This document shows, in pieces, positions 1-64,000 of a DNA stretch of 64,000 nucleotides. How positions within the stretch are numbered: the first letter of the stretch is position 1; every line of letters begins with the position of its first letter. Under the pieces are notes generated by a model that worked only from the letters and a program-made list of their open reading frames with translations, was not told where the DNA came from and searched no databases. Source of the stretch: Dyella sp. AtDHG13 (GTDB taxonomy: Bacteria > Pseudomonadota > Gammaproteobacteria > Xanthomonadales > Rhodanobacteraceae); contig NZ_QICJ01000006.1 of assembly GCF_003201105.1 (NCBI RefSeq), positions 124,001 to 188,000 on the forward strand. The letters are read 5' to 3'. The position numbers were made by a program, and so were the translations under genes.

Positions 1-309
1 ATCATTGCCGGCGCCGGCGGTGCCGCCCACCTGCCGGGCATGCTGGCCGCCAAGACGCGCTTGCCCGTGTTCGGCGTGCCCGTGCAGTCGAAGGCGCTCA
101 ATGGCATGGATTCCCTGCTTTCCATCGCCCAGATGCCGGCGGGCATCCCGGTCGGCACGCTGGCCATTGGCCGCGCCGGCGCCGTGAATGCCGGCATTCT
201 CGCCGCCTCGGTGCTGGCCCTGCATGACCCGGTCATCGCCACGGCGCTGGACGCCTACCGCACCCGCCAGACGCAGACCGTGCTGGACCATCCGGACCCG
301 CGCGCATGA
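1..309 (+). CDS. purE: PurE, N5-carboxyaminoimidazole ribonucleotide mutase (3' part)
   Basis: Only the last 102 residues are present; the gene starts before the window. PurE converts N5-CAIR to 4-carboxy-5-aminoimidazole ribonucleotide in de novo purine synthesis, in the cytoplasm as an octamer. The visible part starts inside the glycine-rich [14 protein letters not shown] segment and continues with the family stretch [16 protein letters not shown] and [14 protein letters not shown], both typical of class I PurE. The stop codon overlaps the start of purK by 4 bases (ATGA), so the two genes are translationally coupled and act in consecutive steps. Identification is secure; the start cannot be seen. 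Confidence 0.95.
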
Positions 310-1469
310 GCGCCCGCCGTCAACCCGTGCTGGGCATTCTCGGCGGCGGCCAGCTGGCCCGCATGCTTGCGCTCGCGGCGGCCCCGCTGGGGGTGAAGAC
401 ATTGGTGGTCGACAGCGCCGCCGACGCCTGCGCCGGGCAGGTGGCTCCGCTGGTGGTGGCGGACTGGACCGACTACGACGCGCTGGAGCACTTTGCGCGC
501 GAAGTGGACGTGGTCACCTTCGATTTCGAGAACGTGCCGGCGGAAACCGCGCACTGGCTGGCCCAGCGCGTGGCGGTGTTTCCCGCGCCGCGCGCGCTCG
601 CCGTGGCGCAGGATCGCCTGGCCGAGAAGACACTGTTCCGCGAATGCGGCCTGATGACGCCGGAGTTCCAGGCGGTCGACACGCGTGAGGATCTGGACCG
701 CGCCCTGGCGACCGTCGGTGCGCCGGCCATCCTCAAGACCCGTCGCCTTGGTTACGACGGCAAGGGTCAGTTCCGCATCAAGACGCTGGCCGACGCGGAT
801 GCCGCCTGGGCGGCCCTGGGCGCGCAGGCGCAGGCGCATGGCCTGATCCTGGAAGCCTTCGTGCCGTTCGATCGCGAACTCTCGGTGATCGCCGTGCGCA
901 GCCGCGAGGGCGATTTCCGCACCTGGCCGCTCACGCAGAACTGGCATACCGATGGCGTGTTGTCGCTGAGCCTTGCGCCCGCTTCCGATATCGACGCGCT
1001 GCAGGCGCGGGCCACCGAACTGGTCCGCACGCTGGCGGAAAAGCTGGAATACGTCGGCGTGTTCGCGCTGGAGCTGTTCGTCAAGAACGGCGAGCTGCTC
1101 GGCAACGAGATGGCGCCGCGCGTGCACAACTCCGGCCACTGGACCATCGAAGGCGCGCTGACCAGCCAGTTCGAAAACCACGTGCGCGCCGTGCTGGGGC
1201 TGCCGCTGGGTGATACCTCGGCGCGCGGGCTGTCGGCGATGTTCAACTGGATCGGCGAACTGCCCGATGCGGCTCCCGTGCTGGAAGCCGTGGACGCGCA
1301 CTGGCACGACTACGGCAAGCAGCCCCGCGCCGGACGCAAGGTAGGACATGCCACGGTGTGCGCACCTGATGCCACGCGATTGGTCGAGCGCCTGTCCGGC
1401 ATTGCGCATGCGCTGGGGCGCGACCAGCAGGCCGATCCCGCGGTGGGCAAGCTGAAGGAAGCCCGCTAA
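306..1469 (+). CDS. purK: PurK, N5-carboxyaminoimidazole ribonucleotide synthase
   Basis: The 387-residue ATP-grasp enzyme carboxylates aminoimidazole ribonucleotide with ATP and bicarbonate to give N5-CAIR, the substrate of PurE encoded just upstream. Supporting features are the N-terminal glycine loop [12 protein letters not shown] (about residues 9-20), the segment TFDFENVP, the ATP-grasp signature region around [13 protein letters not shown], and the metal-binding part [18 protein letters not shown] near residue 270. Length is normal for the family (about 355-390). The ATG overlaps the purE stop by 4 bases, which fixes the start and shows a purEK operon. Confidence 0.95.
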
Positions 1470-1501
1470 GGGCCTCAAAATCTTCTGAGCGCAGACCGTT
1501 C

Positions 1502-1631
1502 CCTCATCGTCATCTCCGCGAAAGCGGGGATCCATTGCCTTTAAGCCATCTCGCAGCGAGTAAAGTCGCTGGATGACCAGCCTTCGTCTGTTGATGAGGC
1601 GCCTCCCGCTTTCGCGGGGATGACGATGAGG
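1502..1631. repeat. dRS3-like palindromic intergenic repeat, copy 1
   Basis: A roughly 130-bp inverted repeat. The outer arms are CCTCATCGTCAT and its complement; the inner arms are the CCGCGAAAGCGGGGATCC type. The core resembles the ATTCCC-N8-GGGAAT design of Neisseria dRS3 elements. Related copies occur near 12.7, 33.4, 36.2, 44.7, 46.0 and 53.9 kb. It lies between the convergent ends of purK and sodB. Confidence 0.8.
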
Positions 1632-1700
1632 AGAAAAGTGCACTCGCACGAGATTTTGAACAGGCTCTAATAAGGCCAGAGCATCATTCCGCGAGAAGGC

Positions 1701-1732
1701 AAAAAAAACGGGGCCTCGCGGCCCCGTTTTTC
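1701..1732 (-). terminator. Rho-independent terminator of sodB
   Basis: On the minus strand a GC-rich stem (CGGGGCC...GGCCCCG) is followed by a run of eight T. It lies 21 bases past the sodB stop. The + strand also has T residues after the stem, so it may work in both directions. Confidence 0.85.
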
Positions 1733-1752
1733 ATGGCTGATGATCGAAGGAA

Positions 1753-2331
1753 TCAGGCCAGATTCTTGGCCGCGAAGTCCCAGTTCACCAGGTTCCAGAA
1801 CGCCTCGATGTACTTCGGACGGGCGTTGCGGTAATCGATATAGTACGCGTGTTCCCACACGTCGCAGGTCAGCAGCGGCTTGTCGCTGCCGGTGATCGGC
1901 GTGGCGGCGTTGGAGGTGTTGACGATGCCGAGCGAACCATCGGGGCGCTGCACCAGCCAGGTCCAGCCCGAACCGAAGTTGCCCACGGCCGACTTGGTGA
2001 ACTCTTCCTTGAACTTCTCCACCGAGCCGAACGCCTTGGTGATGGCGTCGGCCAGCTTGCCGGTCGGCTCCTTGCCGCCGTTCGGGCTGAGCGAGTGCCA
2101 GTAGAAGGTGTGGTTCCAGACCTGGGCGGCATTGTTGAACACGCCGCCGGAGGACTTCTTGATGATGTCTTCCAGCGAGGCGTTTTCGAACTCCGTGCCC
2201 TTGACGAGGTTGTTGAGGTTGGTCACGTACGCCTGGTGATGCTTGCCGTAGTGATACTCCAGCGTTTCGGCGGAGATGTTCGGTTCCAGCGCATTCTTTT
2301 CATAGGGCAAGGGGGGGAGTTCGAATGCCAT
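1753..2331 (-). CDS. sodB: Superoxide dismutase (iron type)
   Basis: The 192-residue cytoplasmic enzyme dismutates superoxide to oxygen and hydrogen peroxide. Metal ligands are in the usual places: His in [11 protein letters not shown] near residue 27, His in [12 protein letters not shown] near residue 73, and Asp/His in [13 protein letters not shown] near residue 157-161. The FYWHSL and SPNGG segments favour the Fe-cofactored form. The start begins the standard [11 protein letters not shown]-terminus and has an AGGAG ribosome-binding site 7 bases upstream. A longer in-frame reading exists but adds unrelated residues. The gene is divergent from grxD, giving a small oxidative-stress/iron-sulfur neighbourhood. 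Confidence 0.95.
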
Positions 2332-2454
2332 GTTGTGGCTCCTGGGCGTTGGCTGAGGAAGGGTGTCGGGCTGGAATGGCCGAGAAGACGGCGACCCGTG
2401 CGCGACTGATACACTATCGATCTGCTTGCATTCTAGCGATGAATGACCCGAGTT

Positions 2455-2778
2455 ATGGACGTTAACGAGCGAATCAAGGCCGTGCTGGCCGAACATGCCA
2501 TCGTGCTCTTCATGAAGGGCACGCCGCAGTTCCCCATGTGCGGCTTCTCCAGCCGGGCGGCGCAGGCCTTGAAGGACGCGGACGCGCAGTTCCATGCGGT
2601 CAACGTGCTGGCCGATCCGGAAGTCCGTGCGGCACTGCCGCATTACGCGAACTGGCCGACCTTTCCGCAGCTCTTCATCCAGGGCGAGCTGATCGGTGGC
2701 TGCGACATCATCGAAGACCTCAAGGCCTCCGGTGAACTGGCGCGCATGGCGGCCGACGTGGCGGGGGCCGACTCCTGA
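2455..2778 (+). CDS. grxD: Monothiol glutaredoxin, Grx4 family
   Basis: This 107-residue protein carries the monothiol CGFS active site at residues 29-32, preceded by [12 protein letters not shown], followed by [19 protein letters not shown], which holds the glutathione-binding TFPQ and GGCDI motifs. Grx4 proteins bind and deliver [2Fe-2S] clusters and assist iron homeostasis. I chose the ATG that gives an MDVNERI start, as in related proteins; an in-frame ATG at 2443 would add four residues, and neither has a strong ribosome-binding site. The stop overlaps the ATG of the next gene, so the two are probably cotranscribed. Confidence 0.93.
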
Positions 2779-3548
2779 TGGCGCTTCCTCTCGTTCGTTT
2801 GCCGGACGGCTGGACGCCGGCGCCCGATGCGCTGGCGGGCCGCGTCGTGCTGGTCACCGGCGCCTACGGCGGGCTTGGCGCGGCGGTGGCTCGCGCGGCG
2901 TCGCGTGCGGGCGCCACGGTGATCATTACCGGTCGCCGCAAGCGCCAGCTCGAACAGCTTTACGATGCGATGGTGGGCGAGGACCTGCCCGAACCGGTGA
3001 TCCATCCGCTGGACCTGGAAGCGGCCACCCCGACCGATTACGAAGCGCTGGCCGATGGCATCGAGCGCGACTTCGGCCGACTCGACGGCATCGTGCATGC
3101 CGCCGCCAGCTTCAAGGAGCTGACGCCGCTGTCCGTGCACAAGCCGGACGACTGGCTGCGCGCGATGCACGTCAACGTGTCCGCGCCATTCGCGCTCACC
3201 CAGGCGTGCATGCCGCTGCTGACGCGCGTGCCGGACAGCGCCGCGGTGTTCGTGCTCGACAACCCGGACCTGGTGCGACGTGCGCACTGGGGCGCCTATG
3301 GCGTGTCCAAGGCAGCGCTGGAGCGGCTGGTGGAAGTGCTGCACGAGGAAACCGACACATCGCCGCTGCGCGCGCATGCGCTGCTGCCCGCGCCGATGCG
3401 CACCACGCTGCGCCGCGCGGCGTACTTCGGCGAAGACACCATGACCCAGCCGCTGCCCGACACCGCGGCGCAGGCGGTGGTGCATCTGTTGAGCGAACAG
3501 GGCAGGAGTGCGCGCGGCGCGGCGCTCGACCTGCGCGTGCCGGCATGA
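2778..3548 (+). CDS. Short-chain dehydrogenase/reductase, YciK-like, catalytic Ser replaced
   Basis: A 256-residue Rossmann-fold SDR. Visible motifs are TGAYGGLG (residues 27-34, NAD(P) binding), HAAA at 107-110, and the YGVSK catalytic Tyr174/Lys178. The overall pattern (WGAY.xSK, length) fits the YciK family of uncharacterised oxidoreductases. The residue 13 before Tyr174, normally the catalytic Ser of a VFxSS segment, is Asp161 here (VFVLDNPD). Either the active site is altered or the protein binds nucleotide without ordinary redox catalysis. It overlaps grxD by one base. Confidence 0.85.
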
Positions 3549-3572
3549 CCATGACGCAAGGGGCTTGCTGAC

Positions 3573-4184
3573 ATGGATGTGCAGATGACCACGCTGTCGG
3601 CGGCGATCCTGCTGTTCCTCATCATGGATCCGCTCGGGAACATCCCGATCTTCCTGAGCCTGCTGAAGGATGTGCCGCCCAAGCGCCGCCGCAAGGTGAT
3701 GATCCGCGAGCTGCTGATCGCGCTCGGCGTGCTGCTGGGTTTTCTGATCGGCGGCCAGCACATCCTCAAGCTGCTGCAGCTGCGCCAGGAATCCATCAGC
3801 ATCGCGGGCGGCATCGTGCTGTTCCTGATCGGCATCCGCATGGTGTTCCCGCCGGCCGACGGCGGCGGCATCTTCGGCGCACAGGGCGAAGGCGAGCCCT
3901 TCATCGTGCCCATGGCCATCCCCGGCGTGGCCGGGCCATCGGCCATGGCCGCCCTGCTGCTGCTCACCAATACCCAGCCCGGCCGCACCGCGGACTGGGC
4001 CATCGCCTTGCTTGGCGCGTGGCTGGCCACGTCGGTGATCCTCCTGTGTTCCACCTATCTGTTCCGCTGGCTGGGCGAAAGCGTTCTCACCGCGCTTGAG
4101 CGCGTCATGGGCATGCTGCTGATCGCGCTGTCGGTGCAGATGTTCCTGGGCGGCGTGGCGGCCTACCTGCACCTGGCCGTTTGA
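3573..4184 (+). CDS. MarC/YhgN-family integral membrane protein
   Basis: The 203-residue protein has about six hydrophobic segments and the family start of a transmembrane helix followed by DPLGNIPIFLSLL (residues 20-32). It also has the mid-protein PMAIPGVAGPSAMAALLLL segment that recurs in the second half of MarC proteins. MarC-family proteins sit in the inner membrane; their transport function is not established. The gene starts 24 bases after the SDR gene on the same strand and may belong to the same transcription unit as grxD. Confidence 0.88.
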   Translation: MDVQMTTLSAAILLFLIMDPLGNIPIFLSLLKDVPPKRRRKVMIRELLIALGVLLGFLIGGQHILKLLQLRQESISIAGGIVLFLIGIRMVFPPADGGGIFGAQGEGEPFIVPMAIPGVAGPSAMAALLLLTNTQPGRTADWAIALLGAWLATSVILLCSTYLFRWLGESVLTALERVMGMLLIALSVQMFLGGVAAYLHLAV

Positions 4185-4295
4185 AACGCGGCCAAACGTC
4201 GCTCGCCCATGCGGCTGTGCGATCTTTCGTCCTATCCGCATAACCTTGCTGTCATAATCCGCGACCAGCATTTAGGGAAATCCTAGGAGGCGGTC

Positions 4296-6005
4296 ATGCT
4301 CAGCGTTGAACAGACCCTCACCGAACGTCTGCCATGGTTGGCGCAACATCCCATGATCCGCCGGCCCGTGGCTGGCATGCTGGGCCGCCTGGCCGATGAG
4401 GATGGCTTCAACCGCGTACTGACGACCCTTGGTGAGGCCGAAGGCTTCGATTTCGTCGAGCGCGCGCTCGACCTGCTCGGCGTCAGCTATTACGTCAATC
4501 CGCGCGAGCGCGAAAACATCCCGGTGGAAGGCGGCGTGCTGATCGTCGCCAATCATCCGCTGGGCATGATGGATGCGCTGACGCTGCTGCAGATGGTCGG
4601 TTCGGTGCGCAGCGACGTGCGCATCCTCGCCAACGACTGGCTGATGTCGATCGAGCAACTGCACAAGCTGCTGCTGCCGGTCGATGTGTTCGGCAAGGGC
4701 GCGGCCTCGAAGATGCGCGACATCTATCGCGCGCTGGACAACGGCGAAGCCTTGATCGTTTTCCCCGCGGGCGAAGTGTCCCGCGTCGGCCCCTCCGGCG
4801 TGAGCGACGGACGCTGGTCCGATGGCTTCGTGCGACTTGCGCAGCGCAGCAAGGCGCCGGTGCTGCCGATCCATATTTCCGCGCGCAATTCGGCCATGTT
4901 CTACGGCCTGTCCATGCTGGCCAAGCCGCTGAGCACGGCCATGCTGCCGCGCGAGGCGATTTCGCCGACGAGCCGGCGCGTGGGCTTCAGCGTGGGCCAG
5001 CTGGTGTCGGCCGAGGAACTCGAGCAGCACAGCGGTGGTTCGACCAAGCGCGCCGCCAAGCTGATGCGCCGCCATGTGTATCGCGTGGGTCGCCATCGCG
5101 GCCTGATCTTCGGCGGCCAGGCGCCGCTGGCGCATCCGGAACCGACCGAGCGTGTGGTGGCGGAGCTGCAGTCGCAGGCGGAAAAGCTCGCCGACCTCAA
5201 CGATGGCAAGCAGATCCTGCTGTTCAAGGGTGCGTCGGACAGCGCCGTGCTGCGCGAGATCGGCCGCCTTCGCGAGCTGACCTTCCGCAAGGTGGGCGAG
5301 GGCACGGGCGCACGCCGCGATCTGGATGCCTACGACCCGCACTATGAGCATCTCGTGCTGTGGGATCCGAAAGCCCTGCGCATCGTGGGCTCGTATCGCT
5401 TCGGCCACGGCGGTCGGCTGATCGGCGAACGCGGCATGAGCGCGCTCTATACGTCCAGCCTCTTCAACTATTCACCGGCGCTGGAATCGCGCCTGTCGCA
5501 AGGCCTGGAGCTGGGCCGCAGCTTCATTGCGCCGGCGTACTGGCGCTCGCGTGCGCTGGACCAGCTGTGGCAGGGCATCGGCCTGTACCTGCAGCGCCAT
5601 ACCGAACTGCGCTATCTGTTCGGTCCGGTCAGCATGTCGGTGAGCCTGCCGCGCGAGGCGCGCGAGTGGATCGCCGCCGCCCATCAGCATTACTTCGGTG
5701 CGCCGGGCCTGGCGTCGGCGCGCCAGCCGTTTGTGGTGTCGCCGGCGGTGATCGACCTGGTGCGCGATGCGCTGGCCGGCCTGGATCCGGCGCAGGGGCT
5801 GGGCAAGCTCAAGCATCATCTGGACGCGCTCGGCGTGAGCCTGCCGGTGCTTTACCGCCAGTATGTCGACCTGGTCGAGCCCGAGGGCGTGCAGTTCCTC
5901 GATTTCGGTGAGGACCCGGGCTTCTCCGGCTGCGTCGACGGCCTGGTGATGCTCGACCTGGCCACGCTGAAGCCGGCCAAGCGCGCCCGTTATCTGGGCA
6001 AGTAA
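4296..6005 (+). CDS. Two-domain acyltransferase resembling OlsF (PlsC-like plus OlsB-like GNAT)
   Basis: A 569-residue protein. The N-terminal half is a PlsC/LPLAT acyltransferase with NHPLGMMDA (His87, Asp93) and FPAGEVSR (156-163). The C-terminal half, from about residue 300, resembles the hemolysin/OlsB GNAT acyltransferases: a LRELTFRKVGEG segment, GSYRFG, and ELGRSFIAPAYW. This order, an O-acyltransferase followed by an N-acyltransferase, is that of bifunctional OlsF enzymes, which make ornithine (or other amino-acid) lipids. The architecture is seen in the sequence; the lipid product is an inference. The start has an AGGAGG site just upstream (4285-4290). Confidence 0.8.
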   Translation: MLSVEQTLTERLPWLAQHPMIRRPVAGMLGRLADEDGFNRVLTTLGEAEGFDFVERALDLLGVSYYVNPRERENIPVEGGVLIVANHPLGMMDALTLLQMVGSVRSDVRILANDWLMSIEQLHKLLLPVDVFGKGAASKMRDIYRALDNGEALIVFPAGEVSRVGPSGVSDGRWSDGFVRLAQRSKAPVLPIHISARNSAMFYGLSMLAKPLSTAMLPREAISPTSRRVGFSVGQLVSAEELEQHSGGSTKRAAKLMRRHVYRVGRHRGLIFGGQAPLAHPEPTERVVAELQSQAEKLADLNDGKQILLFKGASDSAVLREIGRLRELTFRKVGEGTGARRDLDAYDPHYEHLVLWDPKALRIVGSYRFGHGGRLIGERGMSALYTSSLFNYSPALESRLSQGLELGRSFIAPAYWRSRALDQLWQGIGLYLQRHTELRYLFGPVSMSVSLPREAREWIAAAHQHYFGAPGLASARQPFVVSPAVIDLVRDALAGLDPAQGLGKLKHHLDALGVSLPVLYRQYVDLVEPEGVQFLDFGEDPGFSGCVDGLVMLDLATLKPAKRARYLGK

Positions 6006-6149
6006 AACCCTTGAATCGTCTGGCCATCCTTGCGGTTCGCCGCGAGGATGCGGCGGCCTGGGCTGGTCATTTTGAGCCTTGTCCCCTTGCAAAATGGGGT
6101 GCCGTGATCCCACGGTAAATTTCTTGTAAAATACTTATGTAAACCTTAC

Positions 6150-6249
6150 GGCGTTGGTCAGGACACAAGGGGCATTTGCCGTCCTGACCGACGGTCTCAA
6201 CTGATTTCGTAATTTCGCCCGATCTTTCACCGATTGGGCTTTTTTACGC
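6150..6249 (+). ncRNA. Candidate small RNA or structured leader with terminator
   Basis: Within the 422-base gap before the first TonB receptor there is a 9-bp inverted repeat (GGTCAGGAC at 6156-6164 with GTCCTGACC at 6181-6189). An intrinsic terminator follows: a GCCCGAT/ATTGGGC stem near 6219-6241 and six T. An AT-rich tract with TAAAAT lies at 6127-6132. Two hairpins ending in a T-run and no open reading frame suggest a short transcript of about 100 nt, or an attenuator ahead of the receptor. No known RNA family was recognised. Confidence 0.35.
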
Positions 6250-6427
6250 CCGGAGGAAACGTTTAAAATTACGTTAAATGGCATGAAATTGCGTTTATAG
6301 CCAATGGCTTGCGCAATATCTTTCGGGTTCTTCGAAAGAATTTTCAGCTCTCCTCGCCTGCGGGATTTCCTTACTGCTGCCGCGACCTCCGGGAAGGCAG
6401 CTGACCACTTTTTTTGTCAATTCTGGA

Positions 6428-8893
6428 ATGACGACGATGAAACGAAACCACCTTTCCATGGCGATCGCCGCCATGCTTTGCATGGCAGCCGGCTCCGCCC
6501 TCGCGCAGGACGCCAACAGCCAGACGGCCCAGTCGACCAACACCAAGGAAGCGGCCAGCCCGCAGCGTGCCGGTGCGTCCAGCACGTCCAACACCACCAC
6601 CTCGAACGACACCAAGCGCGCGCAGCAGCTGGACACCGTGACGGTGCAGGCGCAGAGCCTGTCGCTGGGTGGCGGCCTGATGTCGGTGCAGACGGCGCCC
6701 AAGGCGGTTTCGACCATTTCGCGCGATGCGATCGTCAAGGCGGCCCCGGGTGGCACCTTCGTGCAGATGATCGACAGCATTCCGGGCGTGAACGCCTCGA
6801 CCGACGACGTGAGCGGCCTGGCCAACGGCAACTACCAGATCCGCGGCTTCACCAGCGACGAAATCGGCACCACGGTCAACGGCGCGCCGATCAACGACAG
6901 CGGCAACTACAAGGTCTACTCGACCGAGTACGGCGACACCGAGAACATGGGTGACATCACCGTGCTGCAGGGCTATCCGGATGTCGACACGCCGATCTCC
7001 GGCGCCGCCGGCGGCGCGATCTCCTGGGTCACCATCGACCCGTCCCACACGGCCGGCCTGGACGTGAGCCAGAGCCTGGGCAACCACGACTATCGCCGCA
7101 CCTACCTGCGCTTCAACACCGGCGACCTCGGCCCGGTACGCGCATGGCTGTCGTACTCCAACAACACCGCCGACCAGTGGCGCGGTCCGGGTGACATGAA
7201 CGTCACCAAGGTCGACGGCAAGGCGCTGTGGACGATCGACGACAACAACTACATCTCCGCCTCGTTCCAGTACAACCGCGAGCGCAACTACAGCTACAAC
7301 AGCCTCACCAAGGCGGCGATCCGTTCGGGCGGCTATTTCCAGAGCTACGACGAGAACTACAGCCCCACCGACACGAACTACTGGAAGCTCCACACCAACC
7401 CGTTCACCAGCTGGCTGGCCAGCATGGACGGCGAGTTCAAGCTGGCTGACAGCCTGCGCCTGTCGGTGGTGCCGTACTTCTGGTACGGCAACGGCGGCGG
7501 CGGTGGCGGCTACAAGTTCACCGAGTCCACCGTCACGCAGAACACCATCGGCTACGCCAACCAGGACCTCAACGGCGACGGCAAGATCGGCGGCACCGCC
7601 GCGGCCTATGCGTTCAACGCCACCTATACCTATCGCCCGGGTGTCATCGCCAAGCTGAACCAGGACTTCGGCATGGACGACAGCCTGGAATACGGTTTCT
7701 GGTATGAGCGCGCGCGCCAGCAGCAGAACGAGTTCTTCACCCCGGCGGTCGGCGGCGAGCCGGCGGATTTCTGGGCCACCACGGATTACATCAAGTATTC
7801 CAACGGCGTGGTGCAGCGTCTGTACCGCGAGTACACCACCTCGGAAATCAAGAAGTTCTTCGCCACCAACACCTGGACGCCGGACGACAAGTGGACGATC
7901 ACGGCGGGCGCGGCCTACTTCTGGGAATCGCGTGAGGGCTACGACTTCGAAAACTGGGGCAGCCAGAGCACCAATCCGAAGTACGCCCAGTACGGCGGCG
8001 AGGGCAGCGCGACCTATCACAAGATCAGCCCGACCGCGGGCATCAAGTACCAGCTGAACGACCAGAACCAGTTCTACATCGGCGCTGGCCGCACCTACCG
8101 CGCCCCGATCAACGGCGCGCTGCTGCAGAACGTCGCCGTGGCCGACAACCCGAAGAACGCCGCCAACGCCGCCGCCGGCACCTACGGCAACAAGCCGGAG
8201 CAGGCGACCACGATCGACCTCGGCTGGCGCTTCTATGCTGACCAGTTCTCGGCCAACATCGACGCCTACACCTCGCACCTGGTCAACAAGCAGATCTCCG
8301 GCTACGACAACACCACTGGCCAGACGGTGTACCTGAACCTGCCGAAGATGCACATGCGCGGCGTGACGGCGGAAGCCAGCTACAAGTTCCTGCAGGACTG
8401 GACCCTGTACGGCAACTACTCGTACCAGAAGGCCATTCTCGACGGCAACGTGAATACGTTCGGCGACGGCGTGTTCCCGACCGAAGGCAAGACCTTCCTC
8501 AACACCCCGAAGAACTCCGCCTTCCTGCGCCTGGGTTACGACCACGGTCCGTTCTGGGCCAGCCTGGACGCCAAGTACCGCGGCCCGGTCTGGGGTGACT
8601 GGATGAACACCGAGCAGATCGGCGGCTACACCGTGTTCAACTTGAACGCTGGCGTGAAGTTCGACGACTTCGCCACGTGGCTGCGCAACCCGTACATCAA
8701 GCTCAACGTGTTCAACCTGGGCAACCGCCGTGCGCTGACCAACGCCAACAACATCGGCGCGTTCCTGGCCAGCAACCCGGGTGGCATCTACAAGGATCCG
8801 ACCAACGGCACCGCCTTGTACGCCTCCGCCCCGTACTACTCGCTGCTGGAAGAGCGCACCTACATGGTGACCTTCGGTATCTCGTTCTTCTAA
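6428..8893 (+). CDS. TonB-dependent outer-membrane receptor
   Basis: The 821-residue protein has a signal peptide cleaved near AAGSALA-QD, a low-complexity Thr/Ser/Asn linker, then a TonB-box-like QLDTVTVQAQ (about residues 67-76). A plug domain follows (PGVNASTDDVSGL...YQIRGF, about 95-230) and then a 22-strand-barrel type domain ending in an aromatic C-terminal residue (GISFF). Such receptors import siderophores, metals or sugars using TonB-ExbBD energy. The ligand cannot be read from the sequence. A hairpin (6319-6339) lies in the upstream region. A second in-frame ATG at 6437 is also possible. Confidence 0.92.
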   Translation: MTTMKRNHLSMAIAAMLCMAAGSALAQDANSQTAQSTNTKEAASPQRAGASSTSNTTTSNDTKRAQQLDTVTVQAQSLSLGGGLMSVQTAPKAVSTISRDAIVKAAPGGTFVQMIDSIPGVNASTDDVSGLANGNYQIRGFTSDEIGTTVNGAPINDSGNYKVYSTEYGDTENMGDITVLQGYPDVDTPISGAAGGAISWVTIDPSHTAGLDVSQSLGNHDYRRTYLRFNTGDLGPVRAWLSYSNNTADQWRGPGDMNVTKVDGKALWTIDDNNYISASFQYNRERNYSYNSLTKAAIRSGGYFQSYDENYSPTDTNYWKLHTNPFTSWLASMDGEFKLADSLRLSVVPYFWYGNGGGGGGYKFTESTVTQNTIGYANQDLNGDGKIGGTAAAYAFNATYTYRPGVIAKLNQDFGMDDSLEYGFWYERARQQQNEFFTPAVGGEPADFWATTDYIKYSNGVVQRLYREYTTSEIKKFFATNTWTPDDKWTITAGAAYFWESREGYDFENWGSQSTNPKYAQYGGEGSATYHKISPTAGIKYQLNDQNQFYIGAGRTYRAPINGALLQNVAVADNPKNAANAAAGTYGNKPEQATTIDLGWRFYADQFSANIDAYTSHLVNKQISGYDNTTGQTVYLNLPKMHMRGVTAEASYKFLQDWTLYGNYSYQKAILDGNVNTFGDGVFPTEGKTFLNTPKNSAFLRLGYDHGPFWASLDAKYRGPVWGDWMNTEQIGGYTVFNLNAGVKFDDFATWLRNPYIKLNVFNLGNRRALTNANNIGAFLASNPGGIYKDPTNGTALYASAPYYSLLEERTYMVTFGISFF

Positions 8894-8927
8894 GCGAACC
8901 CCACCAACGCGCAAAGCGCCGGTCCTG

Positions 8928-8957
8928 AAACCGCCTCCCTCGGGAGGCGGTTTTTTT
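8928..8957 (+). terminator. Rho-independent terminator after the first TonB receptor
   Basis: Stem AAACCGCCTCC / GGGAGGCGGTTT with a three-base loop, followed by seven T, 35 bases after the stop codon. Confidence 0.9.
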
Positions 8958-9032
8958 GTGCCCGAAGCACCGTGTCAAGTCGGCCCTTTCTTGCGGCAAC
9001 CGCAGGAACACGGCGAAAGATTTGTGAGATCT

Positions 9033-9063
9033 TTGTCAAGAAGTTACGAAATTGTAATATACT
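9033..9063 (+). promoter_or_regulatory. Candidate sigma-70 promoter of the Oar-like receptor
   Basis: TTGTCA (9033-9038) is followed at 16 bases by TAATAT (9055-9060), overlapping TATACT (9058-9063). This is the most AT-rich stretch of the 338-base gap. About 170 bases of leader follow; the leader contains CCGG-rich inverted repeats near 9090-9117 and no open reading frame of note. Confidence 0.5.
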
Positions 9064-9231
9064 GCGGCTACATTCGTCGTGATGAGCCCCGGTCGGCAGT
9101 TCTTGCCGGGCACCCCGGGCGCATCAAAATTTATTAGGGAATCAGTCACTTAAGACGGTGGCGGAGGGGCATGGGACTCCTCTGGTCTGGTCCCATGCCT
9201 TTCTTGCGAATCTCTTAGGGGTCGAATCTCG

Positions 9232-12200
9232 ATGAACCACTCTTTGCGCACAAAATTGCTGCCGGTGGCAATTGCGACGCTGCTCGCCACCGCTCCGGCC
9301 TTCGCCCAGGACACCTCGTCTTCCATCAGCGGTCGCATCGTCGACGGCAACGGCCAGCCGATTGCCGGCGCCACCGTGCAGATCGTCCACGAGCCCACGG
9401 GCACCACCAAGACCACCACCACCGATGCGGCCGGCCGTTATGCGGCGCAGGGCCTGCGCGTGGGCGGTCCGTTCGACGTGAAGGTTTCCAAGGACGGCAC
9501 GGAAACCGAGCAGGACAATGTCTACCTGCAGCTGGCCCAGGACACCGCCGTCAACCTGACCATGGGCGTTTCGGCCGCTACGGCCAACGCGCAGAACCTC
9601 AGCGGCGTGACCGTGTCGGCCAACGCGCTGTCGCAGACCTTCACGCCCGACAACAAGGGCATCAGCACCAACATCTCGCGCCGTGAACTCGATGCCGCCC
9701 CGACGCCGGGCCGCTCCATCCAGAACATCGTGCGCATGGATCCCCGCGTGGTCATCACCGACCGCGCCCGTGGCGAAATCTCGGCCATCGGCCAAAACAG
9801 CCGCTACAACAACATCACCGTCGACTCGGTCAGCGCGAACGATCCGTTCGGCCTGAACGCGAATGGCCTGCCGACGCTCGGCACGCCGATCTCGCAGGAC
9901 ACCATCGAGGAATACAACATCTCGACGGCGAACTACGACGTGGCGACCCGCCGCGGCCTGGGCGCCAACATCAACGCCGTGACCAAGAGCGGTACCAACA
10001 ACTTCCACGGCTCGGTCTACTACGCGTTCCAGAACACCGACATGATCGGTGACAACGAGCAGGACAAGCCGTACGCCGGTTTCAACCGCCAGTGGACGGG
10101 CGGTGCCACCCTCGGCGGCCCGATCATCAAGGACAAGCTGTTCTTCTTCACCTCGGTGGAAAAGAGCGAGCAGGTCGGTTCGGGCAGCCCGTATGGTCCG
10201 GCGGATTCCAACGCGGCCACTCCGGTGAAGAACCTCACCAGCGCCCAGGTGCAGCAGATCCGTGATATCGCCGCCAAGCAGTACGGCCTGACCGACATCG
10301 GTTCGGTCGGCGGCGGCAACTCCAACCTGGTCGACAAGCGCTACCTCGCCAAGATCGACTGGAACATCACCGATAACCACCGCGCCAGCTTCACCTACAG
10401 CCAGACCAAGGAAAACAAGCCGATCATCACCGGCAGCACCACCAAGCTGGTGCTATCCAGCGGCTGGTACAAGACCAACGTCGACAACAAGAGCTACGCG
10501 CTGCACTTCTACGACGACTGGTCGGACATCTTCTCCACCGACACCACCGTCTCGTACGCCGACTTCAACCAGAACCGCGGCCCGTACAACGGCGTGGCGA
10601 TGCCCGACATCACCATCTATCCGGCGCAGTTCAACGGCGGCTCGGCGGTGGAGTTCGGCACCGAGTATTCCAGCCAGGCCAACGTGCTGAAGGTGAAGAC
10701 CTTCAATGCCGCTTTCGCCGGCACGCTGTATCTCGGCGACCACACCCTGAAGGGCGGCTTCGACTACGAGAAGGACAAGTACTACAACCTGTTCCTGCAG
10801 AACTACTACGGCAGCTACACGTTCGAAGACCTCACCGGCGGCCCGAGCAACGGTATCGACGCGTTCGCACAGGGCAAGTACTACCAGTACCGCTACAACC
10901 GCCCGGCCGATGGCCTGTCGTTGGATGACGTTGCCGCGCGCTACAACCTCAACCAGTGGGGCGTGTTCCTGCAGGATACCTGGCAGGTCACCAACAACCT
11001 GTCGCTGCAGTACGGCGTGCGCGTCGACATCCCGCTGATGAGCGACAAGCCGCTGTACAACAAGACCTTCGCGCAGAGCTTCTCGTACGCCGACGGCACC
11101 CCGCGCAACAACCAGGTGAACATCAACGGCAACCGCGTGGTGCAGCCGCGTATGTCGTTCAACTACAACTTCGACACCGAGCACATGATGCAGCTGCGCG
11201 GTGGCGCGGGCCTGTTCGTGACCAACACGCCAGGCGTTTGGGTCGGCAACATCTTCTCCAACTCGGGCGTCACGCAGACGCAGTACAACTGCGGTCCGAC
11301 CCAGAACGGCTGCAAGACCAACCTGCCGCCGTTCAGTCCTGATCCGTTCCACCAGAACAATGGTGCGTCGGGTTCGGGCCAGATGACCGTCAACAGCATC
11401 GAGCCGGGCTTCCGCATTCCCACCGCGTGGAAGTTCAGCCTGGGCTTCGACAAGGAGCTGCCCTGGTACGGCCTGATCGCCACGGCCGACTACCAGCACA
11501 TCAAGCAGCGTGATGCGATCTGGTATCAGAACCTCAACATCGGCGCGCCGACCGGCGTCCTGCCGGATGGCCGCTTCACGTACTACAAGCTGACCACGAT
11601 GGACCCGAAGGCCACCGGCCAGGTCTCGCGTGCCAACGCCAACACCAAGTTCTCCGATGGCACGATCAACCTTGCCAATACCAACAAGGGCTCGGCGGAC
11701 AGCATCACCCTGGCGCTGAAGAAGCCCTTCGCAGATGACTGGCAGGCGATGGTCGGCTTCACCTGGAGCCGTGCGACGGAAGTGAACCCGGGTACGTCGA
11801 GCGTGGCTCGTTCCAACTGGGCCAACAACTACGTCATGAACCCGAACGAGAACGTGGCGAGCAATTCGAACTACTCGATCCCGCGCCGCGTGATCGCCTC
11901 GCTCACCTGGCAGCACCGCTTCTTCGGCGACTACGCCACCAGCGTCAGCGCGTTCTACGACGGTCACAACGCTGCTCCGTTCAGCTGGACCTTCGGCAAC
12001 GACGCCAACGGCGACGGCTTCACCAACGACCTGGTCTACATCCCGCGTCCGGGTGAAGTGGAGTTCGGTTACCGCGACGCAAAGGGCAACATCGTCGCTG
12101 CCGATCAGAAGCTGGTGCAGCAGTTCTACAACTATGTCCAGGGCAACGATTACCTGAAGGATCACCAGGGCTCGGTGGCCAAGCGCAATGGCGACCGCGC

Positions 12201-12558
12201 CGGCTGGATCAACCAGATCGACCTGAGCTTCAGCCAGGAAATCCCGGGCATCTTCAAGGGCAACAAGGGTGAGATCCGCTTCGACGTCTACAACTTCACC
12301 AACCTGCTGAACAAGCATTGGGGTATCGAGAAGCGCGTGAACTTCCCGGGTGGTCGTCCGCTGGCTGACTTCGCCGGCGTCGATCCGAAGACAGGCAAGT
12401 ACCTCTACGACATCACCTGCGGTGGCAAGCTGGCGACCTGCACCAACTACATCAACAACGGCAACTACAGCCCGCAGGCCATCCCGACGTACATCAACAA
12501 CAACGACGACCTTGCCCAGCGCTGGTCGGTCCTGTTGACCCTGAAGTACAAGTTCTAA
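9232..12558 (+). CDS. Oar-like TonB-dependent receptor with carboxypeptidase-regulatory domain
   Basis: A 1108-residue outer-membrane protein. A signal peptide ends near APAFA-QD. Residues about 30-110 form a carboxypeptidase regulatory-like beta-sandwich (SGRIVDGNGQPIAGATVQI...GRYAAQGLRVGG). A plug domain follows (about 120-250; GRSIQNIVRMDPRV and NAVTKSGTNNFHGSVYY), then a very long barrel ending in LTLKYKF. This matches the Oar/OmpA-related TonB receptors common in Xanthomonadales, whose substrates are mostly unknown. It lies tandem to the other receptor but is separated by a terminator and has its own promoter-like site. Confidence 0.92.
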   Translation: MNHSLRTKLLPVAIATLLATAPAFAQDTSSSISGRIVDGNGQPIAGATVQIVHEPTGTTKTTTTDAAGRYAAQGLRVGGPFDVKVSKDGTETEQDNVYLQLAQDTAVNLTMGVSAATANAQNLSGVTVSANALSQTFTPDNKGISTNISRRELDAAPTPGRSIQNIVRMDPRVVITDRARGEISAIGQNSRYNNITVDSVSANDPFGLNANGLPTLGTPISQDTIEEYNISTANYDVATRRGLGANINAVTKSGTNNFHGSVYYAFQNTDMIGDNEQDKPYAGFNRQWTGGATLGGPIIKDKLFFFTSVEKSEQVGSGSPYGPADSNAATPVKNLTSAQVQQIRDIAAKQYGLTDIGSVGGGNSNLVDKRYLAKIDWNITDNHRASFTYSQTKENKPIITGSTTKLVLSSGWYKTNVDNKSYALHFYDDWSDIFSTDTTVSYADFNQNRGPYNGVAMPDITIYPAQFNGGSAVEFGTEYSSQANVLKVKTFNAAFAGTLYLGDHTLKGGFDYEKDKYYNLFLQNYYGSYTFEDLTGGPSNGIDAFAQGKYYQYRYNRPADGLSLDDVAARYNLNQWGVFLQDTWQVTNNLSLQYGVRVDIPLMSDKPLYNKTFAQSFSYADGTPRNNQVNINGNRVVQPRMSFNYNFDTEHMMQLRGGAGLFVTNTPGVWVGNIFSNSGVTQTQYNCGPTQNGCKTNLPPFSPDPFHQNNGASGSGQMTVNSIEPGFRIPTAWKFSLGFDKELPWYGLIATADYQHIKQRDAIWYQNLNIGAPTGVLPDGRFTYYKLTTMDPKATGQVSRANANTKFSDGTINLANTNKGSADSITLALKKPFADDWQAMVGFTWSRATEVNPGTSSVARSNWANNYVMNPNENVASNSNYSIPRRVIASLTWQHRFFGDYATSVSAFYDGHNAAPFSWTFGNDANGDGFTNDLVYIPRPGEVEFGYRDAKGNIVAADQKLVQQFYNYVQGNDYLKDHQGSVAKRNGDRAGWINQIDLSFSQEIPGIFKGNKGEIRFDVYNFTNLLNKHWGIEKRVNFPGGRPLADFAGVDPKTGKYLYDITCGGKLATCTNYINNGNYSPQAIPTYINNNDDLAQRWSVLLTLKYKF

Positions 12559-12590
12559 GCGTATTAGCTTGCGAAGGTCTTGAGACCTGG

Positions 12591-12620
12591 CCGGCGCCCC
12601 GTGGGGCGCCGGCTTTTTTA
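12591..12620 (+). terminator. Rho-independent terminator after the Oar-like receptor
   Basis: Perfect 10-bp stem CCGGCGCCCC/GGGGCGCCGG with a GT loop, then six T. Confidence 0.92.
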
Positions 12621-12666
12621 TGGGGATTGCCGAAGAGCCTGTCCGACATCCGTTGCGGGATGTCCT

Positions 12667-12767
12667 CCCTCACCGCATTCCGGCGAAAGCCGGAATCCAG
12701 CGACTTTACGCGCCGCAGGAAGGTTCAAAGGCACTGGATTCTGGCTTTCGCCGGAATGACGGTGAGG
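12667..12767. repeat. dRS3-like palindromic repeat, copy 2
   Basis: Outer arms CCTCACCG/CGGTGAGG with inner ATTCCGGCGAAAGCCGGAAT and its partner near 12738-12757. This is the same element as copies 1 and 3-7, here with GGC instead of CGC in the inner stem. Confidence 0.8.
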
Positions 12768-12902
12768 AAATCGGGCACGTTGCGGATATTTTGCGCGGGC
12801 TTTAAAGCTTGACCCTGCCATGCCCGGCGCGGGAAGCTACGCGGTCCGCCGCGTTCTGCACGGACGAACGAGCCGCGAGGGCGCGGCGAGGAGAATGGTT
12901 GA

Positions 12903-14312
12903 ATGAATGACATGCAAGCCGGCAAGACCGGCCGCCCCGGCACCGTGAGCGCGCGCATTTCGCCCGCCGGTGGCCTGGATATCCTGTCCCGCAACGAAGT
13001 GGCGCGCCTGCGCGACGCCAGCGGGTCGGGTCTGCACGCCTTGCTGCGCCGCTGCGCGCTGGCGGTGCTCACCTCCGGCAACATGAGCGACGATCCGCGC
13101 TCCATCCTGGAGCAGTTTCCCGACTTCGACATCCAGGTGCTGCAGCAGGACCGCGGCATCAAGATCGAGCTGACCCACGCGCCGGCCCAGGCCTTCGTGG
13201 ATGGCCAGATCATCCGCGGCATCAACGAGTTGCTGGTGGCCGTGGTGCGCGACATCGTCTACGTGTCGACGCAGATGGAGCAGGGCAATTTCGATCTGGA
13301 CGACAGCGTGGGCCTGACCCATGCCGTGTTCGAGATCCTGCGCAACGCGCGCATCCTCAAGCCGCAGATCGACCCCAACCTGGTGGTGTGCTGGGGCGGC
13401 CATTCGATCTCGCGCGACGAGTACGAGTACACCAAACAGGTGGGCTACCAGCTCGGCCTGCGCGGCATGGACATCTGCACCGGCTGCGGTCCGGGCGCCA
13501 TGAAGGGCCCGATGAAGGGCGCCACCATCGCCCACGCCAAGCAGCGTCGCCGCAACAACCGCTACATCGGCATCACCGAGCCCGGCATTATCGCCGCCGA
13601 GTCGCCGAACCCGATCGTCAACCACCTGGTGATCATGCCGGACATCGAGAAGCGCCTCGAAGCCTTTGTGCGCATGGGCCACGGCATCATCGTGTTCCCG
13701 GGCGGCGTAGGCACGGCGGAGGAAATCCTCTACCTGCTGGGCATCCTGCTGAACCCCGACAACGCCGGCGTGCCGTTCCCGCTGATCTTCACCGGCCCCA
13801 AGCAGTCGGCCGCGTACTTCGAGCAGATCGACCGCTTCCTGCGCCTGACCCTGGGCGAAAGCGTCACCCAGCACTACCAGATCATCGTGGACGACCCGGC
13901 CGCCGTGGCGCGCGCCATGGTTCGCGGCATCGACAAGGTGCGCAACTACCGCCTGGACAACAAGGACGCGTTCTTCTTCAACTGGGCGCTCAACATCCCG
14001 TACGCCTTCCAGCTGCCGTTCCGTCCCACGCACGAGGCCATGCGCGGCCTGGCGATCCACCGCGACCGCCCGCGCCACGAACTGGCGGCCGACCTGCGCC
14101 GCGCGTTCTCGGGCATCGTGGCCGGCAACGTGAAGGAAGAGGGCCTGCGCGCCATCGAGAAGAACGGCCCGTTCCAGATCGACGGCGACGCCGACATCAT
14201 GGCCTCGCTGGATGAGCTGCTGAAGGCCTTCGTGGCCCAGGACCGAATGAAACTGCCCGGCGGCACGGCCTATGTGCCCTGCTATCAGGTGCTCACCGGC
14301 AAGGCTGCTTGA
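12903..14312 (+). CDS. ppnN: PpnN, nucleotide 5'-monophosphate nucleosidase (LOG family)
   Basis: The 469-residue protein matches E. coli PpnN (YgdH, 454 aa), which cleaves purine and pyrimidine nucleoside monophosphates to base plus ribose 5-phosphate and is controlled by (p)ppGpp. Motifs are GCGPGAMKGPMKG (194-206) and the LOG signature PGGVGTAEE (266-274) holding the catalytic Glu. The N-terminal domain (ISPAGGLDILSRNEV...) and C-terminal domain typical of PpnN are present, so this is not a short LOG protein. It is monocistronic, ending just upstream of tRNA-Asn. Confidence 0.93.
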   Translation: MNDMQAGKTGRPGTVSARISPAGGLDILSRNEVARLRDASGSGLHALLRRCALAVLTSGNMSDDPRSILEQFPDFDIQVLQQDRGIKIELTHAPAQAFVDGQIIRGINELLVAVVRDIVYVSTQMEQGNFDLDDSVGLTHAVFEILRNARILKPQIDPNLVVCWGGHSISRDEYEYTKQVGYQLGLRGMDICTGCGPGAMKGPMKGATIAHAKQRRRNNRYIGITEPGIIAAESPNPIVNHLVIMPDIEKRLEAFVRMGHGIIVFPGGVGTAEEILYLLGILLNPDNAGVPFPLIFTGPKQSAAYFEQIDRFLRLTLGESVTQHYQIIVDDPAAVARAMVRGIDKVRNYRLDNKDAFFFNWALNIPYAFQLPFRPTHEAMRGLAIHRDRPRHELAADLRRAFSGIVAGNVKEEGLRAIEKNGPFQIDGDADIMASLDELLKAFVAQDRMKLPGGTAYVPCYQVLTGKAA

Positions 14313-14338
14313 ACCTCGTCTCAATTGGTTAAAACGGC

Positions 14339-14372
14339 TTGACAGCCAGGGGCTGAATACTCAAACTATTCA
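14339..14372 (+). promoter_or_regulatory. Candidate promoter of tRNA-Asn
   Basis: A consensus TTGACA lies at 14339-14344, followed 17 bases later by a weak -10 (CAAACT). The spacer and -10 overlap an 8-bp inverted repeat (GCTGAATA...TATTCAGC), which could form an operator or hairpin just before the tRNA. Confidence 0.45.
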
Positions 14373-14381
14373 GCTCACCCC

Positions 14382-14458
14382 GCCCGAATAGCTCAGCCGG
14401 TTAGAGCACTTGACTGTTAATCAGGGGGTCGTTGGTTCGAGTCCAACTTCGGGCGCCA
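14382..14458 (+). tRNA. tRNA-Asn (anticodon GTT)
   Basis: A 77-nt cloverleaf: acceptor GCCCGAA/TTCGGGC, D arm GCTC...GAGC, anticodon loop CTGTTAA in the CTTGA/TCAGG stem, T arm GTTGG-TTCGAGT-CCAAC, discriminator G and encoded CCA. Its 3' end is the attachment site of the following island and is left intact on this side. Confidence 0.97.
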
Positions 14459-14461
14459 TAT
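14439..14461 (+). repeat. attL core (tRNA-Asn 3' end)
   Basis: This 23-bp segment begins GAGTCCAACTTCGGGCG, covers the T arm and acceptor 3' strand of tRNA-Asn plus a few bases, and is repeated at 21592-21613 with one G fewer. Confidence 0.88.
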
Positions 14462-14502
14462 AAGAGTTCCAGGACGTCTCATAGAGTCCGAAAACCGTAA
14501 AG

Positions 14503-14528
14503 AAACCCGCGATTTAGCGGGTTTTTTT
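14503..14528 (+). terminator. Terminator after tRNA-Asn inside attL side
   Basis: Stem AACCCGC/GCGGGTT with loop GATTTA and seven T. It lies in island DNA and replaces the terminator now found beyond attR at 21623-21647. Confidence 0.85.
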
Positions 14529-14582
14529 ATGCCCGCATGTCCAGTTTTGTCCCATTCCGTCCCAGGACAGCGCCACCTTTTG

Positions 14583-14640
14583 GTGAGTAACTTTGGGAGT
14601 AACATCGCCCCAGGCTGTTACTCACTGAGGGAGTTACTCA
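14583..14640. promoter_or_regulatory. Cluster of GAGTAAC motifs, probable integrase arm sites
   Basis: GTGAGTAAC and GGGAGTAAC stand in direct orientation at 14583-14603. Inverted GTTACTCAC copies follow at 14617-14625 and 14633-14641, running up to the integrase start codon. The direct pair is repeated exactly at 21528-21548 near attR. The arrangement suits arm-type integrase binding and autoregulation of the integrase promoter. Confidence 0.6.
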
Positions 14641-14641
14641 C

Positions 14642-15874
14642 ATGCTGACCGACGTGAAGCTCCGTGGCCTGAAGCGAAAAGCGGCCCTTTACCGGGTGGC
14701 GGACGCCGATGGGCTGGCAGTGGAGGTCCCGGTCTCCGGTGCCCTGCGCTGGCGCTACCGTTACCGCTTCGCCGGCAAGGCCAAGATGCTGAGCCTTGGC
14801 ACCTATCCCAGTGTTTCCCTCGCCCAAGCCCGTCAGCGTCGGGATGCGGCCCGCACACAGCTGGCCCATGGCATCGACCCCAGTACGCACCGACAGACCG
14901 TCAAGCACGCTCAGGTCCAGGCAGCGGCCCCTGTGGTGACCTTTCAGCACGTGGCCCAGCGTTGGGCAGAACGGCAGAGCGTTGCCCAAGTCACGGCCCA
15001 CAAGAGTCAATGGCTCTTCGAAAGCTTCCTGTTTCCCGAGATCGGGGACATGCCAGTTAGCGAAATCACACCCCGCATTCTTCTGGATGCCCTGCGGAAG
15101 ATCGAGGAAACCGGCAAGCAGCACACCGCCAGTCGGGCGAAGGTCAAGGCAGGGCAGGTATTCCGGTTTGCCATTCTGGAAGGCCTCACGGATAACGATC
15201 CCACCGCCAGCTTGCGCGGTGCCATCAAGGCACCCAAGGCCAAGCATCACGCAGCCATTACCGAACCTAAAGCCATCGGCGAACTGCTCCGGGCCATCGA
15301 CGGTTTCTCCGGCCAGTTCGTTACGCAGTGCGCCCTGAAGCTGGCCCCGCTGGTGTTTGTGCGGCCTGGCGAGCTTAGGCAGGCCCAATGGTCAGAGTTC
15401 GACCTGGACGGGGCCATGTGGCGCATACCGGCCATGCGCATGAAGATGAAAGCAGCCCACCTCGTGCCGCTATCCAGTCAAGCCGTTGCCATTCTCCGGG
15501 AACTACAGGCGATGACGGGGCAGGGGAGCTATGTGTTTCCCGGTATGCGCACCGCCAGCCGTCCCATGTCGGAGAACACGGTCAATGCCGCGCTACGTCG
15601 CCTGGGCTATAGCGGTGACGAAATGACTGGGCACGGGTTCCGTAGCCTTGCCGCGACCCGGCTTAATGAGATGGGTTGGAACGCCGACGCCATCGAGCGT
15701 CAGTTAGCCCATGCCGAGTCCAACAAGGTCCGGGAGGCCTACACCCATGCCGCCCAATACCTGGATGAGCGCAAGCGCATGATGCAAGCGTGGGCGAACT
15801 ATTTGGATGGATTGCGCGCGGGCGGGGCGGGGAAGCCCACAAAAAAAGCCCGGAGCATCCCGGGCTTCTCTTGA
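14642..15874 (+). CDS. int: P4-type tyrosine integrase
   Basis: The 410-residue protein catalyses site-specific integration and excision. The N-terminal DUF4102-type arm-binding domain (LTDVKLRGLKRK...YRFAGKAKMLSLGTYP, residues 2-56) is followed by a core-binding domain and a catalytic domain. The catalytic set is visible: Arg241 in RPGEL, His331 and Arg334 in HGFRS, His357 in AHAES and probable nucleophile Tyr367 in AYTHAAQ. It is full length for the family (about 400). It is transcribed away from tRNA-Asn, starting right after the arm-site cluster, the normal arrangement for islands that use a tRNA gene as attachment site. Confidence 0.95.
   Translation: MLTDVKLRGLKRKAALYRVADADGLAVEVPVSGALRWRYRYRFAGKAKMLSLGTYPSVSLAQARQRRDAARTQLAHGIDPSTHRQTVKHAQVQAAAPVVTFQHVAQRWAERQSVAQVTAHKSQWLFESFLFPEIGDMPVSEITPRILLDALRKIEETGKQHTASRAKVKAGQVFRFAILEGLTDNDPTASLRGAIKAPKAKHHAAITEPKAIGELLRAIDGFSGQFVTQCALKLAPLVFVRPGELRQAQWSEFDLDGAMWRIPAMRMKMKAAHLVPLSSQAVAILRELQAMTGQGSYVFPGMRTASRPMSENTVNAALRRLGYSGDEMTGHGFRSLAATRLNEMGWNADAIERQLAHAESNKVREAYTHAAQYLDERKRMMQAWANYLDGLRAGGAGKPTKKARSIPGFS
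15838..15872 (-). terminator. Terminator of the borosin-like operon, inside the integrase 3' end
   Basis: Stem AGCCCGG/CCGGGCT. On the minus strand it is followed by seven T, 20 bases past the stop of the precursor-like gene. It overlaps the last integrase codons, so the two converging genes share it. Confidence 0.8.
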
Positions 15875-15892
15875 TGATCTCACCTCAGCCAA

Positions 15893-16126
15893 TTAGAGCT
15901 GTACGGCGAAAAGCTGTACCGCGATTGATTGCGTAATCTGAGGCGCGATCAGATCGATGTCCGCGAATTCCTGGGTTAGGTGCGAAGCGTCGCCACTTGC
16001 CGCAGCGGTCGTTAAGGCCTGGGACGCCTTTGCGCCCTCAAGAGCCGCAACCAGGGTCTGCCGTGGTGCTCGTCTCAGGGTTGCGTTGCAGCCGATTGCT
16101 TCCAGCAGCTCGATGGTGTCAGCCAT
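15893..16126 (-). CDS. Candidate split-borosin precursor peptide
   Basis: A 77-residue peptide next to and codirectional with a borosin-type methyltransferase. Residues about 3-55 look like an alpha-helical leader (ELLEAIGCNATL near the start, SGDASHL at 44-50). This resembles, as far as I recall, the binding domain of bacterial SonA-type precursors (pattern LG.DA.L ... GD...L). The C-terminus is hydrophobic and beta-branched (IDLIAPQITQSIAVQLFAVQL, residues 57-77), with AVQL twice (69-72 and 74-77), a plausible core for backbone N-methylation. The ATG has an AAAGGATC site upstream; a longer frame to 16336 has no such support. The gene lies 112 bases downstream of the methyltransferase and ends before a terminator. 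The reading frame is well supported; the precursor role is inferred from context. Confidence 0.72.
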   Translation of the reverse strand: MADTIELLEAIGCNATLRRAPRQTLVAALEGAKASQALTTAAASGDASHLTQEFADIDLIAPQITQSIAVQLFAVQL

Positions 16127-16238
16127 GTCATGATCCTTTCGTTGTTTGTCGATGAACCTGGCGCGCCGGCCGATTCCTCCGCTGGCGCTCGGTTTAGATA
16201 TCACAGTACGTGTCTTTCTTCCTGTGCCATTGTCCTGG

Positions 16239-17075
16239 CTAAGCTGATACGGGCTTTTCGTGCATCGAGCGTATGGCTTCCATACGGCGGATGAATTCTT
16301 CATCTCGTTGAGGCGCTTGTGCAGGCGGCACAACAACCGTTTCTTCTGCCGTCATCGCAATGGTAGCGATGTCACGTAGCGTTGCCTTGCGGATGCGCGG
16401 CTCTTCGATGGGCAGAGTGGCCGCTCGATAGACAATGATTTCATGGTCTAGTGGATAGTCGCGGCTGAGGCGGTCGACAAGCAGCTGCCTGTAGGGTGCC
16501 GAAGCATCTGCCTTGGAGATCGATTCATTGGCGATCATGGCAACCTGCCACAGCACTAAATAGGCCGTAGGGTCCAGCCTCCTCTTGAAGAAGACCAACT
16601 GGTTCACTTCAAAGTGCTGACATCCATGGCTTCCGGGATCAATGCCCAGGTCCGCATATAGGCAATCTTCGGCAGATATGCCGGGTTCCATCTGCGCGTC
16701 ATAGCCTTCGGATCGCGCCACTTCGATGACCTTGTGCGGTGACCAGGCGAAAACGCCGGGGTGGCCATAGAAGACGCCACAAACGCGTCTGCCAGTGCGC
16801 ACCTCAGTCATCATCAGATCGACCCACTCCAAGTAGGTTTTTGAGCGTGGCTTACCCTCTCCGTAGTTGGATTGCAGGCTCCTGACATCTTTGTGCATCC
16901 GCTGTAGCCACTGTTCAACGATGGCGTTGGATACTCCGGCGAATACGACATCGGCCTGTTCAATGTAGCTGCGAGCAATGGGGGTGAGGTGGGAGCCCAA
17001 CGTCATCCCTAAGCCGACGCAAGTGATGCTTCCACGCGAGGGCTCTTCTGCTGGAACCTCTAGGACCTTGTTCAT
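16239..17075 (-). CDS. Borosin-type peptide backbone alpha-N-methyltransferase (SonM/OphMA-like)
   Basis: A 278-residue tetrapyrrole-methylase-fold SAM enzyme. It aligns by eye to the methyltransferase domain of fungal OphMA: ITCVGLGM near residue 17, GVFYGHPGVF at 100-109, PGISAEDCLYADLGIDP at 131-147, YLVLWQVA near 172 and VVVPPAQA near 248. The OphMA catalytic residues Tyr66, Arg72 and Tyr76 correspond to Tyr71, Arg77 and Tyr81 in the NYGEGKPRSKTY segment. That match separates it from cobalamin, siroheme and diphthamide methylases of the same fold. There is no fused C-terminal substrate, so it would act in trans on the 77-residue peptide encoded next. The start follows an AGGGGAA ribosome-binding site; an upstream in-frame start adds 11 residues without support. 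Lies in the tRNA-Asn island. Confidence 0.85.
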   Translation of the reverse strand: MNKVLEVPAEEPSRGSITCVGLGMTLGSHLTPIARSYIEQADVVFAGVSNAIVEQWLQRMHKDVRSLQSNYGEGKPRSKTYLEWVDLMMTEVRTGRRVCGVFYGHPGVFAWSPHKVIEVARSEGYDAQMEPGISAEDCLYADLGIDPGSHGCQHFEVNQLVFFKRRLDPTAYLVLWQVAMIANESISKADASAPYRQLLVDRLSRDYPLDHEIIVYRAATLPIEEPRIRKATLRDIATIAMTAEETVVVPPAQAPQRDEEFIRRMEAIRSMHEKPVSA

Positions 17076-17282
17076 TGTCTTCCCCTGACCAAGTTGTCCC
17101 GCCAGCATGCCGGGGCAGTGACTACCTTAGCAAGCCGTCACAGCAACGTTCGTCTAACGTGCAAATTGCAGCTGCACGAATGGTTGCAATTCGCGAAGAA
17201 CTCGATCAACTCATGGCGGATTGAGTCAGCAAAAGAGACGACTGGCGTACCAAAAGGCTCGCTTCCGCCTCAGAGCGGGTGT

Positions 17283-17600
17283 TCACTCGGGATGGACTGA
17301 GCCCGAGGCGGGGTTCCGGAGCATGCCCCGGATCTTGCCTTCGGCATGGATGACGGCAAGCAGTTCAGTAGCAGCGTCAGACCAGCGTGCCACCGCGTTG
17401 TGGTCTCTGGCTATCTTGTCCGTAACGACAGCAAAGTATGCTCCGCCAACAGACACCATCGCTACATAGGTGACGTCCGCATTTGTCTTGTAGGTGGTCA
17501 GCTCGTATCGGTAAGTCGATCCGGCATGGTTAAACCAATGCGTCGATCTCGCCACTGCGTGGCTCCGTTGGCCTAAACGGGCCGAACTTATGCCATCCAC
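17283..17600 (-). CDS. Small hypothetical protein
   Basis: A 105-residue frame with a GTG start and no clear ribosome-binding site. The C-terminal two thirds (STYRYELTTYKTNADV, then YVAMVSVGGAYFAVVT, then DAATELLAVIHAEGKI) looks like a real alpha/beta protein rather than a chance frame. It lies upstream of the methyltransferase on the same strand, 207 bases away. No family recognised. The stretches 17076-17282 and 17601-17731 hold nothing I can name. Confidence 0.4.
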   Translation of the reverse strand: MDGISSARLGQRSHAVARSTHWFNHAGSTYRYELTTYKTNADVTYVAMVSVGGAYFAVVTDKIARDHNAVARWSDAATELLAVIHAEGKIRGMLRNPASGSVHPE

Positions 17601-17731
17601 AGCTAAGGCGGGATACTAGGTCGAAAGCTCTAAGTAGAAATCGACAGTCTCGCGTTAGGGTGAGGCCTCGTGACCTTCATCATTGCAATGGGTATTGCGC
17701 AGCGCGACCATAGGCGCATCCACTCCATCGG

Positions 17732-17977
17732 ATGCTCCCCATGCCCAGGGGCTCCTGCCACGAATTTGTGATTGGTCGTCTTCTGATTCGCTTGTCTACG
17801 GGCGAGCTAGCTGTGCCTGGCGCGAATGGCTGGGTCGGAACTTGGGCGATCTACCGACTGCCGCGCGTCGTGGAAGAGATGCCGCTTCGGTACGGCGATA
17901 CCGACATAGTCGAATCCGAAGACTTGGCGCTGGGCATGGCGCGGCAGATAGCGCGGCTGGTGGCCAAGGCGCTGTAG
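17732..17977 (+). CDS. Small hypothetical protein
   Basis: An 81-residue frame (GELAVPGANGWVGTWAIYRL, later DLALGMARQIARLVAKAL) ending in an amphipathic helix. It is the first of a run of short plus-strand island genes. No good ribosome-binding site; an ATG at 17741 is an alternative start. No family recognised. Confidence 0.4.
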   Translation: MLPMPRGSCHEFVIGRLLIRLSTGELAVPGANGWVGTWAIYRLPRVVEEMPLRYGDTDIVESEDLALGMARQIARLVAKAL

Positions 17978-18005
17978 CTTGCGATTCACTGGTCGCGCGG
18001 CCAAC

Positions 18006-18263
18006 ATGAGGCCATTCATTAGGATGGGTCGCTCAGACATGGCTAATCCGAGTGTGCAAGGGGTCGTCGGTCAGACGCTGGTGGTTGTTCAGATGGTCGA
18101 GGACCAGCCAATTGCCTGGATTTCGGCTGGTCGGATCGGCGGTGCCCGTCCCATGGGGTCCGTTAGCATCAAGGAGTACCTCGATGCCGGTTTGACCGAA
18201 CGTCAGGCGCTCCAGAGGGTTCTCGACATTGCGATGTTCGCGGTGCGTGGCGCTGGAGGCTGA
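18006..18263 (+). CDS. Small hypothetical protein
   Basis: An 85-residue frame; the convincing part begins at MANPSVQGVVGQTLVVVQMV (ATG 18039) and ends with a helix EYLDAGLTERQALQRVLDIA. Several starts (17979 TTG, 18006, 18024, 18039) are possible and none has a clear ribosome-binding site. No family recognised. Context: tandem small island genes on the plus strand. Confidence 0.42.
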   Translation: MRPFIRMGRSDMANPSVQGVVGQTLVVVQMVEDQPIAWISAGRIGGARPMGSVSIKEYLDAGLTERQALQRVLDIAMFAVRGAGG

Positions 18264-18310
18264 CATCACACGCCACCCTGATGCTGCGGGTGGGGTGTAG
18301 CATTTGAAGC

Positions 18311-18493
18311 ATGTGGATCTGCATCCGCTGCCATACCGAATTCCCGGAATTCACGGGAGGCGCCGAGGCGAACATCGATAGCTTTGGCCTGCACTTCATG
18401 TGCCCGGTTTGTGGTCGCCGGAATCGCCTGCGCAGCTTAGGCTACGACGAAGAAGGTTTCTTGCGCCTGGAGCAGATTGACGAGCCGGAGTGA
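18311..18493 (+). CDS. Small zinc-ribbon-like protein
   Basis: A 60-residue protein with two cysteine knuckles, CIRC (residues 4-7) and CPVC (31-34), spaced as in zinc ribbons, and an acidic C-terminus (EEGFLRLEQIDEPE). Its role is unknown; small zinc-ribbon proteins are common in mobile elements. The pattern of paired cysteines is the main argument that the frame is real. Confidence 0.5.
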   Translation: MWICIRCHTEFPEFTGGAEANIDSFGLHFMCPVCGRRNRLRSLGYDEEGFLRLEQIDEPE

Positions 18494-18596
18494 GCTTCTC
18501 AGCGCCGCGTGTTCATCGCCCACTCGTCTACTTCGGATTTTTCCATGACTGGGTACGGACTTAGCAAGCGATTCAAAGTCACGTTGACGTTGGGAC

Positions 18597-18878
18597 GTGG
18601 AGCCCTTCGAGGCCAAGCTGGAGACCCTGCCGGACGGCACGCAAGCGTGGGCAATCCGAAAGGTCATAGACGCCACAGACGCGCAGATCATCGAGATGCA
18701 CGACCTGGGCATGACGGCCACCGAGATTGCCAGCGACCTCGGCGTGAACAAGTCCACCGTCTCCCGCGCTATTCGGCGCCTGCGGGATGAGGGGAAGCTT
18801 CCGCCTGAGCAGTCACGCCGAACCAAGCCCAAGGCAACCCATAGTGGCGCACAGGGGGCGGACGATGACCGCGATTAA
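18597..18878 (+). CDS. Helix-turn-helix DNA-binding protein
   Basis: A 93-residue protein with a GTG start. Residues about 25-62 (DAQIIEMHDLGMTATEIA then SDLGVNKSTVSRAIRRL) form a helix-turn-helix like those at the C-terminus of resolvases and in sigma-70 region 4. It is probably a small transcription regulator of the island. The tail is basic and then acidic (GADDDRD). It overlaps the next gene by 14 bases, so translation is likely coupled. Confidence 0.62.
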   Translation: MEPFEAKLETLPDGTQAWAIRKVIDATDAQIIEMHDLGMTATEIASDLGVNKSTVSRAIRRLRDEGKLPPEQSRRTKPKATHSGAQGADDDRD

Positions 18879-19560
18879 ATCCCCCGAGCAAAGTTGCACG
18901 GTTGCAAACGCTAGTAATGCAACTGCGCAACTCTCACTAAAGCAGCTGGCATGGCGGGCACTGTCGGACAGTTGCACAGTTGCAAACCCTACAGATGCAA
19001 CGGCGCAACACGACAGAGTTGCAGCTGTTGCACGTGTTGCGTCAGTTGCGCGTGTTGCAGCAGTTGCAGACCGACCAACCCATGACCTGCGACTTGCGCT
19101 GCTGGCGCTGGCTGACCGCCATGGCTTCGACACTGCTCCCATCCATCGCCTACACAACCTGGACGTGGCTGCCTGCGCGAGATTGGACGACAGCCAGCTA
19201 TTGACCTATCTGGAATTGCTGGACGATTCCGCTACGCGATGGGCGGGCAAAAAGCCGGTAGGCCATGACGCGGTAATCCACTGCCACCACTGCGGCCCAG
19301 TGTGGGTGCACCCAAGCGTGGCTGCCGTACTTCCGGTGGTGGATGGCTGGCCCCGTGCGCTCGGGTGTCCATGGTGCGCGATACGAAAGGCAGGCGCATA
19401 TATCCCCCACCCATCGGTGCAGTGCATGGGGTGTCGTCGCTACACGTCCGACCCGGTCAACCCGGCAGCGGGTATGGGCCAATGCGCCAGCGGCAAGGGC
19501 ATGCACTACCCGATGCAGCAGCATCCGTGCGAGGCGTTCAAACCTTTACCTGGGGGCTGA
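18865..19560 (+). CDS. Cysteine-rich hypothetical island protein with VATVA-type repeats
   Basis: A 231-residue protein. The N-terminal part has a duplicated SCTVAN...ATAQ peptide and an Ala/Val/Arg run (VAAVARVASVARVAAVA). A helical middle (residues about 75-130) follows. The C-terminal part holds paired Cys/His (HCHHC, CPWC, CMGC and single Cys further on), probably zinc-binding. I chose the ATG after a GGGGCGG site, inside the end of the helix-turn-helix gene; a longer frame begins at 18787. No function recognised. The repeated DNA under the N-terminus is described as a separate feature. Confidence 0.6.
   Translation: MTAIKSPEQSCTVANASNATAQLSLKQLAWRALSDSCTVANPTDATAQHDRVAAVARVASVARVAAVADRPTHDLRLALLALADRHGFDTAPIHRLHNLDVAACARLDDSQLLTYLELLDDSATRWAGKKPVGHDAVIHCHHCGPVWVHPSVAAVLPVVDGWPRALGCPWCAIRKAGAYIPHPSVQCMGCRRYTSDPVNPAAGMGQCASGKGMHYPMQQHPCEAFKPLPGG
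18893..19069. repeat. GTTGCA/TGCAAC repeat cluster
   Basis: Two 39-bp direct repeats (18893-18931 and 18971-19009, exact period 78) each hold GTTGCAC, GTTGCAAAC, ATGCAAC and GCGCAAC. A run of further GTTGC hexamers follows to 19069. The motif recurs in both orientations about a dozen times in 177 bases. The DNA is coding, so it may be a dual-use iteron-like site or simply low-complexity coding sequence. Confidence 0.6.
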
Positions 19561-19563
19561 GCC

Positions 19564-20187
19564 ATGGCCGATGGTGGGCAGACCATTGACCAGTCCGAGG
19601 TCATCGAACGTGCTGCACGACGACTGGCTCGTGCACTAGGAACCGGCTATGGCTGGAATCCATCGATGCAGGAGGCTCGCGTAGGTGTACCCGGTAGGGA
19701 GGTACTGGACGAGTCGTGCGTGCTCGCCATTTCCCGGCGGGGCCAGGTCACAGAGCAGGCTGCGAGGTCTATCGGCGGTTCCCTGCATGTCCGCCGCCAG
19801 CAACGTTGGAGTACATCGCGTGGCGTGGTTGCGATCCCGAGCTATCACCACGATAGTGACGCGCTAGCAGCGCTGAGCTTCGCCAGGCTGGATGGTCCGT
19901 TGGAGGCCATCCTGTTGCTGTATGCGACCGGTGATGTGCTTAGGTATTGGCCGACTGTAAAGCTGTTTGGTTTGGCTTCGAAACCCAGTCGGTTTGCGGA
20001 TGAAGCGCTGACTGATGCCATGCAGCGCATCCTTTGCGGTAGGGCCGCAGTGTCCCAAGACAATCGGGCGCGAGAACTCGGTGTACGAGCGGAGAGCTAT
20101 CGCAGATCAACGAAGTCGTACGAAGAGCGACTATTTGTTTGGCTTGTTGAAGCTGCGAAACGATATTGCTGTGCGTTATCAAATTAA
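19564..20187 (+). CDS. Hypothetical island protein, possible phage-type regulator
   Basis: A 207-residue protein starting 4 bases after the previous stop, so in the same operon. The C-terminal region (EALTDAMQRILCGRAAVS ... RARELGVRAESYRRSTKSYE) looks like a helix-turn-helix and resembles the layout of phage late antiterminators or transcription regulators, but I cannot place it in a family. It ends 3 bases into the convergent minus-strand gene. Confidence 0.55.
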   Translation: MADGGQTIDQSEVIERAARRLARALGTGYGWNPSMQEARVGVPGREVLDESCVLAISRRGQVTEQAARSIGGSLHVRRQQRWSTSRGVVAIPSYHHDSDALAALSFARLDGPLEAILLLYATGDVLRYWPTVKLFGLASKPSRFADEALTDAMQRILCGRAAVSQDNRARELGVRAESYRRSTKSYEERLFVWLVEAAKRYCCALSN

Positions 20188-20960
20188 AGTGCGCAGTCAG
20201 TTGGCTCCATGTGAGAGACTTTTAGGTATATCGCTTTCGCCTCTTCTTCCGTCCTCATGAGAGAAGGGTACATATGGAACTCTTTCGCGCCTCTGGCGAC
20301 ATCGAGATAGAACGTGGCGACATCGCTGCCTCTGTCAAAGCCGATGATATCGTCCATGCATCCAGCGATAAGCCTGCTATCGCGGTCAAAGTAACCATCG
20401 ACAAACTCAAGGAACTCAGCAGGGTGGCTGCAAGTGAATTCTAGGGGGCTACTGTCGCCGGCTCGCTGTCGGATTGCATCGTCGAGATCCGACCAGAGCA
20501 GATATTCACATATCTTGGTCTGATAAGAAGCATCGAACTTGATGCGAAGCTGGCTGTCCCCTCTCATTGAATTGGCTCGGCGTTGCTCGTCAGTAGAGCC
20601 GAGTATGTGTTTCAAATAATTTGCCGGCCTTAGCGTTAGAAGAGACCTACCGACCCTTGAAAATGCTTTGTCCAACGCATCTTTCCATCGAGTTGTCGAT
20701 ATTGTATCGACTAGCCATTCCAGGTCCTCCTCGTAGAGGTCCAGCATGCCTGGATCTATGTCTCCCATGGGGATATATGCATGGAGGCCATCGCTCAGCA
20801 CTGAGCGGGCGACTTCGGGTGCCGTGCAACAGACGCTCGCGAACCACAGCATCTTGGCAATCTCAAGCAGCCCAGAATGCTTGAGCGCGCAAGCGCTACC
20901 TGAATCAGGTTCAGGCATGCTCAATGCGTCGCGAATGCGGTCTTCGTCTGTCTGCGTCAT
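20184..20960 (-). CDS. Hypothetical protein, 258 aa
   Basis: Starts MTQTDEDRIRDALSMPEPDSG. Mainly helical and acidic, with no membrane segment or recognised motif; it has Cys pairs (WFASVCCTAPE) and several Trp/Tyr. Lower GC than neighbouring chromosomal genes. It overlaps the end of the convergent gene by 4 bases. A longer frame up to 21047 exists but adds an unlikely N-terminus. Function unknown; it is island cargo. Confidence 0.6.
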   Translation of the reverse strand: MTQTDEDRIRDALSMPEPDSGSACALKHSGLLEIAKMLWFASVCCTAPEVARSVLSDGLHAYIPMGDIDPGMLDLYEEDLEWLVDTISTTRWKDALDKAFSRVGRSLLTLRPANYLKHILGSTDEQRRANSMRGDSQLRIKFDASYQTKICEYLLWSDLDDAIRQRAGDSSPLEFTCSHPAEFLEFVDGYFDRDSRLIAGCMDDIIGFDRGSDVATFYLDVARGAKEFHMYPSLMRTEEEAKAIYLKVSHMEPTDCAL

Positions 20961-21058
20961 TGTGTGTGATCGATAAGTACGTTGGTGGATGAAACTTCGA
21001 TTCTTCCACAGACAGGGGTAAGGATGGTATTTGGGACGGAAACACACCCTGCCAACGA

Positions 21059-21337
21059 CTAATTCAGTAGAGGGGCGTACTGCCTTGCGGAGCCGGCCTT
21101 CCCGGTGTAGGGGTTTACGTTCCCCTTGGTCGACCAGTTGTTGAGCTTGGTGTGATCAGGGGCCGTGCGGTAGTGGGCCGGGACGTAGGCGCCCGTCTTG
21201 GTGGTATGGCCGCTGACGTGTACGGGCGAGGAGGAATGGCCGCTGCTGTGGCTACCCCTGGCGAGGGTAGCGGTCGGCAGTGCGAGCGCCGCCAAAGCCA
21301 GCCCAGCCAACACTGAGAGCGTAACGGTCTGTTTCAT
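21059..21337 (-). CDS. Small secreted protein with NNWSTKGNVNPYTGK motif
   Basis: A 92-residue protein with a clear signal peptide (MKQTVTLSVLAGLALAALALP, cleaved near TLARG). The mature part is rich in Ser and His and ends with a conserved-looking segment, HTKLNNWSTKGNVNPYTGKA. Similar short periplasmic proteins occur in phages and plasmids of Proteobacteria; no function is known. The start has an AGGGGAAAA ribosome-binding site. It is the last island gene before attR. Confidence 0.72.
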   Translation of the reverse strand: MKQTVTLSVLAGLALAALALPTATLARGSHSSGHSSSPVHVSGHTTKTGAYVPAHYRTAPDHTKLNNWSTKGNVNPYTGKAGSARQYAPLLN

Positions 21338-21527
21338 GGTTTTCCCCTGTGACTGACATGCACCGAGTGCCGCCCGAATATAGGGCGCCAGGGGAGATCG
21401 ATCCTTACCACTTGCGGTGTAGTCGCCCAAATCTTCCGACGCTGCAAATGGCGACCCATCCCAGCCTACGAGCCGGGTATTTCCCTATCAGCCACCCGGG
21501 GGCAGAACAGGGGTACCAGGCCGATTT

Positions 21528-21548
21528 GTGAGTAACTTTGGGAGTAAC
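21528..21548 (+). repeat. Distal copy of the 21-bp integrase arm-type repeat
   Basis: Identical to 14583-14603 (begins GTGAGTAACTTTGGGAG). It lies 44 bases inside attR, mirroring the copy near attL. Confidence 0.75.
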
Positions 21549-21591
21549 TTTTGGTGTGAAGCCTGAAGATTGGCTAAATTTCTGGATTTGT

Positions 21592-21613
21592 GAGTCCAAC
21601 TTCGGCGCCATAT
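21592..21613 (+). repeat. attR core
   Basis: Repeats the tRNA-Asn 3' end (GAGTCCAACTTCGGCGCCA...) with one G missing in the acceptor strand. It marks the right end of the island. The gap 21338-21886 otherwise holds the arm-type repeat, the terminator below and no convincing gene. Confidence 0.88.
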
Positions 21614-21622
21614 TCAAGAAAA

Positions 21623-21647
21623 CCTCGCCAACTGGCGGGGTTTTTTT
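21623..21647 (+). terminator. Displaced tRNA-Asn terminator
   Basis: Stem CCTCGCC/GGCGGGG with loop AACT and seven T. It lies directly after attR and was probably the terminator of tRNA-Asn before integration. Confidence 0.8.
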
Positions 21648-21886
21648 ATGCCTGAAATGCGCGTCCCGTGGTGACGGAGCAGGCCCGTCGATGTGGACGC
21701 GGGCTCAAGATTCGGTGAAGGTCCCGTCGTGGTTCAAGGTCGTGAATGCGGTTTCGCGGGCGTGCTGCCCGTCATGGCCGGGCTTCGCCTAGACATGGGA
21801 TACACCACGGGATGTCGAAGATCATCCGGGCGGGAGTTGTGGGCATCCATCGTTGCTGCGGGCACAGGGGCATCGCGAGGCTAGGC

Positions 21887-22228
21887 ATGGGGCGCGCGTG
21901 GCGGATCGTCATCGGAACGCTGTGGCTTGCCGGCTGCGCGAGCACGGGCGACCTGACCCACAACAAGCCGACGTTCCAGGGCAGCACTGCCAAGCTGGAC
22001 TCCGTGTACGCGGCCTGCGTCCAACGCAGGTGGACTGCCATCTCGCCCACCGCGCGCATCGTGGAGAGCCCGACCGAGCTGCAGGTGGTGGCGGGCAATG
22101 AGACCACGCATATGGAGGAGCAACTGGTCATCCGCAGCAAGGCCATGGGCGCAGATGTGGCGTTGTACGAGCGCATTGAGGTGCTTGCACTGCGTGGATA
22201 TCGCGAGGCGGCGAAAGCTTGCCTCTAG
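21887..22228 (+). CDS. Small lipoprotein, hypothetical
   Basis: A 113-residue protein with a short signal peptide and lipobox (IVIGTLWLAGC, Cys16), so likely anchored to the outer membrane. The mature region contains SVYAACVQRRWTAISPTARI and VVAGNETTHMEEQLVIRS, and could fold as a small beta-rich domain. The start was chosen because it begins the signal peptide and is preceded by GAGG; the open frame reaches back to 21746. No family recognised. It lies just outside the island. Confidence 0.65.
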   Translation: MGRAWRIVIGTLWLAGCASTGDLTHNKPTFQGSTAKLDSVYAACVQRRWTAISPTARIVESPTELQVVAGNETTHMEEQLVIRSKAMGADVALYERIEVLALRGYREAAKACL

Positions 22229-22267
22229 AACGAGTGGTGCTCCATTACAACGAACGCGAGCAGCACG

Positions 22268-22822
22268 CTAACCACCCGCCGCACAACGGCCGGCCTCATC
22301 GTCGGCCGGCTTCTTGTTGGCCACGCGCCCCATGTTGGACACCGTGATCGCCAGCGCATCCTCCTGATGCCCCGACCGGCACAGCACAAAGGTGACGTTG
22401 CTGCCGCCGGTCGTGCCGTCCGGCTGAAAGCGGACGCGCTTGCGGCCCGCCGTGCTCATGATGATCAGCTTGGGGTAGCTGCCGTGCACCTGCGATGGCG
22501 GTCCATCCAGCTGGTCCGCATTGGTGGTGCGATAGCGGCCGATGGCCCAGCCGCGCTCCCAGTGCGTGTCATCGGCGCACTGCGTGCCATTGGCCGAAGG
22601 GCAAAACAGGGTGCGTTGGCGGCCGGTGATGGCCGCGCTCCGCGCGTGCTGTAGCGCCGCGACCAGCTCGATCTGGGCGGTGACCAGCCGTTGACGCGCC
22701 AGCATGCCGCCCAGCGCCGGAACGGCCACGCACAGCAGCACGGCGGCGACGGTCATGGCCACGATGGCCTCGATCAGGGTGAATCCGGCCTGGGTCAGGC
22801 GCGAATTCCGGCCATTTTCCAT
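22268..22822 (-). CDS. GspH/FimT-type type IV pseudopilin
   Basis: A 184-residue protein with a class III leader and prepilin-peptidase site: QAGFTLIEAIVAMTVAAVLL, with cleavage after Gly and Glu at +5. The hydrophobic N-terminal helix continues and a globular domain with several Cys (CPSANGTQCADD, FVLCRSGHQ) follows. FimT/GspH minor pilins prime type IV pilus or type II secretion pseudopilus assembly and some bind DNA for transformation. The ATG has an AGGAG site 8 bases upstream. It stands alone, divergent from uvrB, not in a pil operon. Confidence 0.88.
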   Translation of the reverse strand: MENGRNSRLTQAGFTLIEAIVAMTVAAVLLCVAVPALGGMLARQRLVTAQIELVAALQHARSAAITGRQRTLFCPSANGTQCADDTHWERGWAIGRYRTTNADQLDGPPSQVHGSYPKLIIMSTAGRKRVRFQPDGTTGGSNVTFVLCRSGHQEDALAITVSNMGRVANKKPADDEAGRCAAGG

Positions 22823-22909
22823 GCTTGGGCTCCTGTCTGGGGGAGCCATTCAGCCTAGTGATGAGGCCGCTGCGTCTCAGTCGGCCAAGGCCCGGGAGCG
22901 GCGTCGTAG

Positions 22910-22946
22910 CCTGCTGACAGGCCCTGTCAGCAGGGCGATTTAAAAT
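22910..22946 (+). promoter_or_regulatory. 25-bp perfect palindrome and -10 site upstream of uvrB
   Basis: A 12-bp arm CCTGCTGACAGG is repeated inverted around a single C (22910-22934). Seven bases later is TAAAAT (22941-22946), a good -10 element, 29 bases before uvrB. The palindrome would cover the -35 region. It is not the E. coli LexA consensus, so it is recorded only as a candidate operator. Confidence 0.5.
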
Positions 22947-22974
22947 GCCGGCACGCGACCGCATGTAGAAGGCC

Positions 22975-24999
<2,025 letters not shown>

Positions 25000-25079
25000 G
25001 CAGGGCCAGGGCGGGGTGGTTGTCCCCGGCCCCCGGAGCACGTATACTGCGCGGCTCGCACGGCATGCCGGCGAGAACC

Positions 25080-25154
25080 GGGCGGTTAGCTCAGCGGTAG
25101 AGCACTACCTTGACATGGTAGGGGTCACAAGTTCGATCCTTGTACCGCCCACCA
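25080..25154 (+). tRNA. tRNA-Val (anticodon GAC)
   Basis: A 75-nt cloverleaf with acceptor GGGCGGT/ACCGCCC, D arm GCTC-GAGC, anticodon GAC in CTACC-TTGACAT-GGTAG, T arm CACAA-GTTCGAT-CCTTG-type and encoded CCA. Confidence 0.96.
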
Positions 25155-25241
25155 ATTTGGAATCAGCAGCGGCGCAGCTTTCGAGCTTGCGCCGCTTCTG
25201 TTTTCTGGGGCGACTGACCCTGGACTGACCCCACGTAGCAC

Positions 25242-25276
25242 GTAGCCCGGATGGAACCAAAGGCGGAATCCGGGAT
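25242..25276 (+). repeat. REP element (GTAGCCCGGAT family) beside the RAYT gene
   Basis: GTAGCCCGGAT ... GGAATCCGGGAT with a short stem. It lies 33 bases beyond the 3' end of the transposase gene. It is one of 14 copies in the window. Confidence 0.8.
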
Positions 25277-25308
25277 CACCTCGGTCCGCAGCCCGAACAA
25301 AAGCGCAG

Positions 25309-25818
25309 TTACTCGCCAAGTCGCCCAGCTGGCTCGCCCGCACACGCCCAATCCATCGGCAATCGGCCATCCCGCACGAAACGATGGAACGACGACCATG
25401 GCCAATCCGCGACCCGACCGACATGGCCATGCTTGACCGGGTTGTAGTGGATGTAATCCACATGCTTGGCGAAATCGGCTTCGTCGCGAATCAGATGTTC
25501 CCAGAATCGTGGCTGCCAGATGCGCCTGGCGTCAGCGGCCCATCCGCGTCGCGGGAGATGCCGCACGAACAGCGATTTGCACATGCGCCAGCGGCCTGAG
25601 TAATCCGCATCGTCAGCCGGTAGCGTCCAGATGGCATGCAGATGCTCTGGAAGCACCACGAACGCGTCGATATGGAACGGTCGCCGAAGACGCGTCTGGC
25701 GCAATGCATCGCGCAACATATCGACATGCGACACCAGGGTGTCCGCACGCCGGTTACGCAGCACGACTGTGAAGAAATACGTTCCACCCATCACAAGGGT
25801 GCGTCGATAGTTGACCAT
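25309..25818 (-). CDS. REP-associated tyrosine transposase (RAYT)
   Basis: A 169-residue Y1 transposase of the IS200/IS605-related TnpA-REP group. The HUH motif is EHLHAIWTLP (about residues 58-67) and the nucleophile is Tyr in DYIHYNPVKHG (near 122-127). The N-terminus MVNYRRTLVMGGTYFFTVVL is also typical. RAYTs bind and nick REP hairpins and are thought to have spread them. REP elements lie immediately on both sides (25242-25276 and 25861-25892) and in dense pairs further on. Single copy, apparently intact. Confidence 0.92.
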   Translation of the reverse strand: MVNYRRTLVMGGTYFFTVVLRNRRADTLVSHVDMLRDALRQTRLRRPFHIDAFVVLPEHLHAIWTLPADDADYSGRWRMCKSLFVRHLPRRGWAADARRIWQPRFWEHLIRDEADFAKHVDYIHYNPVKHGHVGRVADWPWSSFHRFVRDGRLPMDWACAGEPAGRLGE

Positions 25819-25860
25819 CCAGCCAATCTACCGGCATCGTCCAACATCACGACAGCGGCC

Positions 25861-26140
25861 GTAGCCCGGATGAAGCGTAGCGGGAATCCGGGACCATCGT
25901 GCGATAACGCCTCGTTGAGCCAGGATATGCGTATTGTCGGTCCGCTTTTCTCGGCAGCCGGAGTCCCGGATTCCGCCTTCGGCTCCATCCGGGCTACGAG
26001 TCGCACAGCCCGTAGCCCGGATGAAGCGTAGCGAAATCCGGGAAAGACGTGCGAGAACATCCAAGGTATTCATCGTCGCTGTTTTGCGCTTGCCACGCGC
26101 GACAAACCCGGATTCCGCCTTGCGGCTCCATCCGGGCTAC
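25861..26140. repeat. REP cluster, two inverted pairs
   Basis: Four elements: plus 25861-25892, minus 25964-25997, plus 26012-26042, minus 26107-26140. Each has GTAGCCCGGAT and AATCCGGGA boxes. Inverted pairing gives BIME-like units. In the 1.1-kb gap 25819-26932 I see only REP copies, the terminator at its right end and no supported gene; the stretch 26150-26720 holds nothing I recognise. Confidence 0.85.
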
Positions 26141-26732
26141 TGATTCTGGGTGTGGCGTGCCGAAGGGGCACGCCACAGGGGGATCAACCGACCTGCGTAA
26201 ACCTCACGCCGATGCGCCGCTTATCGCGACATCCCGATGGCGTTGCCCGCGCGGGCCGCTCCGGCCTTTGATGCGGGCCTTGCTCCATGACGCTGTCCGT
26301 CTCCGCATGCCGCCCATGTCGCGGCATGCGGAGTCACGCCTCGCCGTCGACGTGCGAGGGTGCTGCCACCTAAACGGGTCATGGATGCGGGGAGCACAAC
26401 GCTGCGCGGTGGCGCTGTCGGATTCGCGCTATGCGAACTGTCGGGGAAAAGAGTGAGGTGGTTGTCTTTGGTAAAAGACGGGTGAACGCGTGCCTTATGA
26501 TCCGGCGTAGCCATGATCAACTCTCCAGAAGTTGGTGGTGGTCAGCGGGCTGCATGGGAGGCACCCCATGCAGCCCGCGCTACTCACGACACTGCTGCCG
26601 TGGCCGCCCGCAACCCGTCCGAAGACCCCGCGAGCAGCGTCACTACCATAGCAATGCCTGGGCTGATCGCCTGTAGGGTTTCATGCGCGATAGTCCGTCA
26701 GGCTTCATCGCCGAAACACGTAGCACGCCGCC

Positions 26733-26875
26733 GTAGCCCGGATGAAGCGGAGCGTAATCCGGGGTGGACGTGCGATACCGCTTGGAACGAGCACCACGCT
26801 TGGGGCCGGACGGAGAATGTGCGTAGGGATGGGGAATGAAGGGTCCCGGATTTCGCTGCGCTTCATCCGGGCTAC
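26733..26875. repeat. REP inverted pair
   Basis: Plus copy 26733-26764 and minus copy 26844-26875, about 80 bases apart. Confidence 0.82.
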
Positions 26876-26899
26876 GTGATCACGTGGCTGCGTGGATAC

Positions 26900-26927
26900 A
26901 AAAAAGCCTCCGGTCGGAGGCTTTTTT
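26900..26927 (-). terminator. Bidirectional terminator after the FkbM operon
   Basis: AAAAAAGCCTCCG / CGGAGGCTTTTTT forms a stem with T-runs on both strands. It ends the minus-strand operon 5 bases past the stop. Confidence 0.88.
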
Positions 26928-26932
26928 GCGGA

Positions 26933-27676
26933 TCAGATTTCCTGCAGATGGTCGAAGGAGAGACGCCCCTCGATCGGTGCCGCGATGACGTTCTGGAACA
27001 CGCGGCCGGGGAAGATGTTGTCGGTCTGGTCGCCGTAGTTGTCCTTGTTGAACAGGTAGGGCAGGTGGGACCAGCAGCGGTAGCCGAGTTCCTTGATCAC
27101 CTTCACCTCGGCGATGGACTGTTCCACCGTGCCCAGGCGCAGGTAGATCACCGGGCGATGCTTGCGCACGCTTTCGTCGGCGCCGCTGAGCACGCCTTCG
27201 AGCGTGCCGGGCTGGTTCACCTTGAGCAGGTGCAGCGCTTCCAGGCCCAGGCTGTCGATGTTGGTTACGCGCACGCGCTCGTTGGTGGCTGTGCCGATGT
27301 TGGGCAGCAGGTCCACCAGCTGCGCCTGGCTGGAATGGCGGCCCAGCCACACGGGCAGGGTGTGCACGTTGGTCAGGCCATTAATGGCCAGGTTGGCGCA
27401 CAGCTGCTGGAATTCCAGGCGGCGCGGCTCGGCGGTGTGCACTTCGCCCTGTGCGCCGACGGCGCGCGACAGCCACAGCGTGTGTGCGCCGTAGTCGGCG
27501 CCGAATTCCACGACGGTCTGGCCTTCTTCGACGAAGGTGCTGAGCAGGTCGAGTTCCTGCTCCATCCATTCGCCCAGCAGGCTGAGCGAGCGGGTAGTGA
27601 GGTTGTCGGCGGCAATGGCGTTCATCACGCCATAGCGGGTGTTCCACATGCGCTGTGACATTTCTGCGGCGTTCAT
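26933..27676 (-). CDS. FkbM-family methyltransferase
   Basis: A 247-residue SAM-dependent methyltransferase. Motif I is VVEFGADYGAHTLWLSRAVG (about residues 55-74), followed by VHTAEPRRLEFQQLCANL, where Glu precedes the ribose-binding loop, and VTNIDSLGLEALHLLKVNQPG, the FkbM motif near 138-158. Substrates of the family range from glycans to lipids and cannot be deduced here. It is the last gene of a three-gene minus-strand operon, 33 bases after the coiled-coil gene. Confidence 0.85.
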   Translation of the reverse strand: MNAAEMSQRMWNTRYGVMNAIAADNLTTRSLSLLGEWMEQELDLLSTFVEEGQTVVEFGADYGAHTLWLSRAVGAQGEVHTAEPRRLEFQQLCANLAINGLTNVHTLPVWLGRHSSQAQLVDLLPNIGTATNERVRVTNIDSLGLEALHLLKVNQPGTLEGVLSGADESVRKHRPVIYLRLGTVEQSIAEVKVIKELGYRCWSHLPYLFNKDNYGDQTDNIFPGRVFQNVIAAPIEGRLSFDHLQEI

Positions 27677-27709
27677 TGGGGTCTCCTGGTAGATCGATGA
27701 TGGCGGGGG

Positions 27710-29950
27710 TTAGCGGGTGCTCTGGCCGATGCTTTGCGCAAGGCGCATGCATTGATTCAGGCGTTTCCATTGAGGGTCGTTGGCGGCCTCGGCGGGCGCG
27801 TTCGGCAGGCGTGTCAGCGAGTCGCGCCACAGGCGCAGAAGCTCGGCATCGTGGCAGCCGGCGTCCCAGGCGGTTTCGCACAGCCGGGCAGCGTCCGCGG
27901 CGTTGCCGGCGACGAAAGAGCAGCGTGCCGACAGGCGAAGCGCATCGGGTTCGTACGGCGCGGCGACGCGCAGGCGCTCGGCCAGCGACACCAGCTCGCG
28001 AGCTTCCCCGGCCGAGGGCTTGGCGATGTCGAACAGCGCCAGGCGGGCGGTGATGCCGCAGGTGAGCGCACGTGCCAGGTTGCCGTCCTCCACCGCGGCC
28101 GAGGCATCGGAGTAGTGAATGGCTTGTTTCAGCGCGGCGCCACGCTCGCGCGGGTCCACCAGCGCAGCGCGGGCCAGCGCGACTTCGGCGCGGCCGAGCA
28201 GGATCGTTTCCGGGGAAAGCGCCTGCGAGCGGGTATGGGCGAGCAGGGCGTCGGCCTGTTCCAGCGTATCGAGCGCCGCACCCACCGATTCGTTCGCCGA
28301 GCGCAGGCGCAGGTAGTAGGCCCGCGCAAAATGCACCGCGCCGATGTCGTCGGGCGAAAGCGATTCGATCCGTTCGAACAGCTGCTCGGCTTCCGCGAAT
28401 TTCTCGCGGGCCGGGCGTTCGCTGAGCATGCCGGCCCACTCGCGCAGCACCTTGATCCACGACAGTAGCGGCAGCACGGTGCGTACGTCCTGCAATTTCG
28501 GCACGTAGGTGTCGCGCAGCTGGCGCAGGCGCATCAGGCGCGCGGCGGCTTTCAACTCGCGCAGGCGCAGCAGTTCCACGTCGATCAGGCGGGCGAGCCA
28601 GTTGTCGCGCATGTCCTGCGTCGCGTCGGCGGGCACCGTCGACAAGGCATCGGCGGCGCGCGTGAGCAGCGCATCGGCGGCGCGGCCTTGCGCGTGATGG
28701 GCTTGGGCCAGCCACACCGACACCATCAACCAGCGAGCCTCGGCATCCACATCGCTGGCCGACAAGCCTGCCAGGCGCTGTTCCGCCTGCGCCAGTTGGT
28801 GCGTGCGCGCTTCGGGGCTGGAGAGCATGGCGCGCTCGTACAGCGCGCTGGCGTGGTCGAGCACGAACTTGTTGTCGCCGTTCTGGCGGGCCGGGGCTGC
28901 GCGATCCATCAAGCGCAGCGCGGCATCCAGGCTCTCGGCGCGCGCATCGCCCTGCAAGTGGTCGGCCATGAACAGATGGCAGCGGATCAGCGCGCTGCCC
29001 AGCATGGCCTCGCGGCTGGGCTCCGCGGCAATGGCGCGATGGAAGGCCTCGATGGCCTGCATCACGGCCTTGTCGGCGTTCGGCCCGTTGTCGCGCGCCG
29101 TGCGCCACCAGCACCAACCGGCGACGGTCCAGGCTTCGCCCGAGGCGTGCGGTGCCGCCAGTGCGGGCGCCAGTGCATCGAGCGCCTTGGCCGGGTAGCC
29201 GGCGGTGAGCTGCTTCTTGGCCTCGGCGATGGCGTCTTGGCGCGAATTCTCCTCCAGCTTGGCTTTGGCCGCGCTGGCCTCGCGCTGCTGAGCTTCCAGG
29301 CGCTTGGCTTCGCGCTGCGCGGCTTCGCGTTCGGCGGCTTCACGCGCCGCCGCTTCACGCTGCATGGCTTCGCGGCGGGCGGCTTCGCGCTCAGCGGCTT
29401 CACGCTGCTGTGCTTCGCGGCGCGCGGCTTCACGCTCGGCGGCTTCGCGTTGCTGGGCTTCGCGCAGGGCGGCTTCGCGTTCCGCGGCTGCGCGTGCCTC
29501 TGCCGCCGCAAGCAGCGCTTCGCGCTCCTGCAGTTCGCGTTCCATGGCGTTGCGTTGTGCGGCTTCCGCCTCGGCCACGCTCGGCTGCGCGTTGGCCACG
29601 GCTTCTTCGGCACGAGCGGCTTCCTGCACCGCAGGTGCAGCGGGGGACTGCGCGGACAGCACGGGCGAGGCCATCGCGACACCGTCGGCAGGTGACGAAG
29701 AATTATCGTAATCCTGGGCCGGTGCGGCCGCTTCGGTAATCCTACGGACGTCCTCGCCTGTTTCGACAGGTGTCACGGATGCCACGGCGATGGCCGCCAC
29801 AGGTGCATCCGCCAGCGCGTTCGACACCACGTTTTCTTCACCCGACACCGGCGCATCGACAGGGTCGTTCACCTGCGTACCGGTGACCCAGTGCAGGAAG
29901 GCGTCGTCGTCCAGCGACAGATCGATCTTCGGCGGGCGCATCGGCTTCAC
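27710..29950 (-). CDS. Large coiled-coil/TPR-like hypothetical protein
   Basis: A 746-residue protein. An N-terminal disordered part (1-110) is followed by a long alpha-helical charged segment with imperfect repeats of EAAEREAARREAQQR (about 120-235), a probable single coiled coil. A C-terminal two thirds made of helical repeats resembles TPR solenoids (KALDALAPALAAPHASGEAW onward). No signal peptide or membrane segment is seen. The 4-base overlap with the preceding membrane-protein gene shows coupling, so the three operon products may form one complex. Function unknown. Confidence 0.75.
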   Translation of the reverse strand: MKPMRPPKIDLSLDDDAFLHWVTGTQVNDPVDAPVSGEENVVSNALADAPVAAIAVASVTPVETGEDVRRITEAAAPAQDYDNSSSPADGVAMASPVLSAQSPAAPAVQEAARAEEAVANAQPSVAEAEAAQRNAMERELQEREALLAAAEARAAAEREAALREAQQREAAEREAARREAQQREAAEREAARREAMQREAAAREAAEREAAQREAKRLEAQQREASAAKAKLEENSRQDAIAEAKKQLTAGYPAKALDALAPALAAPHASGEAWTVAGWCWWRTARDNGPNADKAVMQAIEAFHRAIAAEPSREAMLGSALIRCHLFMADHLQGDARAESLDAALRLMDRAAPARQNGDNKFVLDHASALYERAMLSSPEARTHQLAQAEQRLAGLSASDVDAEARWLMVSVWLAQAHHAQGRAADALLTRAADALSTVPADATQDMRDNWLARLIDVELLRLRELKAAARLMRLRQLRDTYVPKLQDVRTVLPLLSWIKVLREWAGMLSERPAREKFAEAEQLFERIESLSPDDIGAVHFARAYYLRLRSANESVGAALDTLEQADALLAHTRSQALSPETILLGRAEVALARAALVDPRERGAALKQAIHYSDASAAVEDGNLARALTCGITARLALFDIAKPSAGEARELVSLAERLRVAAPYEPDALRLSARCSFVAGNAADAARLCETAWDAGCHDAELLRLWRDSLTRLPNAPAEAANDPQWKRLNQCMRLAQSIGQSTR

Positions 29951-30711
29951 CAGGCCGTAGCGGCTGTCCTGGCCGGCTTCATCCGCGGCGCTTCACCGGT
30001 GTTGGGCGCCCAGCTGTCCAGGCGCACGCTGTGCACCGGCCACACGCGGGGGAGTTCGGGAAGCTCCGCGCCAAAGAATTCCGCGCGCGAGGCCGTCATG
30101 GTGGGGTAGCGCCAGTCCTTCCAGCTGATCACCGTGACATTGCCCGTGGCGCGGGTGTCTTTCTTGCGGCGCGTGCGCCGGACCAGCAACAGCAGCGCAG
30201 CCGACGTGGCCACCGTCGCCGCGGCCGGCACGCCCCATGCCGCCCACGACGCGCCCGGCTGTGCCAGGGCCACCGTGGTCGATACCGTGGGCGCCGACGC
30301 CGGCGCGGCGGCAGGGTGGGGGCGTGATTCCGCGTTCGGTGTCATAAAGCTTGCCGTGGTGGACGTAGCGCCCTCGGCCGCCGGAGCGGCGAAAGTGGTG
30401 TTGGCCGGCGTCTGCGCCGTGGTCGCCGCTGCCGGCGCATTGCCGGACGTCGCGGCGGCGGCATCGAGCGCCGTGCCGGCATGGGTCTTGCGCATCGGCG
30501 AGAACGCCTTGCCGTGCGACTTGGAACCTCCCAGCTTGTACGCCGGTGCAGGCGAAAGGGCCGTGTCGGCATCCGGCGCCACCACCAGGCCCGCCTTCGG
30601 GTTTTGCCCCTGCATGCCATCCACCGGTTGGCTTGCCGCATGGCGGCATGCCGTCACCGAGACGCAGGCCAGCACCAGGCCGGCGACGCTCGCCGGCGCC
30701 ACCTTGACCAT
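29947..30711 (-). CDS. Membrane-anchored Ala/Thr-rich hypothetical protein
   Basis: A 254-residue protein. It begins with a signal-peptide-like stretch and possible lipobox (LVLACVSVTAC, Cys22), then a long Ala/Pro/Thr-rich linker. One transmembrane helix follows (WGVPAAATVATSAALLLLV, about 161-179) and a basic stop-transfer RRTRRKK. The cytoplasmic tail contains VISWKDWRYPTMTASRAEFFG. First gene of the FkbM operon. Its start codon lies directly at the boundary with a fimbrial gene remnant on the other strand, so the normal promoter region may have been replaced. No family recognised. Confidence 0.6.
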   Translation of the reverse strand: MVKVAPASVAGLVLACVSVTACRHAASQPVDGMQGQNPKAGLVVAPDADTALSPAPAYKLGGSKSHGKAFSPMRKTHAGTALDAAAATSGNAPAAATTAQTPANTTFAAPAAEGATSTTASFMTPNAESRPHPAAAPASAPTVSTTVALAQPGASWAAWGVPAAATVATSAALLLLVRRTRRKKDTRATGNVTVISWKDWRYPTMTASRAEFFGAELPELPRVWPVHSVRLDSWAPNTGEAPRMKPARTAATAW

Positions 30712-30953
30712 GGGCGGTGGTGGCCCTGGACAACAGCGCCAGCACCTCGAGCGCCACCGGTGTGGGCGTGCAACTACTGGATGGCAATGGCGCCGTCTTT
30801 CCGTTGTCGACGTACAAAACCTTCGCCGGTTACGACAAGACGAATGGCGGCAGCTACACCATTCCGTTCAAGGCACGTTATTACCAAACCGCCACACGTG
30901 TGACGCCCGGCGCGGCGAACACGTCGATGACCTTCACCATGCTCTATCAGTAA
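30708..30953 (+). pseudogene. Remnant of a type 1 fimbrial subunit gene (3' end only)
   Basis: About 80 codons encode the C-terminal part of a FimA/chaperone-usher pilin: ATGVGVQLLDGNGAVFPLS, later GGSYTIPFKARYYQTATRV, then NTSMTFTMLYQ and a stop. The segment up to YQ is the conserved pilin C-terminus, including the chaperone-binding beta strand. Upstream, the frame meets a stop at 30705 and runs straight into the divergent membrane-protein gene. No signal peptide or N-terminal half exists here. The gene was probably cut by a deletion or rearrangement. Confidence 0.78.
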
Positions 30954-30955
30954 CC

Positions 30956-31186
30956 GTAGCCCGGATGAAGCCGAAGGCGGAATCCGGGATGCGCGGCGTG
31001 TCGATGACGCTAGCGCGGAGTCGAGGAGCTTCGGTGGCGAGGATCTTGGTAAGGATTGCCGCCAGCTTGATCCCGGATTCCGCTGCGCTCCATCCGGGCT
31101 ACGGTGCGTCGCCCTGTCATCGGGCGCGGAAGCTTGGCGTGATACGAGCCCGTGGCCCGGATGAAGTCGACGCCGGAATCCGGGAT
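30956..31186. repeat. REP cluster, three copies
   Basis: Plus 30956-30990, minus 31071-31102, plus 31152-31186 (starting GTGGCCCGGAT, diverged). These fill most of the gap between the pilin remnant and the HemJ-like gene; the rest of 30954-31343 holds no recognised gene. Confidence 0.82.
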
Positions 31187-31343
31187 GGCGCGGCGCATCG
31201 ATCCCGCGCGCGCTGCGCCGCCTTGTCACGGACGTGGAGCCTTGACGTGGTGCGGGGGCGGTTTGATGCTTGGGCGACTTTCAGCACTGGCCGTGGCGTT
31301 TTCGTTCGGCGATGGTGCGCCTCCCGTCCCCGAGGAAACCGTG

Positions 31344-31793
31344 ATGACGTATCTCTGGATCAAGAGCTTTCACGTGGTGTTCGTCATCGCCTGGATGGCT
31401 ACGGTGTTCTACCTGCCGCGCATCCTGGTGAACGTGGCCGAGGTGGGCGACCAGCCGGCGGTCAAGGCGCGGTTGCTGCTGATGGGGCGGCGTCTGTATC
31501 GCTTCGGGCACAACATGTTCGGCGTGGCCTTTCTGTTCGGTCTTGCCCTGTGGGAAGGGTGGCGGGTGTTTCCGCAAGCGTTGCCGAACGTGGTGGCGTC
31601 AATGCACTGGATCGATGCCAAGCTGACGCTGGTGGTGCTGATGCTGATTTATTTCAGCTGGACTGGACGGCTGCTCAAGCGGGCGGAGAAGGGCGAGGCG
31701 CTGCCTTCGTCCAAGACCTTGCGCATCATGAATGAGCTACCGGTGCTGGTGTTGCTAGGCATCGTGTTCCTGGTGATCGCCAAGCCGTTTTGA
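31344..31793 (+). CDS. hemJ: HemJ-like protoporphyrinogen oxidase (CopD/UPF0093 family)
   Basis: A 149-residue inner-membrane protein with four hydrophobic helices. It has the HemJ pattern: KSFHVVFVIAWMATVFYLPRI at the N-terminus with conserved His10, then GRRLYRFGHNMFGVAF, then MHWIDAKLTLVVLMLIYFSW, and a final helix ending VIAKPF. HemJ oxidises protoporphyrinogen IX to protoporphyrin IX in heme synthesis and replaces HemG or HemY in many Proteobacteria. The ATG is preceded by GAGGAAACC; the open frame reaches back to 31152 without support. It stands alone between REP clusters. Confidence 0.8.
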   Translation: MTYLWIKSFHVVFVIAWMATVFYLPRILVNVAEVGDQPAVKARLLLMGRRLYRFGHNMFGVAFLFGLALWEGWRVFPQALPNVVASMHWIDAKLTLVVLMLIYFSWTGRLLKRAEKGEALPSSKTLRIMNELPVLVLLGIVFLVIAKPF

Positions 31794-31823
31794 GGCAGGA
31801 AATAGGGGAGAGGAGTGAGCCAC

Positions 31824-31934
31824 GTAGCCCGGATGAAGCGAAGCGGAATCCGGGATGGGCGTGCGGCGGTGCGGCTAGTGTTGTAACGGTGAGGCGAGGT
31901 TTTCCCGGATTGCGCTTTGCTTCATCTGGGCTAC
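31824..31934. repeat. REP inverted pair
   Basis: Plus 31824-31856 and minus 31903-31934, just after the HemJ-like gene. Confidence 0.82.
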
Positions 31935-31972
31935 GGTTGTCGGCGCAATGATGGGTAGCGGCGAGATTCTCT

Positions 31973-32037
31973 CGTTTCTCACTCCTCTTCACTCACTTCT
32001 AGCTCTCTCCGTTTCTCACTCCTCTTCACTCACTTCT
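31973..32037. repeat. 28-bp tandem direct repeat at the epimerase 3' end
   Basis: CGTTTCTCACTCCTCTTCAC... is present at 31973-32000 and 32010-32037 with a 9-base spacer. The second copy covers the stop codon and last two codons of the epimerase gene. Confidence 0.85.
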
Positions 32038-33037
32038 CAAAATACTCCCTGTACCAGGCGACGAAGCGCGCAACGCCTTCCTCGATGGTGGTAGCCGGCG
32101 CGTAGCCGACGTCGCGGCGCAGGGCGGAGACGTCGGCCCAGGTGTCGGGTACGTCGCCGGGCTGCATGGGGAGCAGGTTTTTTTCCACGCTGCGGCCGAG
32201 GTGCTGTTCCATCAGCTCGATGAAGCGCAGCAGTTGCACGGGCTGGTCGTTGCCGATGTTGTAGACGCGGTAGGGCGCATTCGATGTGCCGGGGTTGGGG
32301 TGCACGGCGTCGTAGGCGGGGTCGGGCAGGGCAGGGTGATCGAGGGTGCGGATCACGCCTTCCACGATGTCGTCGATATAGGTGAAGTCGCGGCTGTGGT
32401 TGCCGTAGTTGAATACGTCGATGGGTTCGCCACGGCTGATGCGGTCGGCGAACAGCATGGGCGACATGTCGGGCCGGCCCCAGGGGCCGTAGACGGTGAA
32501 GAAGCGCAGGCCGGTGGTGGGCAGGCCGTACAGGTGGCTGTACGTGTGCGCCATCAGTTCGTTGGCTTTCTTGCTGGCCGCGTACAGGCTGACCGGGTGG
32601 TCGACGGCGTCCTCGATGGCGAACGGCATTTTGCGGTTGGCGCCGTAGACGGAGCTGGAGGATGCGTAGACCAGGTGCTCCACCTTGTCGTGGCGGCAGG
32701 CCTCCAGGATGTTCACGAAGCCCACCAGGTTGCTCTGCACATAGGCCTGCGGGTTTTTCAGCGAGTAGCGCACGCCGGCCTGCGCGGCGAGGTTCACCAC
32801 GCGCTGGGGCCGGAAGTCGGCAAAGGCCCGGTTCACCGCCTCGGCGTCGGCCAGGTCGGCGCGCAGGTGCGTGTAGTTGGCGTGGCTGGAGAACCGCGCC
32901 AGGCGGGCTTCCTTGAGCGACGGGTCGTAATAGTCGTTGTGGTTGTCGATGCCGTACACCTCGTCGCCGCGAGCCAGCAGGCGCTGGGCAAGGGCGGCGC
33001 CGATGAAGCCGGCCGTGCCGGTGACGAGAACGCGCAT
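32030..33037 (-). CDS. NAD-dependent epimerase, UDP-glucuronate 4-epimerase-like
   Basis: A 335-residue extended SDR. Motifs are TGTAGFIG (6-13), NLAAQAGVRYS near 82-92, the Ser triad region YASSSSVYG (124-132) and YAASK (Tyr152/Lys156). FTVYGPWGRPDM follows near 180. This sequence pattern is that of UDP-glucuronate 4-epimerases (LspL, CapI) and related nucleotide-sugar epimerases, which supply uronic acids for surface polysaccharide. There is no glycan cluster here; the gene is isolated between repeats and the thrS leader, so substrate choice is uncertain. Confidence 0.87.
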   Translation of the reverse strand: MRVLVTGTAGFIGAALAQRLLARGDEVYGIDNHNDYYDPSLKEARLARFSSHANYTHLRADLADAEAVNRAFADFRPQRVVNLAAQAGVRYSLKNPQAYVQSNLVGFVNILEACRHDKVEHLVYASSSSVYGANRKMPFAIEDAVDHPVSLYAASKKANELMAHTYSHLYGLPTTGLRFFTVYGPWGRPDMSPMLFADRISRGEPIDVFNYGNHSRDFTYIDDIVEGVIRTLDHPALPDPAYDAVHPNPGTSNAPYRVYNIGNDQPVQLLRFIELMEQHLGRSVEKNLLPMQPGDVPDTWADVSALRRDVGYAPATTIEEGVARFVAWYREYFEK

Positions 33038-33110
33038 CGGGAAACCTCCGTGGATGGGGCGCGCATTCTAGCCGGGTGCCTTGCCGCCGGAATCGGGTAG
33101 ATCTACTGAA

Positions 33111-33140
33111 TTGACAGCGGCAGGTGCGCTAAACTAGCGT
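33111..33140 (+). promoter_or_regulatory. Candidate promoter of thrS leader
   Basis: A perfect -35 TTGACA (33111-33116) is followed by TAGCGT (33135-33140) at 18 bases or TAAACT (33130-33135) at 13 bases. The transcript would include the leader peptide and terminator described next. Confidence 0.5.
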
Positions 33141-33168
33141 TCCAGCTGTTTTCAACCCCGGAGACAAG

Positions 33169-33231
33169 GTGGCCCGCGCGTCTCGCGCCGGTCGAGTGTG
33201 CGACATGGCGACTACTGACTTCCAACGCTGA
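33169..33231 (+). CDS. Candidate thrS leader peptide with tandem Thr codons
   Basis: A 20-codon frame starts at GTG behind a GGAG ribosome-binding site spaced 6 bases away. It encodes a basic peptide ending CDMATTDFQR, with two adjacent ACT threonine codons, and stops 5 bases before the terminator stem at 33237. Position, ribosome-binding site, paired Thr codons and the following terminator fit transcription attenuation of the threonyl-tRNA synthetase gene. An internal ATG (33205) would give an 8-residue peptide that keeps both Thr codons. No homolog is known to me; this is inference from layout. Confidence 0.5.
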   Translation: MARASRAGRVCDMATTDFQR

Positions 33232-33236
33232 TCCAA

Positions 33237-33281
33237 GCCACGCCTTGTTTTGCGAGAAGGGCGCGTGGCGTCCTTTTTTTT
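33237..33281 (+). terminator. Attenuator-type terminator in the thrS leader
   Basis: GCCACGC (33237-33243) pairs with GCGTGGC (33263-33269), followed by eight or more T. It stands about 225 bases before thrS with no gene ending before it on this strand, so it acts on leader transcripts. Confidence 0.72.
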
Positions 33282-33319
33282 GTGGTTTTTTTTGAAGTAC
33301 CGGATTGCCGCGGTTTTCG

Positions 33320-33430
33320 CCTCACCGTCATGCCCGCGAACCCCGAAAAGGGGGCAAGAGCGGAAATCCAGCGACTTTAAGCTTTAAAGGCAAAGGCACT
33401 GGATTCCCGCTTCCGCGGGAATGACGAGTA
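33320..33430. repeat. dRS3-like palindromic repeat, copy 3
   Basis: CTCACCGTCATGCCCGCG at one end and GGATTCCCGCTTCCGCGGGAATGACG at the other. The left inner arm is altered by a small duplication (ACCCCGAAAAGGGGGC). Confidence 0.75.
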
Positions 33431-33506
33431 GGGAAGGCTGGGTTTCCCGGGGTTTTTCAAAAGCAAATGAGCACGCCTCATCAAGCGGCTCGAATCAGGT
33501 GCAAAC

Positions 33507-35408
33507 ATGATCGAAATCACGCTACCCGACGGCAGCAAGCGACCGTTCGACCATCCCGTGACGGTGCAGGACGTGGCTGCCTCCATTGGCGCCGGCCTGG
33601 CCAAGGCCACGCTGGCCGGCAAGGTGAATGGCAAGCTGGTGGATGCCAGTTTCCCCATCGAGAACGACGCCAGCCTGGAAATCGTCACCGAGAAAAGCCC
33701 GGAGGCGCTGGACATCCTGCGTCACTCCACGGCGCACTTGCTCGCGCAGGCCGTGCAGCGCCTGTATCCGGGCGCGCAGGTCACCATCGGTCCGGTGATC
33801 GACAACGGCTTCTATTACGACTTCGCGTACGAGCGCCCGTTCACGCCCGACGATCTGGTGAAGATCGAGGCGGAGATGGAAAAGATCGTGAAGGAAGCCC
33901 TGCCGGTGACGCGCAGCGTGAAGTCGCGCGACGAGGCGGTGAGCTTCTTCCGCGGGCTGGGCGAGGAGTACAAGGCCGAGATCATCGAGAGCATTCCCTC
34001 GAACGAGGAGCTGTCGCTGTATTCGCAGGGCGAGTTCACGGACCTTTGCCGCGGCCCGCACGTGCCCAACACGGGCAAGCTGCGTGCGTTCAAGCTGATG
34101 AAGGTGGCAGGCGCGTATTGGCGCGGCGATTCCAACAACGCCATGCTCACGCGCATCTACGGCACGGCGTGGCTCAACGACAAGGACCTGAAGGCCTACC
34201 TGCACCAGCTGGAAGAGGCCGAAAAGCGCGATCACCGCAAGATCGGCAAGGCTCTGGACCTGTTCCACCAGCAGGAAGAAGGCCCCGGCATGGTGTTCTG
34301 GCACCCCAAGGGCTGGGCCATCTGGCAGCAGGTGGAGCAGTACATGCGCCGCGTGTACCGCAACAGCGGCTACCAGGAAGTGCGCTGCCCGCAGGTGCTG
34401 GACGTGTCGCTGTGGAAGAAATCCGGCCACTGGGACAACTATCAGGAAAACATGTTCTTCACCGAGTCGGAGAAGCACACCTACGCCCTGAAGCCGATGA
34501 ACTGCCCGGGCCACGTGCAGATCTTCAACACCGACCTGCACAGCTACCGCGAGCTGCCGATCCGCTACGGCGAGTTCGGCGCGTGCCATCGCAACGAGCC
34601 CTCGGGCGCGCTGCACGGCATCATGCGCGTGCGTGCCTTCACGCAGGATGACGGCCACGTGTTCTGCACGGAAGAGCAGATCGAGTCCGAGGTAACGGCG
34701 TTCCACCAGCAGGCCATGAAGGTCTACGGCGATTTCGGTTTCGAGGACATCGCCCTGAAGATCGCCCTGCGCCCGGACAAGCGCATCGGCAGCGACGAAG
34801 TGTGGGATCGCGCCGAAGATGCTCTGCGCGCCGCGCTGGGCGCGGCCGGCGTGGCGTGGGAAGAACTGCCGGGCGAGGGTGCGTTCTACGGCCCCAAGAT
34901 CGAGTACCACATGAAAGACTCCATCGGCCGCGCCTGGCAGGTGGGCACGATGCAGGTGGACTTCATGATGCCCGAGCGCCTGGGCGCCGAGTACGTGGAT
35001 GAGCATTCACAGCGTCGTCACCCGGTGATGCTGCATCGTGCCATCGTCGGTTCGATGGAGCGTTTCATCGGCATCCTGATCGAGCATCACGCCGGCCTGC
35101 TGCCGACGTGGCTGTCGCCGGTGCAGGCCGCCGTGTTCAGCATCACGGACGCCCAGGCCGACTATGTCCGCGAAGTGACGCAAACCCTTGTCGACAAAGG
35201 TTTCCGCGTACACGCCGATTTGCGCAATGAAAAGGTCGGCTATAAAATCCGCGAACATACGTTGCAGAAAGTCCCTTACCTGCTGGTCGTCGGAGATCGC
35301 GAGAAGGAAGCAGGGGCCGTTTCTGTGCGTACACGTTCCGGCGAAGACCTGGGCAGCATGCCGCTGGCCGCGTTCGCCGAACGCCTGGAAGCCGAGACCC
35401 GTCGCTAA
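33507..35408 (+). CDS. thrS: Threonyl-tRNA synthetase
   Basis: The 633-residue class II synthetase charges tRNA-Thr. Order of domains: TGS (1-62), SAD editing domain with [10 protein letters not shown] (near 73) and [16 protein letters not shown], the catalytic core with [10 protein letters not shown] (zinc Cys), [19 protein letters not shown] (motif 2) and [11 protein letters not shown] (motif 3), and a C-terminal anticodon-binding domain. Length is about as in E. coli (642). First gene of the translation region; infC follows after 45 bases. The leader upstream suggests control by threonine supply. Confidence 0.97.
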
Positions 35409-35453
35409 GCGGCGGGCCGGCATAATCAAGAAACTCTTCTGGAGGATAGTGGT

Positions 35454-35978
35454 ATCGCTACCACCGACACTAAGGGCAATCGCCGTAACCACGAAATCCG
35501 CGTGCCGCGCGTTCGTGTCATCGGTCCCGATTCGGAACAGCTGGGCATCCTGAGCCGCGACGAAGCGCTTTCCATGGCGCAGGAAGCGGGTCTGGACCTG
35601 GTCGAGATCCAGCCGAATGGCGACCCGCCGGTCTGCCGCATCATGGACTACGGCAAGTTCAAGTTCGAAGCCCAGAAGAAGGCCCAGGCGGCCAAGAAGA
35701 AGCAGAAGCAGGTCGAAATCAAGGAAGTGAAGTTCCGTCCGGTCACGGACGTGGGCGACTACCAGATCAAGCTGCGCAACATGCTTCGCTTCCTCGAGGA
35801 AGGCGACAAGGTCAAGGTCACCATCCGCTTCCGCGGCCGTGAAATGTCCCACCAGGACCTGGGCCAGAACCTGGCCAAGAAGATCCAGGAAGACGTGGGC
35901 GAGAACGGCGTGGTGGAGTCTTTCCCCCGCCTGGAAGGCCGCCAGATGGTCATGATGATCGGCCCGAAGAAGAAGTAA
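35454..35978 (+). CDS. infC: Translation initiation factor IF-3 with AUC start codon
   Basis: The 174-residue factor binds the 30S subunit, prevents premature 50S joining and checks start-codon pairing. The family N-terminus ([25 protein letters not shown]) continues upstream of the first GTG/ATG to an ATC at 35454, placed 8 bases after GGAGG (35441-35445). No ATG, GTG or TTG suits. E. coli infC likewise uses a rare start (AUU), through which IF-3 represses its own synthesis, so the ATC start is believable. C-terminal signature: [19 protein letters not shown] and [17 protein letters not shown] start at GTG 35502 would cut conserved residues. Confidence 0.93.
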
Positions 35979-35995
35979 GTTTCGGGAAGATATGG

Positions 35996-36025
35996 GAAAA
36001 GCGGCTCTTGTGGGCCGCTTTTTCG
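35996..36025 (+). terminator. Rho-independent terminator after infC
   Basis: GAAAAGCGGC / GCCGCTTTTTC with an 8-base loop, 18 bases after the stop codon. Confidence 0.88.
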
Positions 36026-36106
36026 TTGGTGGGGTGTTTGCGGTTTGGGCGCTTGGGGCGTTCCTGGCCGTCTGGTCACGAGCGACTCCAATCTTGCCGC
36101 GCCCCA

Positions 36107-36146
36107 ACTCCCTCTCCCCTTCGGGGAGAGGGCGGGGGGTGAGGGG
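36107..36146. repeat. CCCTCTCCCC/GGGGAGAGGG hairpin repeat, copy 1
   Basis: CTCCCTCTCCCCTTCGGGG then AGAGGGCGGGGGGTGAGGGG. The same element is at 37271-37307 before pheS, and a partial one is near 37388-37412. Confidence 0.7.
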
Positions 36147-36179
36147 CGGATGCTCGCGAAAGCCTGCCCTACGTAGCCC

Positions 36180-36305
36180 GTCATTCCCGCGAAAGCGGGA
36201 ATCCAGTGTCTTTCCTAGGACTAAGGCAAGGCTGAAAGTCGCTGGATGACCAGCCATTCGGCTGTTGATGAAGCGCCTCCCGCTTTCGCGGGAATGACGG
36301 CGAGG
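36180..36305. repeat. dRS3-like palindromic repeat, copy 4
   Basis: Begins TCATTCCCGCGAAAGCGGGA and ends CCCGCTTTCGCGGGAATGACGG. It is joined on its left to a GTAGCCCG fragment of the REP family. Confidence 0.85.
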
Positions 36306-36346
36306 GAGTTGGGCTCCGAGGCCAGGTTGGCCCTTCCGCTACCCCC

Positions 36347-36432
36347 GTAGCCCGGATGAAGTGAAGCGCAATCCGGGACACGACACCCCAGGGCCAGCCG
36401 ACCCCGGATTCCGCTTCGCTCCATCCGGGCTA
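36347..36432. repeat. REP inverted pair
   Basis: Plus 36347-36379 and minus 36402-36432, just upstream of the rpmI promoter. Together with the two repeats before it, it fills most of the 620-base gap between infC and rpmI. Confidence 0.82.
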
Positions 36433-36452
36433 CCCGAGGGGACAGCCCAGGC

Positions 36453-36481
36453 TGGCAAATCCCCCCAAACCTCCCTATAAT
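36453..36481 (+). promoter_or_regulatory. Promoter of rpmI-rplT
   Basis: A perfect -10 TATAAT (36476-36481) stands 17 bases after TGGCAA (36453-36458). A leader of about 110 bases follows and contains a GGGGCT/AGCCCC hairpin close to rpmI, where an L20-type autoregulatory structure could form. Confidence 0.65.
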
Positions 36482-36598
36482 CGCCGGTTCGACCCACCAG
36501 GACGGGTCGTGCACCGATGCTGGCAGGACGGAAAGAGCGCCCCAGGCGCCGCCAGATCAGTCAGAAACCGGGGCTCAGCCCCATCAAGGAGCATTTCC

Positions 36599-36796
36599 AT
36601 GCCCAAGATCAAGACCAACCGGGCGGCGGCGAAGCGTTTTCGCAAGACCGCGTCGGGCAAGTTCAAGGCCGGTCACGCCTTCAAGTCGCACATCCTGACC
36701 AAGAAGTCGACCAAGCGTAAGCGCAACCTGCGCGCTACCAACCACGTCAAGGCTTGCGACACCAAGGGTGTGGCACGCATGTTGCCGTATCTCTAA
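36599..36796 (+). CDS. rpmI: Ribosomal protein bL35
   Basis: A 65-residue basic protein of the large subunit, [20 protein letters not shown] at the start and [20 protein letters not shown] at the end, both typical. The start follows CAAGGAGCATTTCC. Cotranscribed with rplT, 16 bases downstream. Confidence 0.97.
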
Positions 36797-36812
36797 GGCG
36801 GAGGACTAAACC

Positions 36813-37172
36813 ATGGCTCGTGTTAAGCGTGGCGTTACCGCCCGTCGTCGTCACAAGAAGATCATTGGCCGCGCGAAGGGTTACTACAACGCCCGTCGCA
36901 AGGTCTTCCGCGTTGCCAACCAGGCCGTCATCAAGGCTGGTCAGTACGCCTACATCGGCCGCAAGCAGCGCAAGCGTCAGTTCCGCGCCCTGTGGATCGT
37001 TCGTATCAACGCTGCGGCTCGCCAGTTCGGCCTGTCGTACAGCCGCCTGATCAACGGCCTGTCCAAGGCCGGCATCACCGTCGACCGCAAGGTGCTGGCA
37101 GACATCGCCGTGCACGACATCAAGGCGTTTGGCGCGATCGCAGAGAAGGCGAAGGCCAGTCTGGCCGCTTGA
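36813..37172 (+). CDS. rplT: Ribosomal protein bL20
   Basis: A 119-residue large-subunit protein binding 23S rRNA during early assembly. It has the family start [18 protein letters not shown] and [21 protein letters not shown] in the middle. Full length. In other bacteria bL20 represses its own operon by binding leader RNA. A strong terminator follows. Confidence 0.97.
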
Positions 37173-37213
37173 TCGTCTTGCGCGTTGCGCACTGACGATA
37201 TGATGTGATCAAG

Positions 37214-37247
37214 CGGGGAGGAGGCCACCAGCCTCCTCCCCGTTTTT
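37214..37247 (+). terminator. Rho-independent terminator after rplT
   Basis: Stem CGGGGAGGAGGC/GCCTCCTCCCCG with a 5-base loop, then five T. It separates rpmI-rplT from pheST. Confidence 0.9.
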
Positions 37248-37270
37248 GTTTGGGTTGTTCGCGATATTGC

Positions 37271-38428
<1,158 letters not shown>

Positions 38429-38437
38429 GGAGTGAAC

Positions 38438-38563
38438 AGGGAATGGGGAATCGAGAATAGGTTAAGGCCTAGCGTGCGAAACCCTGCTGAGTTCCCTGAT
38501 TCAAGCTTTTCTATTCCCGATTCTCTATTCCCTATTCCCGATTCTCTATTCCCTATTCCCGGG
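38438..38563. repeat. GGGAATAGAGAATC inverted/tandem repeat between pheS and pheT
   Basis: On the right, a 21-bp unit starting CTATTCCCGATTCTC is repeated 2.4 times (38511-38560). On the left, 38438-38460 holds the inverse form (GGGAATGGGGAATCGAGAATAG), so the whole can fold into a long hairpin between two genes that are normally cotranscribed. Confidence 0.85.
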
Positions 38564-38571
38564 TTCAACCC

Positions 38572-40983
38572 ATGAAATTCTCCGAGAACTGGCTGCGTCA
38601 CCATGTGCCGACCAAGGCGTCGCGTGACGAACTCTCCGCGACGCTGACGGCCATCGGCCTGGAAGTGGAAGACGTCACCGCGCTGGGCGATTCGCTCGAC
38701 GGCGTGGTGGTGGCGCGCATCCTCAGTGCGCAGAAGCATCCCGAGGCGGACCGCCTGCAGGTGTGCGAAGTGGATACGGGCAAGGGCACCGTGCAGATCG
38801 TGTGTGGCGCGCCCAATGCGCGCGCGGGCCTGGTGGCGCCGTTGGCCACGGTGGGCGCGACGCTGCCGGGCGGCATCGCCATCAAGGCGGCGAAACTGCG
38901 CGGCGTGGAGTCGTTCGGCATGCTGTGTTCGGCCAAGGAGCTGAGCATCGATCCGGATGCGTCGGGCCTGCTCGAACTGCCCGGCGATGCGCCGGTCGGC
39001 ACGCCGCTGGCGACGTATCTGGGCCTGCCGGATGCCAGCATCGAGATCAAGCTGACGCCCAACCGCGCCGACTGCTTCAGCGTGCGCGGCATTGCCTTCG
39101 ACGTCGCCGCCGCGCTCGGCGGGCAGGTCATTCCGCTCGATGCCGCCCCGGTGCCGGCGCAGAGCGATGCCACCATGAACGTGGTGCTCGACGCGGGCGC
39201 CAAGGTGCCGCGTTTCGCGGGCCGCGTGATCGAAAACGTCGACGCCAGCGTGCCGACGCCCGTATGGATGGCCGAACGCCTGCGCCGTAGCGGCCTGCGT
39301 CCGATCAGCTTTCTTGTGGACGTCACGCAGTACGTGATGCTGGAACTCGGCCAGCCGATGCACGCCTTCGACAAGGACAAGCTGGAAGGCGACGTCGTCG
39401 TGCGTCCGGCGCGCGCCAAGGAAAAGTTGGCCCTGCTCGATGGCCGCACCGTCGAACTGGACGAAGATTTCCTGGTCGTGGCCGACAGCCAGGGCGGCAA
39501 AGGCGCCCGTGCGGTGGCGCTGGGCGGCATCATGGGTGGTTCGGAGACGCGCGTCACCGACACCACGCGCCATGTGTTCCTCGAGGCCGCGCACTGGGTT
39601 CCCTCAGCCATCATCGGCCGCAGCCGCAAGCTGGGCATGCACACGGACGCCGGCCATCGCTTCGAGCGCGGCGTCGATCCGCAACTGCCGGCCGTGGCCG
39701 TGGAATACGCCACGCGGCTGATCCTGGACATCGCCGGCGGCGTGCCTGGTCCGCTGGTGGATGTCACGCTGCCCGAGCACCTGCGCTCGCCCGAACCCAT
39801 CGTGCTGCGCCGTGCGCGCCTGGCGCGCGTGCTGGGCCTGACCGTGGCCGACGCGGAAGTGGAGCGCATCTTCACCGCGCTGGGCATGAAGGTCGAACCG
39901 CAGGCGGATGGCTGGAAGGTCACCGCGCCGAGCCGCCGCTTCGACATCGAGCGCGAGGAAGACCTGATCGAAGAGGTCGCGCGCATCCATGGTTACGAGA
40001 ACATCCCGACGCACACGCCGGCCGGCGCGCTGACGCTGGCCGCCGAGCCGGAAGCCCGCCTCAGCGAGCTGGCCGTGCGCGAACAGCTGGCCGCCCGCGG
40101 CTACTACGAAGCGGTGAACCTGGCCTTCATCGGCCACGACGTGCTGCAGCGCTGGGGCATGACCGAGCAGCTGGTGCCGCTGGCCAACCCGCTGTCGGCG
40201 GACCTGGCGGTGATGCGTCCTTCGCTGCTGCCGGGCCTGATCGTGGCGCTCTCGCACAACCGCGCCCGCCAGCAGGAGCGCGTGCGCCTGTTCGAGCTGG
40301 GCCGCACCTTCCGTATCGATGCGCAGGCGGCTGCCCGCAAGGACGCACCGACCGAAACGCCGATGCTGGCCATGGTCGCCTGCGGCACGGCCCTGGCCGA
40401 GCAGTGGGGCGTGCCCTCGCGTGCCCTCGACTTTCATGATCTCAAGGGCGATCTCGACGCCCTGATTGCCTGGGGTGGCGAGCCCGAGCGCTGGGCGGTG
40501 CACGCGGACGGCCTGCCGGGCTGGCTGCATCCCGGCCGTGGCGCCCGCGTGACCCGCGACGGCGAGACGGTGGGCTTCCTCGGCGCGCTGCACCCCCAGC
40601 TGGCTAAAGCGCTGGATCTGGGTGCCGATGTCCATGTGCTCGAACTGGCGCTGGAGCCGGTGCTGGGCCGCCGCCTGCCCAAGGCGCAGGCCGTGCCGCG
40701 CTTCCCGTCCGTTCGCCGCGACATCGCGGTGGATGTGCCGGAAGAGGTCACCTGGTCACAGATTGAGCAGGTGGTCCGGAACACCCTGGGCAGCCAGCTC
40801 AAGGAGCTGCGACTGTTCGATCGTTATAGCGGGAAGGGAGTCGAACTAGGCCGAAAGAGTCTCGCTATGGGCTTGATTTTACAGGACGCTTCACGCACGC
40901 TTACCGACGACGACGCCGACCGTAACATTCGTGAAGCAGTCGTAGCGTTGGAGTTGGCATGCAAGGCGAAGTTGCGAGGATAA
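38572..40983 (+). CDS. pheT: Phenylalanyl-tRNA synthetase beta subunit
   Basis: The 803-residue beta subunit. An N-terminal EMAP/tRNA-binding domain (about 40-150, with [20 protein letters not shown] and [10 protein letters not shown]) is followed by the B3/B4 editing region ([17 protein letters not shown]) and B5 domain. Then come the inactive class II-like core and the C-terminal ferredoxin-fold anticodon domain ([17 protein letters not shown]). Length is close to E. coli (795). Stop and the ihfA start are one base apart, the classical pheST-ihfA operon. Confidence 0.97.
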
Positions 40984-40984
40984 G

Positions 40985-41284
40985 ATGGCGCTGACCAAAG
41001 CGGAGATGGCCGAGCGCCTCTTTCTAGAGGTGGGCCTCAACAAGCGTGAGGCGAAGGAATTCGTGGACGCCTATTTCGAGGTCGTCCGCGAGGCGTTGGA
41101 AAAGGGCGAGCAGGTGAAGCTGTCGGGCTTCGGCAACTTCGACCTGCGTCAGAAGAACCAGCGACCGGGCCGTAACCCCAAGACGGGCGAGGAGATTCCC
41201 ATCTCCGCCCGCCGCGTGGTGACGTTCCGACCGGGTCAGAAACTCAAGGTGCGAGTCGAGGGCTATGCTGGACCAAGGGAATAA
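40985..41284 (+). CDS. ihfA: Integration host factor alpha subunit
   Basis: A 99-residue DNA-bending protein that pairs with IHF-beta. Typical features: [31 protein letters not shown] and the DNA-intercalating arm tip [14 protein letters not shown]. It acts in site-specific recombination, transcription and replication. Its end overlaps the next gene by 20 bases. Confidence 0.96.
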
Positions 41285-41621
41285 CACCGAGCTGCCCGCC
41301 ATTCCGGCGAAGCGCTACTTCACGATCGGTGAAGTGAGCGAACTGTGTGGCGTCAAGCCGCACGTGCTGCGGTACTGGGAACAGGAATTTCCCGCGCTCA
41401 ACCCCGTCAAGCGTCGCGGCAACCGCCGCTACTACCAGCGCCACGACGTGCTGATGATCCGTCAGATCCGTGGCCTGCTGTACGACGAGGGCTTCACCAT
41501 CACGGGCGCCCGCGCCCGCCTGGAAGGCCCGCAGGCGCGCATGGAGTCGAGCATTTCCCACCAGATCGTGCGCCAGGTGCGCATGGAGCTGGAAGAAGTG
41601 CTGGCGCTGCTGCGCCGCTGA
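41265..41621 (+). CDS. MerR-family transcriptional regulator
   Basis: A 118-residue protein with a winged helix-turn-helix start ([20 protein letters not shown]) and [20 protein letters not shown], followed by a helical dimer region ending [11 protein letters not shown]. This short MerR protein directly after ihfA is a conserved arrangement in Gammaproteobacteria; its target is unknown. It lacks an effector domain. The start overlaps ihfA by 20 bases and shares its mRNA. Confidence 0.92.
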
Positions 41622-41682
41622 GTTTTCGCTCAAGGCTTCCGGTACTGCCAGCCAAGCTGGTAGACTAGTCGTCTTGCCGAAT

Positions 41683-41759
41683 CGGGGCGTAGCGCAGCCT
41701 GGTAGCGCATCTGCCTGGGGGGCAGAGGGTCGTGGGTTCGAATCCCGCCGTCCCGACCA
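41683..41759 (+). tRNA. tRNA-Pro (anticodon GGG)
   Basis: A 77-nt cloverleaf: acceptor CGGGGCG/CGTCCCG, anticodon GGG in CTGCC-TGGGGGG-CAGAG-type arm, T arm GTGGG-TTCGAAT-CCCGC, encoded CCA. Confidence 0.96.
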
Positions 41760-41777
41760 ATTCGGCAACACATAGGA

Positions 41778-41805
41778 AAACGGCGCCCTCGGGCGCCGTT
41801 TTTGT
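41778..41805 (+). terminator. Terminator between tRNA-Pro and serA
   Basis: AACGGCGCCC/GGGCGCCGTT with a TC loop, then five T. A-rich on the other side, so it may also serve serA. Confidence 0.88.
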
Positions 41806-41825
41806 TTGTCCCGTCCGCTGGATTC

Positions 41826-43058
41826 TCAGTAAAGCACGCGACTGCGTAGCGTCCCCGGAATGGCGGCCAGCCGGTCTTTCAGTTCGCCCGATTGCTTCTC
41901 GTCGGCCGCCACGTCGATCACCACGTAGCCCACCTCGCTGTCCGTCTGCAGGAACTGCGCGTCGATGTTGATGTTGCCGGAGGAGAACAGCTCGTTGATG
42001 CGCGAGAGCACGCCGGGCACGTTGCGGTGGATGTGCAGCAGGCGGCGGCTGCGCGGATGCTCGGGCAGCGACACCTCGGGGAAATTCACCGCCGACAGGG
42101 TGGAGCCATTGTCGCTGTAGCGCACCAGCTTGGCGGCCACTTCGATGCCGATGTTGTCCTGCGCCTCCAGCGTGCTGCCGCCGATGTGCGGGGTGAGAAT
42201 GACGTTGTCCATGCCCACCAGCGGCGAGACGAAGGCATCGTCGTTGCCCTTGGGCTCCACCGGGAACACGTCCACCGCCGCGCCCGCCAGATGTTCGGAG
42301 CGCAGCGACGCGGCCAGCGCGTCGATATCCACCACGGTGCCGCGCGAGGCGTTGATCAGCACCGCGCCCTTGCGCATGTGCGACAGCTCGCGCGTGCCGA
42401 TCATCAGCCGCGTCGAGGGCGTCTCGGGCACGTGCAGCGTCACCACGTCGGCGCGTTCCAGCAGCTCCTCCAGGCTATCCGCCGGGCGGGCGTTGCCGAG
42501 CGAGAGCTTGGATTCGATGTCGTAGAAGATCACCCGCATGCCCAGGCTTTCGGCCAGCACGCCGACCTGGGTGCCGATGTGGCCGTAGCCGACGATGCCC
42601 AGCACCTTGTCGCGCGCCTCGAAACTGCCGGCCGCGGACTTGGTCCAGCCACCGCGGTGGCACAGTGCGTTCTTCTGCGGAATGCCACGCAGCAGCATGA
42701 TGGTTTCAGCGATAACCAATTCCGCCACGCTGCGCGTGTTGGAGTAGGGCGCGTTGAACACCGGAATGCCGAGCCGGCGCGCGCCGCCCAGGTCCACCTG
42801 GTTGGTGCCGATGCAGAAGCAGCCCACGGCAATTAGACGTTTAGCCTGCTGAAGCACCTCGTCCGTCAGGTGGGTGCGGGAGCGGATGCCGACGATGTGC
42901 GCCTCGGCGATGCGGGCCTTCAAATCCGCTTCCGGCAAGGCTTTTTCGTGGTATTCGATCTGGCTGTAGCCGGCGCGGTGGAAGCTTTCGACGGCGCTGC
43001 GGCTCACGCCTTCGAGCAGGAGCACCTTGATGTCTTGTTTCGGGAACGAGGTCTTCAT
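41826..43058 (-). CDS. serA: D-3-phosphoglycerate dehydrogenase
   Basis: The 410-residue enzyme oxidises 3-phosphoglycerate in the first step of serine synthesis. Visible: GYGHIGTQVGVLAESLGM (NAD-binding), INASRGTVVDIDAL, the catalytic Arg/Glu/His set with LTPHIGGSTLEAQ, and a C-terminal ACT domain (HRNVPGVLSRINELF) for serine feedback. Length equals E. coli SerA (410). The start MKTSFPKQDIKVLLLEG is the family start; the open frame reaches further back. SerA enzymes of this type also reduce 2-oxoglutarate to D-2-hydroxyglutarate, which the divergent neighbour would reoxidise. Confidence 0.96.
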   Translation of the reverse strand: MKTSFPKQDIKVLLLEGVSRSAVESFHRAGYSQIEYHEKALPEADLKARIAEAHIVGIRSRTHLTDEVLQQAKRLIAVGCFCIGTNQVDLGGARRLGIPVFNAPYSNTRSVAELVIAETIMLLRGIPQKNALCHRGGWTKSAAGSFEARDKVLGIVGYGHIGTQVGVLAESLGMRVIFYDIESKLSLGNARPADSLEELLERADVVTLHVPETPSTRLMIGTRELSHMRKGAVLINASRGTVVDIDALAASLRSEHLAGAAVDVFPVEPKGNDDAFVSPLVGMDNVILTPHIGGSTLEAQDNIGIEVAAKLVRYSDNGSTLSAVNFPEVSLPEHPRSRRLLHIHRNVPGVLSRINELFSSGNINIDAQFLQTDSEVGYVVIDVAADEKQSGELKDRLAAIPGTLRSRVLY

Positions 43059-43181
43059 GGGCCATGGCGCGGTGGATGACCCACGCACTATGCCAGACCT
43101 TGAAGCGCTTTTGCGGCGTCGCAACACTGGACGGCGCAAGACGTCACTGGCAGGCTTGCTAGGCACCCGGGGAAGGACCTT

Positions 43182-44564
43182 ATGACTGACGCAAGCCTGG
43201 CCGGCCTCGTGGCCCGCCTGCCCCATCTTCGCCTGCTCACCGAGCCGGGCGACCTCGAACACTACGGCCGCGACTGGACGCGCCGCTGGACGCCCGCGCC
43301 GCTCGCCATCGCCTTGCCCGCCGATGTCGCCGAGGTGCAAGGCATCGTGCGCTGGGCCAATGAGCAGGGTGTGGCCGTGGTGCCGTCGGGTGGCCGTACC
43401 GGTCTTTCCGGTGGCGCGGTCGCGGCGAATGGTGAGTTGGTGCTGAGCCTGGAGCGCATGAATCGCGTGCTGGGTTTTGATGCCGTGGATCGCACGCTCA
43501 CCGTGCAGGCTGGCATGACCCTGCACGCCGTGCATGAGGCGGCCAAGGAACACGGGTTGATCTACCCGGTGGATTTCGCCGCGCGCGGTTCGTGTTCCAT
43601 CGGCGGCAATATCGCCACCAACGCGGGCGGCATCCGCGTGATCCGCTATGGCAACACGCGCGAGTGGATTGCGGGCCTTACCGTGGTCGCGGGTAATGGC
43701 GAGTTGCTGCAGCTCAATCGCGGGCTGATCAAGAATTCCAGCGGCTACGACCTGCGCCAGTTGATGATCGGCTCGGAGGGCACGCTAGGCGTCGTGGTCG
43801 AGGCCACATTGCGGCTGACCGATCCGGCGCCGCCGTCGCAGGTGATGCTGCTGGCGTTGCCGAACATGGACGCGTTGATGGAAGTCTTCGCGCTGTTCCG
43901 CTCGCGGCTGACCCTGCAGGCGTTCGAGTTCTTCACGGATGTGGCCTTGCGCCACGTGCTGGCGCACGGAGCGCAGCGTGCCATCGACGGCGACCATCCC
44001 TATTACGTGGTCACCGAGTTCGACGCGGACGAGTCGTCGCAGGACGCGGCGCTGGCGGCTTTCGAGGTTGGATTGGATCATGGCTGGATCAGCGACGGCG
44101 TGATCGCGCAGAGCGAAGCGCAGGCCGCCGCGCTATGGCGCGTGCGCGAGGGCATTACCGAAAGTCTGGCGCCGCACAAGCCATACAAGAACGACATCTC
44201 GCTGCGCATCAGCGCGCTGCCGGATTTCCTGCACGAGATCCAGGGCTTGCTTGGCCGCGAATACCCGCACTTCGAGGTGGTGTGGTTCGGGCATATCGGC
44301 GACGGCAACCTGCACATCAATGTGCTGCGTCCGGAGCATCTTTCGGATGGCGATTTCATCGCGCAGTGCGAGCTTGTGACCAAGCTGCTGGCGGATACCT
44401 TGCAGCGTCATGGCGGAAGTATTTCGGCCGAGCATGGGATTGGGTTGGTGAAGCGGGCGTACCTGGGCAGTACGCGCAGCGAGGCGGAGATTGCCTTGAT
44501 GCGTGGGGTGAAGCAGGTGTTTGATCCGAAGGGGTTGTTGAATCCGGGGAAGTTGTTTGGGTGA
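43182..44564 (+). CDS. FAD-linked oxidase, D-2-hydroxyglutarate dehydrogenase-like
   Basis: A 460-residue flavoenzyme of the GlcD/D2HGDH family. PCMH FAD-binding domain with PSGGRTGLSGGAVA (about 68-81) and SIGGNIATNAGGIRVIRYG (about 138-156), then the oxidase C-terminal domain with WFGHIGDGNLHINVL and SAEHGIGLVKR near the end (metal and FAD contacts). It converts D-2-hydroxyglutarate or another D-2-hydroxyacid to the keto acid. Divergent placement 123 bases from serA supports the D-2-hydroxyglutarate role, since SerA makes this product as a side reaction. D-lactate or glycolate remain possible substrates. Confidence 0.85.
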   Translation: MTDASLAGLVARLPHLRLLTEPGDLEHYGRDWTRRWTPAPLAIALPADVAEVQGIVRWANEQGVAVVPSGGRTGLSGGAVAANGELVLSLERMNRVLGFDAVDRTLTVQAGMTLHAVHEAAKEHGLIYPVDFAARGSCSIGGNIATNAGGIRVIRYGNTREWIAGLTVVAGNGELLQLNRGLIKNSSGYDLRQLMIGSEGTLGVVVEATLRLTDPAPPSQVMLLALPNMDALMEVFALFRSRLTLQAFEFFTDVALRHVLAHGAQRAIDGDHPYYVVTEFDADESSQDAALAAFEVGLDHGWISDGVIAQSEAQAAALWRVREGITESLAPHKPYKNDISLRISALPDFLHEIQGLLGREYPHFEVVWFGHIGDGNLHINVLRPEHLSDGDFIAQCELVTKLLADTLQRHGGSISAEHGIGLVKRAYLGSTRSEAEIALMRGVKQVFDPKGLLNPGKLFG

Positions 44565-44611
44565 AGGGTGGGCCGGGAGCAGGTTAATCATCCTTGCGCG
44601 TCCTATGTTCC

Positions 44612-44770
44612 CCCTCACCGTCATTCCCGCGAAAGCGGGACGAGCGCGTAGCGCGAAGAACGCCCGAAGGGCGGCCCTGCAAGGGCGAACAAAGCGAGTC
44701 ATCCAGCGACTTTTAGGCCGTTCAGAGCAAAGGCACTGGATTCCCGCTTTCGCGGGAATGACGGTGAGGG
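44612..44770. repeat. dRS3-like repeat, copy 5, with a 60-bp insertion
   Basis: Outer parts match the other copies (CCTCACCGTCATTCCCGCG...GCGGGAATGACGGTGAGG). Inside the left arm, 44641-44700 interrupts the unit and is made of three adjoining small hairpins: GCGC-GTA-GCGC, CGCCC-GAA-GGGCG and GCCCT-GCA-AGGGC. Apart from this repeat, the gap 44565-44888 holds nothing recognised. Confidence 0.85.
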
Positions 44771-44888
44771 GTGAAGTAGCGGTGAGAGGAATTGAGGCGG
44801 CGATGATGACGAAATCCCAAGCGCCCCTAAGCAAGGCCTAAGTCACGCGGCGCATGCTCAGCGTATTCCGCCACTCACAGGTGTCCTC

Positions 44889-45917
44889 ATGCATCGCCCC
44901 ATTCGCAATATCCTTGCCCTCGCGCTGTTCGCCGCCTGTTCCTCGCACGCCGTTGCCGCATCCCAGGCAGGGCCGTTCAAGGTGATTTCGCAGCTTCCCC
45001 TGGGCGGCACCGGCGGCTGGGATTACCTCAGCTTCGACGAGCAGCACCGCCACCTGTTCGTGACGCGGGGCGACCGCGTGGAAGTGGTGGATGTGGATCA
45101 GCACAAGCGCATCGGCACCATTCCGGGCACGCAGGGCGTGCATGGCGTGGCGCTGGACCCTTCCGCGCATCGCGGCTACACCAGCAACGGTCAGTCGGCC
45201 TCCGTGACGGTGTTCGACCTCGATACGCTGGCGGTGGTCGCCACCATCAAGGGCACGGGCGAGAAGCCCGATGCGATTGCCTACGATGCGGCGTCGAAGC
45301 ACGTGTTCACCTTCAACGGCAAGGGTAAATCCTTCAGCGTCATCGATCCGGCCAGCAATACCGTAATCGCGACCGTGCCCCTGTCCGGCAAGCCGGAGTT
45401 CGCGGTGACGGACGGCGCGGGCCATATCTACGTGAACAACGAAGACACCGCCGAGCTGATCAAGATCGATACGGCGACGAACAAGGTCGCGGGCAGCTGG
45501 AAACTCGGCAGTTGCGAATCGCCTTCGGGCCTGGCCATCGATCGCAAGCATCATCGGCTCTTCTCCGTCTGTGACAACAAGCAGATGGTGGTGAGCGATG
45601 CGGAAACCGGTAAGGTCGTCGCCAGTGTCGCCATCGGCGAGGGTCCGGACGCGGTGGTGCTCGACGACGCCACCGGCATGGTGTACAGCTCCAACGGTGA
45701 AAGCGGCACCATCACGGCCGTACATCAGGACGATGCGGATCACTACACCGTCGCGGCCACCATTCCCACCCAGCCGAGCGCACGCACGCTGGCGCTGGAT
45801 GCCAAGCTGCATCGCCTGTATCTGTCCGCCGCCACGCTGGCCGGGCCGGCGCAGGAGGGCCATCATCCGGCGATCAAGCCGGATAGCTTTACCGTGCTGA
45901 CGGTGGGGGCGCCGTAA
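44889..45917 (+). CDS. Secreted YncE-type beta-propeller protein
   Basis: A 342-residue protein with a signal peptide (MHRPIRNILALALFAACSS, cleaved near VAA-SQ). Blade-like repeats follow, such as RVEVVDVDQHKRIGTI, SVTVFDLDTLAVVATI, SFSVIDPASNTVIATV and LIKIDTATNKVAGSW, the 40-residue pattern of YVTN/YncE propellers. Such proteins act in the periplasm or outside, often with metal or nucleic-acid binding, but the function is generally unknown. Single gene between two repeat elements. Confidence 0.85.
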   Translation: MHRPIRNILALALFAACSSHAVAASQAGPFKVISQLPLGGTGGWDYLSFDEQHRHLFVTRGDRVEVVDVDQHKRIGTIPGTQGVHGVALDPSAHRGYTSNGQSASVTVFDLDTLAVVATIKGTGEKPDAIAYDAASKHVFTFNGKGKSFSVIDPASNTVIATVPLSGKPEFAVTDGAGHIYVNNEDTAELIKIDTATNKVAGSWKLGSCESPSGLAIDRKHHRLFSVCDNKQMVVSDAETGKVVASVAIGEGPDAVVLDDATGMVYSSNGESGTITAVHQDDADHYTVAATIPTQPSARTLALDAKLHRLYLSAATLAGPAQEGHHPAIKPDSFTVLTVGAP

Positions 45918-45954
45918 GGACCGGTTCGAAATCTTCTGAGCTACCTACCTGTTC

Positions 45955-46053
45955 CCTCACCGTCATCCCCGCTAAGGCGGGGATCCAGTGTCTTTTAAGC
46001 CTTCTAGCAGCGAGTAAAGTCGCTGGATCCCCGCCTTCGCGGGGATGACGGTG
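45955..46053. repeat. dRS3-like palindromic repeat, copy 6
   Basis: CCTCACCGTCATCCCC...GGATCC at the left and GGATCCCCGCCTTCGCGGGG then ATGACGGTGA at the right, with the shared inner tract AGCGAGTAAAGTCGCTGGAT also seen in copy 1. Confidence 0.82.
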
Positions 46054-46100
46054 ACGAGAAACGTGCGATCACGCGAAAAATTGGCAGGCTTCAAGGCTAA

Positions 46101-47117
<1,017 letters not shown>

Positions 47118-47141
47118 TCGATCTGCACGCTGGTTTCTCAA

Positions 47142-47170
47142 CCCCCGGTCGGCAACGGCCGGGGGTTTTT
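47142..47170 (+). terminator. Terminator between pip and the EAL/GGDEF gene
   Basis: CCCCCGGTC/GGCCGGGGG stem followed by five T. It abuts the end of the convergent gene. Confidence 0.85.
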
Positions 47171-48960
47171 CATGTCGCGGCGCTCAGCTTGGGGAATACG
47201 TGCAGGCTCACGTGTGCGCGCTTGGCCTGTCGCTTGGCACGGGCGGCCAGCATGGCGATGGATTGCGCGCGCTGCGGCAGTGGCGGCGAGAGTTCCACCG
47301 CACCCATGACCACGGTGGTGCAGGGGAAGAACTGCGGCTCGCCGCGGCGGTCCTTGCCGCGCAGTCCGCCGTGCGCGAGATCTTCCGTGTCGAACAGCTG
47401 GGGCGAGCGTGCGTTGAACGCATCAATGATGCGCTGGCAGCGCGCTTCCCGATCGGTGCTCTGGAACAGCACCACGAAATCGTCGCCGCCGATGTGGCCG
47501 ACGAAATCCAGCGAAGGGTCCACGTGCTCGCTCAACAGGCTCGACAGCAGGCGGATCATCTCGTCGCCGCGCGAGTAACCGTAGTGGTCGTTGAACGGCT
47601 TGAAGTCGGTCAGGTCCACGTGCACGACGGTGAACGCATCGCCGCCATCGATCAGGCGTTCCAGATGTTCCGTGGTGGGAATGTTGCCGGGCAGGAAGGT
47701 GAGCGGGTTGGCGTGGCGGGCCGCCTCGATGCGCAACTCGCTCACGCGGCGCACCAGCGCCTCGCCGGTACCCAGGCCCAGGTAATGGCCCTTGCGCGTG
47801 ACGATGAAGCCATCGGCGAGGTAGCGCTGGTCCTCGCCGCGCAACACGTCGGCCAGGCTTTCCAGGCTGCGGTTTTCGTCGCAGACCAGCGGCGCGCTGT
47901 TCATCAACGCTGTGCACGACTTGCGCGCCAGCAGCTCGCGCGCGAAGGGTTGCGCCATGCGCTCGTTGACCAACCGGCGATTGATCAGGCCGATAGGCTG
48001 GCCATCCTTCACCACGGCGACGGCGTGCAGTTCGGGATGCTCCACGAACAGCGCCATGACTTCGTCATTGGTCTGGCGCGGATGCACCGAGGGCGCTTCC
48101 ATCAGGAGGTGGCTGACCTGGGTGGGGCGCTGGGTGACGGGGCCGCGCGGCCGCGGCAGCACCGGCACGGCCGCCGTGCGCAACACCTGCCGAGCTTCGG
48201 CGCTGACCTCGTGCACGGCATGCTCGGCAGGGCGGCCGAGCAGAAAACCTTGCGCGTAGGGAATGCCCAGGTCGCGCAGCACGCGCAGGTCCGCCGGGTC
48301 TTCCACGCCTTCGCCCACCAGGTCGGTGCCCAGCGATTCGGCCACTTGGCAGAGCGAGCGCACGATGGCGAGCCGGCCCGCGCTGCGCGACAAACCATGG
48401 ATGAGATAGCGGTCGATCTTCACCACGTCCGGATGGATCTCGTTCCACATCTCGAAGTTGGAATGGCCGTTGCCGAAATCGTCCAGCGCGATGCGCATGC
48501 CGTGCGCGCGCAGGTAGCCGAGCGCGTGGGCGAGGCGCGCAGGGCTTTCCACCACGTCGCGCTCGGTCACCTCGATGGTTACGCGCGCCGGGTCCAGCCC
48601 GCACGACGACACGGCCTCCAGCACGTCGTCCGGCCGCAGCGAGTCGTGCAGGATCGCATGCGCGCTCAGGTTCACCAGCAGGCGCCCCGGCGCCGTCTGC
48701 GCCTCGAACGCCCTGCACAGCGTGCGTGCGGCATGCAGTTCCAGCTCCGCCAGCCGGTCTTCCATCCGCGCCATGTCCAGCAGGTCGAGGATGGAAATGT
48801 TCCCCGGCATGAAGGCGCAGCGGCTGAGGCCTTCGTGCGCCACGACTTCCAGCGTGTCGACGCGCACCACGGGCTGGAAGACCGGACGAAGGCTTCCCGC
48901 GAGTAGGGCGCGCTCTAGCATGGCGTGCGGCTTGTGGGTGTAGGCGAGACTGACGGACAT
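47170..48960 (-). CDS. Cyclic-di-GMP protein, EAL-CBS-GGDEF architecture
   Basis: A 596-residue cytoplasmic protein. EAL phosphodiesterase domain (about 14-250): variant EGL (43-45), Asn97 in VNLS, Glu130/Glu133 in EVTE, DDFGNG (160-165), Lys181 in KIDR, EGVE (217-220) and QGF (238), so the usual catalytic set seems complete. A CBS-pair-like region (about 285-400, ending HYLGLGTGEAL) follows. The GGDEF domain (about 410-590) has GGDDF (491-495). No allosteric RxxD site precedes GGDDF. It may make or degrade c-di-GMP under control of the CBS domains. Upstream neighbour is a chemoreceptor on the same strand, 14 bases away. Confidence 0.9.
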   Translation of the reverse strand: MSVSLAYTHKPHAMLERALLAGSLRPVFQPVVRVDTLEVVAHEGLSRCAFMPGNISILDLLDMARMEDRLAELELHAARTLCRAFEAQTAPGRLLVNLSAHAILHDSLRPDDVLEAVSSCGLDPARVTIEVTERDVVESPARLAHALGYLRAHGMRIALDDFGNGHSNFEMWNEIHPDVVKIDRYLIHGLSRSAGRLAIVRSLCQVAESLGTDLVGEGVEDPADLRVLRDLGIPYAQGFLLGRPAEHAVHEVSAEARQVLRTAAVPVLPRPRGPVTQRPTQVSHLLMEAPSVHPRQTNDEVMALFVEHPELHAVAVVKDGQPIGLINRRLVNERMAQPFARELLARKSCTALMNSAPLVCDENRSLESLADVLRGEDQRYLADGFIVTRKGHYLGLGTGEALVRRVSELRIEAARHANPLTFLPGNIPTTEHLERLIDGGDAFTVVHVDLTDFKPFNDHYGYSRGDEMIRLLSSLLSEHVDPSLDFVGHIGGDDFVVLFQSTDREARCQRIIDAFNARSPQLFDTEDLAHGGLRGKDRRGEPQFFPCTTVVMGAVELSPPLPQRAQSIAMLAARAKRQAKRAHVSLHVFPKLSAAT

Positions 48961-48974
48961 GCCTTGGTGAAGTG

Positions 48975-50615
48975 TCAGGCTGCGATGGCCCGAGCGTTCT
49001 GCGTCACTGCGGATGGAGGACGCGCGTCATGCACCGTCCCGTTGGAGCCTTCCTGTCCGGGAAGGCGGAAGAAGGCGACCTGCCGCATCAGCGCGTCGGC
49101 GTCGGCGGCCAGGGCGCGGCCGGTGTGGTTGATGTCTTCCACCAGATCGGCGTTGGCTTGCGTGATGCCGTCCATCTCCATCACGGCGCGATTGATCTGC
49201 GTGATGCCGCCGACCTGCGACTGGCTGGCCAGGGAAATCTGCGTCACGCGCTCGGACACGCTGCCCATGCCGAGCACGATGCCGTCCAGCGCCTCGCCGG
49301 ATCGGGTCACGCGTTCGCGCGCGACATCGACGGCTTCGCCGCTGCGCTCCACCAGGCGGCGGATGTCCTTGCCCGCATCCACGCAACGGCGCGCGAGCTG
49401 GCGCACTTCCGTCGCCACCACGGCAAAGCCGCGGCCGCGCTCGCCCGCCTGGGCCGCTTCAATGGCCGCGTTGAGCGAGAGCAGGTTGGTCTGGAAAGCG
49501 ATGCTGTCGACCAGGTCGACGATCTCGGCGATGTCACGGCTGGCCTTTTCGATGGCCAGCATGGAGTCGATAGCCTCGCCGGCGACCTGGCGCCCGTGTT
49601 CCGCATGCGACAGCGCATCGCGCGCCGCCGTGGCCGCGCCGTCGGCGTGGCTGGCGCCCTGCGTGGCGGTGTCGGCCATCTGCGCCATCGAGGCAGCGGT
49701 TTCCTCCAGGCTGGCGGCCTGTGCCTGCGTGCGCTCGCTGAGCGCGTCGTTGTCCTGCGCGAGTCGGCGCGCGCGTTCGCCCACGGACGCCGCGCCCGTG
49801 CGCACCTGGGTAAGCACCTGCGTGAGCTGCGCGTCCATGGAGGCGAGCGCGCGCAGCAGCTTGCCCAGTTCGTCGTTGGCGCCGGTGTCCACGGCTTCGC
49901 CCAGCGTGCCGGCGGCGATGCGCTCGGCCACCTGCGTGGCGCGGGTCAGGCGCTGCATCAGCGAGCGCATCAGCGCGGCATCCATCACGACGGTGGCGAC
50001 CAGCGCCACGCTGAGCAGCACGAGCAGCAGGATCATGCCGTCGCGGTCGGCCGCATGCTGCATGGCAACCTGCTGGTTGCCCTTGGCCAGCGCGGCCTGG
50101 AACAAGTTGGCGACGTCGCTTTGCAGCGGTTCGTATGCGGGCTGCACCTCGGTGGTGAGCTTGAGGCCGGCGATGTCGAACTGGCCGGCGTCGAGCAGGG
50201 CGAGCGTCTCGTCGATGGTGCGGTCGGCATCGGCACGATGCGCGGCGGCCACCTTGAGCGTCTGCGCCTGCTCCTGCGCGAGCTCGCTGCCGAGCAGGGC
50301 CTTCCAGTGGCGTTCGGCGTCCACGCGATCCACGTGGATGCGTGTGTGCGCATCGTCCACCGCCGAGGGCAGCTGGGACATCACGGCATGCACCAGCACC
50401 TGCAGGGTGCTGTTGTAGTCGTTCTGCACGCGGCCCACGTCGGCCACCGGGCTGAGCGAACCTTGCACCAGTCCCTGGATGCGCATGTCCGCGCGGTGCA
50501 GTTGCACCACGCCGGCCACGCAGGTGATGGCCAGCAGGACCACGATGGCCAGCAGGCGCAGCAGCAGGCGCTGACGCAGGGTCAGTCCGGTGATCCGCTT
50601 GAAGAGCTTGTACAT
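48975..50615 (-). CDS. Methyl-accepting chemotaxis protein
   Basis: A 546-residue inner-membrane receptor. TM1 lies near residues 17-38 ([21 protein letters not shown]), a four-helix-type periplasmic ligand domain follows, and TM2 is near 195-215 ([17 protein letters not shown]). Then come HAMP and the signalling domain with hairpin tip [20 protein letters not shown] and [18 protein letters not shown]. No C-terminal CheR-binding pentapeptide. The start [20 protein letters not shown] was chosen because it begins just before TM1; the frame extends 18 codons upstream. Probably cotranscribed with the c-di-GMP gene, linking taxis and biofilm control. Confidence 0.92.
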
Positions 50616-50811
50616 GGGGGAAATCCGGGGTGAGGGTACTGCAAGAGCTGTCGGCTCACCGCGCGGCAACTTTAGCCAAAAAATCAGAAATTGTGCTTTT
50701 AATTCAATCTTCTAGGTCGATACGGCAAGGGCGAAGAAGTGCGGCAAAGATCGCACGGGAAGATGTCGGCTCCGTGACTTTTGTGCTGCGCTTCTCATTC
50801 CGTTCGCCCAT

Positions 50812-50842
50812 GAAAAAGCCCCGCCGATGACGGCGGGGCTTG
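50812..50842 (-). terminator. Rho-independent terminator after upp
   Basis: On the minus strand AAGCCCCGCCG...CGGCGGGGCTT is followed by TTTTT, 22 bases past the upp stop. Confidence 0.88.
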
Positions 50843-50863
50843 GGCACGACGCGAAGGCCGGGC

Positions 50864-51505
50864 TCAGCTAGCAGGTAGCTGCTTGGTGCCGAAGATCTTG
50901 TCGCCGGCATCGCCGAGGCCAGGCAGGATGTAGCCGTGCTCGTTGAGGCGCTCATCGATGGAGGCGGTGTAGATCTCCACGTCCGGATGCGCCGCCTCGA
51001 TGCGCTTGAGGCCCTCGGGCGCGGCGACCAGGAACAGCCCCTTGATGCGCTTGCATCCCGCCGCCTTGAGCATGTCCACGGTGGCGACCAGCGTGCCGGC
51101 GGTGGCCAGCATGGGATCGACGATGATCGCGATGCGCTCGTCCATGCGACCCGTGAGCTTCTCGTAATAGGCGATGGGCTTGAGCGTTTCCTCGTCGCGC
51201 TGCAGGCCGACCACGCTCACCTTCGCCGCGGGGATCATGTCGAGCACGCCGGGCAGCATGCCCAGGCCCGCGCGCAGGACAGGCACGATGGTGACCTTCT
51301 TGCCCTTGATCTGGTGCACGGTGAGCGGCCCGGCCCAGCCCTCGATGTGCTGCTCGACCGTTTCCAGATCCTTGGTGGCCTCGTAGGTGAGCAGCGAAGC
51401 CACTTCGGAGGCGAGCTCGCGGAACTCCTTGGTACTGATGCCCGCGCGGCGCATCAGGCCAAGCTTGTGCTGGATCAGGGGATGGCGGACTTCGACGATC
51501 TTCAT
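50864..51505 (-). CDS. upp: Uracil phosphoribosyltransferase
   Basis: The 213-residue salvage enzyme makes UMP from uracil and PRPP. PRPP-binding motif [16 protein letters not shown] (about 129-144), N-terminal [19 protein letters not shown] and uracil-binding [20 protein letters not shown] near the C-terminus are all standard. Length near E. coli (208). The start is the usual MKIVEV; the open frame runs further back. It lies 31 bases downstream of the ABC-F gene on the same strand. Confidence 0.96.
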
Positions 51506-51536
51506 GGGCGAACCTGGCGGGTGAGTCGCGTGATTG

Positions 51537-53135
51537 TCACCCACGCCGCGTGACGAGGGCGAGGGGTTTGTGCAGTTCCAGCCGGCGCTCGACACCTGCC
51601 TGCGCGACCAGCCCGGCATCGTGGCTCACCAGAATCAGCGAGCCGCGATAGCTCGCCAGCGCTTGTTCGAGCAGGCGGCGGCTGTCCAGGTCGAGGTGGC
51701 TGTCCGGTTCGTCGAGCAGCAGCAGGTCGTAGGGTTCGCGTGCGCTGTCCAGCGCCAGCAGGGCCAGCTTTACGCGTTCGCCGCCGCTCAGCAGGCGCGT
51801 GGGCAGGTCGGCGCGTTCGCCGCGCAAGCCGATGCCGGCGAGGTATTCGCGATAGCGCGTCGGCGTGTGGCCGGGCGACAGCGCCTGCAGGTTCTCCAGT
51901 GCGCTGCGGTCGTCGTGCAGCAGGCTGTAGTGCTGGTCGATCAGCAGCACGCGCTCGCCGCGGCGTATGCGGCCCGCACGCGGTGGGCAGTAGCCGGCGA
52001 TGGCGGCGAGCAGGCTCGACTTGCCGCTGCCGTTGTCGCCGCACAGATGCAGGCGTTCGCCAGGGGCGAGATGAAGGTCCACCGGCTCGGCATGGCCGTG
52101 CGGTGGAACCACGCTCTCCAGCAGCAGGGATGCGTGCGTGGCCGGAAGCTCGCCCAGGTCGAATCGCTGCGAGCGATGCGGATCGATGCGCGCGCGTGCC
52201 TCATCCAGCCGTTCGCGTTGACGCTGCTGCTGTGATCGCTGCGCGGTACGCAGGCGGGCGCCGGTATCCTCCGAGCGTTGCTTGCGACGGTCCAGCAGGA
52301 TGGTGGGCAGGTTCGCGTTGCCGCGTTCGCGGCCGGCCTTCTGCTGGCGCTGCGCGAGACGTTCGCGATCCTGTTGCTGTCGCCGGTCCAGTGCCTTCTG
52401 TTCGCGCCGCGCCTGGTCCAGCTGTTGCTCCGCCGCTTCGGCTTCGGTGTCCCGCTGCGTGAGATAGGCGGCGAAGCCATCGCCATAACGGCGCATGCCC
52501 TGTGGCGACAGTTCGTCGATGGTCTGCGCATCCGCCAGCAATTCACGGTCATGGCTGATCAGCAGATAGCCGCCGCCATGGGCACGCAGGCGTTCGCGCA
52601 GCCAGTCGCGGCCGCGTCGGTCCAGGTGATTACCGGGCTCGTCGAGTATCAGGAAGTGGTGGGCGTTCTCGAACATGGCGGTGAGCCGCAGGCGCACGCG
52701 CTCGCCGCCGCTCAGGCTTTCCCACGGAAGCGCGATGTCATCGGGCAGGTTGGCCTCATGCAGCCAGCGGCGAAGGCGCTCGCGTGCATCCCAGTCGTCA
52801 CCCACGGTCTGGAAATCCGCGGCGTCGACGCCACCGGCTTCGATGCGTTGCAGGGCTTGCAGTTTTTCCTGCACGCCAAGCGCTTGCGCCACGCCGCCAG
52901 CGAAGACCGGCCATCGTTGGGGCAGATAATCGAGTGCGACATGACGTTTCACGCTGCCCTGCGTGGGTGCCAGTTGCCCGGCAAGGATGCGTGCCAGCAG
53001 CGATTTCCCGCTGCCGTTGCGTCCGACCAGGGCGTGGCGGGCGACGGCGAAGGAAACGTCCAGATCGTGAAAGACGGCATCGCACCCGGGCGGCGCAAAG
53101 CTGAGTTGATGCGTGTGTATGGCAATGGCTGTCAT
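51537..53135 (-). CDS. ABC-F family ATPase
   Basis: A 532-residue soluble protein with two ATP-binding cassettes and no membrane part. NBD1: GRNGSGKS (about 38-45), signature [10 protein letters not shown] and [14 protein letters not shown]2: GDNGSGKSS near 345, [31 protein letters not shown] charged linker rich in Arg/Gln/Glu sits between them. ABC-F proteins act on the ribosome in translation factor or antibiotic-protection roles. The Uup or YheS-like assignment is uncertain. Start: [13 protein letters not shown] after a GGAGG site. Confidence 0.9.
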
Positions 53136-53343
53136 AGACCCTCCGAAACGGGAGTGGCATACGACAAGGGGTCTGCGCGACGCGCGCTGCTGGGATGTCG
53201 ACCGCCTTGTCACTCGTGGCCGGACGCAACGCGCGCGCAAGGGCGGCGTGTCGGTCGGCAGGCGAGCGGCTTAGAGGCGCATGTCGGCGGTGAATCCCTG
53301 GAGGAATGAGCGCGCAGGATAGCAGGGCCTGCTTAAGCGCGCA

Positions 53344-53375
53344 TAAAAAAGGGTGCCGGCAAGCACCGGCACCCT
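53344..53375 (-). terminator. Terminator after the PsiF-like gene
   Basis: GGGTGCCGG...CCGGCACCC stem on the minus strand followed by six T. Confidence 0.88.
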
Positions 53376-53392
53376 CGCGACACGCACGACGG

Positions 53393-53734
53393 TCAGTGAG
53401 CGGCGCTGGGCTGGTTGCTCAGACAGGTGCTCATGAACTGCTTGCGTGCATCGCCCTTGAGCGACTTGGCCTGCGGATCGGCGTTGCAGGCCTTCATCTT
53501 TTCCTGCTGCGTCATCTTGGCCGGCGCGGCGCTTTCGCCCTTCAGGCAGCTGCTCATGAAGGCCTTGCGGTCGTCGCCGGTCTTGCCCGTCGCTTGCTTG
53601 TTGCAGTCGGTCATGCGCTGCTGCTGCGCGTTCTTGGCGGGTGCGGTGCTCGCGGCCTGGGGCGCGGCGAAAGCGGTGGAAGCGGCAAAGGCCAGCGCGA
53701 CGCTGGCAACCATCAGGCTCAAACGCGAAGACAT
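53393..53734 (-). CDS. PsiF-repeat secreted protein
   Basis: A 113-residue periplasmic protein. Signal peptide cleaved near AAFAA, then two PsiF-type repeats: QQRMTDCNKQATGKTGDDRK with FMSSCLKG, and QEKMKACNADPQAKSLKGDA with FMSTCLSN. Each repeat has two Cys. PsiF of E. coli is phosphate-starvation-inducible; the molecular role is unknown. No Pho box was looked for in detail. Confidence 0.9.
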   Translation of the reverse strand: MSSRLSLMVASVALAFAASTAFAAPQAASTAPAKNAQQQRMTDCNKQATGKTGDDRKAFMSSCLKGESAAPAKMTQQEKMKACNADPQAKSLKGDARKQFMSTCLSNQPSAAH

Positions 53735-53877
53735 GCGGGTACCCTCCTGGAATGACCGGCGAGTGCCGGCGGCGCAAGTCTATGCCTGTCGGTGGGCGTG
53801 CGGGGAGGGGCGCATAGGGGCCACGTGATGGGGCGTTCAGCCACGCTGGGGCTTGCAGCTCGCTCGGCCTCCCGCTC

Positions 53878-54006
53878 GTCATTCCGGCGCAGGCCGGAAT
53901 CCAGTGACTGTGTGGCTCGGTTTTCGCGAAAAGCTAAACGTTTTGACGCCCGGCGAAAACCATTTCCTCGGCTACTGGATTCCGGCCTGCGCCGGAATGA
54001 CGTGAG
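53878..54006. repeat. dRS3-like palindromic repeat, copy 7
   Basis: TCATTCCGGCGCAGGCCGGAATCCAGTG at the left, CTACTGGATTCCGGCCTGCG then CCGGAATGACG at the right. The inner stem has GGCGCAGGCC, a diverged version. The gap 53735-54085 holds only this and a terminator. Confidence 0.8.
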
Positions 54007-54029
54007 AGGGCACGGGCGCTTGTCGTTGG

Positions 54030-54066
54030 CACAAAAAAACCACGCCCGTCGCCGGGCGTGGTTCGC
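54030..54066 (-). terminator. Terminator after the nuclease gene
   Basis: ACCACGCCCG / CGGGCGTGGT stem; on the minus strand seven T follow. Confidence 0.88.
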
Positions 54067-54085
54067 ACCAGAACAACACTAGTCG

Positions 54086-56896
54086 TCAGTGACCCCGGCC
54101 GTGGCCTTCGCCCTGGTCGTCATCGCCCTGCCGGTCGTCGTAGCCGTGGGGTTTCTGTTCGCCCAGCTTGCCCGGCACGAACAGGTCGACCACGAAGCCG
54201 TCGTGGTCGGACACGCCAATCGCCTTGCGCACGTCGGTGGCGGTGACTGCGTCGGCGGCGGTCTGCGCGGGGGCGTCGAGGTCGGCGCGGCCGTACTGCA
54301 TCTTCAGGAAGCGCAGGCGGGCGGACAGGTTCAGCAGCGCATGGTCGAGCACCTGCACGGTGGGCACTTCGCGGCCGGAATTGCCGGAACCCGCCTGCGT
54401 GTAGCCCTGGATGGGGCCGAACTTCTCGGTGAACAGGAAGGAGTAGCGGTCGTTCTTCGGCACCGATTCCACCGCGTTCCACAGCGCCGGCTGCACGATG
54501 TTCTTGCCGAGCTTGAGCTGGTTCTCGCTGTCCTTGTACTTGCCCGAGATCAGGCCGACCGTGTCCACCCAGCCATCGCTGAACTGATAGGCGTTGAAAT
54601 CGCCCACCACCATCAGCGGCTGCCACGGGTTGGTGGTCTGCAGCTGCTGCACCTGGCGGGCCAGCGACGTGGCCTGCAGGAAGCGCTTCTGGCGGTCGCG
54701 CACGGCGGTGGCGTCGTCCTTGTCCACGTTGGTGCGTGCCTTGGCGTGCACGGAGATCACCTGGAAGCGCACGCCGCGCGCTTCGGCCGTGAGCAGCAGC
54801 GGCGGATGGTCATGCACGAACGCGGTCTGGCCGTTGTCGTTCCAGCTTTCGTCGGCGGCGAGTTGCTGCACTGACACCACGTGGACGCGATCGCTGCGCA
54901 CGAGGAAGCCCACGTTGATGCCGCTCGGGTCGTGGCCCGGCAGCAGGTAGGCCTGGTACTTGGCGCGGTAGTCGTCGTTCAACTGCTGGGCCAGGCCCTG
55001 CAGCAGCGGCAGGCTCTTCACTTCCTCCACCGACAGCACGTCGGGCAGCTGCAGCACGTTGCCGATGTAGGCAGACAGGCGCTGCGTCTTCAGCGTCACC
55101 TCGTCGGCGGTCGGCTCCTTGCTGTTGCCGCTGCAGGTGTAGACGGTGTTGAACTCGCTGTCGCAGAAGCGCTCGGTGTTGAACGCGCCGATGCGCAGCG
55201 CATACGGCGCGGTGGGCGAGACCGCGTCCGGCACCTGCGCGACGTGCTTGAGCTTGATGGAGGTCGGGATGAACGTGTACGCGCCGAAGTCGTAGGAGAT
55301 GATGCCTTCCGCGCGGAACGTGGTGCCCGCCACGAACGGCGTGTTGAGCGGCACGGCGCCGAAGTCGGCGGTGTTCATCTTGAACACCTCGGGGTTGCCG
55401 CTCCAGTTGGGCAGCGTCACGCCGTCGGGCACCTGCACGCCGTAACGCACGCCCGGCAGGCGCAGCGAGCGCTTGCCGTTCGCCGTGATGCTGACCTCGG
55501 CGTAGGGCTGGTTGCTGAAGCGCTTGTTGCCCGTGTTGATCATGCCGTTCTCGATCACCACGCGCATGCCGACGAAGCACTGGAAGTTGGTGGCGCCGCA
55601 AGACAGCTTGTCCGGATCGGACGAAGGAATCTTGTCGCCGAACACGACCGGCGCCGGCAGGCGGGCGCCGTGCGCGGTGACGCTGACGGTGGCGTTCTTC
55701 AGCTCGGGCAGGTTGTAGTAGTTGTCGACGGTGGCTTCCACGTCCACCACGTCGCCCATCGCCACCGTGGGCTTGGTCGAGGTGAACACATAGATGCCGT
55801 TGGAGGTCAGCGGGTCGGCATCGGCGCGGGCGTCCGGCGTCTGCATGGTGAAGCCGTTCGGGCCCACGGCGGTGACGATGTTGCCCTTGGTGATCACCGA
55901 CTTGCCGACCAGCGGCGAGATCTGCTCGCGGCCCTGGATCTGCCAGATCTCGGCGGCCACGGGGATGTCGTACAGGATCGCGCCCATGGCGGTGTCGCGC
56001 GCCAGTGGGATGTTGCCGCTCGGCTGGCTCAGCTTGACGTCGAAGGCCTTGTCGTCGCTGGGCGTGGTGCGGCCGTGCACGATCACGTTGAAGCTGGCCT
56101 GGGTCTGGCCTTCGGCAATGGTCAGGGTGGTGTCGAGCGCGTCGTAGTCGCCGTTCGCCGCGATGGCCGTGCCGTCCTGCGTGGCGGCATGCACGGTGGC
56201 GCCGCCAGTCGGCGCGGGCTGGGCGAGGGTGACCGTGAACGGCATGCTGACGTCGCCGGCACCGCGCACCTTGACGCTGGAATCGGCGATGGAGAACGAC
56301 TGGCCCAGGATCACGCACGGGCTGGTGCTGTTGTGCGGCGCGGTGGGCGAGGCCACCACGAAATCGGACTGGTTGTCGCCGGTGTTCACCGGCAGGCCGG
56401 CCGCGTCGAGCTTGCGCGCATAGCCCTTGTCGGCGTTGGTGCTGCCCAGCGAGGCCAGCGGGTTGCCGGCCTTGTACGCGGAGCCGGCGGACAGGCCCAC
56501 CTGGTCGATCAACTGGCCGGAGCCGTCGAGCAGGGCGAGGCCGCCGTCGTCAGTCACGCCGGTGCTGTACTTGATGTCGCCGGGCGCATTGCCGGAATAA
56601 CCACCGCTGGCGCCATTGGTCAGCAACAGATAGCAGCCCGAGGCAATGGACGTGCCGCTGGGCAGGGTCAGGCGCGTGCCGACGGTGCCGCTCGCGTTGG
56701 AGGCGTTGAACTTGTAGCCGGACAGATCCAGCGCCTTGGTGCCGCTGTTGAACAGCTCGACGAATTCATCGTTGCCCCCGGCGGGCCCGCGGACGCGAAA
56801 CTGGCTGATGCTCAGGTCGGCTGCCTGCGCGGACGTCGCGGACAGCAGGATGATCAGCGCGCTCCACAGGGCGCGCCGCACGTGCATTGGCTTCAT
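54086..56896 (-). CDS. ExeM/NucH-like extracellular endonuclease
   Basis: A 936-residue secreted protein. Signal peptide (WSALIILLSATSAQA), then a lamin-tail domain (SISQFRVRGPAGGNDEFVEL, about 28-160). A Calx-beta-like domain follows (about 205-300, ATQDGTAIAANGDYDALDTT), then an OB-fold/DUF region with IWQIQGREQISPLVGKSV. The C-terminal endonuclease/exonuclease/phosphatase domain includes IGAFNTERF, VLSVEEVKSL, VVGDFNAY and SDHDGFVVDL. Its tail (GYDDRQGDDDQGEGHGRGH) is Asp/His-rich and could bind metal. Homologs such as ExeM degrade extracellular DNA in biofilms or for nutrients. Confidence 0.9.
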   Translation of the reverse strand: MKPMHVRRALWSALIILLSATSAQAADLSISQFRVRGPAGGNDEFVELFNSGTKALDLSGYKFNASNASGTVGTRLTLPSGTSIASGCYLLLTNGASGGYSGNAPGDIKYSTGVTDDGGLALLDGSGQLIDQVGLSAGSAYKAGNPLASLGSTNADKGYARKLDAAGLPVNTGDNQSDFVVASPTAPHNSTSPCVILGQSFSIADSSVKVRGAGDVSMPFTVTLAQPAPTGGATVHAATQDGTAIAANGDYDALDTTLTIAEGQTQASFNVIVHGRTTPSDDKAFDVKLSQPSGNIPLARDTAMGAILYDIPVAAEIWQIQGREQISPLVGKSVITKGNIVTAVGPNGFTMQTPDARADADPLTSNGIYVFTSTKPTVAMGDVVDVEATVDNYYNLPELKNATVSVTAHGARLPAPVVFGDKIPSSDPDKLSCGATNFQCFVGMRVVIENGMINTGNKRFSNQPYAEVSITANGKRSLRLPGVRYGVQVPDGVTLPNWSGNPEVFKMNTADFGAVPLNTPFVAGTTFRAEGIISYDFGAYTFIPTSIKLKHVAQVPDAVSPTAPYALRIGAFNTERFCDSEFNTVYTCSGNSKEPTADEVTLKTQRLSAYIGNVLQLPDVLSVEEVKSLPLLQGLAQQLNDDYRAKYQAYLLPGHDPSGINVGFLVRSDRVHVVSVQQLAADESWNDNGQTAFVHDHPPLLLTAEARGVRFQVISVHAKARTNVDKDDATAVRDRQKRFLQATSLARQVQQLQTTNPWQPLMVVGDFNAYQFSDGWVDTVGLISGKYKDSENQLKLGKNIVQPALWNAVESVPKNDRYSFLFTEKFGPIQGYTQAGSGNSGREVPTVQVLDHALLNLSARLRFLKMQYGRADLDAPAQTAADAVTATDVRKAIGVSDHDGFVVDLFVPGKLGEQKPHGYDDRQGDDDQGEGHGRGH

Positions 56897-57054
56897 TGAC
56901 CACTCCCTTGCCTGGGTCCGGGGTGGACCCCATCGGGGAGGAGGCTAGTAAGTTATTGCGACAGTTTGGCGAAAGAGGCCGGGACTCTTGCACGAAACTG
57001 CGAAACCCATTGCGGTTTTTACGGCCGTGCGGGCCTTCGCCAGAGGCGGGCGAA

Positions 57055-57080
57055 CCGGCATCGCCGCTGGGCGATGCCGG
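57055..57080 (-). terminator. Hairpin past the aminotransferase stop
   Basis: Perfect 11-bp stem CCGGCATCGCC/GGCGATGCCGG with a GCTG loop, 12 bases past the stop. No real T-run, so termination is only probable. Confidence 0.55.
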
Positions 57081-57092
57081 TCGTGCGGCCGA

Positions 57093-58589
57093 TCAGGCCG
57101 CTTCGGACTTCAGCTTGCGCGGGCCATGCAGCAAGGCCTGGCGCACGTGCGCAACGACCAGATCCACTTCGTCGCTGCTCACCAGGAAGTGCGGGGTGAA
57201 GCGCAGCGAGTTGGTGCCGCCGTGGATCACGCCCACGCCGCGCTCGCGCATGTATTCCTCGGTGGAGTGCGCGCCGTAGCACTTGAACTCCGGCGACAGC
57301 TCGCAGGAGAACAGCAGGCCGGTGCCCTGCACCTTGGTGATCAGGCCGCCCAGTTCGTTCTTCAGCGCGTTGAGCTTGTCGACGAACTCCTTGCCGCGCT
57401 CGCGGATGTTGTCGCGCACCTCGTCGGTGAGCTCGTTGAGCGTGGCGAGCGCCACGTCCAGCGCGCGCGGGTTGGCCGTCATGGTGTTGCCGTAGATGCC
57501 CTTGCGGTACAGGTCGGCGGTGCGCTCGGTCACGGCCAGCACGGACAGCGGATACTGGCCGGCGTTGAGCGCCTTGGAGAAGGTTTCGAAATCCGGCGGC
57601 GCGAATTTCTCGAAGCCCGGGTAATCGGTGATCGACAGCACGCCGTGCGCGCGCAGGCCGGCCTGGATGGAGTCGACCAGCAGCAGCGAGCCGTGCGCTT
57701 CGGTCAGCGCGCGGGCCTTCTGGTAGAACTCCGGCGTCACCGCGCGGCCCGGGTCGCCTTCGCCCATCACGGGTTCAAGGAACATGGCCTCGATGAACCA
57801 GCCGTTCTTGTCCGCGTCGGCGAACACGGCTTCCAGCTGCGCCACGTCGTACGGCTGCACGGTGAGCAGCGTGTCCTCGTGGCGATAGCTGGCCAGGTGC
57901 TGCAGGTAGGTCTTGCGCGTGGAATCGGAATAGAGCGCCGGGCGGTCGGTGCGGCCGTGGAAGGCGCCCTTCACCGCCACGCGCTTGATGACGCGGCCCG
58001 CATGGCGGCCGCCGGCATCGGTGAGCAGCTTGGCGTTGACGTCGGCGATGCGGCAGGCCAGGCCCACCGACTCCGAGCCGGAGTTGAGCGCCAGGTAGCG
58101 CACGTACGGATTGCTGCCGCGGTTGCGGCCCAGCTCGCGATCCATCGCCTTGGCGAAACGCATCTGCGAGATGCTCGGCGTCATCACGTTGGCCATCACC
58201 TGCGGACGCGCGAGCGCGGCGTCGATGGCCGGATGGTTGTGGCCGAAGCCCAGCATGCCGTAGCCGCCGTTGTCGTGGATCACAGCGCCCTTGAAGCTCA
58301 CAACCCACGGGCCGCGCGCCGCCGCCGGCAGGTACGGGTTGATGGCGTCGTCCGGATAGAAATTGACGAACTCCGTCTGCGCCTGCGCCAGTTGTTCGGC
58401 CTCGTCGAGCTTGAGGAAGTCGCCCAGCTCGCTGCGCAGTTCGCGATGTCGCGCAACCGCGTCGCCGATGGCCTGCGCCAGGTCAGGGTGGCTGGCCGCG
58501 AAACGCTCGATGGTGGCGTCGTCGAGGCCAGTGGTCAGCGGAGCGCCGCCGAATTCGCGCAACTCGCGCAGCTGATCAATCACGCCCAT
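57093..58589 (-). CDS. Class III PLP-dependent aminotransferase
   Basis: A 498-residue enzyme of aminotransferase fold type I. Visible parts: ALNSGSESVGLACRIADVNA (about 167-186), KGAFHGRTDRPAL (about 207-219), the PLP-phosphate region, LLVDSIQAGLRAHG (Asp contacting pyridine N, near 315) and FETFSKALNAGQYPLSVLA, with the Schiff-base Lys. The N-terminal 90 residues (VIDQLRELREFGGAPLT) are an extension not found in acetylornithine-type enzymes. Substrate unknown; related to ornithine/lysine aminotransferases. Start: ATG after AGGAGG, the best ribosome-binding site here; the open frame reaches 42 codons further. Monocistronic. Confidence 0.87.
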   Translation of the reverse strand: MGVIDQLRELREFGGAPLTTGLDDATIERFAASHPDLAQAIGDAVARHRELRSELGDFLKLDEAEQLAQAQTEFVNFYPDDAINPYLPAAARGPWVVSFKGAVIHDNGGYGMLGFGHNHPAIDAALARPQVMANVMTPSISQMRFAKAMDRELGRNRGSNPYVRYLALNSGSESVGLACRIADVNAKLLTDAGGRHAGRVIKRVAVKGAFHGRTDRPALYSDSTRKTYLQHLASYRHEDTLLTVQPYDVAQLEAVFADADKNGWFIEAMFLEPVMGEGDPGRAVTPEFYQKARALTEAHGSLLLVDSIQAGLRAHGVLSITDYPGFEKFAPPDFETFSKALNAGQYPLSVLAVTERTADLYRKGIYGNTMTANPRALDVALATLNELTDEVRDNIRERGKEFVDKLNALKNELGGLITKVQGTGLLFSCELSPEFKCYGAHSTEEYMRERGVGVIHGGTNSLRFTPHFLVSSDEVDLVVAHVRQALLHGPRKLKSEAA

Positions 58590-58876
58590 GGGTTCCTCCT
58601 TCAAGGTCGACTTGCCTGCCGTCCCGATGGCATGCGCATCGACATGTCTACGAATACATGGTGGAAACGCGTGACCGTTCAGCGTTTCCGCGATCCTTGG
58701 GGGATCATGTCGCATTGCGATCCATCACGGATGTGGCAACGCAACGACCGCCTGAGCATAACTCGGCGCTGTCGCCGCCGTAACCCCGGGTGACGCTTGT
58801 CACCCACGCTGCCTGACGCGGGCAACTGCTGGCAAACCCTTGCGCTGCCTAGCATGGCGGGCAGGGAGGAGATGCC

Positions 58877-59791
58877 ATGGAAACATCCGTCGAAGTCATT
58901 GCCCGCTTGTCGGGAGCGGTCAAACGTTACGGCGCTTTAACGGCGCTGGACGGTATGGATCTCATGCTGCACCGCGGCGAATTGCTCGCCTTGCTGGGCC
59001 CCAACGGCGCCGGCAAAAGCACGGCGATCAGCCTGCTGCTGGGCCTGGTGCACGCCGACGCCGGACGCGTGGAATTGTTCGGCCGGCATCCGCAGGAGAT
59101 CGACGCGCGTCGCCGCATCGGCGTGATGCTGCAATCCGCTGCCCTGCCGGGGACCTTGCGCGTATCTGAACTGTTGCGCCTGACCATGAGCTACTACCCC
59201 ACGCCGCGGTCACTGGAAGAAAGCGCGCAGCTGGCAGGCATCACCGATCTACTGTCGCGGCGCTACGTGGCGCTTTCCGGCGGACAACAGCGTCGCGTGC
59301 AGTTCGCGCTGGCGCTGTGCGGGCGTCCGGAATTGCTGTTTCTCGATGAGCCCACTGTGGGCATGGACATCGACGCGCGACAGAAGCTATGGGTGGCGAT
59401 TCGCCGCCTCGTTGCCGAAGGCTGCGCGGTGGTGCTCACCACGCATTACCTGGAAGAAGCCGAAGCACTCGCGCAACGCGTGGTGGTGTTGGGCAAGGGC
59501 CGCGTGCTGAGCGAAGGCAGTGTGGATGCGTTGCGTTCGCGCGTGGCGATGACGCGCATCCGCTGCGTCAGCGATCTGGATGCGGCGGCCTTGATGCGAT
59601 GGCCGCACGTCGCGCATGCCGAACGCGATGGCGTGCATATCCATGTGCACACCGATGCGCCGGAGAACGTCTTGCGCCGCCTGCTCGATGCCGATCCCGC
59701 CCTGTCGGAGCTGGAAGTGCGCCGTGCCGGCCTCGCCGAAGCCTTTACCGAATTGACCCGCGAAGACGTTCCGGAAAAGGAGGTTGCCTGA
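58877..59791 (+). CDS. ABC transporter ATP-binding protein
   Basis: A 304-residue ATPase with Walker A GPNGAGKS (41-48), Q-loop (RIGVMLQSAALP), signature LSGGQQRR near 134, Walker B LLFLDEPTVGMD, and H-loop TTHYLEEAE. The C-terminal extension resembles DrrA-type exporters. It powers the permease encoded next, overlapping by one base (TGATG). Followed by a two-component system, as in many BceAB-, LiaFSR- or DesKR-like export modules that respond to membrane stress. Confidence 0.92.
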   Translation: METSVEVIARLSGAVKRYGALTALDGMDLMLHRGELLALLGPNGAGKSTAISLLLGLVHADAGRVELFGRHPQEIDARRRIGVMLQSAALPGTLRVSELLRLTMSYYPTPRSLEESAQLAGITDLLSRRYVALSGGQQRRVQFALALCGRPELLFLDEPTVGMDIDARQKLWVAIRRLVAEGCAVVLTTHYLEEAEALAQRVVVLGKGRVLSEGSVDALRSRVAMTRIRCVSDLDAAALMRWPHVAHAERDGVHIHVHTDAPENVLRRLLDADPALSELEVRRAGLAEAFTELTREDVPEKEVA

Positions 59792-60573
59792 TGTCCGCCA
59801 TCACCATCGCATCGCCCGCCAGCGGCATGAGCCTGCGCGGCGTGTTCGGCGCCTACGCGGCGGAAGCGCGCAGCGAGTGCCTGCGTTATCTCCGGTCGCC
59901 CGGGTTCCTGCTGCCGGTGACGCTGTTCCCGACCATGTTCTACGTGCTGTTCGGCATCGTGATGAACCGCAATGCCGACGCGGCTACGGCTCGCTATCTG
60001 CTCGCCAGCTACAGCGTGTTCGGGGTGATGAGTCCGGGCCTGTTCGGCTTCGGCGTGTCGCTGGCGATGGAGCGCGAGAACGGCCTGCTCACCTTGAAGC
60101 GCGCGTTGCCCATGCCACCGGGCGCCTACCTGCTGGGCAAGATGCTGATGGCGATGCTGGCGGCGGGCGTGGTGATCGTGCTGCTGCTGGCGCTGGCGGT
60201 GGGCTTTGCGCATGTGCAGGTGAGCGCGATGCAGGCGCTGGCGCTGCTTGCCACCGGCATGTTCGGCGTGTTGCCGTTCTGCGCGCTGGGCATGCTGGTG
60301 GGCGCGCTGGTCAAGGGGCAGGGCGCGCCGGGTGTGATCAACATCATCTACCTGCCTATGTCCTTTCTTTCGGGCCTGTGGATTCCGCTGTCGATGTTGC
60401 CGACGGTGCTGCAGCGCATCGCACCCGTCTGGCCCAGCGCCCATCTGCACCTGATCGCCTTGCAGGCGCTGGGCGTGAGGCATACCGGCATAGGGCTCCA
60501 TGGCGCGGTGTTGCTGGCGTACACGGCGGTGTTCTTCCTGCTGGCGGCGCGCCGCCTGCGTCGGCTCGGTTGA
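59791..60573 (+). CDS. ABC-2 type transporter permease
   Basis: A 260-residue inner-membrane protein with about six helices. It starts with a cytoplasmic segment, then LPVTLFPTMFYVLFGIVM, VFGVMSPGLFGFGVSLAMER and the ABC-2 coupling region ENGLLTLKRALPMPPGAYLL. Later helices include GVVIVLLLALAVGFAHV and NIIYLPMSFLSGLWIPLSML. It forms a DrrB-like half exporter with the upstream ATPase. Substrate unknown; lipid or drug efflux is typical. The start overlaps the ATPase stop, which fixes it. Confidence 0.9.
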   Translation: MSAITIASPASGMSLRGVFGAYAAEARSECLRYLRSPGFLLPVTLFPTMFYVLFGIVMNRNADAATARYLLASYSVFGVMSPGLFGFGVSLAMERENGLLTLKRALPMPPGAYLLGKMLMAMLAAGVVIVLLLALAVGFAHVQVSAMQALALLATGMFGVLPFCALGMLVGALVKGQGAPGVINIIYLPMSFLSGLWIPLSMLPTVLQRIAPVWPSAHLHLIALQALGVRHTGIGLHGAVLLAYTAVFFLLAARRLRRLG

Positions 60574-60618
60574 AGTAGCATGCACGGTGGGCAGCGGGAT
60601 CACGGGGAGACGGGCACA

Positions 60619-61824
60619 GTGCGCGAATGGCTGCGAGCATGGTTCAAGCCGGCGCCGGATTCGCTGGTGGCCATTGGCATCCAGAAGGGCAAGTCGCCCT
60701 GGACGGACGCCGTGCATCTGCTGTGGTCGGTGTGGGTGTTCGTGACCCCGCTGTTCGGCCAGTACACATGGCGATGGGCGCTGCTGACGCTGGTGTCGTA
60801 TCCGGTATTCCTGTTCCTCTACGCGCAATGCTGCGTCGCCTCGCGCCGTCGCTCGCGCTACTTCGCGCTGTGCCTGGTCGCCATGTCGCTGCTGCTGTTG
60901 CCCTGGTATCCCAGCGGGCTGACGTATTTCGTGTACGGCACCATCATGCTGCGCAGCGGCCGCATGGAGCTAAGCCGCTACATGGCCTCGCTGATCGTGC
61001 TCAACGCGCTGCTCATCGCGGAGGTGACGCTGCTGCACTACGTGTGGCAGGCGGTGATCTGGATACCATTGACGTCGATCATCATCGGCCTGGTCGTGCA
61101 CGCCGAGCGCCTGAGCGACGAGAAGGAGGCCGAGCTGCGCCTTTCGCACGACGAGGTGCGCCGGCTGGCCGCGCTGGCCGAACGCGAACGCATCGGTCGC
61201 GACCTGCATGACCTGCTGGGCCACACCTTGTCGCTGATCACGCTGAAGCTGGAGCTGTCGCGCAAGCTGTTCGACCGCGACAGCGAGGCGGCCAAGCGCG
61301 AGCTGGCCGATGCCGAGCGCGTAGCTCGCCATGCCTTGTCGGAAGTGCGCACGGCGGTATCCGGCATTCGCGCGACGGATCTCGCGGCGGAGCTGGCGGC
61401 CGCGCGCCTGATGCTGGAGTCCTCGGCGGTGTCGTTCGAGTGCGGCGAGCTGCCGCCGTCGCTGCCGGTGGAACTGGAGCGCAGCCTTGCCCTGGTGCTG
61501 CGCGAAGCGGTGACCAATATCGCCAGGCACGCCCGCGCCAGCCGGGCGCGCGTGACGGCCGTGGTGGCCAATCAGAACCTCAAGCTCAGCATCGAAGACG
61601 ACGGCCGCGGCGGCATCGACGCGCACGGTAATGGCCTCAAGGGCATGCACGAGCGCGTGCGTGCGCTGGGCGGCGCGCTCGATGTGGTTTCTCCGCCGGG
61701 GCGGGGCACGCGGCTGGACATCACCGTGCCCTTGCGAGCGCGTTCGGCGACGCGCGATCTTGCCGCCGACAACGGCGTGACGGAAAGCGATGCGTGGTCG
61801 ACGCAGGAGCGCCACGCGACATGA
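60619..61824 (+). CDS. DesK-type sensor histidine kinase
   Basis: A 401-residue sensor with a membrane domain of about 4-5 helices (residues 25-160) without a large periplasmic part. A HisKA_3 dimerisation domain (ERERIGRDLHDLLGHTLSL, phospho-His197) and HATPase_c (EAVTNIARHARASRARV, IEDDGRGG, GNGLKGMHERVRALGG) follow. It would phosphorylate the response regulator encoded next. DesK relatives sense membrane fluidity or envelope stress. I chose GTG 60619 (GGGGAG upstream); ATG 60580 is in frame but lacks a ribosome-binding site. Confidence 0.88.
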   Translation: MREWLRAWFKPAPDSLVAIGIQKGKSPWTDAVHLLWSVWVFVTPLFGQYTWRWALLTLVSYPVFLFLYAQCCVASRRRSRYFALCLVAMSLLLLPWYPSGLTYFVYGTIMLRSGRMELSRYMASLIVLNALLIAEVTLLHYVWQAVIWIPLTSIIIGLVVHAERLSDEKEAELRLSHDEVRRLAALAERERIGRDLHDLLGHTLSLITLKLELSRKLFDRDSEAAKRELADAERVARHALSEVRTAVSGIRATDLAAELAAARLMLESSAVSFECGELPPSLPVELERSLALVLREAVTNIARHARASRARVTAVVANQNLKLSIEDDGRGGIDAHGNGLKGMHERVRALGGALDVVSPPGRGTRLDITVPLRARSATRDLAADNGVTESDAWSTQERHAT

Positions 61825-61873
61825 AGGCCGGGTTCGACACGCCGTCCGCCGCAATGAATGACAGGAGTGCTGC

Positions 61874-62476
61874 ATGATTCGTGTATTGCTGGCCGAGGAT
61901 CAGGCCATGGTGCGTGGCGCGCTGTCTGCGCTGCTCAATCTCGAGAGCGACATCGAGGTGCTGGGTTCCGCAGCGGATGGCGAGGCCGCGTGGCGCGAGC
62001 TGCAGCGGCTGAAACCCGACGTGCTCGTCACCGACATCGAGATGCCGGGCCTGACCGGGCTGGAGCTGGCCCAGCGCATCCAGCGGCACGAGCTGCCGAT
62101 GAAGGTGATCATCGTGACCACGTTCGCGCGCCCGGGCTTTCTGCGCCGCGCGCTCGATGCGGGCGTGTCGGGCTATCTGCTAAAGGACGCGCCGGCGGAG
62201 AATCTCGCCGAGGCCTTGCGCATGGTTCATCGCGGCGGGCGCGCCATCGATCCCCAGCTGGCGTTGGAAGCCTGGTCGGAAGCCGATCCGCTCAACGACC
62301 GCGAACGCCAGGTGCTGCGCCTGGCCGGCGAGGGACAGGCAGCCAGCGACATCGCCGCCCAGCTCAACCTGTCGCATGGCACCGTGCGCAACTACCTGTC
62401 CGAAGCCATCGGCAAGCTGGGTGCGGCCAACCGCATCGAAGCCTACCGGCTGGCCCGCCAGAAGGGCTGGCTGTAG
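61874..62476 (+). CDS. NarL/DesR-type response regulator
   Basis: A 200-residue regulator. Receiver domain: Asp9-Gln10, phospho-acceptor Asp54 in VTDIEMPG, Thr82 and Lys104 in GYLLKDAP. C-terminal LuxR-type helix-turn-helix: LNDRERQVLRLAGEGQAASD then IAAQLNLSHGTVRNYLS. It presumably controls the adjacent ABC exporter. The gene follows the kinase by 49 bases in the same operon. Confidence 0.92.
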   Translation: MIRVLLAEDQAMVRGALSALLNLESDIEVLGSAADGEAAWRELQRLKPDVLVTDIEMPGLTGLELAQRIQRHELPMKVIIVTTFARPGFLRRALDAGVSGYLLKDAPAENLAEALRMVHRGGRAIDPQLALEAWSEADPLNDRERQVLRLAGEGQAASDIAAQLNLSHGTVRNYLSEAIGKLGAANRIEAYRLARQKGWL

Positions 62477-62481
62477 CCGGC

Positions 62482-63690
62482 ATGAGCTTCTCGCTGTTCC
62501 CATGGATCAGCCGACTGTTCTGGCTGTGCCTGGCCATGGCCGTCGCAGGGTGCGCCAATCGCCCGGCGTCGCTCGCCAACGACGCCTACATCTGGCAACG
62601 GCAATGGACGCCGGCCCTGCTGCACGCCATGGCGGAGGACGGACAACCCGTGCGCGCTTGGCGTGTGCTTGCCGGCGAGATGGACGGACAGGGACGCTGG
62701 CGCATGTTCACGCCCGACTGGAACGCGCTGGCGGCAAGCGGCAAGCCGGTCGTTGCGGTGGTGCGCATCGAAGGCCAGCTGCAACAGTGGAACGAGGCGG
62801 CCTTGCTTGCGGACGTGCAGTCGGTGCTCGCCACGTGGCGGCAGCAGAAGATCGTGCTGGCCGGCGTGGAGATCGATCACGATTGCGCCACCTCGCGCCT
62901 GCCGGCCTATGCGCATTTCCTGCAGGCCTTGCGGCCTTCGCTGTTGCTGGGCGAACGCCTTTCGGTGACCGCGTTGCCGACCTGGCTGGACAGCCCGCGA
63001 CTCGATGCCTTGCTGGATCAGGTGGACGAAGCCGTGCTGCAGGTGCATGCCGTGCAATCGCCGCGTGCGGGCCTGTTCAATCCCGACATGGCGCGCGCGT
63101 GGATGACGGCCTTCGCGCGGCATACCCGCAAGCCCTGGCGCGTCGCCCTACCGGCCTACGGCACGCGGGTGAGTTGGGACGCGCAGGGGCGCGTGTCGGC
63201 CATCGAAAGCGAACGGCCCACGCTGGTCGGCGACGAAGGGGCGACCGAGCTGTTCGCCGATCCGCGCGCCATGCAGCGCTTCGTGGCGTCGTTGGAGGCG
63301 AACGCGCCACATGGTTTGGCCGGCATCGTGTGGTTCCGCCTGCCCACCGGCGAGGATGCGCGGGCCTGGAGCGGGGCGAGCTGGCGGTCCGTGCTGGGAC
63401 GCGTGCCGTTGCAGGCATCGCTGACGGCATTGGCGACCGGCACGGAGGATGCGCATCGCTACGACGTGTGGCTGGTCAACGAAGGCGACGCGGACATGCC
63501 GTTGCCGCCGCTCGTGCGCATCGAAGGCGCTTGCGCCGCTGCCGACGGCATCAACGGCTATGTGCTGCAGCGTGGTGAACGCGGGCTCTATCTTCAGCGC
63601 ACGCGCGTCGGCGTGCTGCGCGCGGGGCGCCAGCTGGCGGCGGGATGGCTGCGCTGCGATGACGCGCCCGCGTTGCGCATCGAATCCTGA
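62482..63690 (+). CDS. DUF3142-type lipoprotein
   Basis: A 402-residue lipoprotein with lipobox VAGC (Cys24). The mature part resembles proteins annotated as DUF3142: NDAYIWQRQWTPALLHAM near the start, GVEIDHDCATSRLPAY (about 123-138), TALPTWL, QVDEAVLQVHAV and GIVWFRLPTGED. This looks like a TIM-barrel, glycosidase-like fold, but no enzymatic activity is known. It starts 5 bases after the response regulator stop and may be in the same operon. Confidence 0.78.
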   Translation: MSFSLFPWISRLFWLCLAMAVAGCANRPASLANDAYIWQRQWTPALLHAMAEDGQPVRAWRVLAGEMDGQGRWRMFTPDWNALAASGKPVVAVVRIEGQLQQWNEAALLADVQSVLATWRQQKIVLAGVEIDHDCATSRLPAYAHFLQALRPSLLLGERLSVTALPTWLDSPRLDALLDQVDEAVLQVHAVQSPRAGLFNPDMARAWMTAFARHTRKPWRVALPAYGTRVSWDAQGRVSAIESERPTLVGDEGATELFADPRAMQRFVASLEANAPHGLAGIVWFRLPTGEDARAWSGASWRSVLGRVPLQASLTALATGTEDAHRYDVWLVNEGDADMPLPPLVRIEGACAAADGINGYVLQRGERGLYLQRTRVGVLRAGRQLAAGWLRCDDAPALRIES

Positions 63691-63751
63691 GCGCGACTTT
63701 CCACCATAATTGCGCGGTCTGGGCGCGGAGCGCCCCTTATCAGGTAAAGCC

Positions 63752-64000
63752 ATGTACAAGCGCCCATGGATTGTCGCTGCGGTGGTCGCCGGTCTCGCCG
63801 GCGCCGTTGCCTGGGCCTGCGGCCCCATGTTTCCCAACCAGTTGCTGGACCAGCGCGCGGCGACGCTGAAATCCGCGCCGCAGAACAGCTTTGCGTTCGA
63901 GGCGGCACGGCTGTTGCCCGCCACCGACAAGCTTGAAAGCAACGAGCCCGCGCCGTACGGCGACGACAAGAAGGGCGACGAGGCCCAGGCCAGCTCGCTG
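63752..64000 (+). CDS. Hypothetical secreted protein (5' part only)
   Basis: Only 83 codons lie within the window. The protein starts MYKRPWIVAAVVAGLAGAVA and has a signal peptide or N-terminal membrane anchor, then CGPMFPNQLLDQRAATLKSA. The rest is not visible, and the family cannot be named. It lies 61 bases after the DUF3142-type gene on the same strand, so the two may function together. Confidence 0.7.
   Translation, partial: MYKRPWIVAAVVAGLAGAVAWACGPMFPNQLLDQRAATLKSAPQNSFAFEAARLLPATDKLESNEPAPYGDDKKGDEAQASSL

Follow-up and report, generated by a model that had tools for sequence, protein, structure and literature searches.

The window, a 64,000-nucleotide stretch of a contig of Dyella sp. 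AtDHG13, carries a tyrosine integrase gene beside a tRNA-Asn gene. Between the attachment repeats lie two codirectional genes on the minus strand, one for a methylase and one for a 77-residue peptide. The features are the following.

14382–14458, plus strand: tRNA-Asn (GTT), the integration target; its 3' end lies within the left attachment repeat 14439–14461
14580–14603, plus strand: arm-type repeat inside the left end, 24 nt, 96% matched at 21525–21548
14642–15874, plus strand: tyrosine integrase (Arm-DNA-bind_3, Phage_int_M, Phage_integrase)
15841–15872, minus strand: GC-rich hairpin with a T run, intrinsic-terminator-like, 3' of the precursor gene and overlapping the convergent integrase gene at its 3' end
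15893–16126, minus strand: split-borosin precursor, 77 aa, with leader (borosin binding domain) 1–54, linker about 55–62 and putative core about 63–77
16239–17075, minus strand: SonM-type peptide backbone alpha-N-methyltransferase, 278 aa, so named from PDB sequence matches, alignment to SonM and the tree
18597–18878, plus strand: island gene for an HTH DNA-binding protein (HTH_23)
21525–21548, plus strand: arm-type repeat inside the right end, partner of 14580–14603
21592–21613, plus strand: right attachment repeat, in which the tRNA-Asn 3' end (14439–14461) recurs with one gap

The methylase was compared with the PDB sequences. SonM chains ranked first (E 2.5e-65, residues 15–255 of 278), and the fused fungal borosins dbOphMA, OphMA and MroMA followed at 2e-47 to 6e-45. 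No cobalamin, siroheme or diphthamide methylase took the first place; precorrin-2 methylase was matched at 2e-4 only, about 60 orders of magnitude worse than SonM. In the alignment with SonM, 105 of 242 positions were identical (43%), and all six SonM residues that were checked were kept, SonM Y58/R67/Y71/Y93/F99/W166 corresponding to Y71/R77/Y81/Y103/F109/W176. In the tree set, from which seven duplicate sequences had been removed beforehand, the same six residues were invariant in each of the 41 rows, that of SonM among them. An earlier note, made from the DNA letters of the window, had assigned the protein to the OphMA/SonM type from two motif blocks and from equivalents of the catalytic residues. 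The reading frame and both OphMA-type blocks are present, and the alignment of Y71/R77/Y81 with SonM Y58/R67/Y71 and the top rank of SonM bear this assignment out. Pfam names the protein TP_methylase (75.9 bits), and its scores stayed below the curated NCBIfam cut-offs, at 42.8 against 525 bits for YabN and at most 20.5 against 163–400 for the other tetrapyrrole models. No relative of the methylase was found in the viral contigs searched. The enzyme is discrete, with a short charged C-terminal end after the SonM-like part and no fused core, and a separate precursor is adjacent, as the split arrangement proposed in the note had it. Judged by its sequence, the 278-residue protein is a SonM-type peptide backbone N-methyltransferase and a member of the split borosins (type IV).

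The peptide gene lies 112 nt downstream of the methylase gene and is codirectional with it, in agreement with the earlier description, and an SD-like stretch, GAAAGGA, stands ahead of its start. A hairpin-like CACAGG..CCTGTG between the two genes, spotted by eye, is missing from the minimum-energy fold, and nothing is claimed for it. The peptide had no meaningful match in Pfam, NCBIfam, PHROGs or the PDB sequences. Profile A1 gave 16 matches among the PDB sequences, with a best E of 0.035, and SonA was absent from them; similarity of the leader to SonA was thus undetectable by sequence in the searches of the PDB sequences with the peptide and the profile. Of 47 loci, phmmer found relatives of the leader (E<0.05) in 44, the exceptions being L030, L044 and L046, and seven leader positions were invariant among 45 distinct aligned precursors. 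Profile A2 draws on some of the 70 methylase loci described below, with 9 of the 54 phmmer matches excluded (7 identical copies and 2 without a start Met). Of 197 genomes of the bacterial family, 121 had a match to the precursor profile at E<=1e-6.

The structure of the peptide was predicted with AlphaFold2. With an alignment of 13 sequences, the model had helices at residues 4–13, 15–18, 22–31, 36–44 and 48–54 (mean pLDDT 69.1), and with 45 sequences a similar set of five helices up to residue 54 was obtained (mean pLDDT 69.6), the tail being of low confidence in both models. When the first model was compared by Foldseek with 350,542 PDB chains at E up to 10, SonA made up three of the four matches, weak ones with a best E of 5.7; with the model from the deeper alignment, SonA chains were six of seven matches, again weak, with a best E of 2.6. 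VIA aligned residues 1–54 of the peptide model on SonA 1–54 with Z 4.2, a value common for small helical bundles. We hold with moderate confidence that the leader, as modelled, folds as a SonA-like five-helix borosin binding domain. The leader-like helical part named in the earlier note is upheld by the five predicted helices and by the recurrence of the leader beside the methylase (56 of 70 loci).

SonM and SonA are the methylase (SO1478) and the peptide (SO1479) of a type IV split borosin of Shewanella oneidensis. In SonA, according to the available part of PMC8429565, a five-helix leader (1–53) and a linker (54–61) precede the core (62–71), which is methylated on residues 63 and 65. With the linker and core bounds set by the SonA register given there, the core of the window peptide would be at about residues 63–77, QITQSIAVQLFAVQL. 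Its end, LFAVQL, is common to three genomes of two families. The AVQL repeat that had been put forward as a mark of this core is not conserved as such, as the ortholog in [Pseudomonas] boreopolis retains only the second AVQL unit.

The two genes lie within an island of 7.1 kb with a GC content of 58.4%, as against 64.0% and 65.8% in the flanks. A comparison with the right flank matched 25 of 41 genomes and allowed 11 non-self loci to be compared. Ten of these have both flanks together without the insert, and in six of the ten the right-flank match starts at the tRNA end itself; the eleventh, L080, has the right flank only in the examined stretch. At the ten uninserted loci the tRNA end continues directly into other sequence, and in L079 and L081–L084 this sequence is closely like that downstream of the right repeat in the window. 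The bases 3' of the right attachment repeat accordingly resemble those after tRNA-Asn in uninserted relatives, L079 being the closest. An integrase beside a tRNA gene, flanking direct repeats and an uninserted site in relatives are what characterizes a tRNA-targeted integrative island, and the location in a tRNA-Asn island claimed in the note is borne out by all of these. The pair is cargo of this tRNA-Asn-targeted integrase island, whose mobility is read from its sequence. Around 29 non-self integrase loci, within 1.5 kb on each side, the methylase/peptide pair was absent in every case, and the island genes beside the integrase had no match; only the flanking fimT was matched, in L064. No tRNA gene was present in the 15 named loci checked, and Rfam at gathering scores gave tRNA only. 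Two 40-nt repeats (18892–18931 and 18970–19009, 85% alike) occur within an island ORF of unassigned function, 18787–19560.

The arrangement of the two genes was examined at 70 methylase loci, which are those fetched out of the places found, are mutually related and each bear a different methylase sequence. A precursor match lies downstream of and codirectional with the methylase in 56 of them, and at the other 14, mostly distant ones, the profile detected no downstream precursor. Methylase then peptide is therefore the usual order, and the gene order that the note had taken as distinguishing is not distinctive. Against the orthologs of Dyella sp. EPa41, dN/dS was about 0.12 (0.087/0.707) for the peptide and about 0.10 (0.106/1.094) for the methylase, and the two genes form a conserved pair under selection. 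In the tree, the window methylase groups with those of [Pseudomonas] boreopolis, Dyella sp. EPa41 and Dyella silvae (support 100/99), and the nearest is that of [Pseudomonas] boreopolis (99/80), which belongs to another family of the same order. A search of 398 sampled genomes of the order detected the clade, at E 1e-130 or better, in four genomes of two families, the own genome being one of the four. What is particular to the window pair is this rare methylase clade, with short-tail precursors and without a gene for a TPR-GGDEF cyclase. The whole genome of [Pseudomonas] boreopolis has one methylase match and one precursor match, which are the short-tail pair. The three orthologous cassettes were searched with 19–20 kb around each, and neither an integrase nor any other island gene was found there; among the ORFs of 46 non-self loci the island genes besides the pair had no match. 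With no other island gene or integrase relative in the stretches searched around the three clade mates, the methylase and peptide genes seem to travel as a unit of their own, independently of the island seen here. In the Dyella silvae cassette (L034 4206–4871, 5951–6166), leader-like peptides lie before and after the methylase, the front one without a start Met in the aligned place.

Many of the related methylases have a cyclase gene as neighbour. In 54 of the 70 loci the 4.5 kb downstream of the methylase encode a codirectional GGDEF domain, and in four more such a domain lies upstream. The twelve loci without GGDEF are the window, its three clade mates, L105, L129, five of the six loci outside the order, and L131, where the contig ends. 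L155 is the only outside locus with such a neighbour, and the loci thus show a strong methylase-GGDEF link for this order only. A GGDEF domain is already named among the borosin architectures in the Figure 1 legend of PMC11395268. The own genome has such an operon on contig C13, with a second methylase (65%), its own leader-bearing peptide and a 591-aa cyclase (L092 8725–10500) that begins with a signal-like stretch and also has weak matches to TPR, a TM segment and a GGEEF motif. A loose hydropathy check, made on stop-to-stop frames, looked for a hydrophobic stretch at the N-terminus, a TM segment and GG(D/E)EF, and all 55 related proteins passed it. By the rule of the script, and uncorrected for relatedness, a cyclase adjoins 45 of 50 acidic-tail and 5 of 19 short-tail precursors, the latter including one 35-aa fragment (L047). 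Among the five acidic-tail precursors scored without a cyclase, one is in fact present at L039, L111 and L136, a TPR part cut by the contig end is present at L131, and the fifth is in L105. In Luteibacter sp. dw_328 (L036 5885–8141 / L104), seven tandem precursors with similar leaders and different tails follow one methylase, six short-tail ones first, then an acidic one, then the cyclase. A second cluster of this strain (L105 3612–5378) has a methylase with one short precursor before it and two after it, one tail having six acidic residues, and no GGDEF occurs within the 9 kb examined. The distant methylases of L143, L144, L164 and L165 have a codirectional GGDEF upstream, and the profile detects no downstream precursor there. 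Contig C16 of the own genome (L172 1470–1790) has a third precursor-like stretch, which looks broken, its start and remainder being in different frames, and has no methylase match.

These neighbours suggest another reading, in which a borosin/c-di-GMP signalling operon gave rise to the cassette as a mobile offshoot that lacks the cyclase. The acidic-tail peptide of the chromosomal operon would be a ligand of the periplasmic TPR-GGDEF cyclase, and short-tail cassettes would be autonomous derivatives, delivered by islands, whose methylated look-alike targets the TPR domain on the periplasmic side of resident cyclases as a mimic or competitor, interfering in the host or its neighbours. The frequency of GGDEF next to the methylase, the outcome of the loose check, the operon on C13 and the split between acidic and short tails, with relatedness uncorrected, all agree with it. 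However, the bare short-tail pair is all that [Pseudomonas] boreopolis has; the two genes can thus exist by themselves, which argues against their needing a borosin-linked cyclase. Only one of six loci outside the order has the GGDEF neighbour, and the periplasmic placing comes from hydropathy. A role of the peptide in c-di-GMP interference is possible, and we regard the offshoot as improbable for this cassette, and the interfering look-alike as equally so for the short-tail cassettes as a group.

The low GC of the island and its lack in 10 of 11 relatives' loci would also suit a pair that arrived on the island and has since fallen out of use, decaying or silent. Both reading frames are intact, however, dN/dS is about 0.1 for both genes, and the SD-like sequence and the terminator-like hairpin are in place, and such a fate seems unlikely. 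It is very unlikely that the enzyme is a member of the tetrapyrrole-methylase superfamily with another substrate and that the 77-aa ORF is unrelated to it. The TP_methylase name in Pfam and the weak matches to YabN, CysG and precorrin models point that way, but these matches are far below the curated cut-offs, the SonM match outranks that of precorrin by the margin given above, and the peptide is linked to the methylase and conserved. The locus very probably holds a split-borosin RiPP cassette of two genes, which the 7.1-kb tRNA-Asn integrase island carries as cargo; its leader would dock and its core would be backbone-methylated from N to C. By analogy with SonM/SonA, from which docking, iterative methylation and a core at about 63–77 are taken, the five-helix leader of the precursor would dock on the methylase, the C-terminal hydrophobic core would thread into the active site, and S-adenosylmethionine-dependent methylation of the core backbone amides would proceed in N to C order. 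The pair thus read most likely makes a backbone-methylated peptide.

Like SonM/SonA, as far as the available part of PMC8429565 describes it, the window system has a methylase separate from a precursor of about 75 aa, the same active-site residues and a five-helix leader, predicted here. It differs in that the methylase is 43% identical, the leader is not alignable by sequence, the core is QITQSIAVQLFAVQL and the pair lies on an integrase island. The methylase-precursor-TPR/GGDEF operons of Rhodanobacteraceae and neighbours share a homologous methylase (55–70% in the family) and the leader, but they mostly have acidic-tail precursors and a downstream cyclase, where the tail of the window precursor is short and hydrophobic and no cyclase follows. 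OphMA, dbOphMA and MroMA share a homologous methyltransferase domain, and the fused clasp and core ascribed to them in the same part of PMC8429565 are both lacking in the window enzyme. 'Class 3' of PMC11395268 has the BBD and core in one protein and the methylase separate. By its methylase, active-site residues, adjacent precursor and predicted leader fold, the window pair would belong to the split borosins of type IV, or this 'class 3'.

Split borosins have been reported as widespread in bacteria (types IV–X; PMC11285071 and PMC11395268, in their available parts), and the window pair therefore adds a member to a known family, a compact pair of genes whose hydrophobic core is new. According to PMC8429565, no type IV pathway had by 2021 been tied to a final natural product. 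In the literature searched, which did not extend to the main borosin surveys, borosin was not found mentioned together with integrase, and the available part of an ocean genome survey mentions borosin and mobile genetic element once each. Two bacterial families were seen to have the cassette, here on an integrase island, and this mobile setting is its main interest. As read from its sequence, the pair may also serve as a small candidate tool for backbone N-methylation. The same genome carries the cyclase-linked operon, so that an acidic tail with a cyclase and a short tail without one occur side by side, and the role of the peptide would be testable in one strain.
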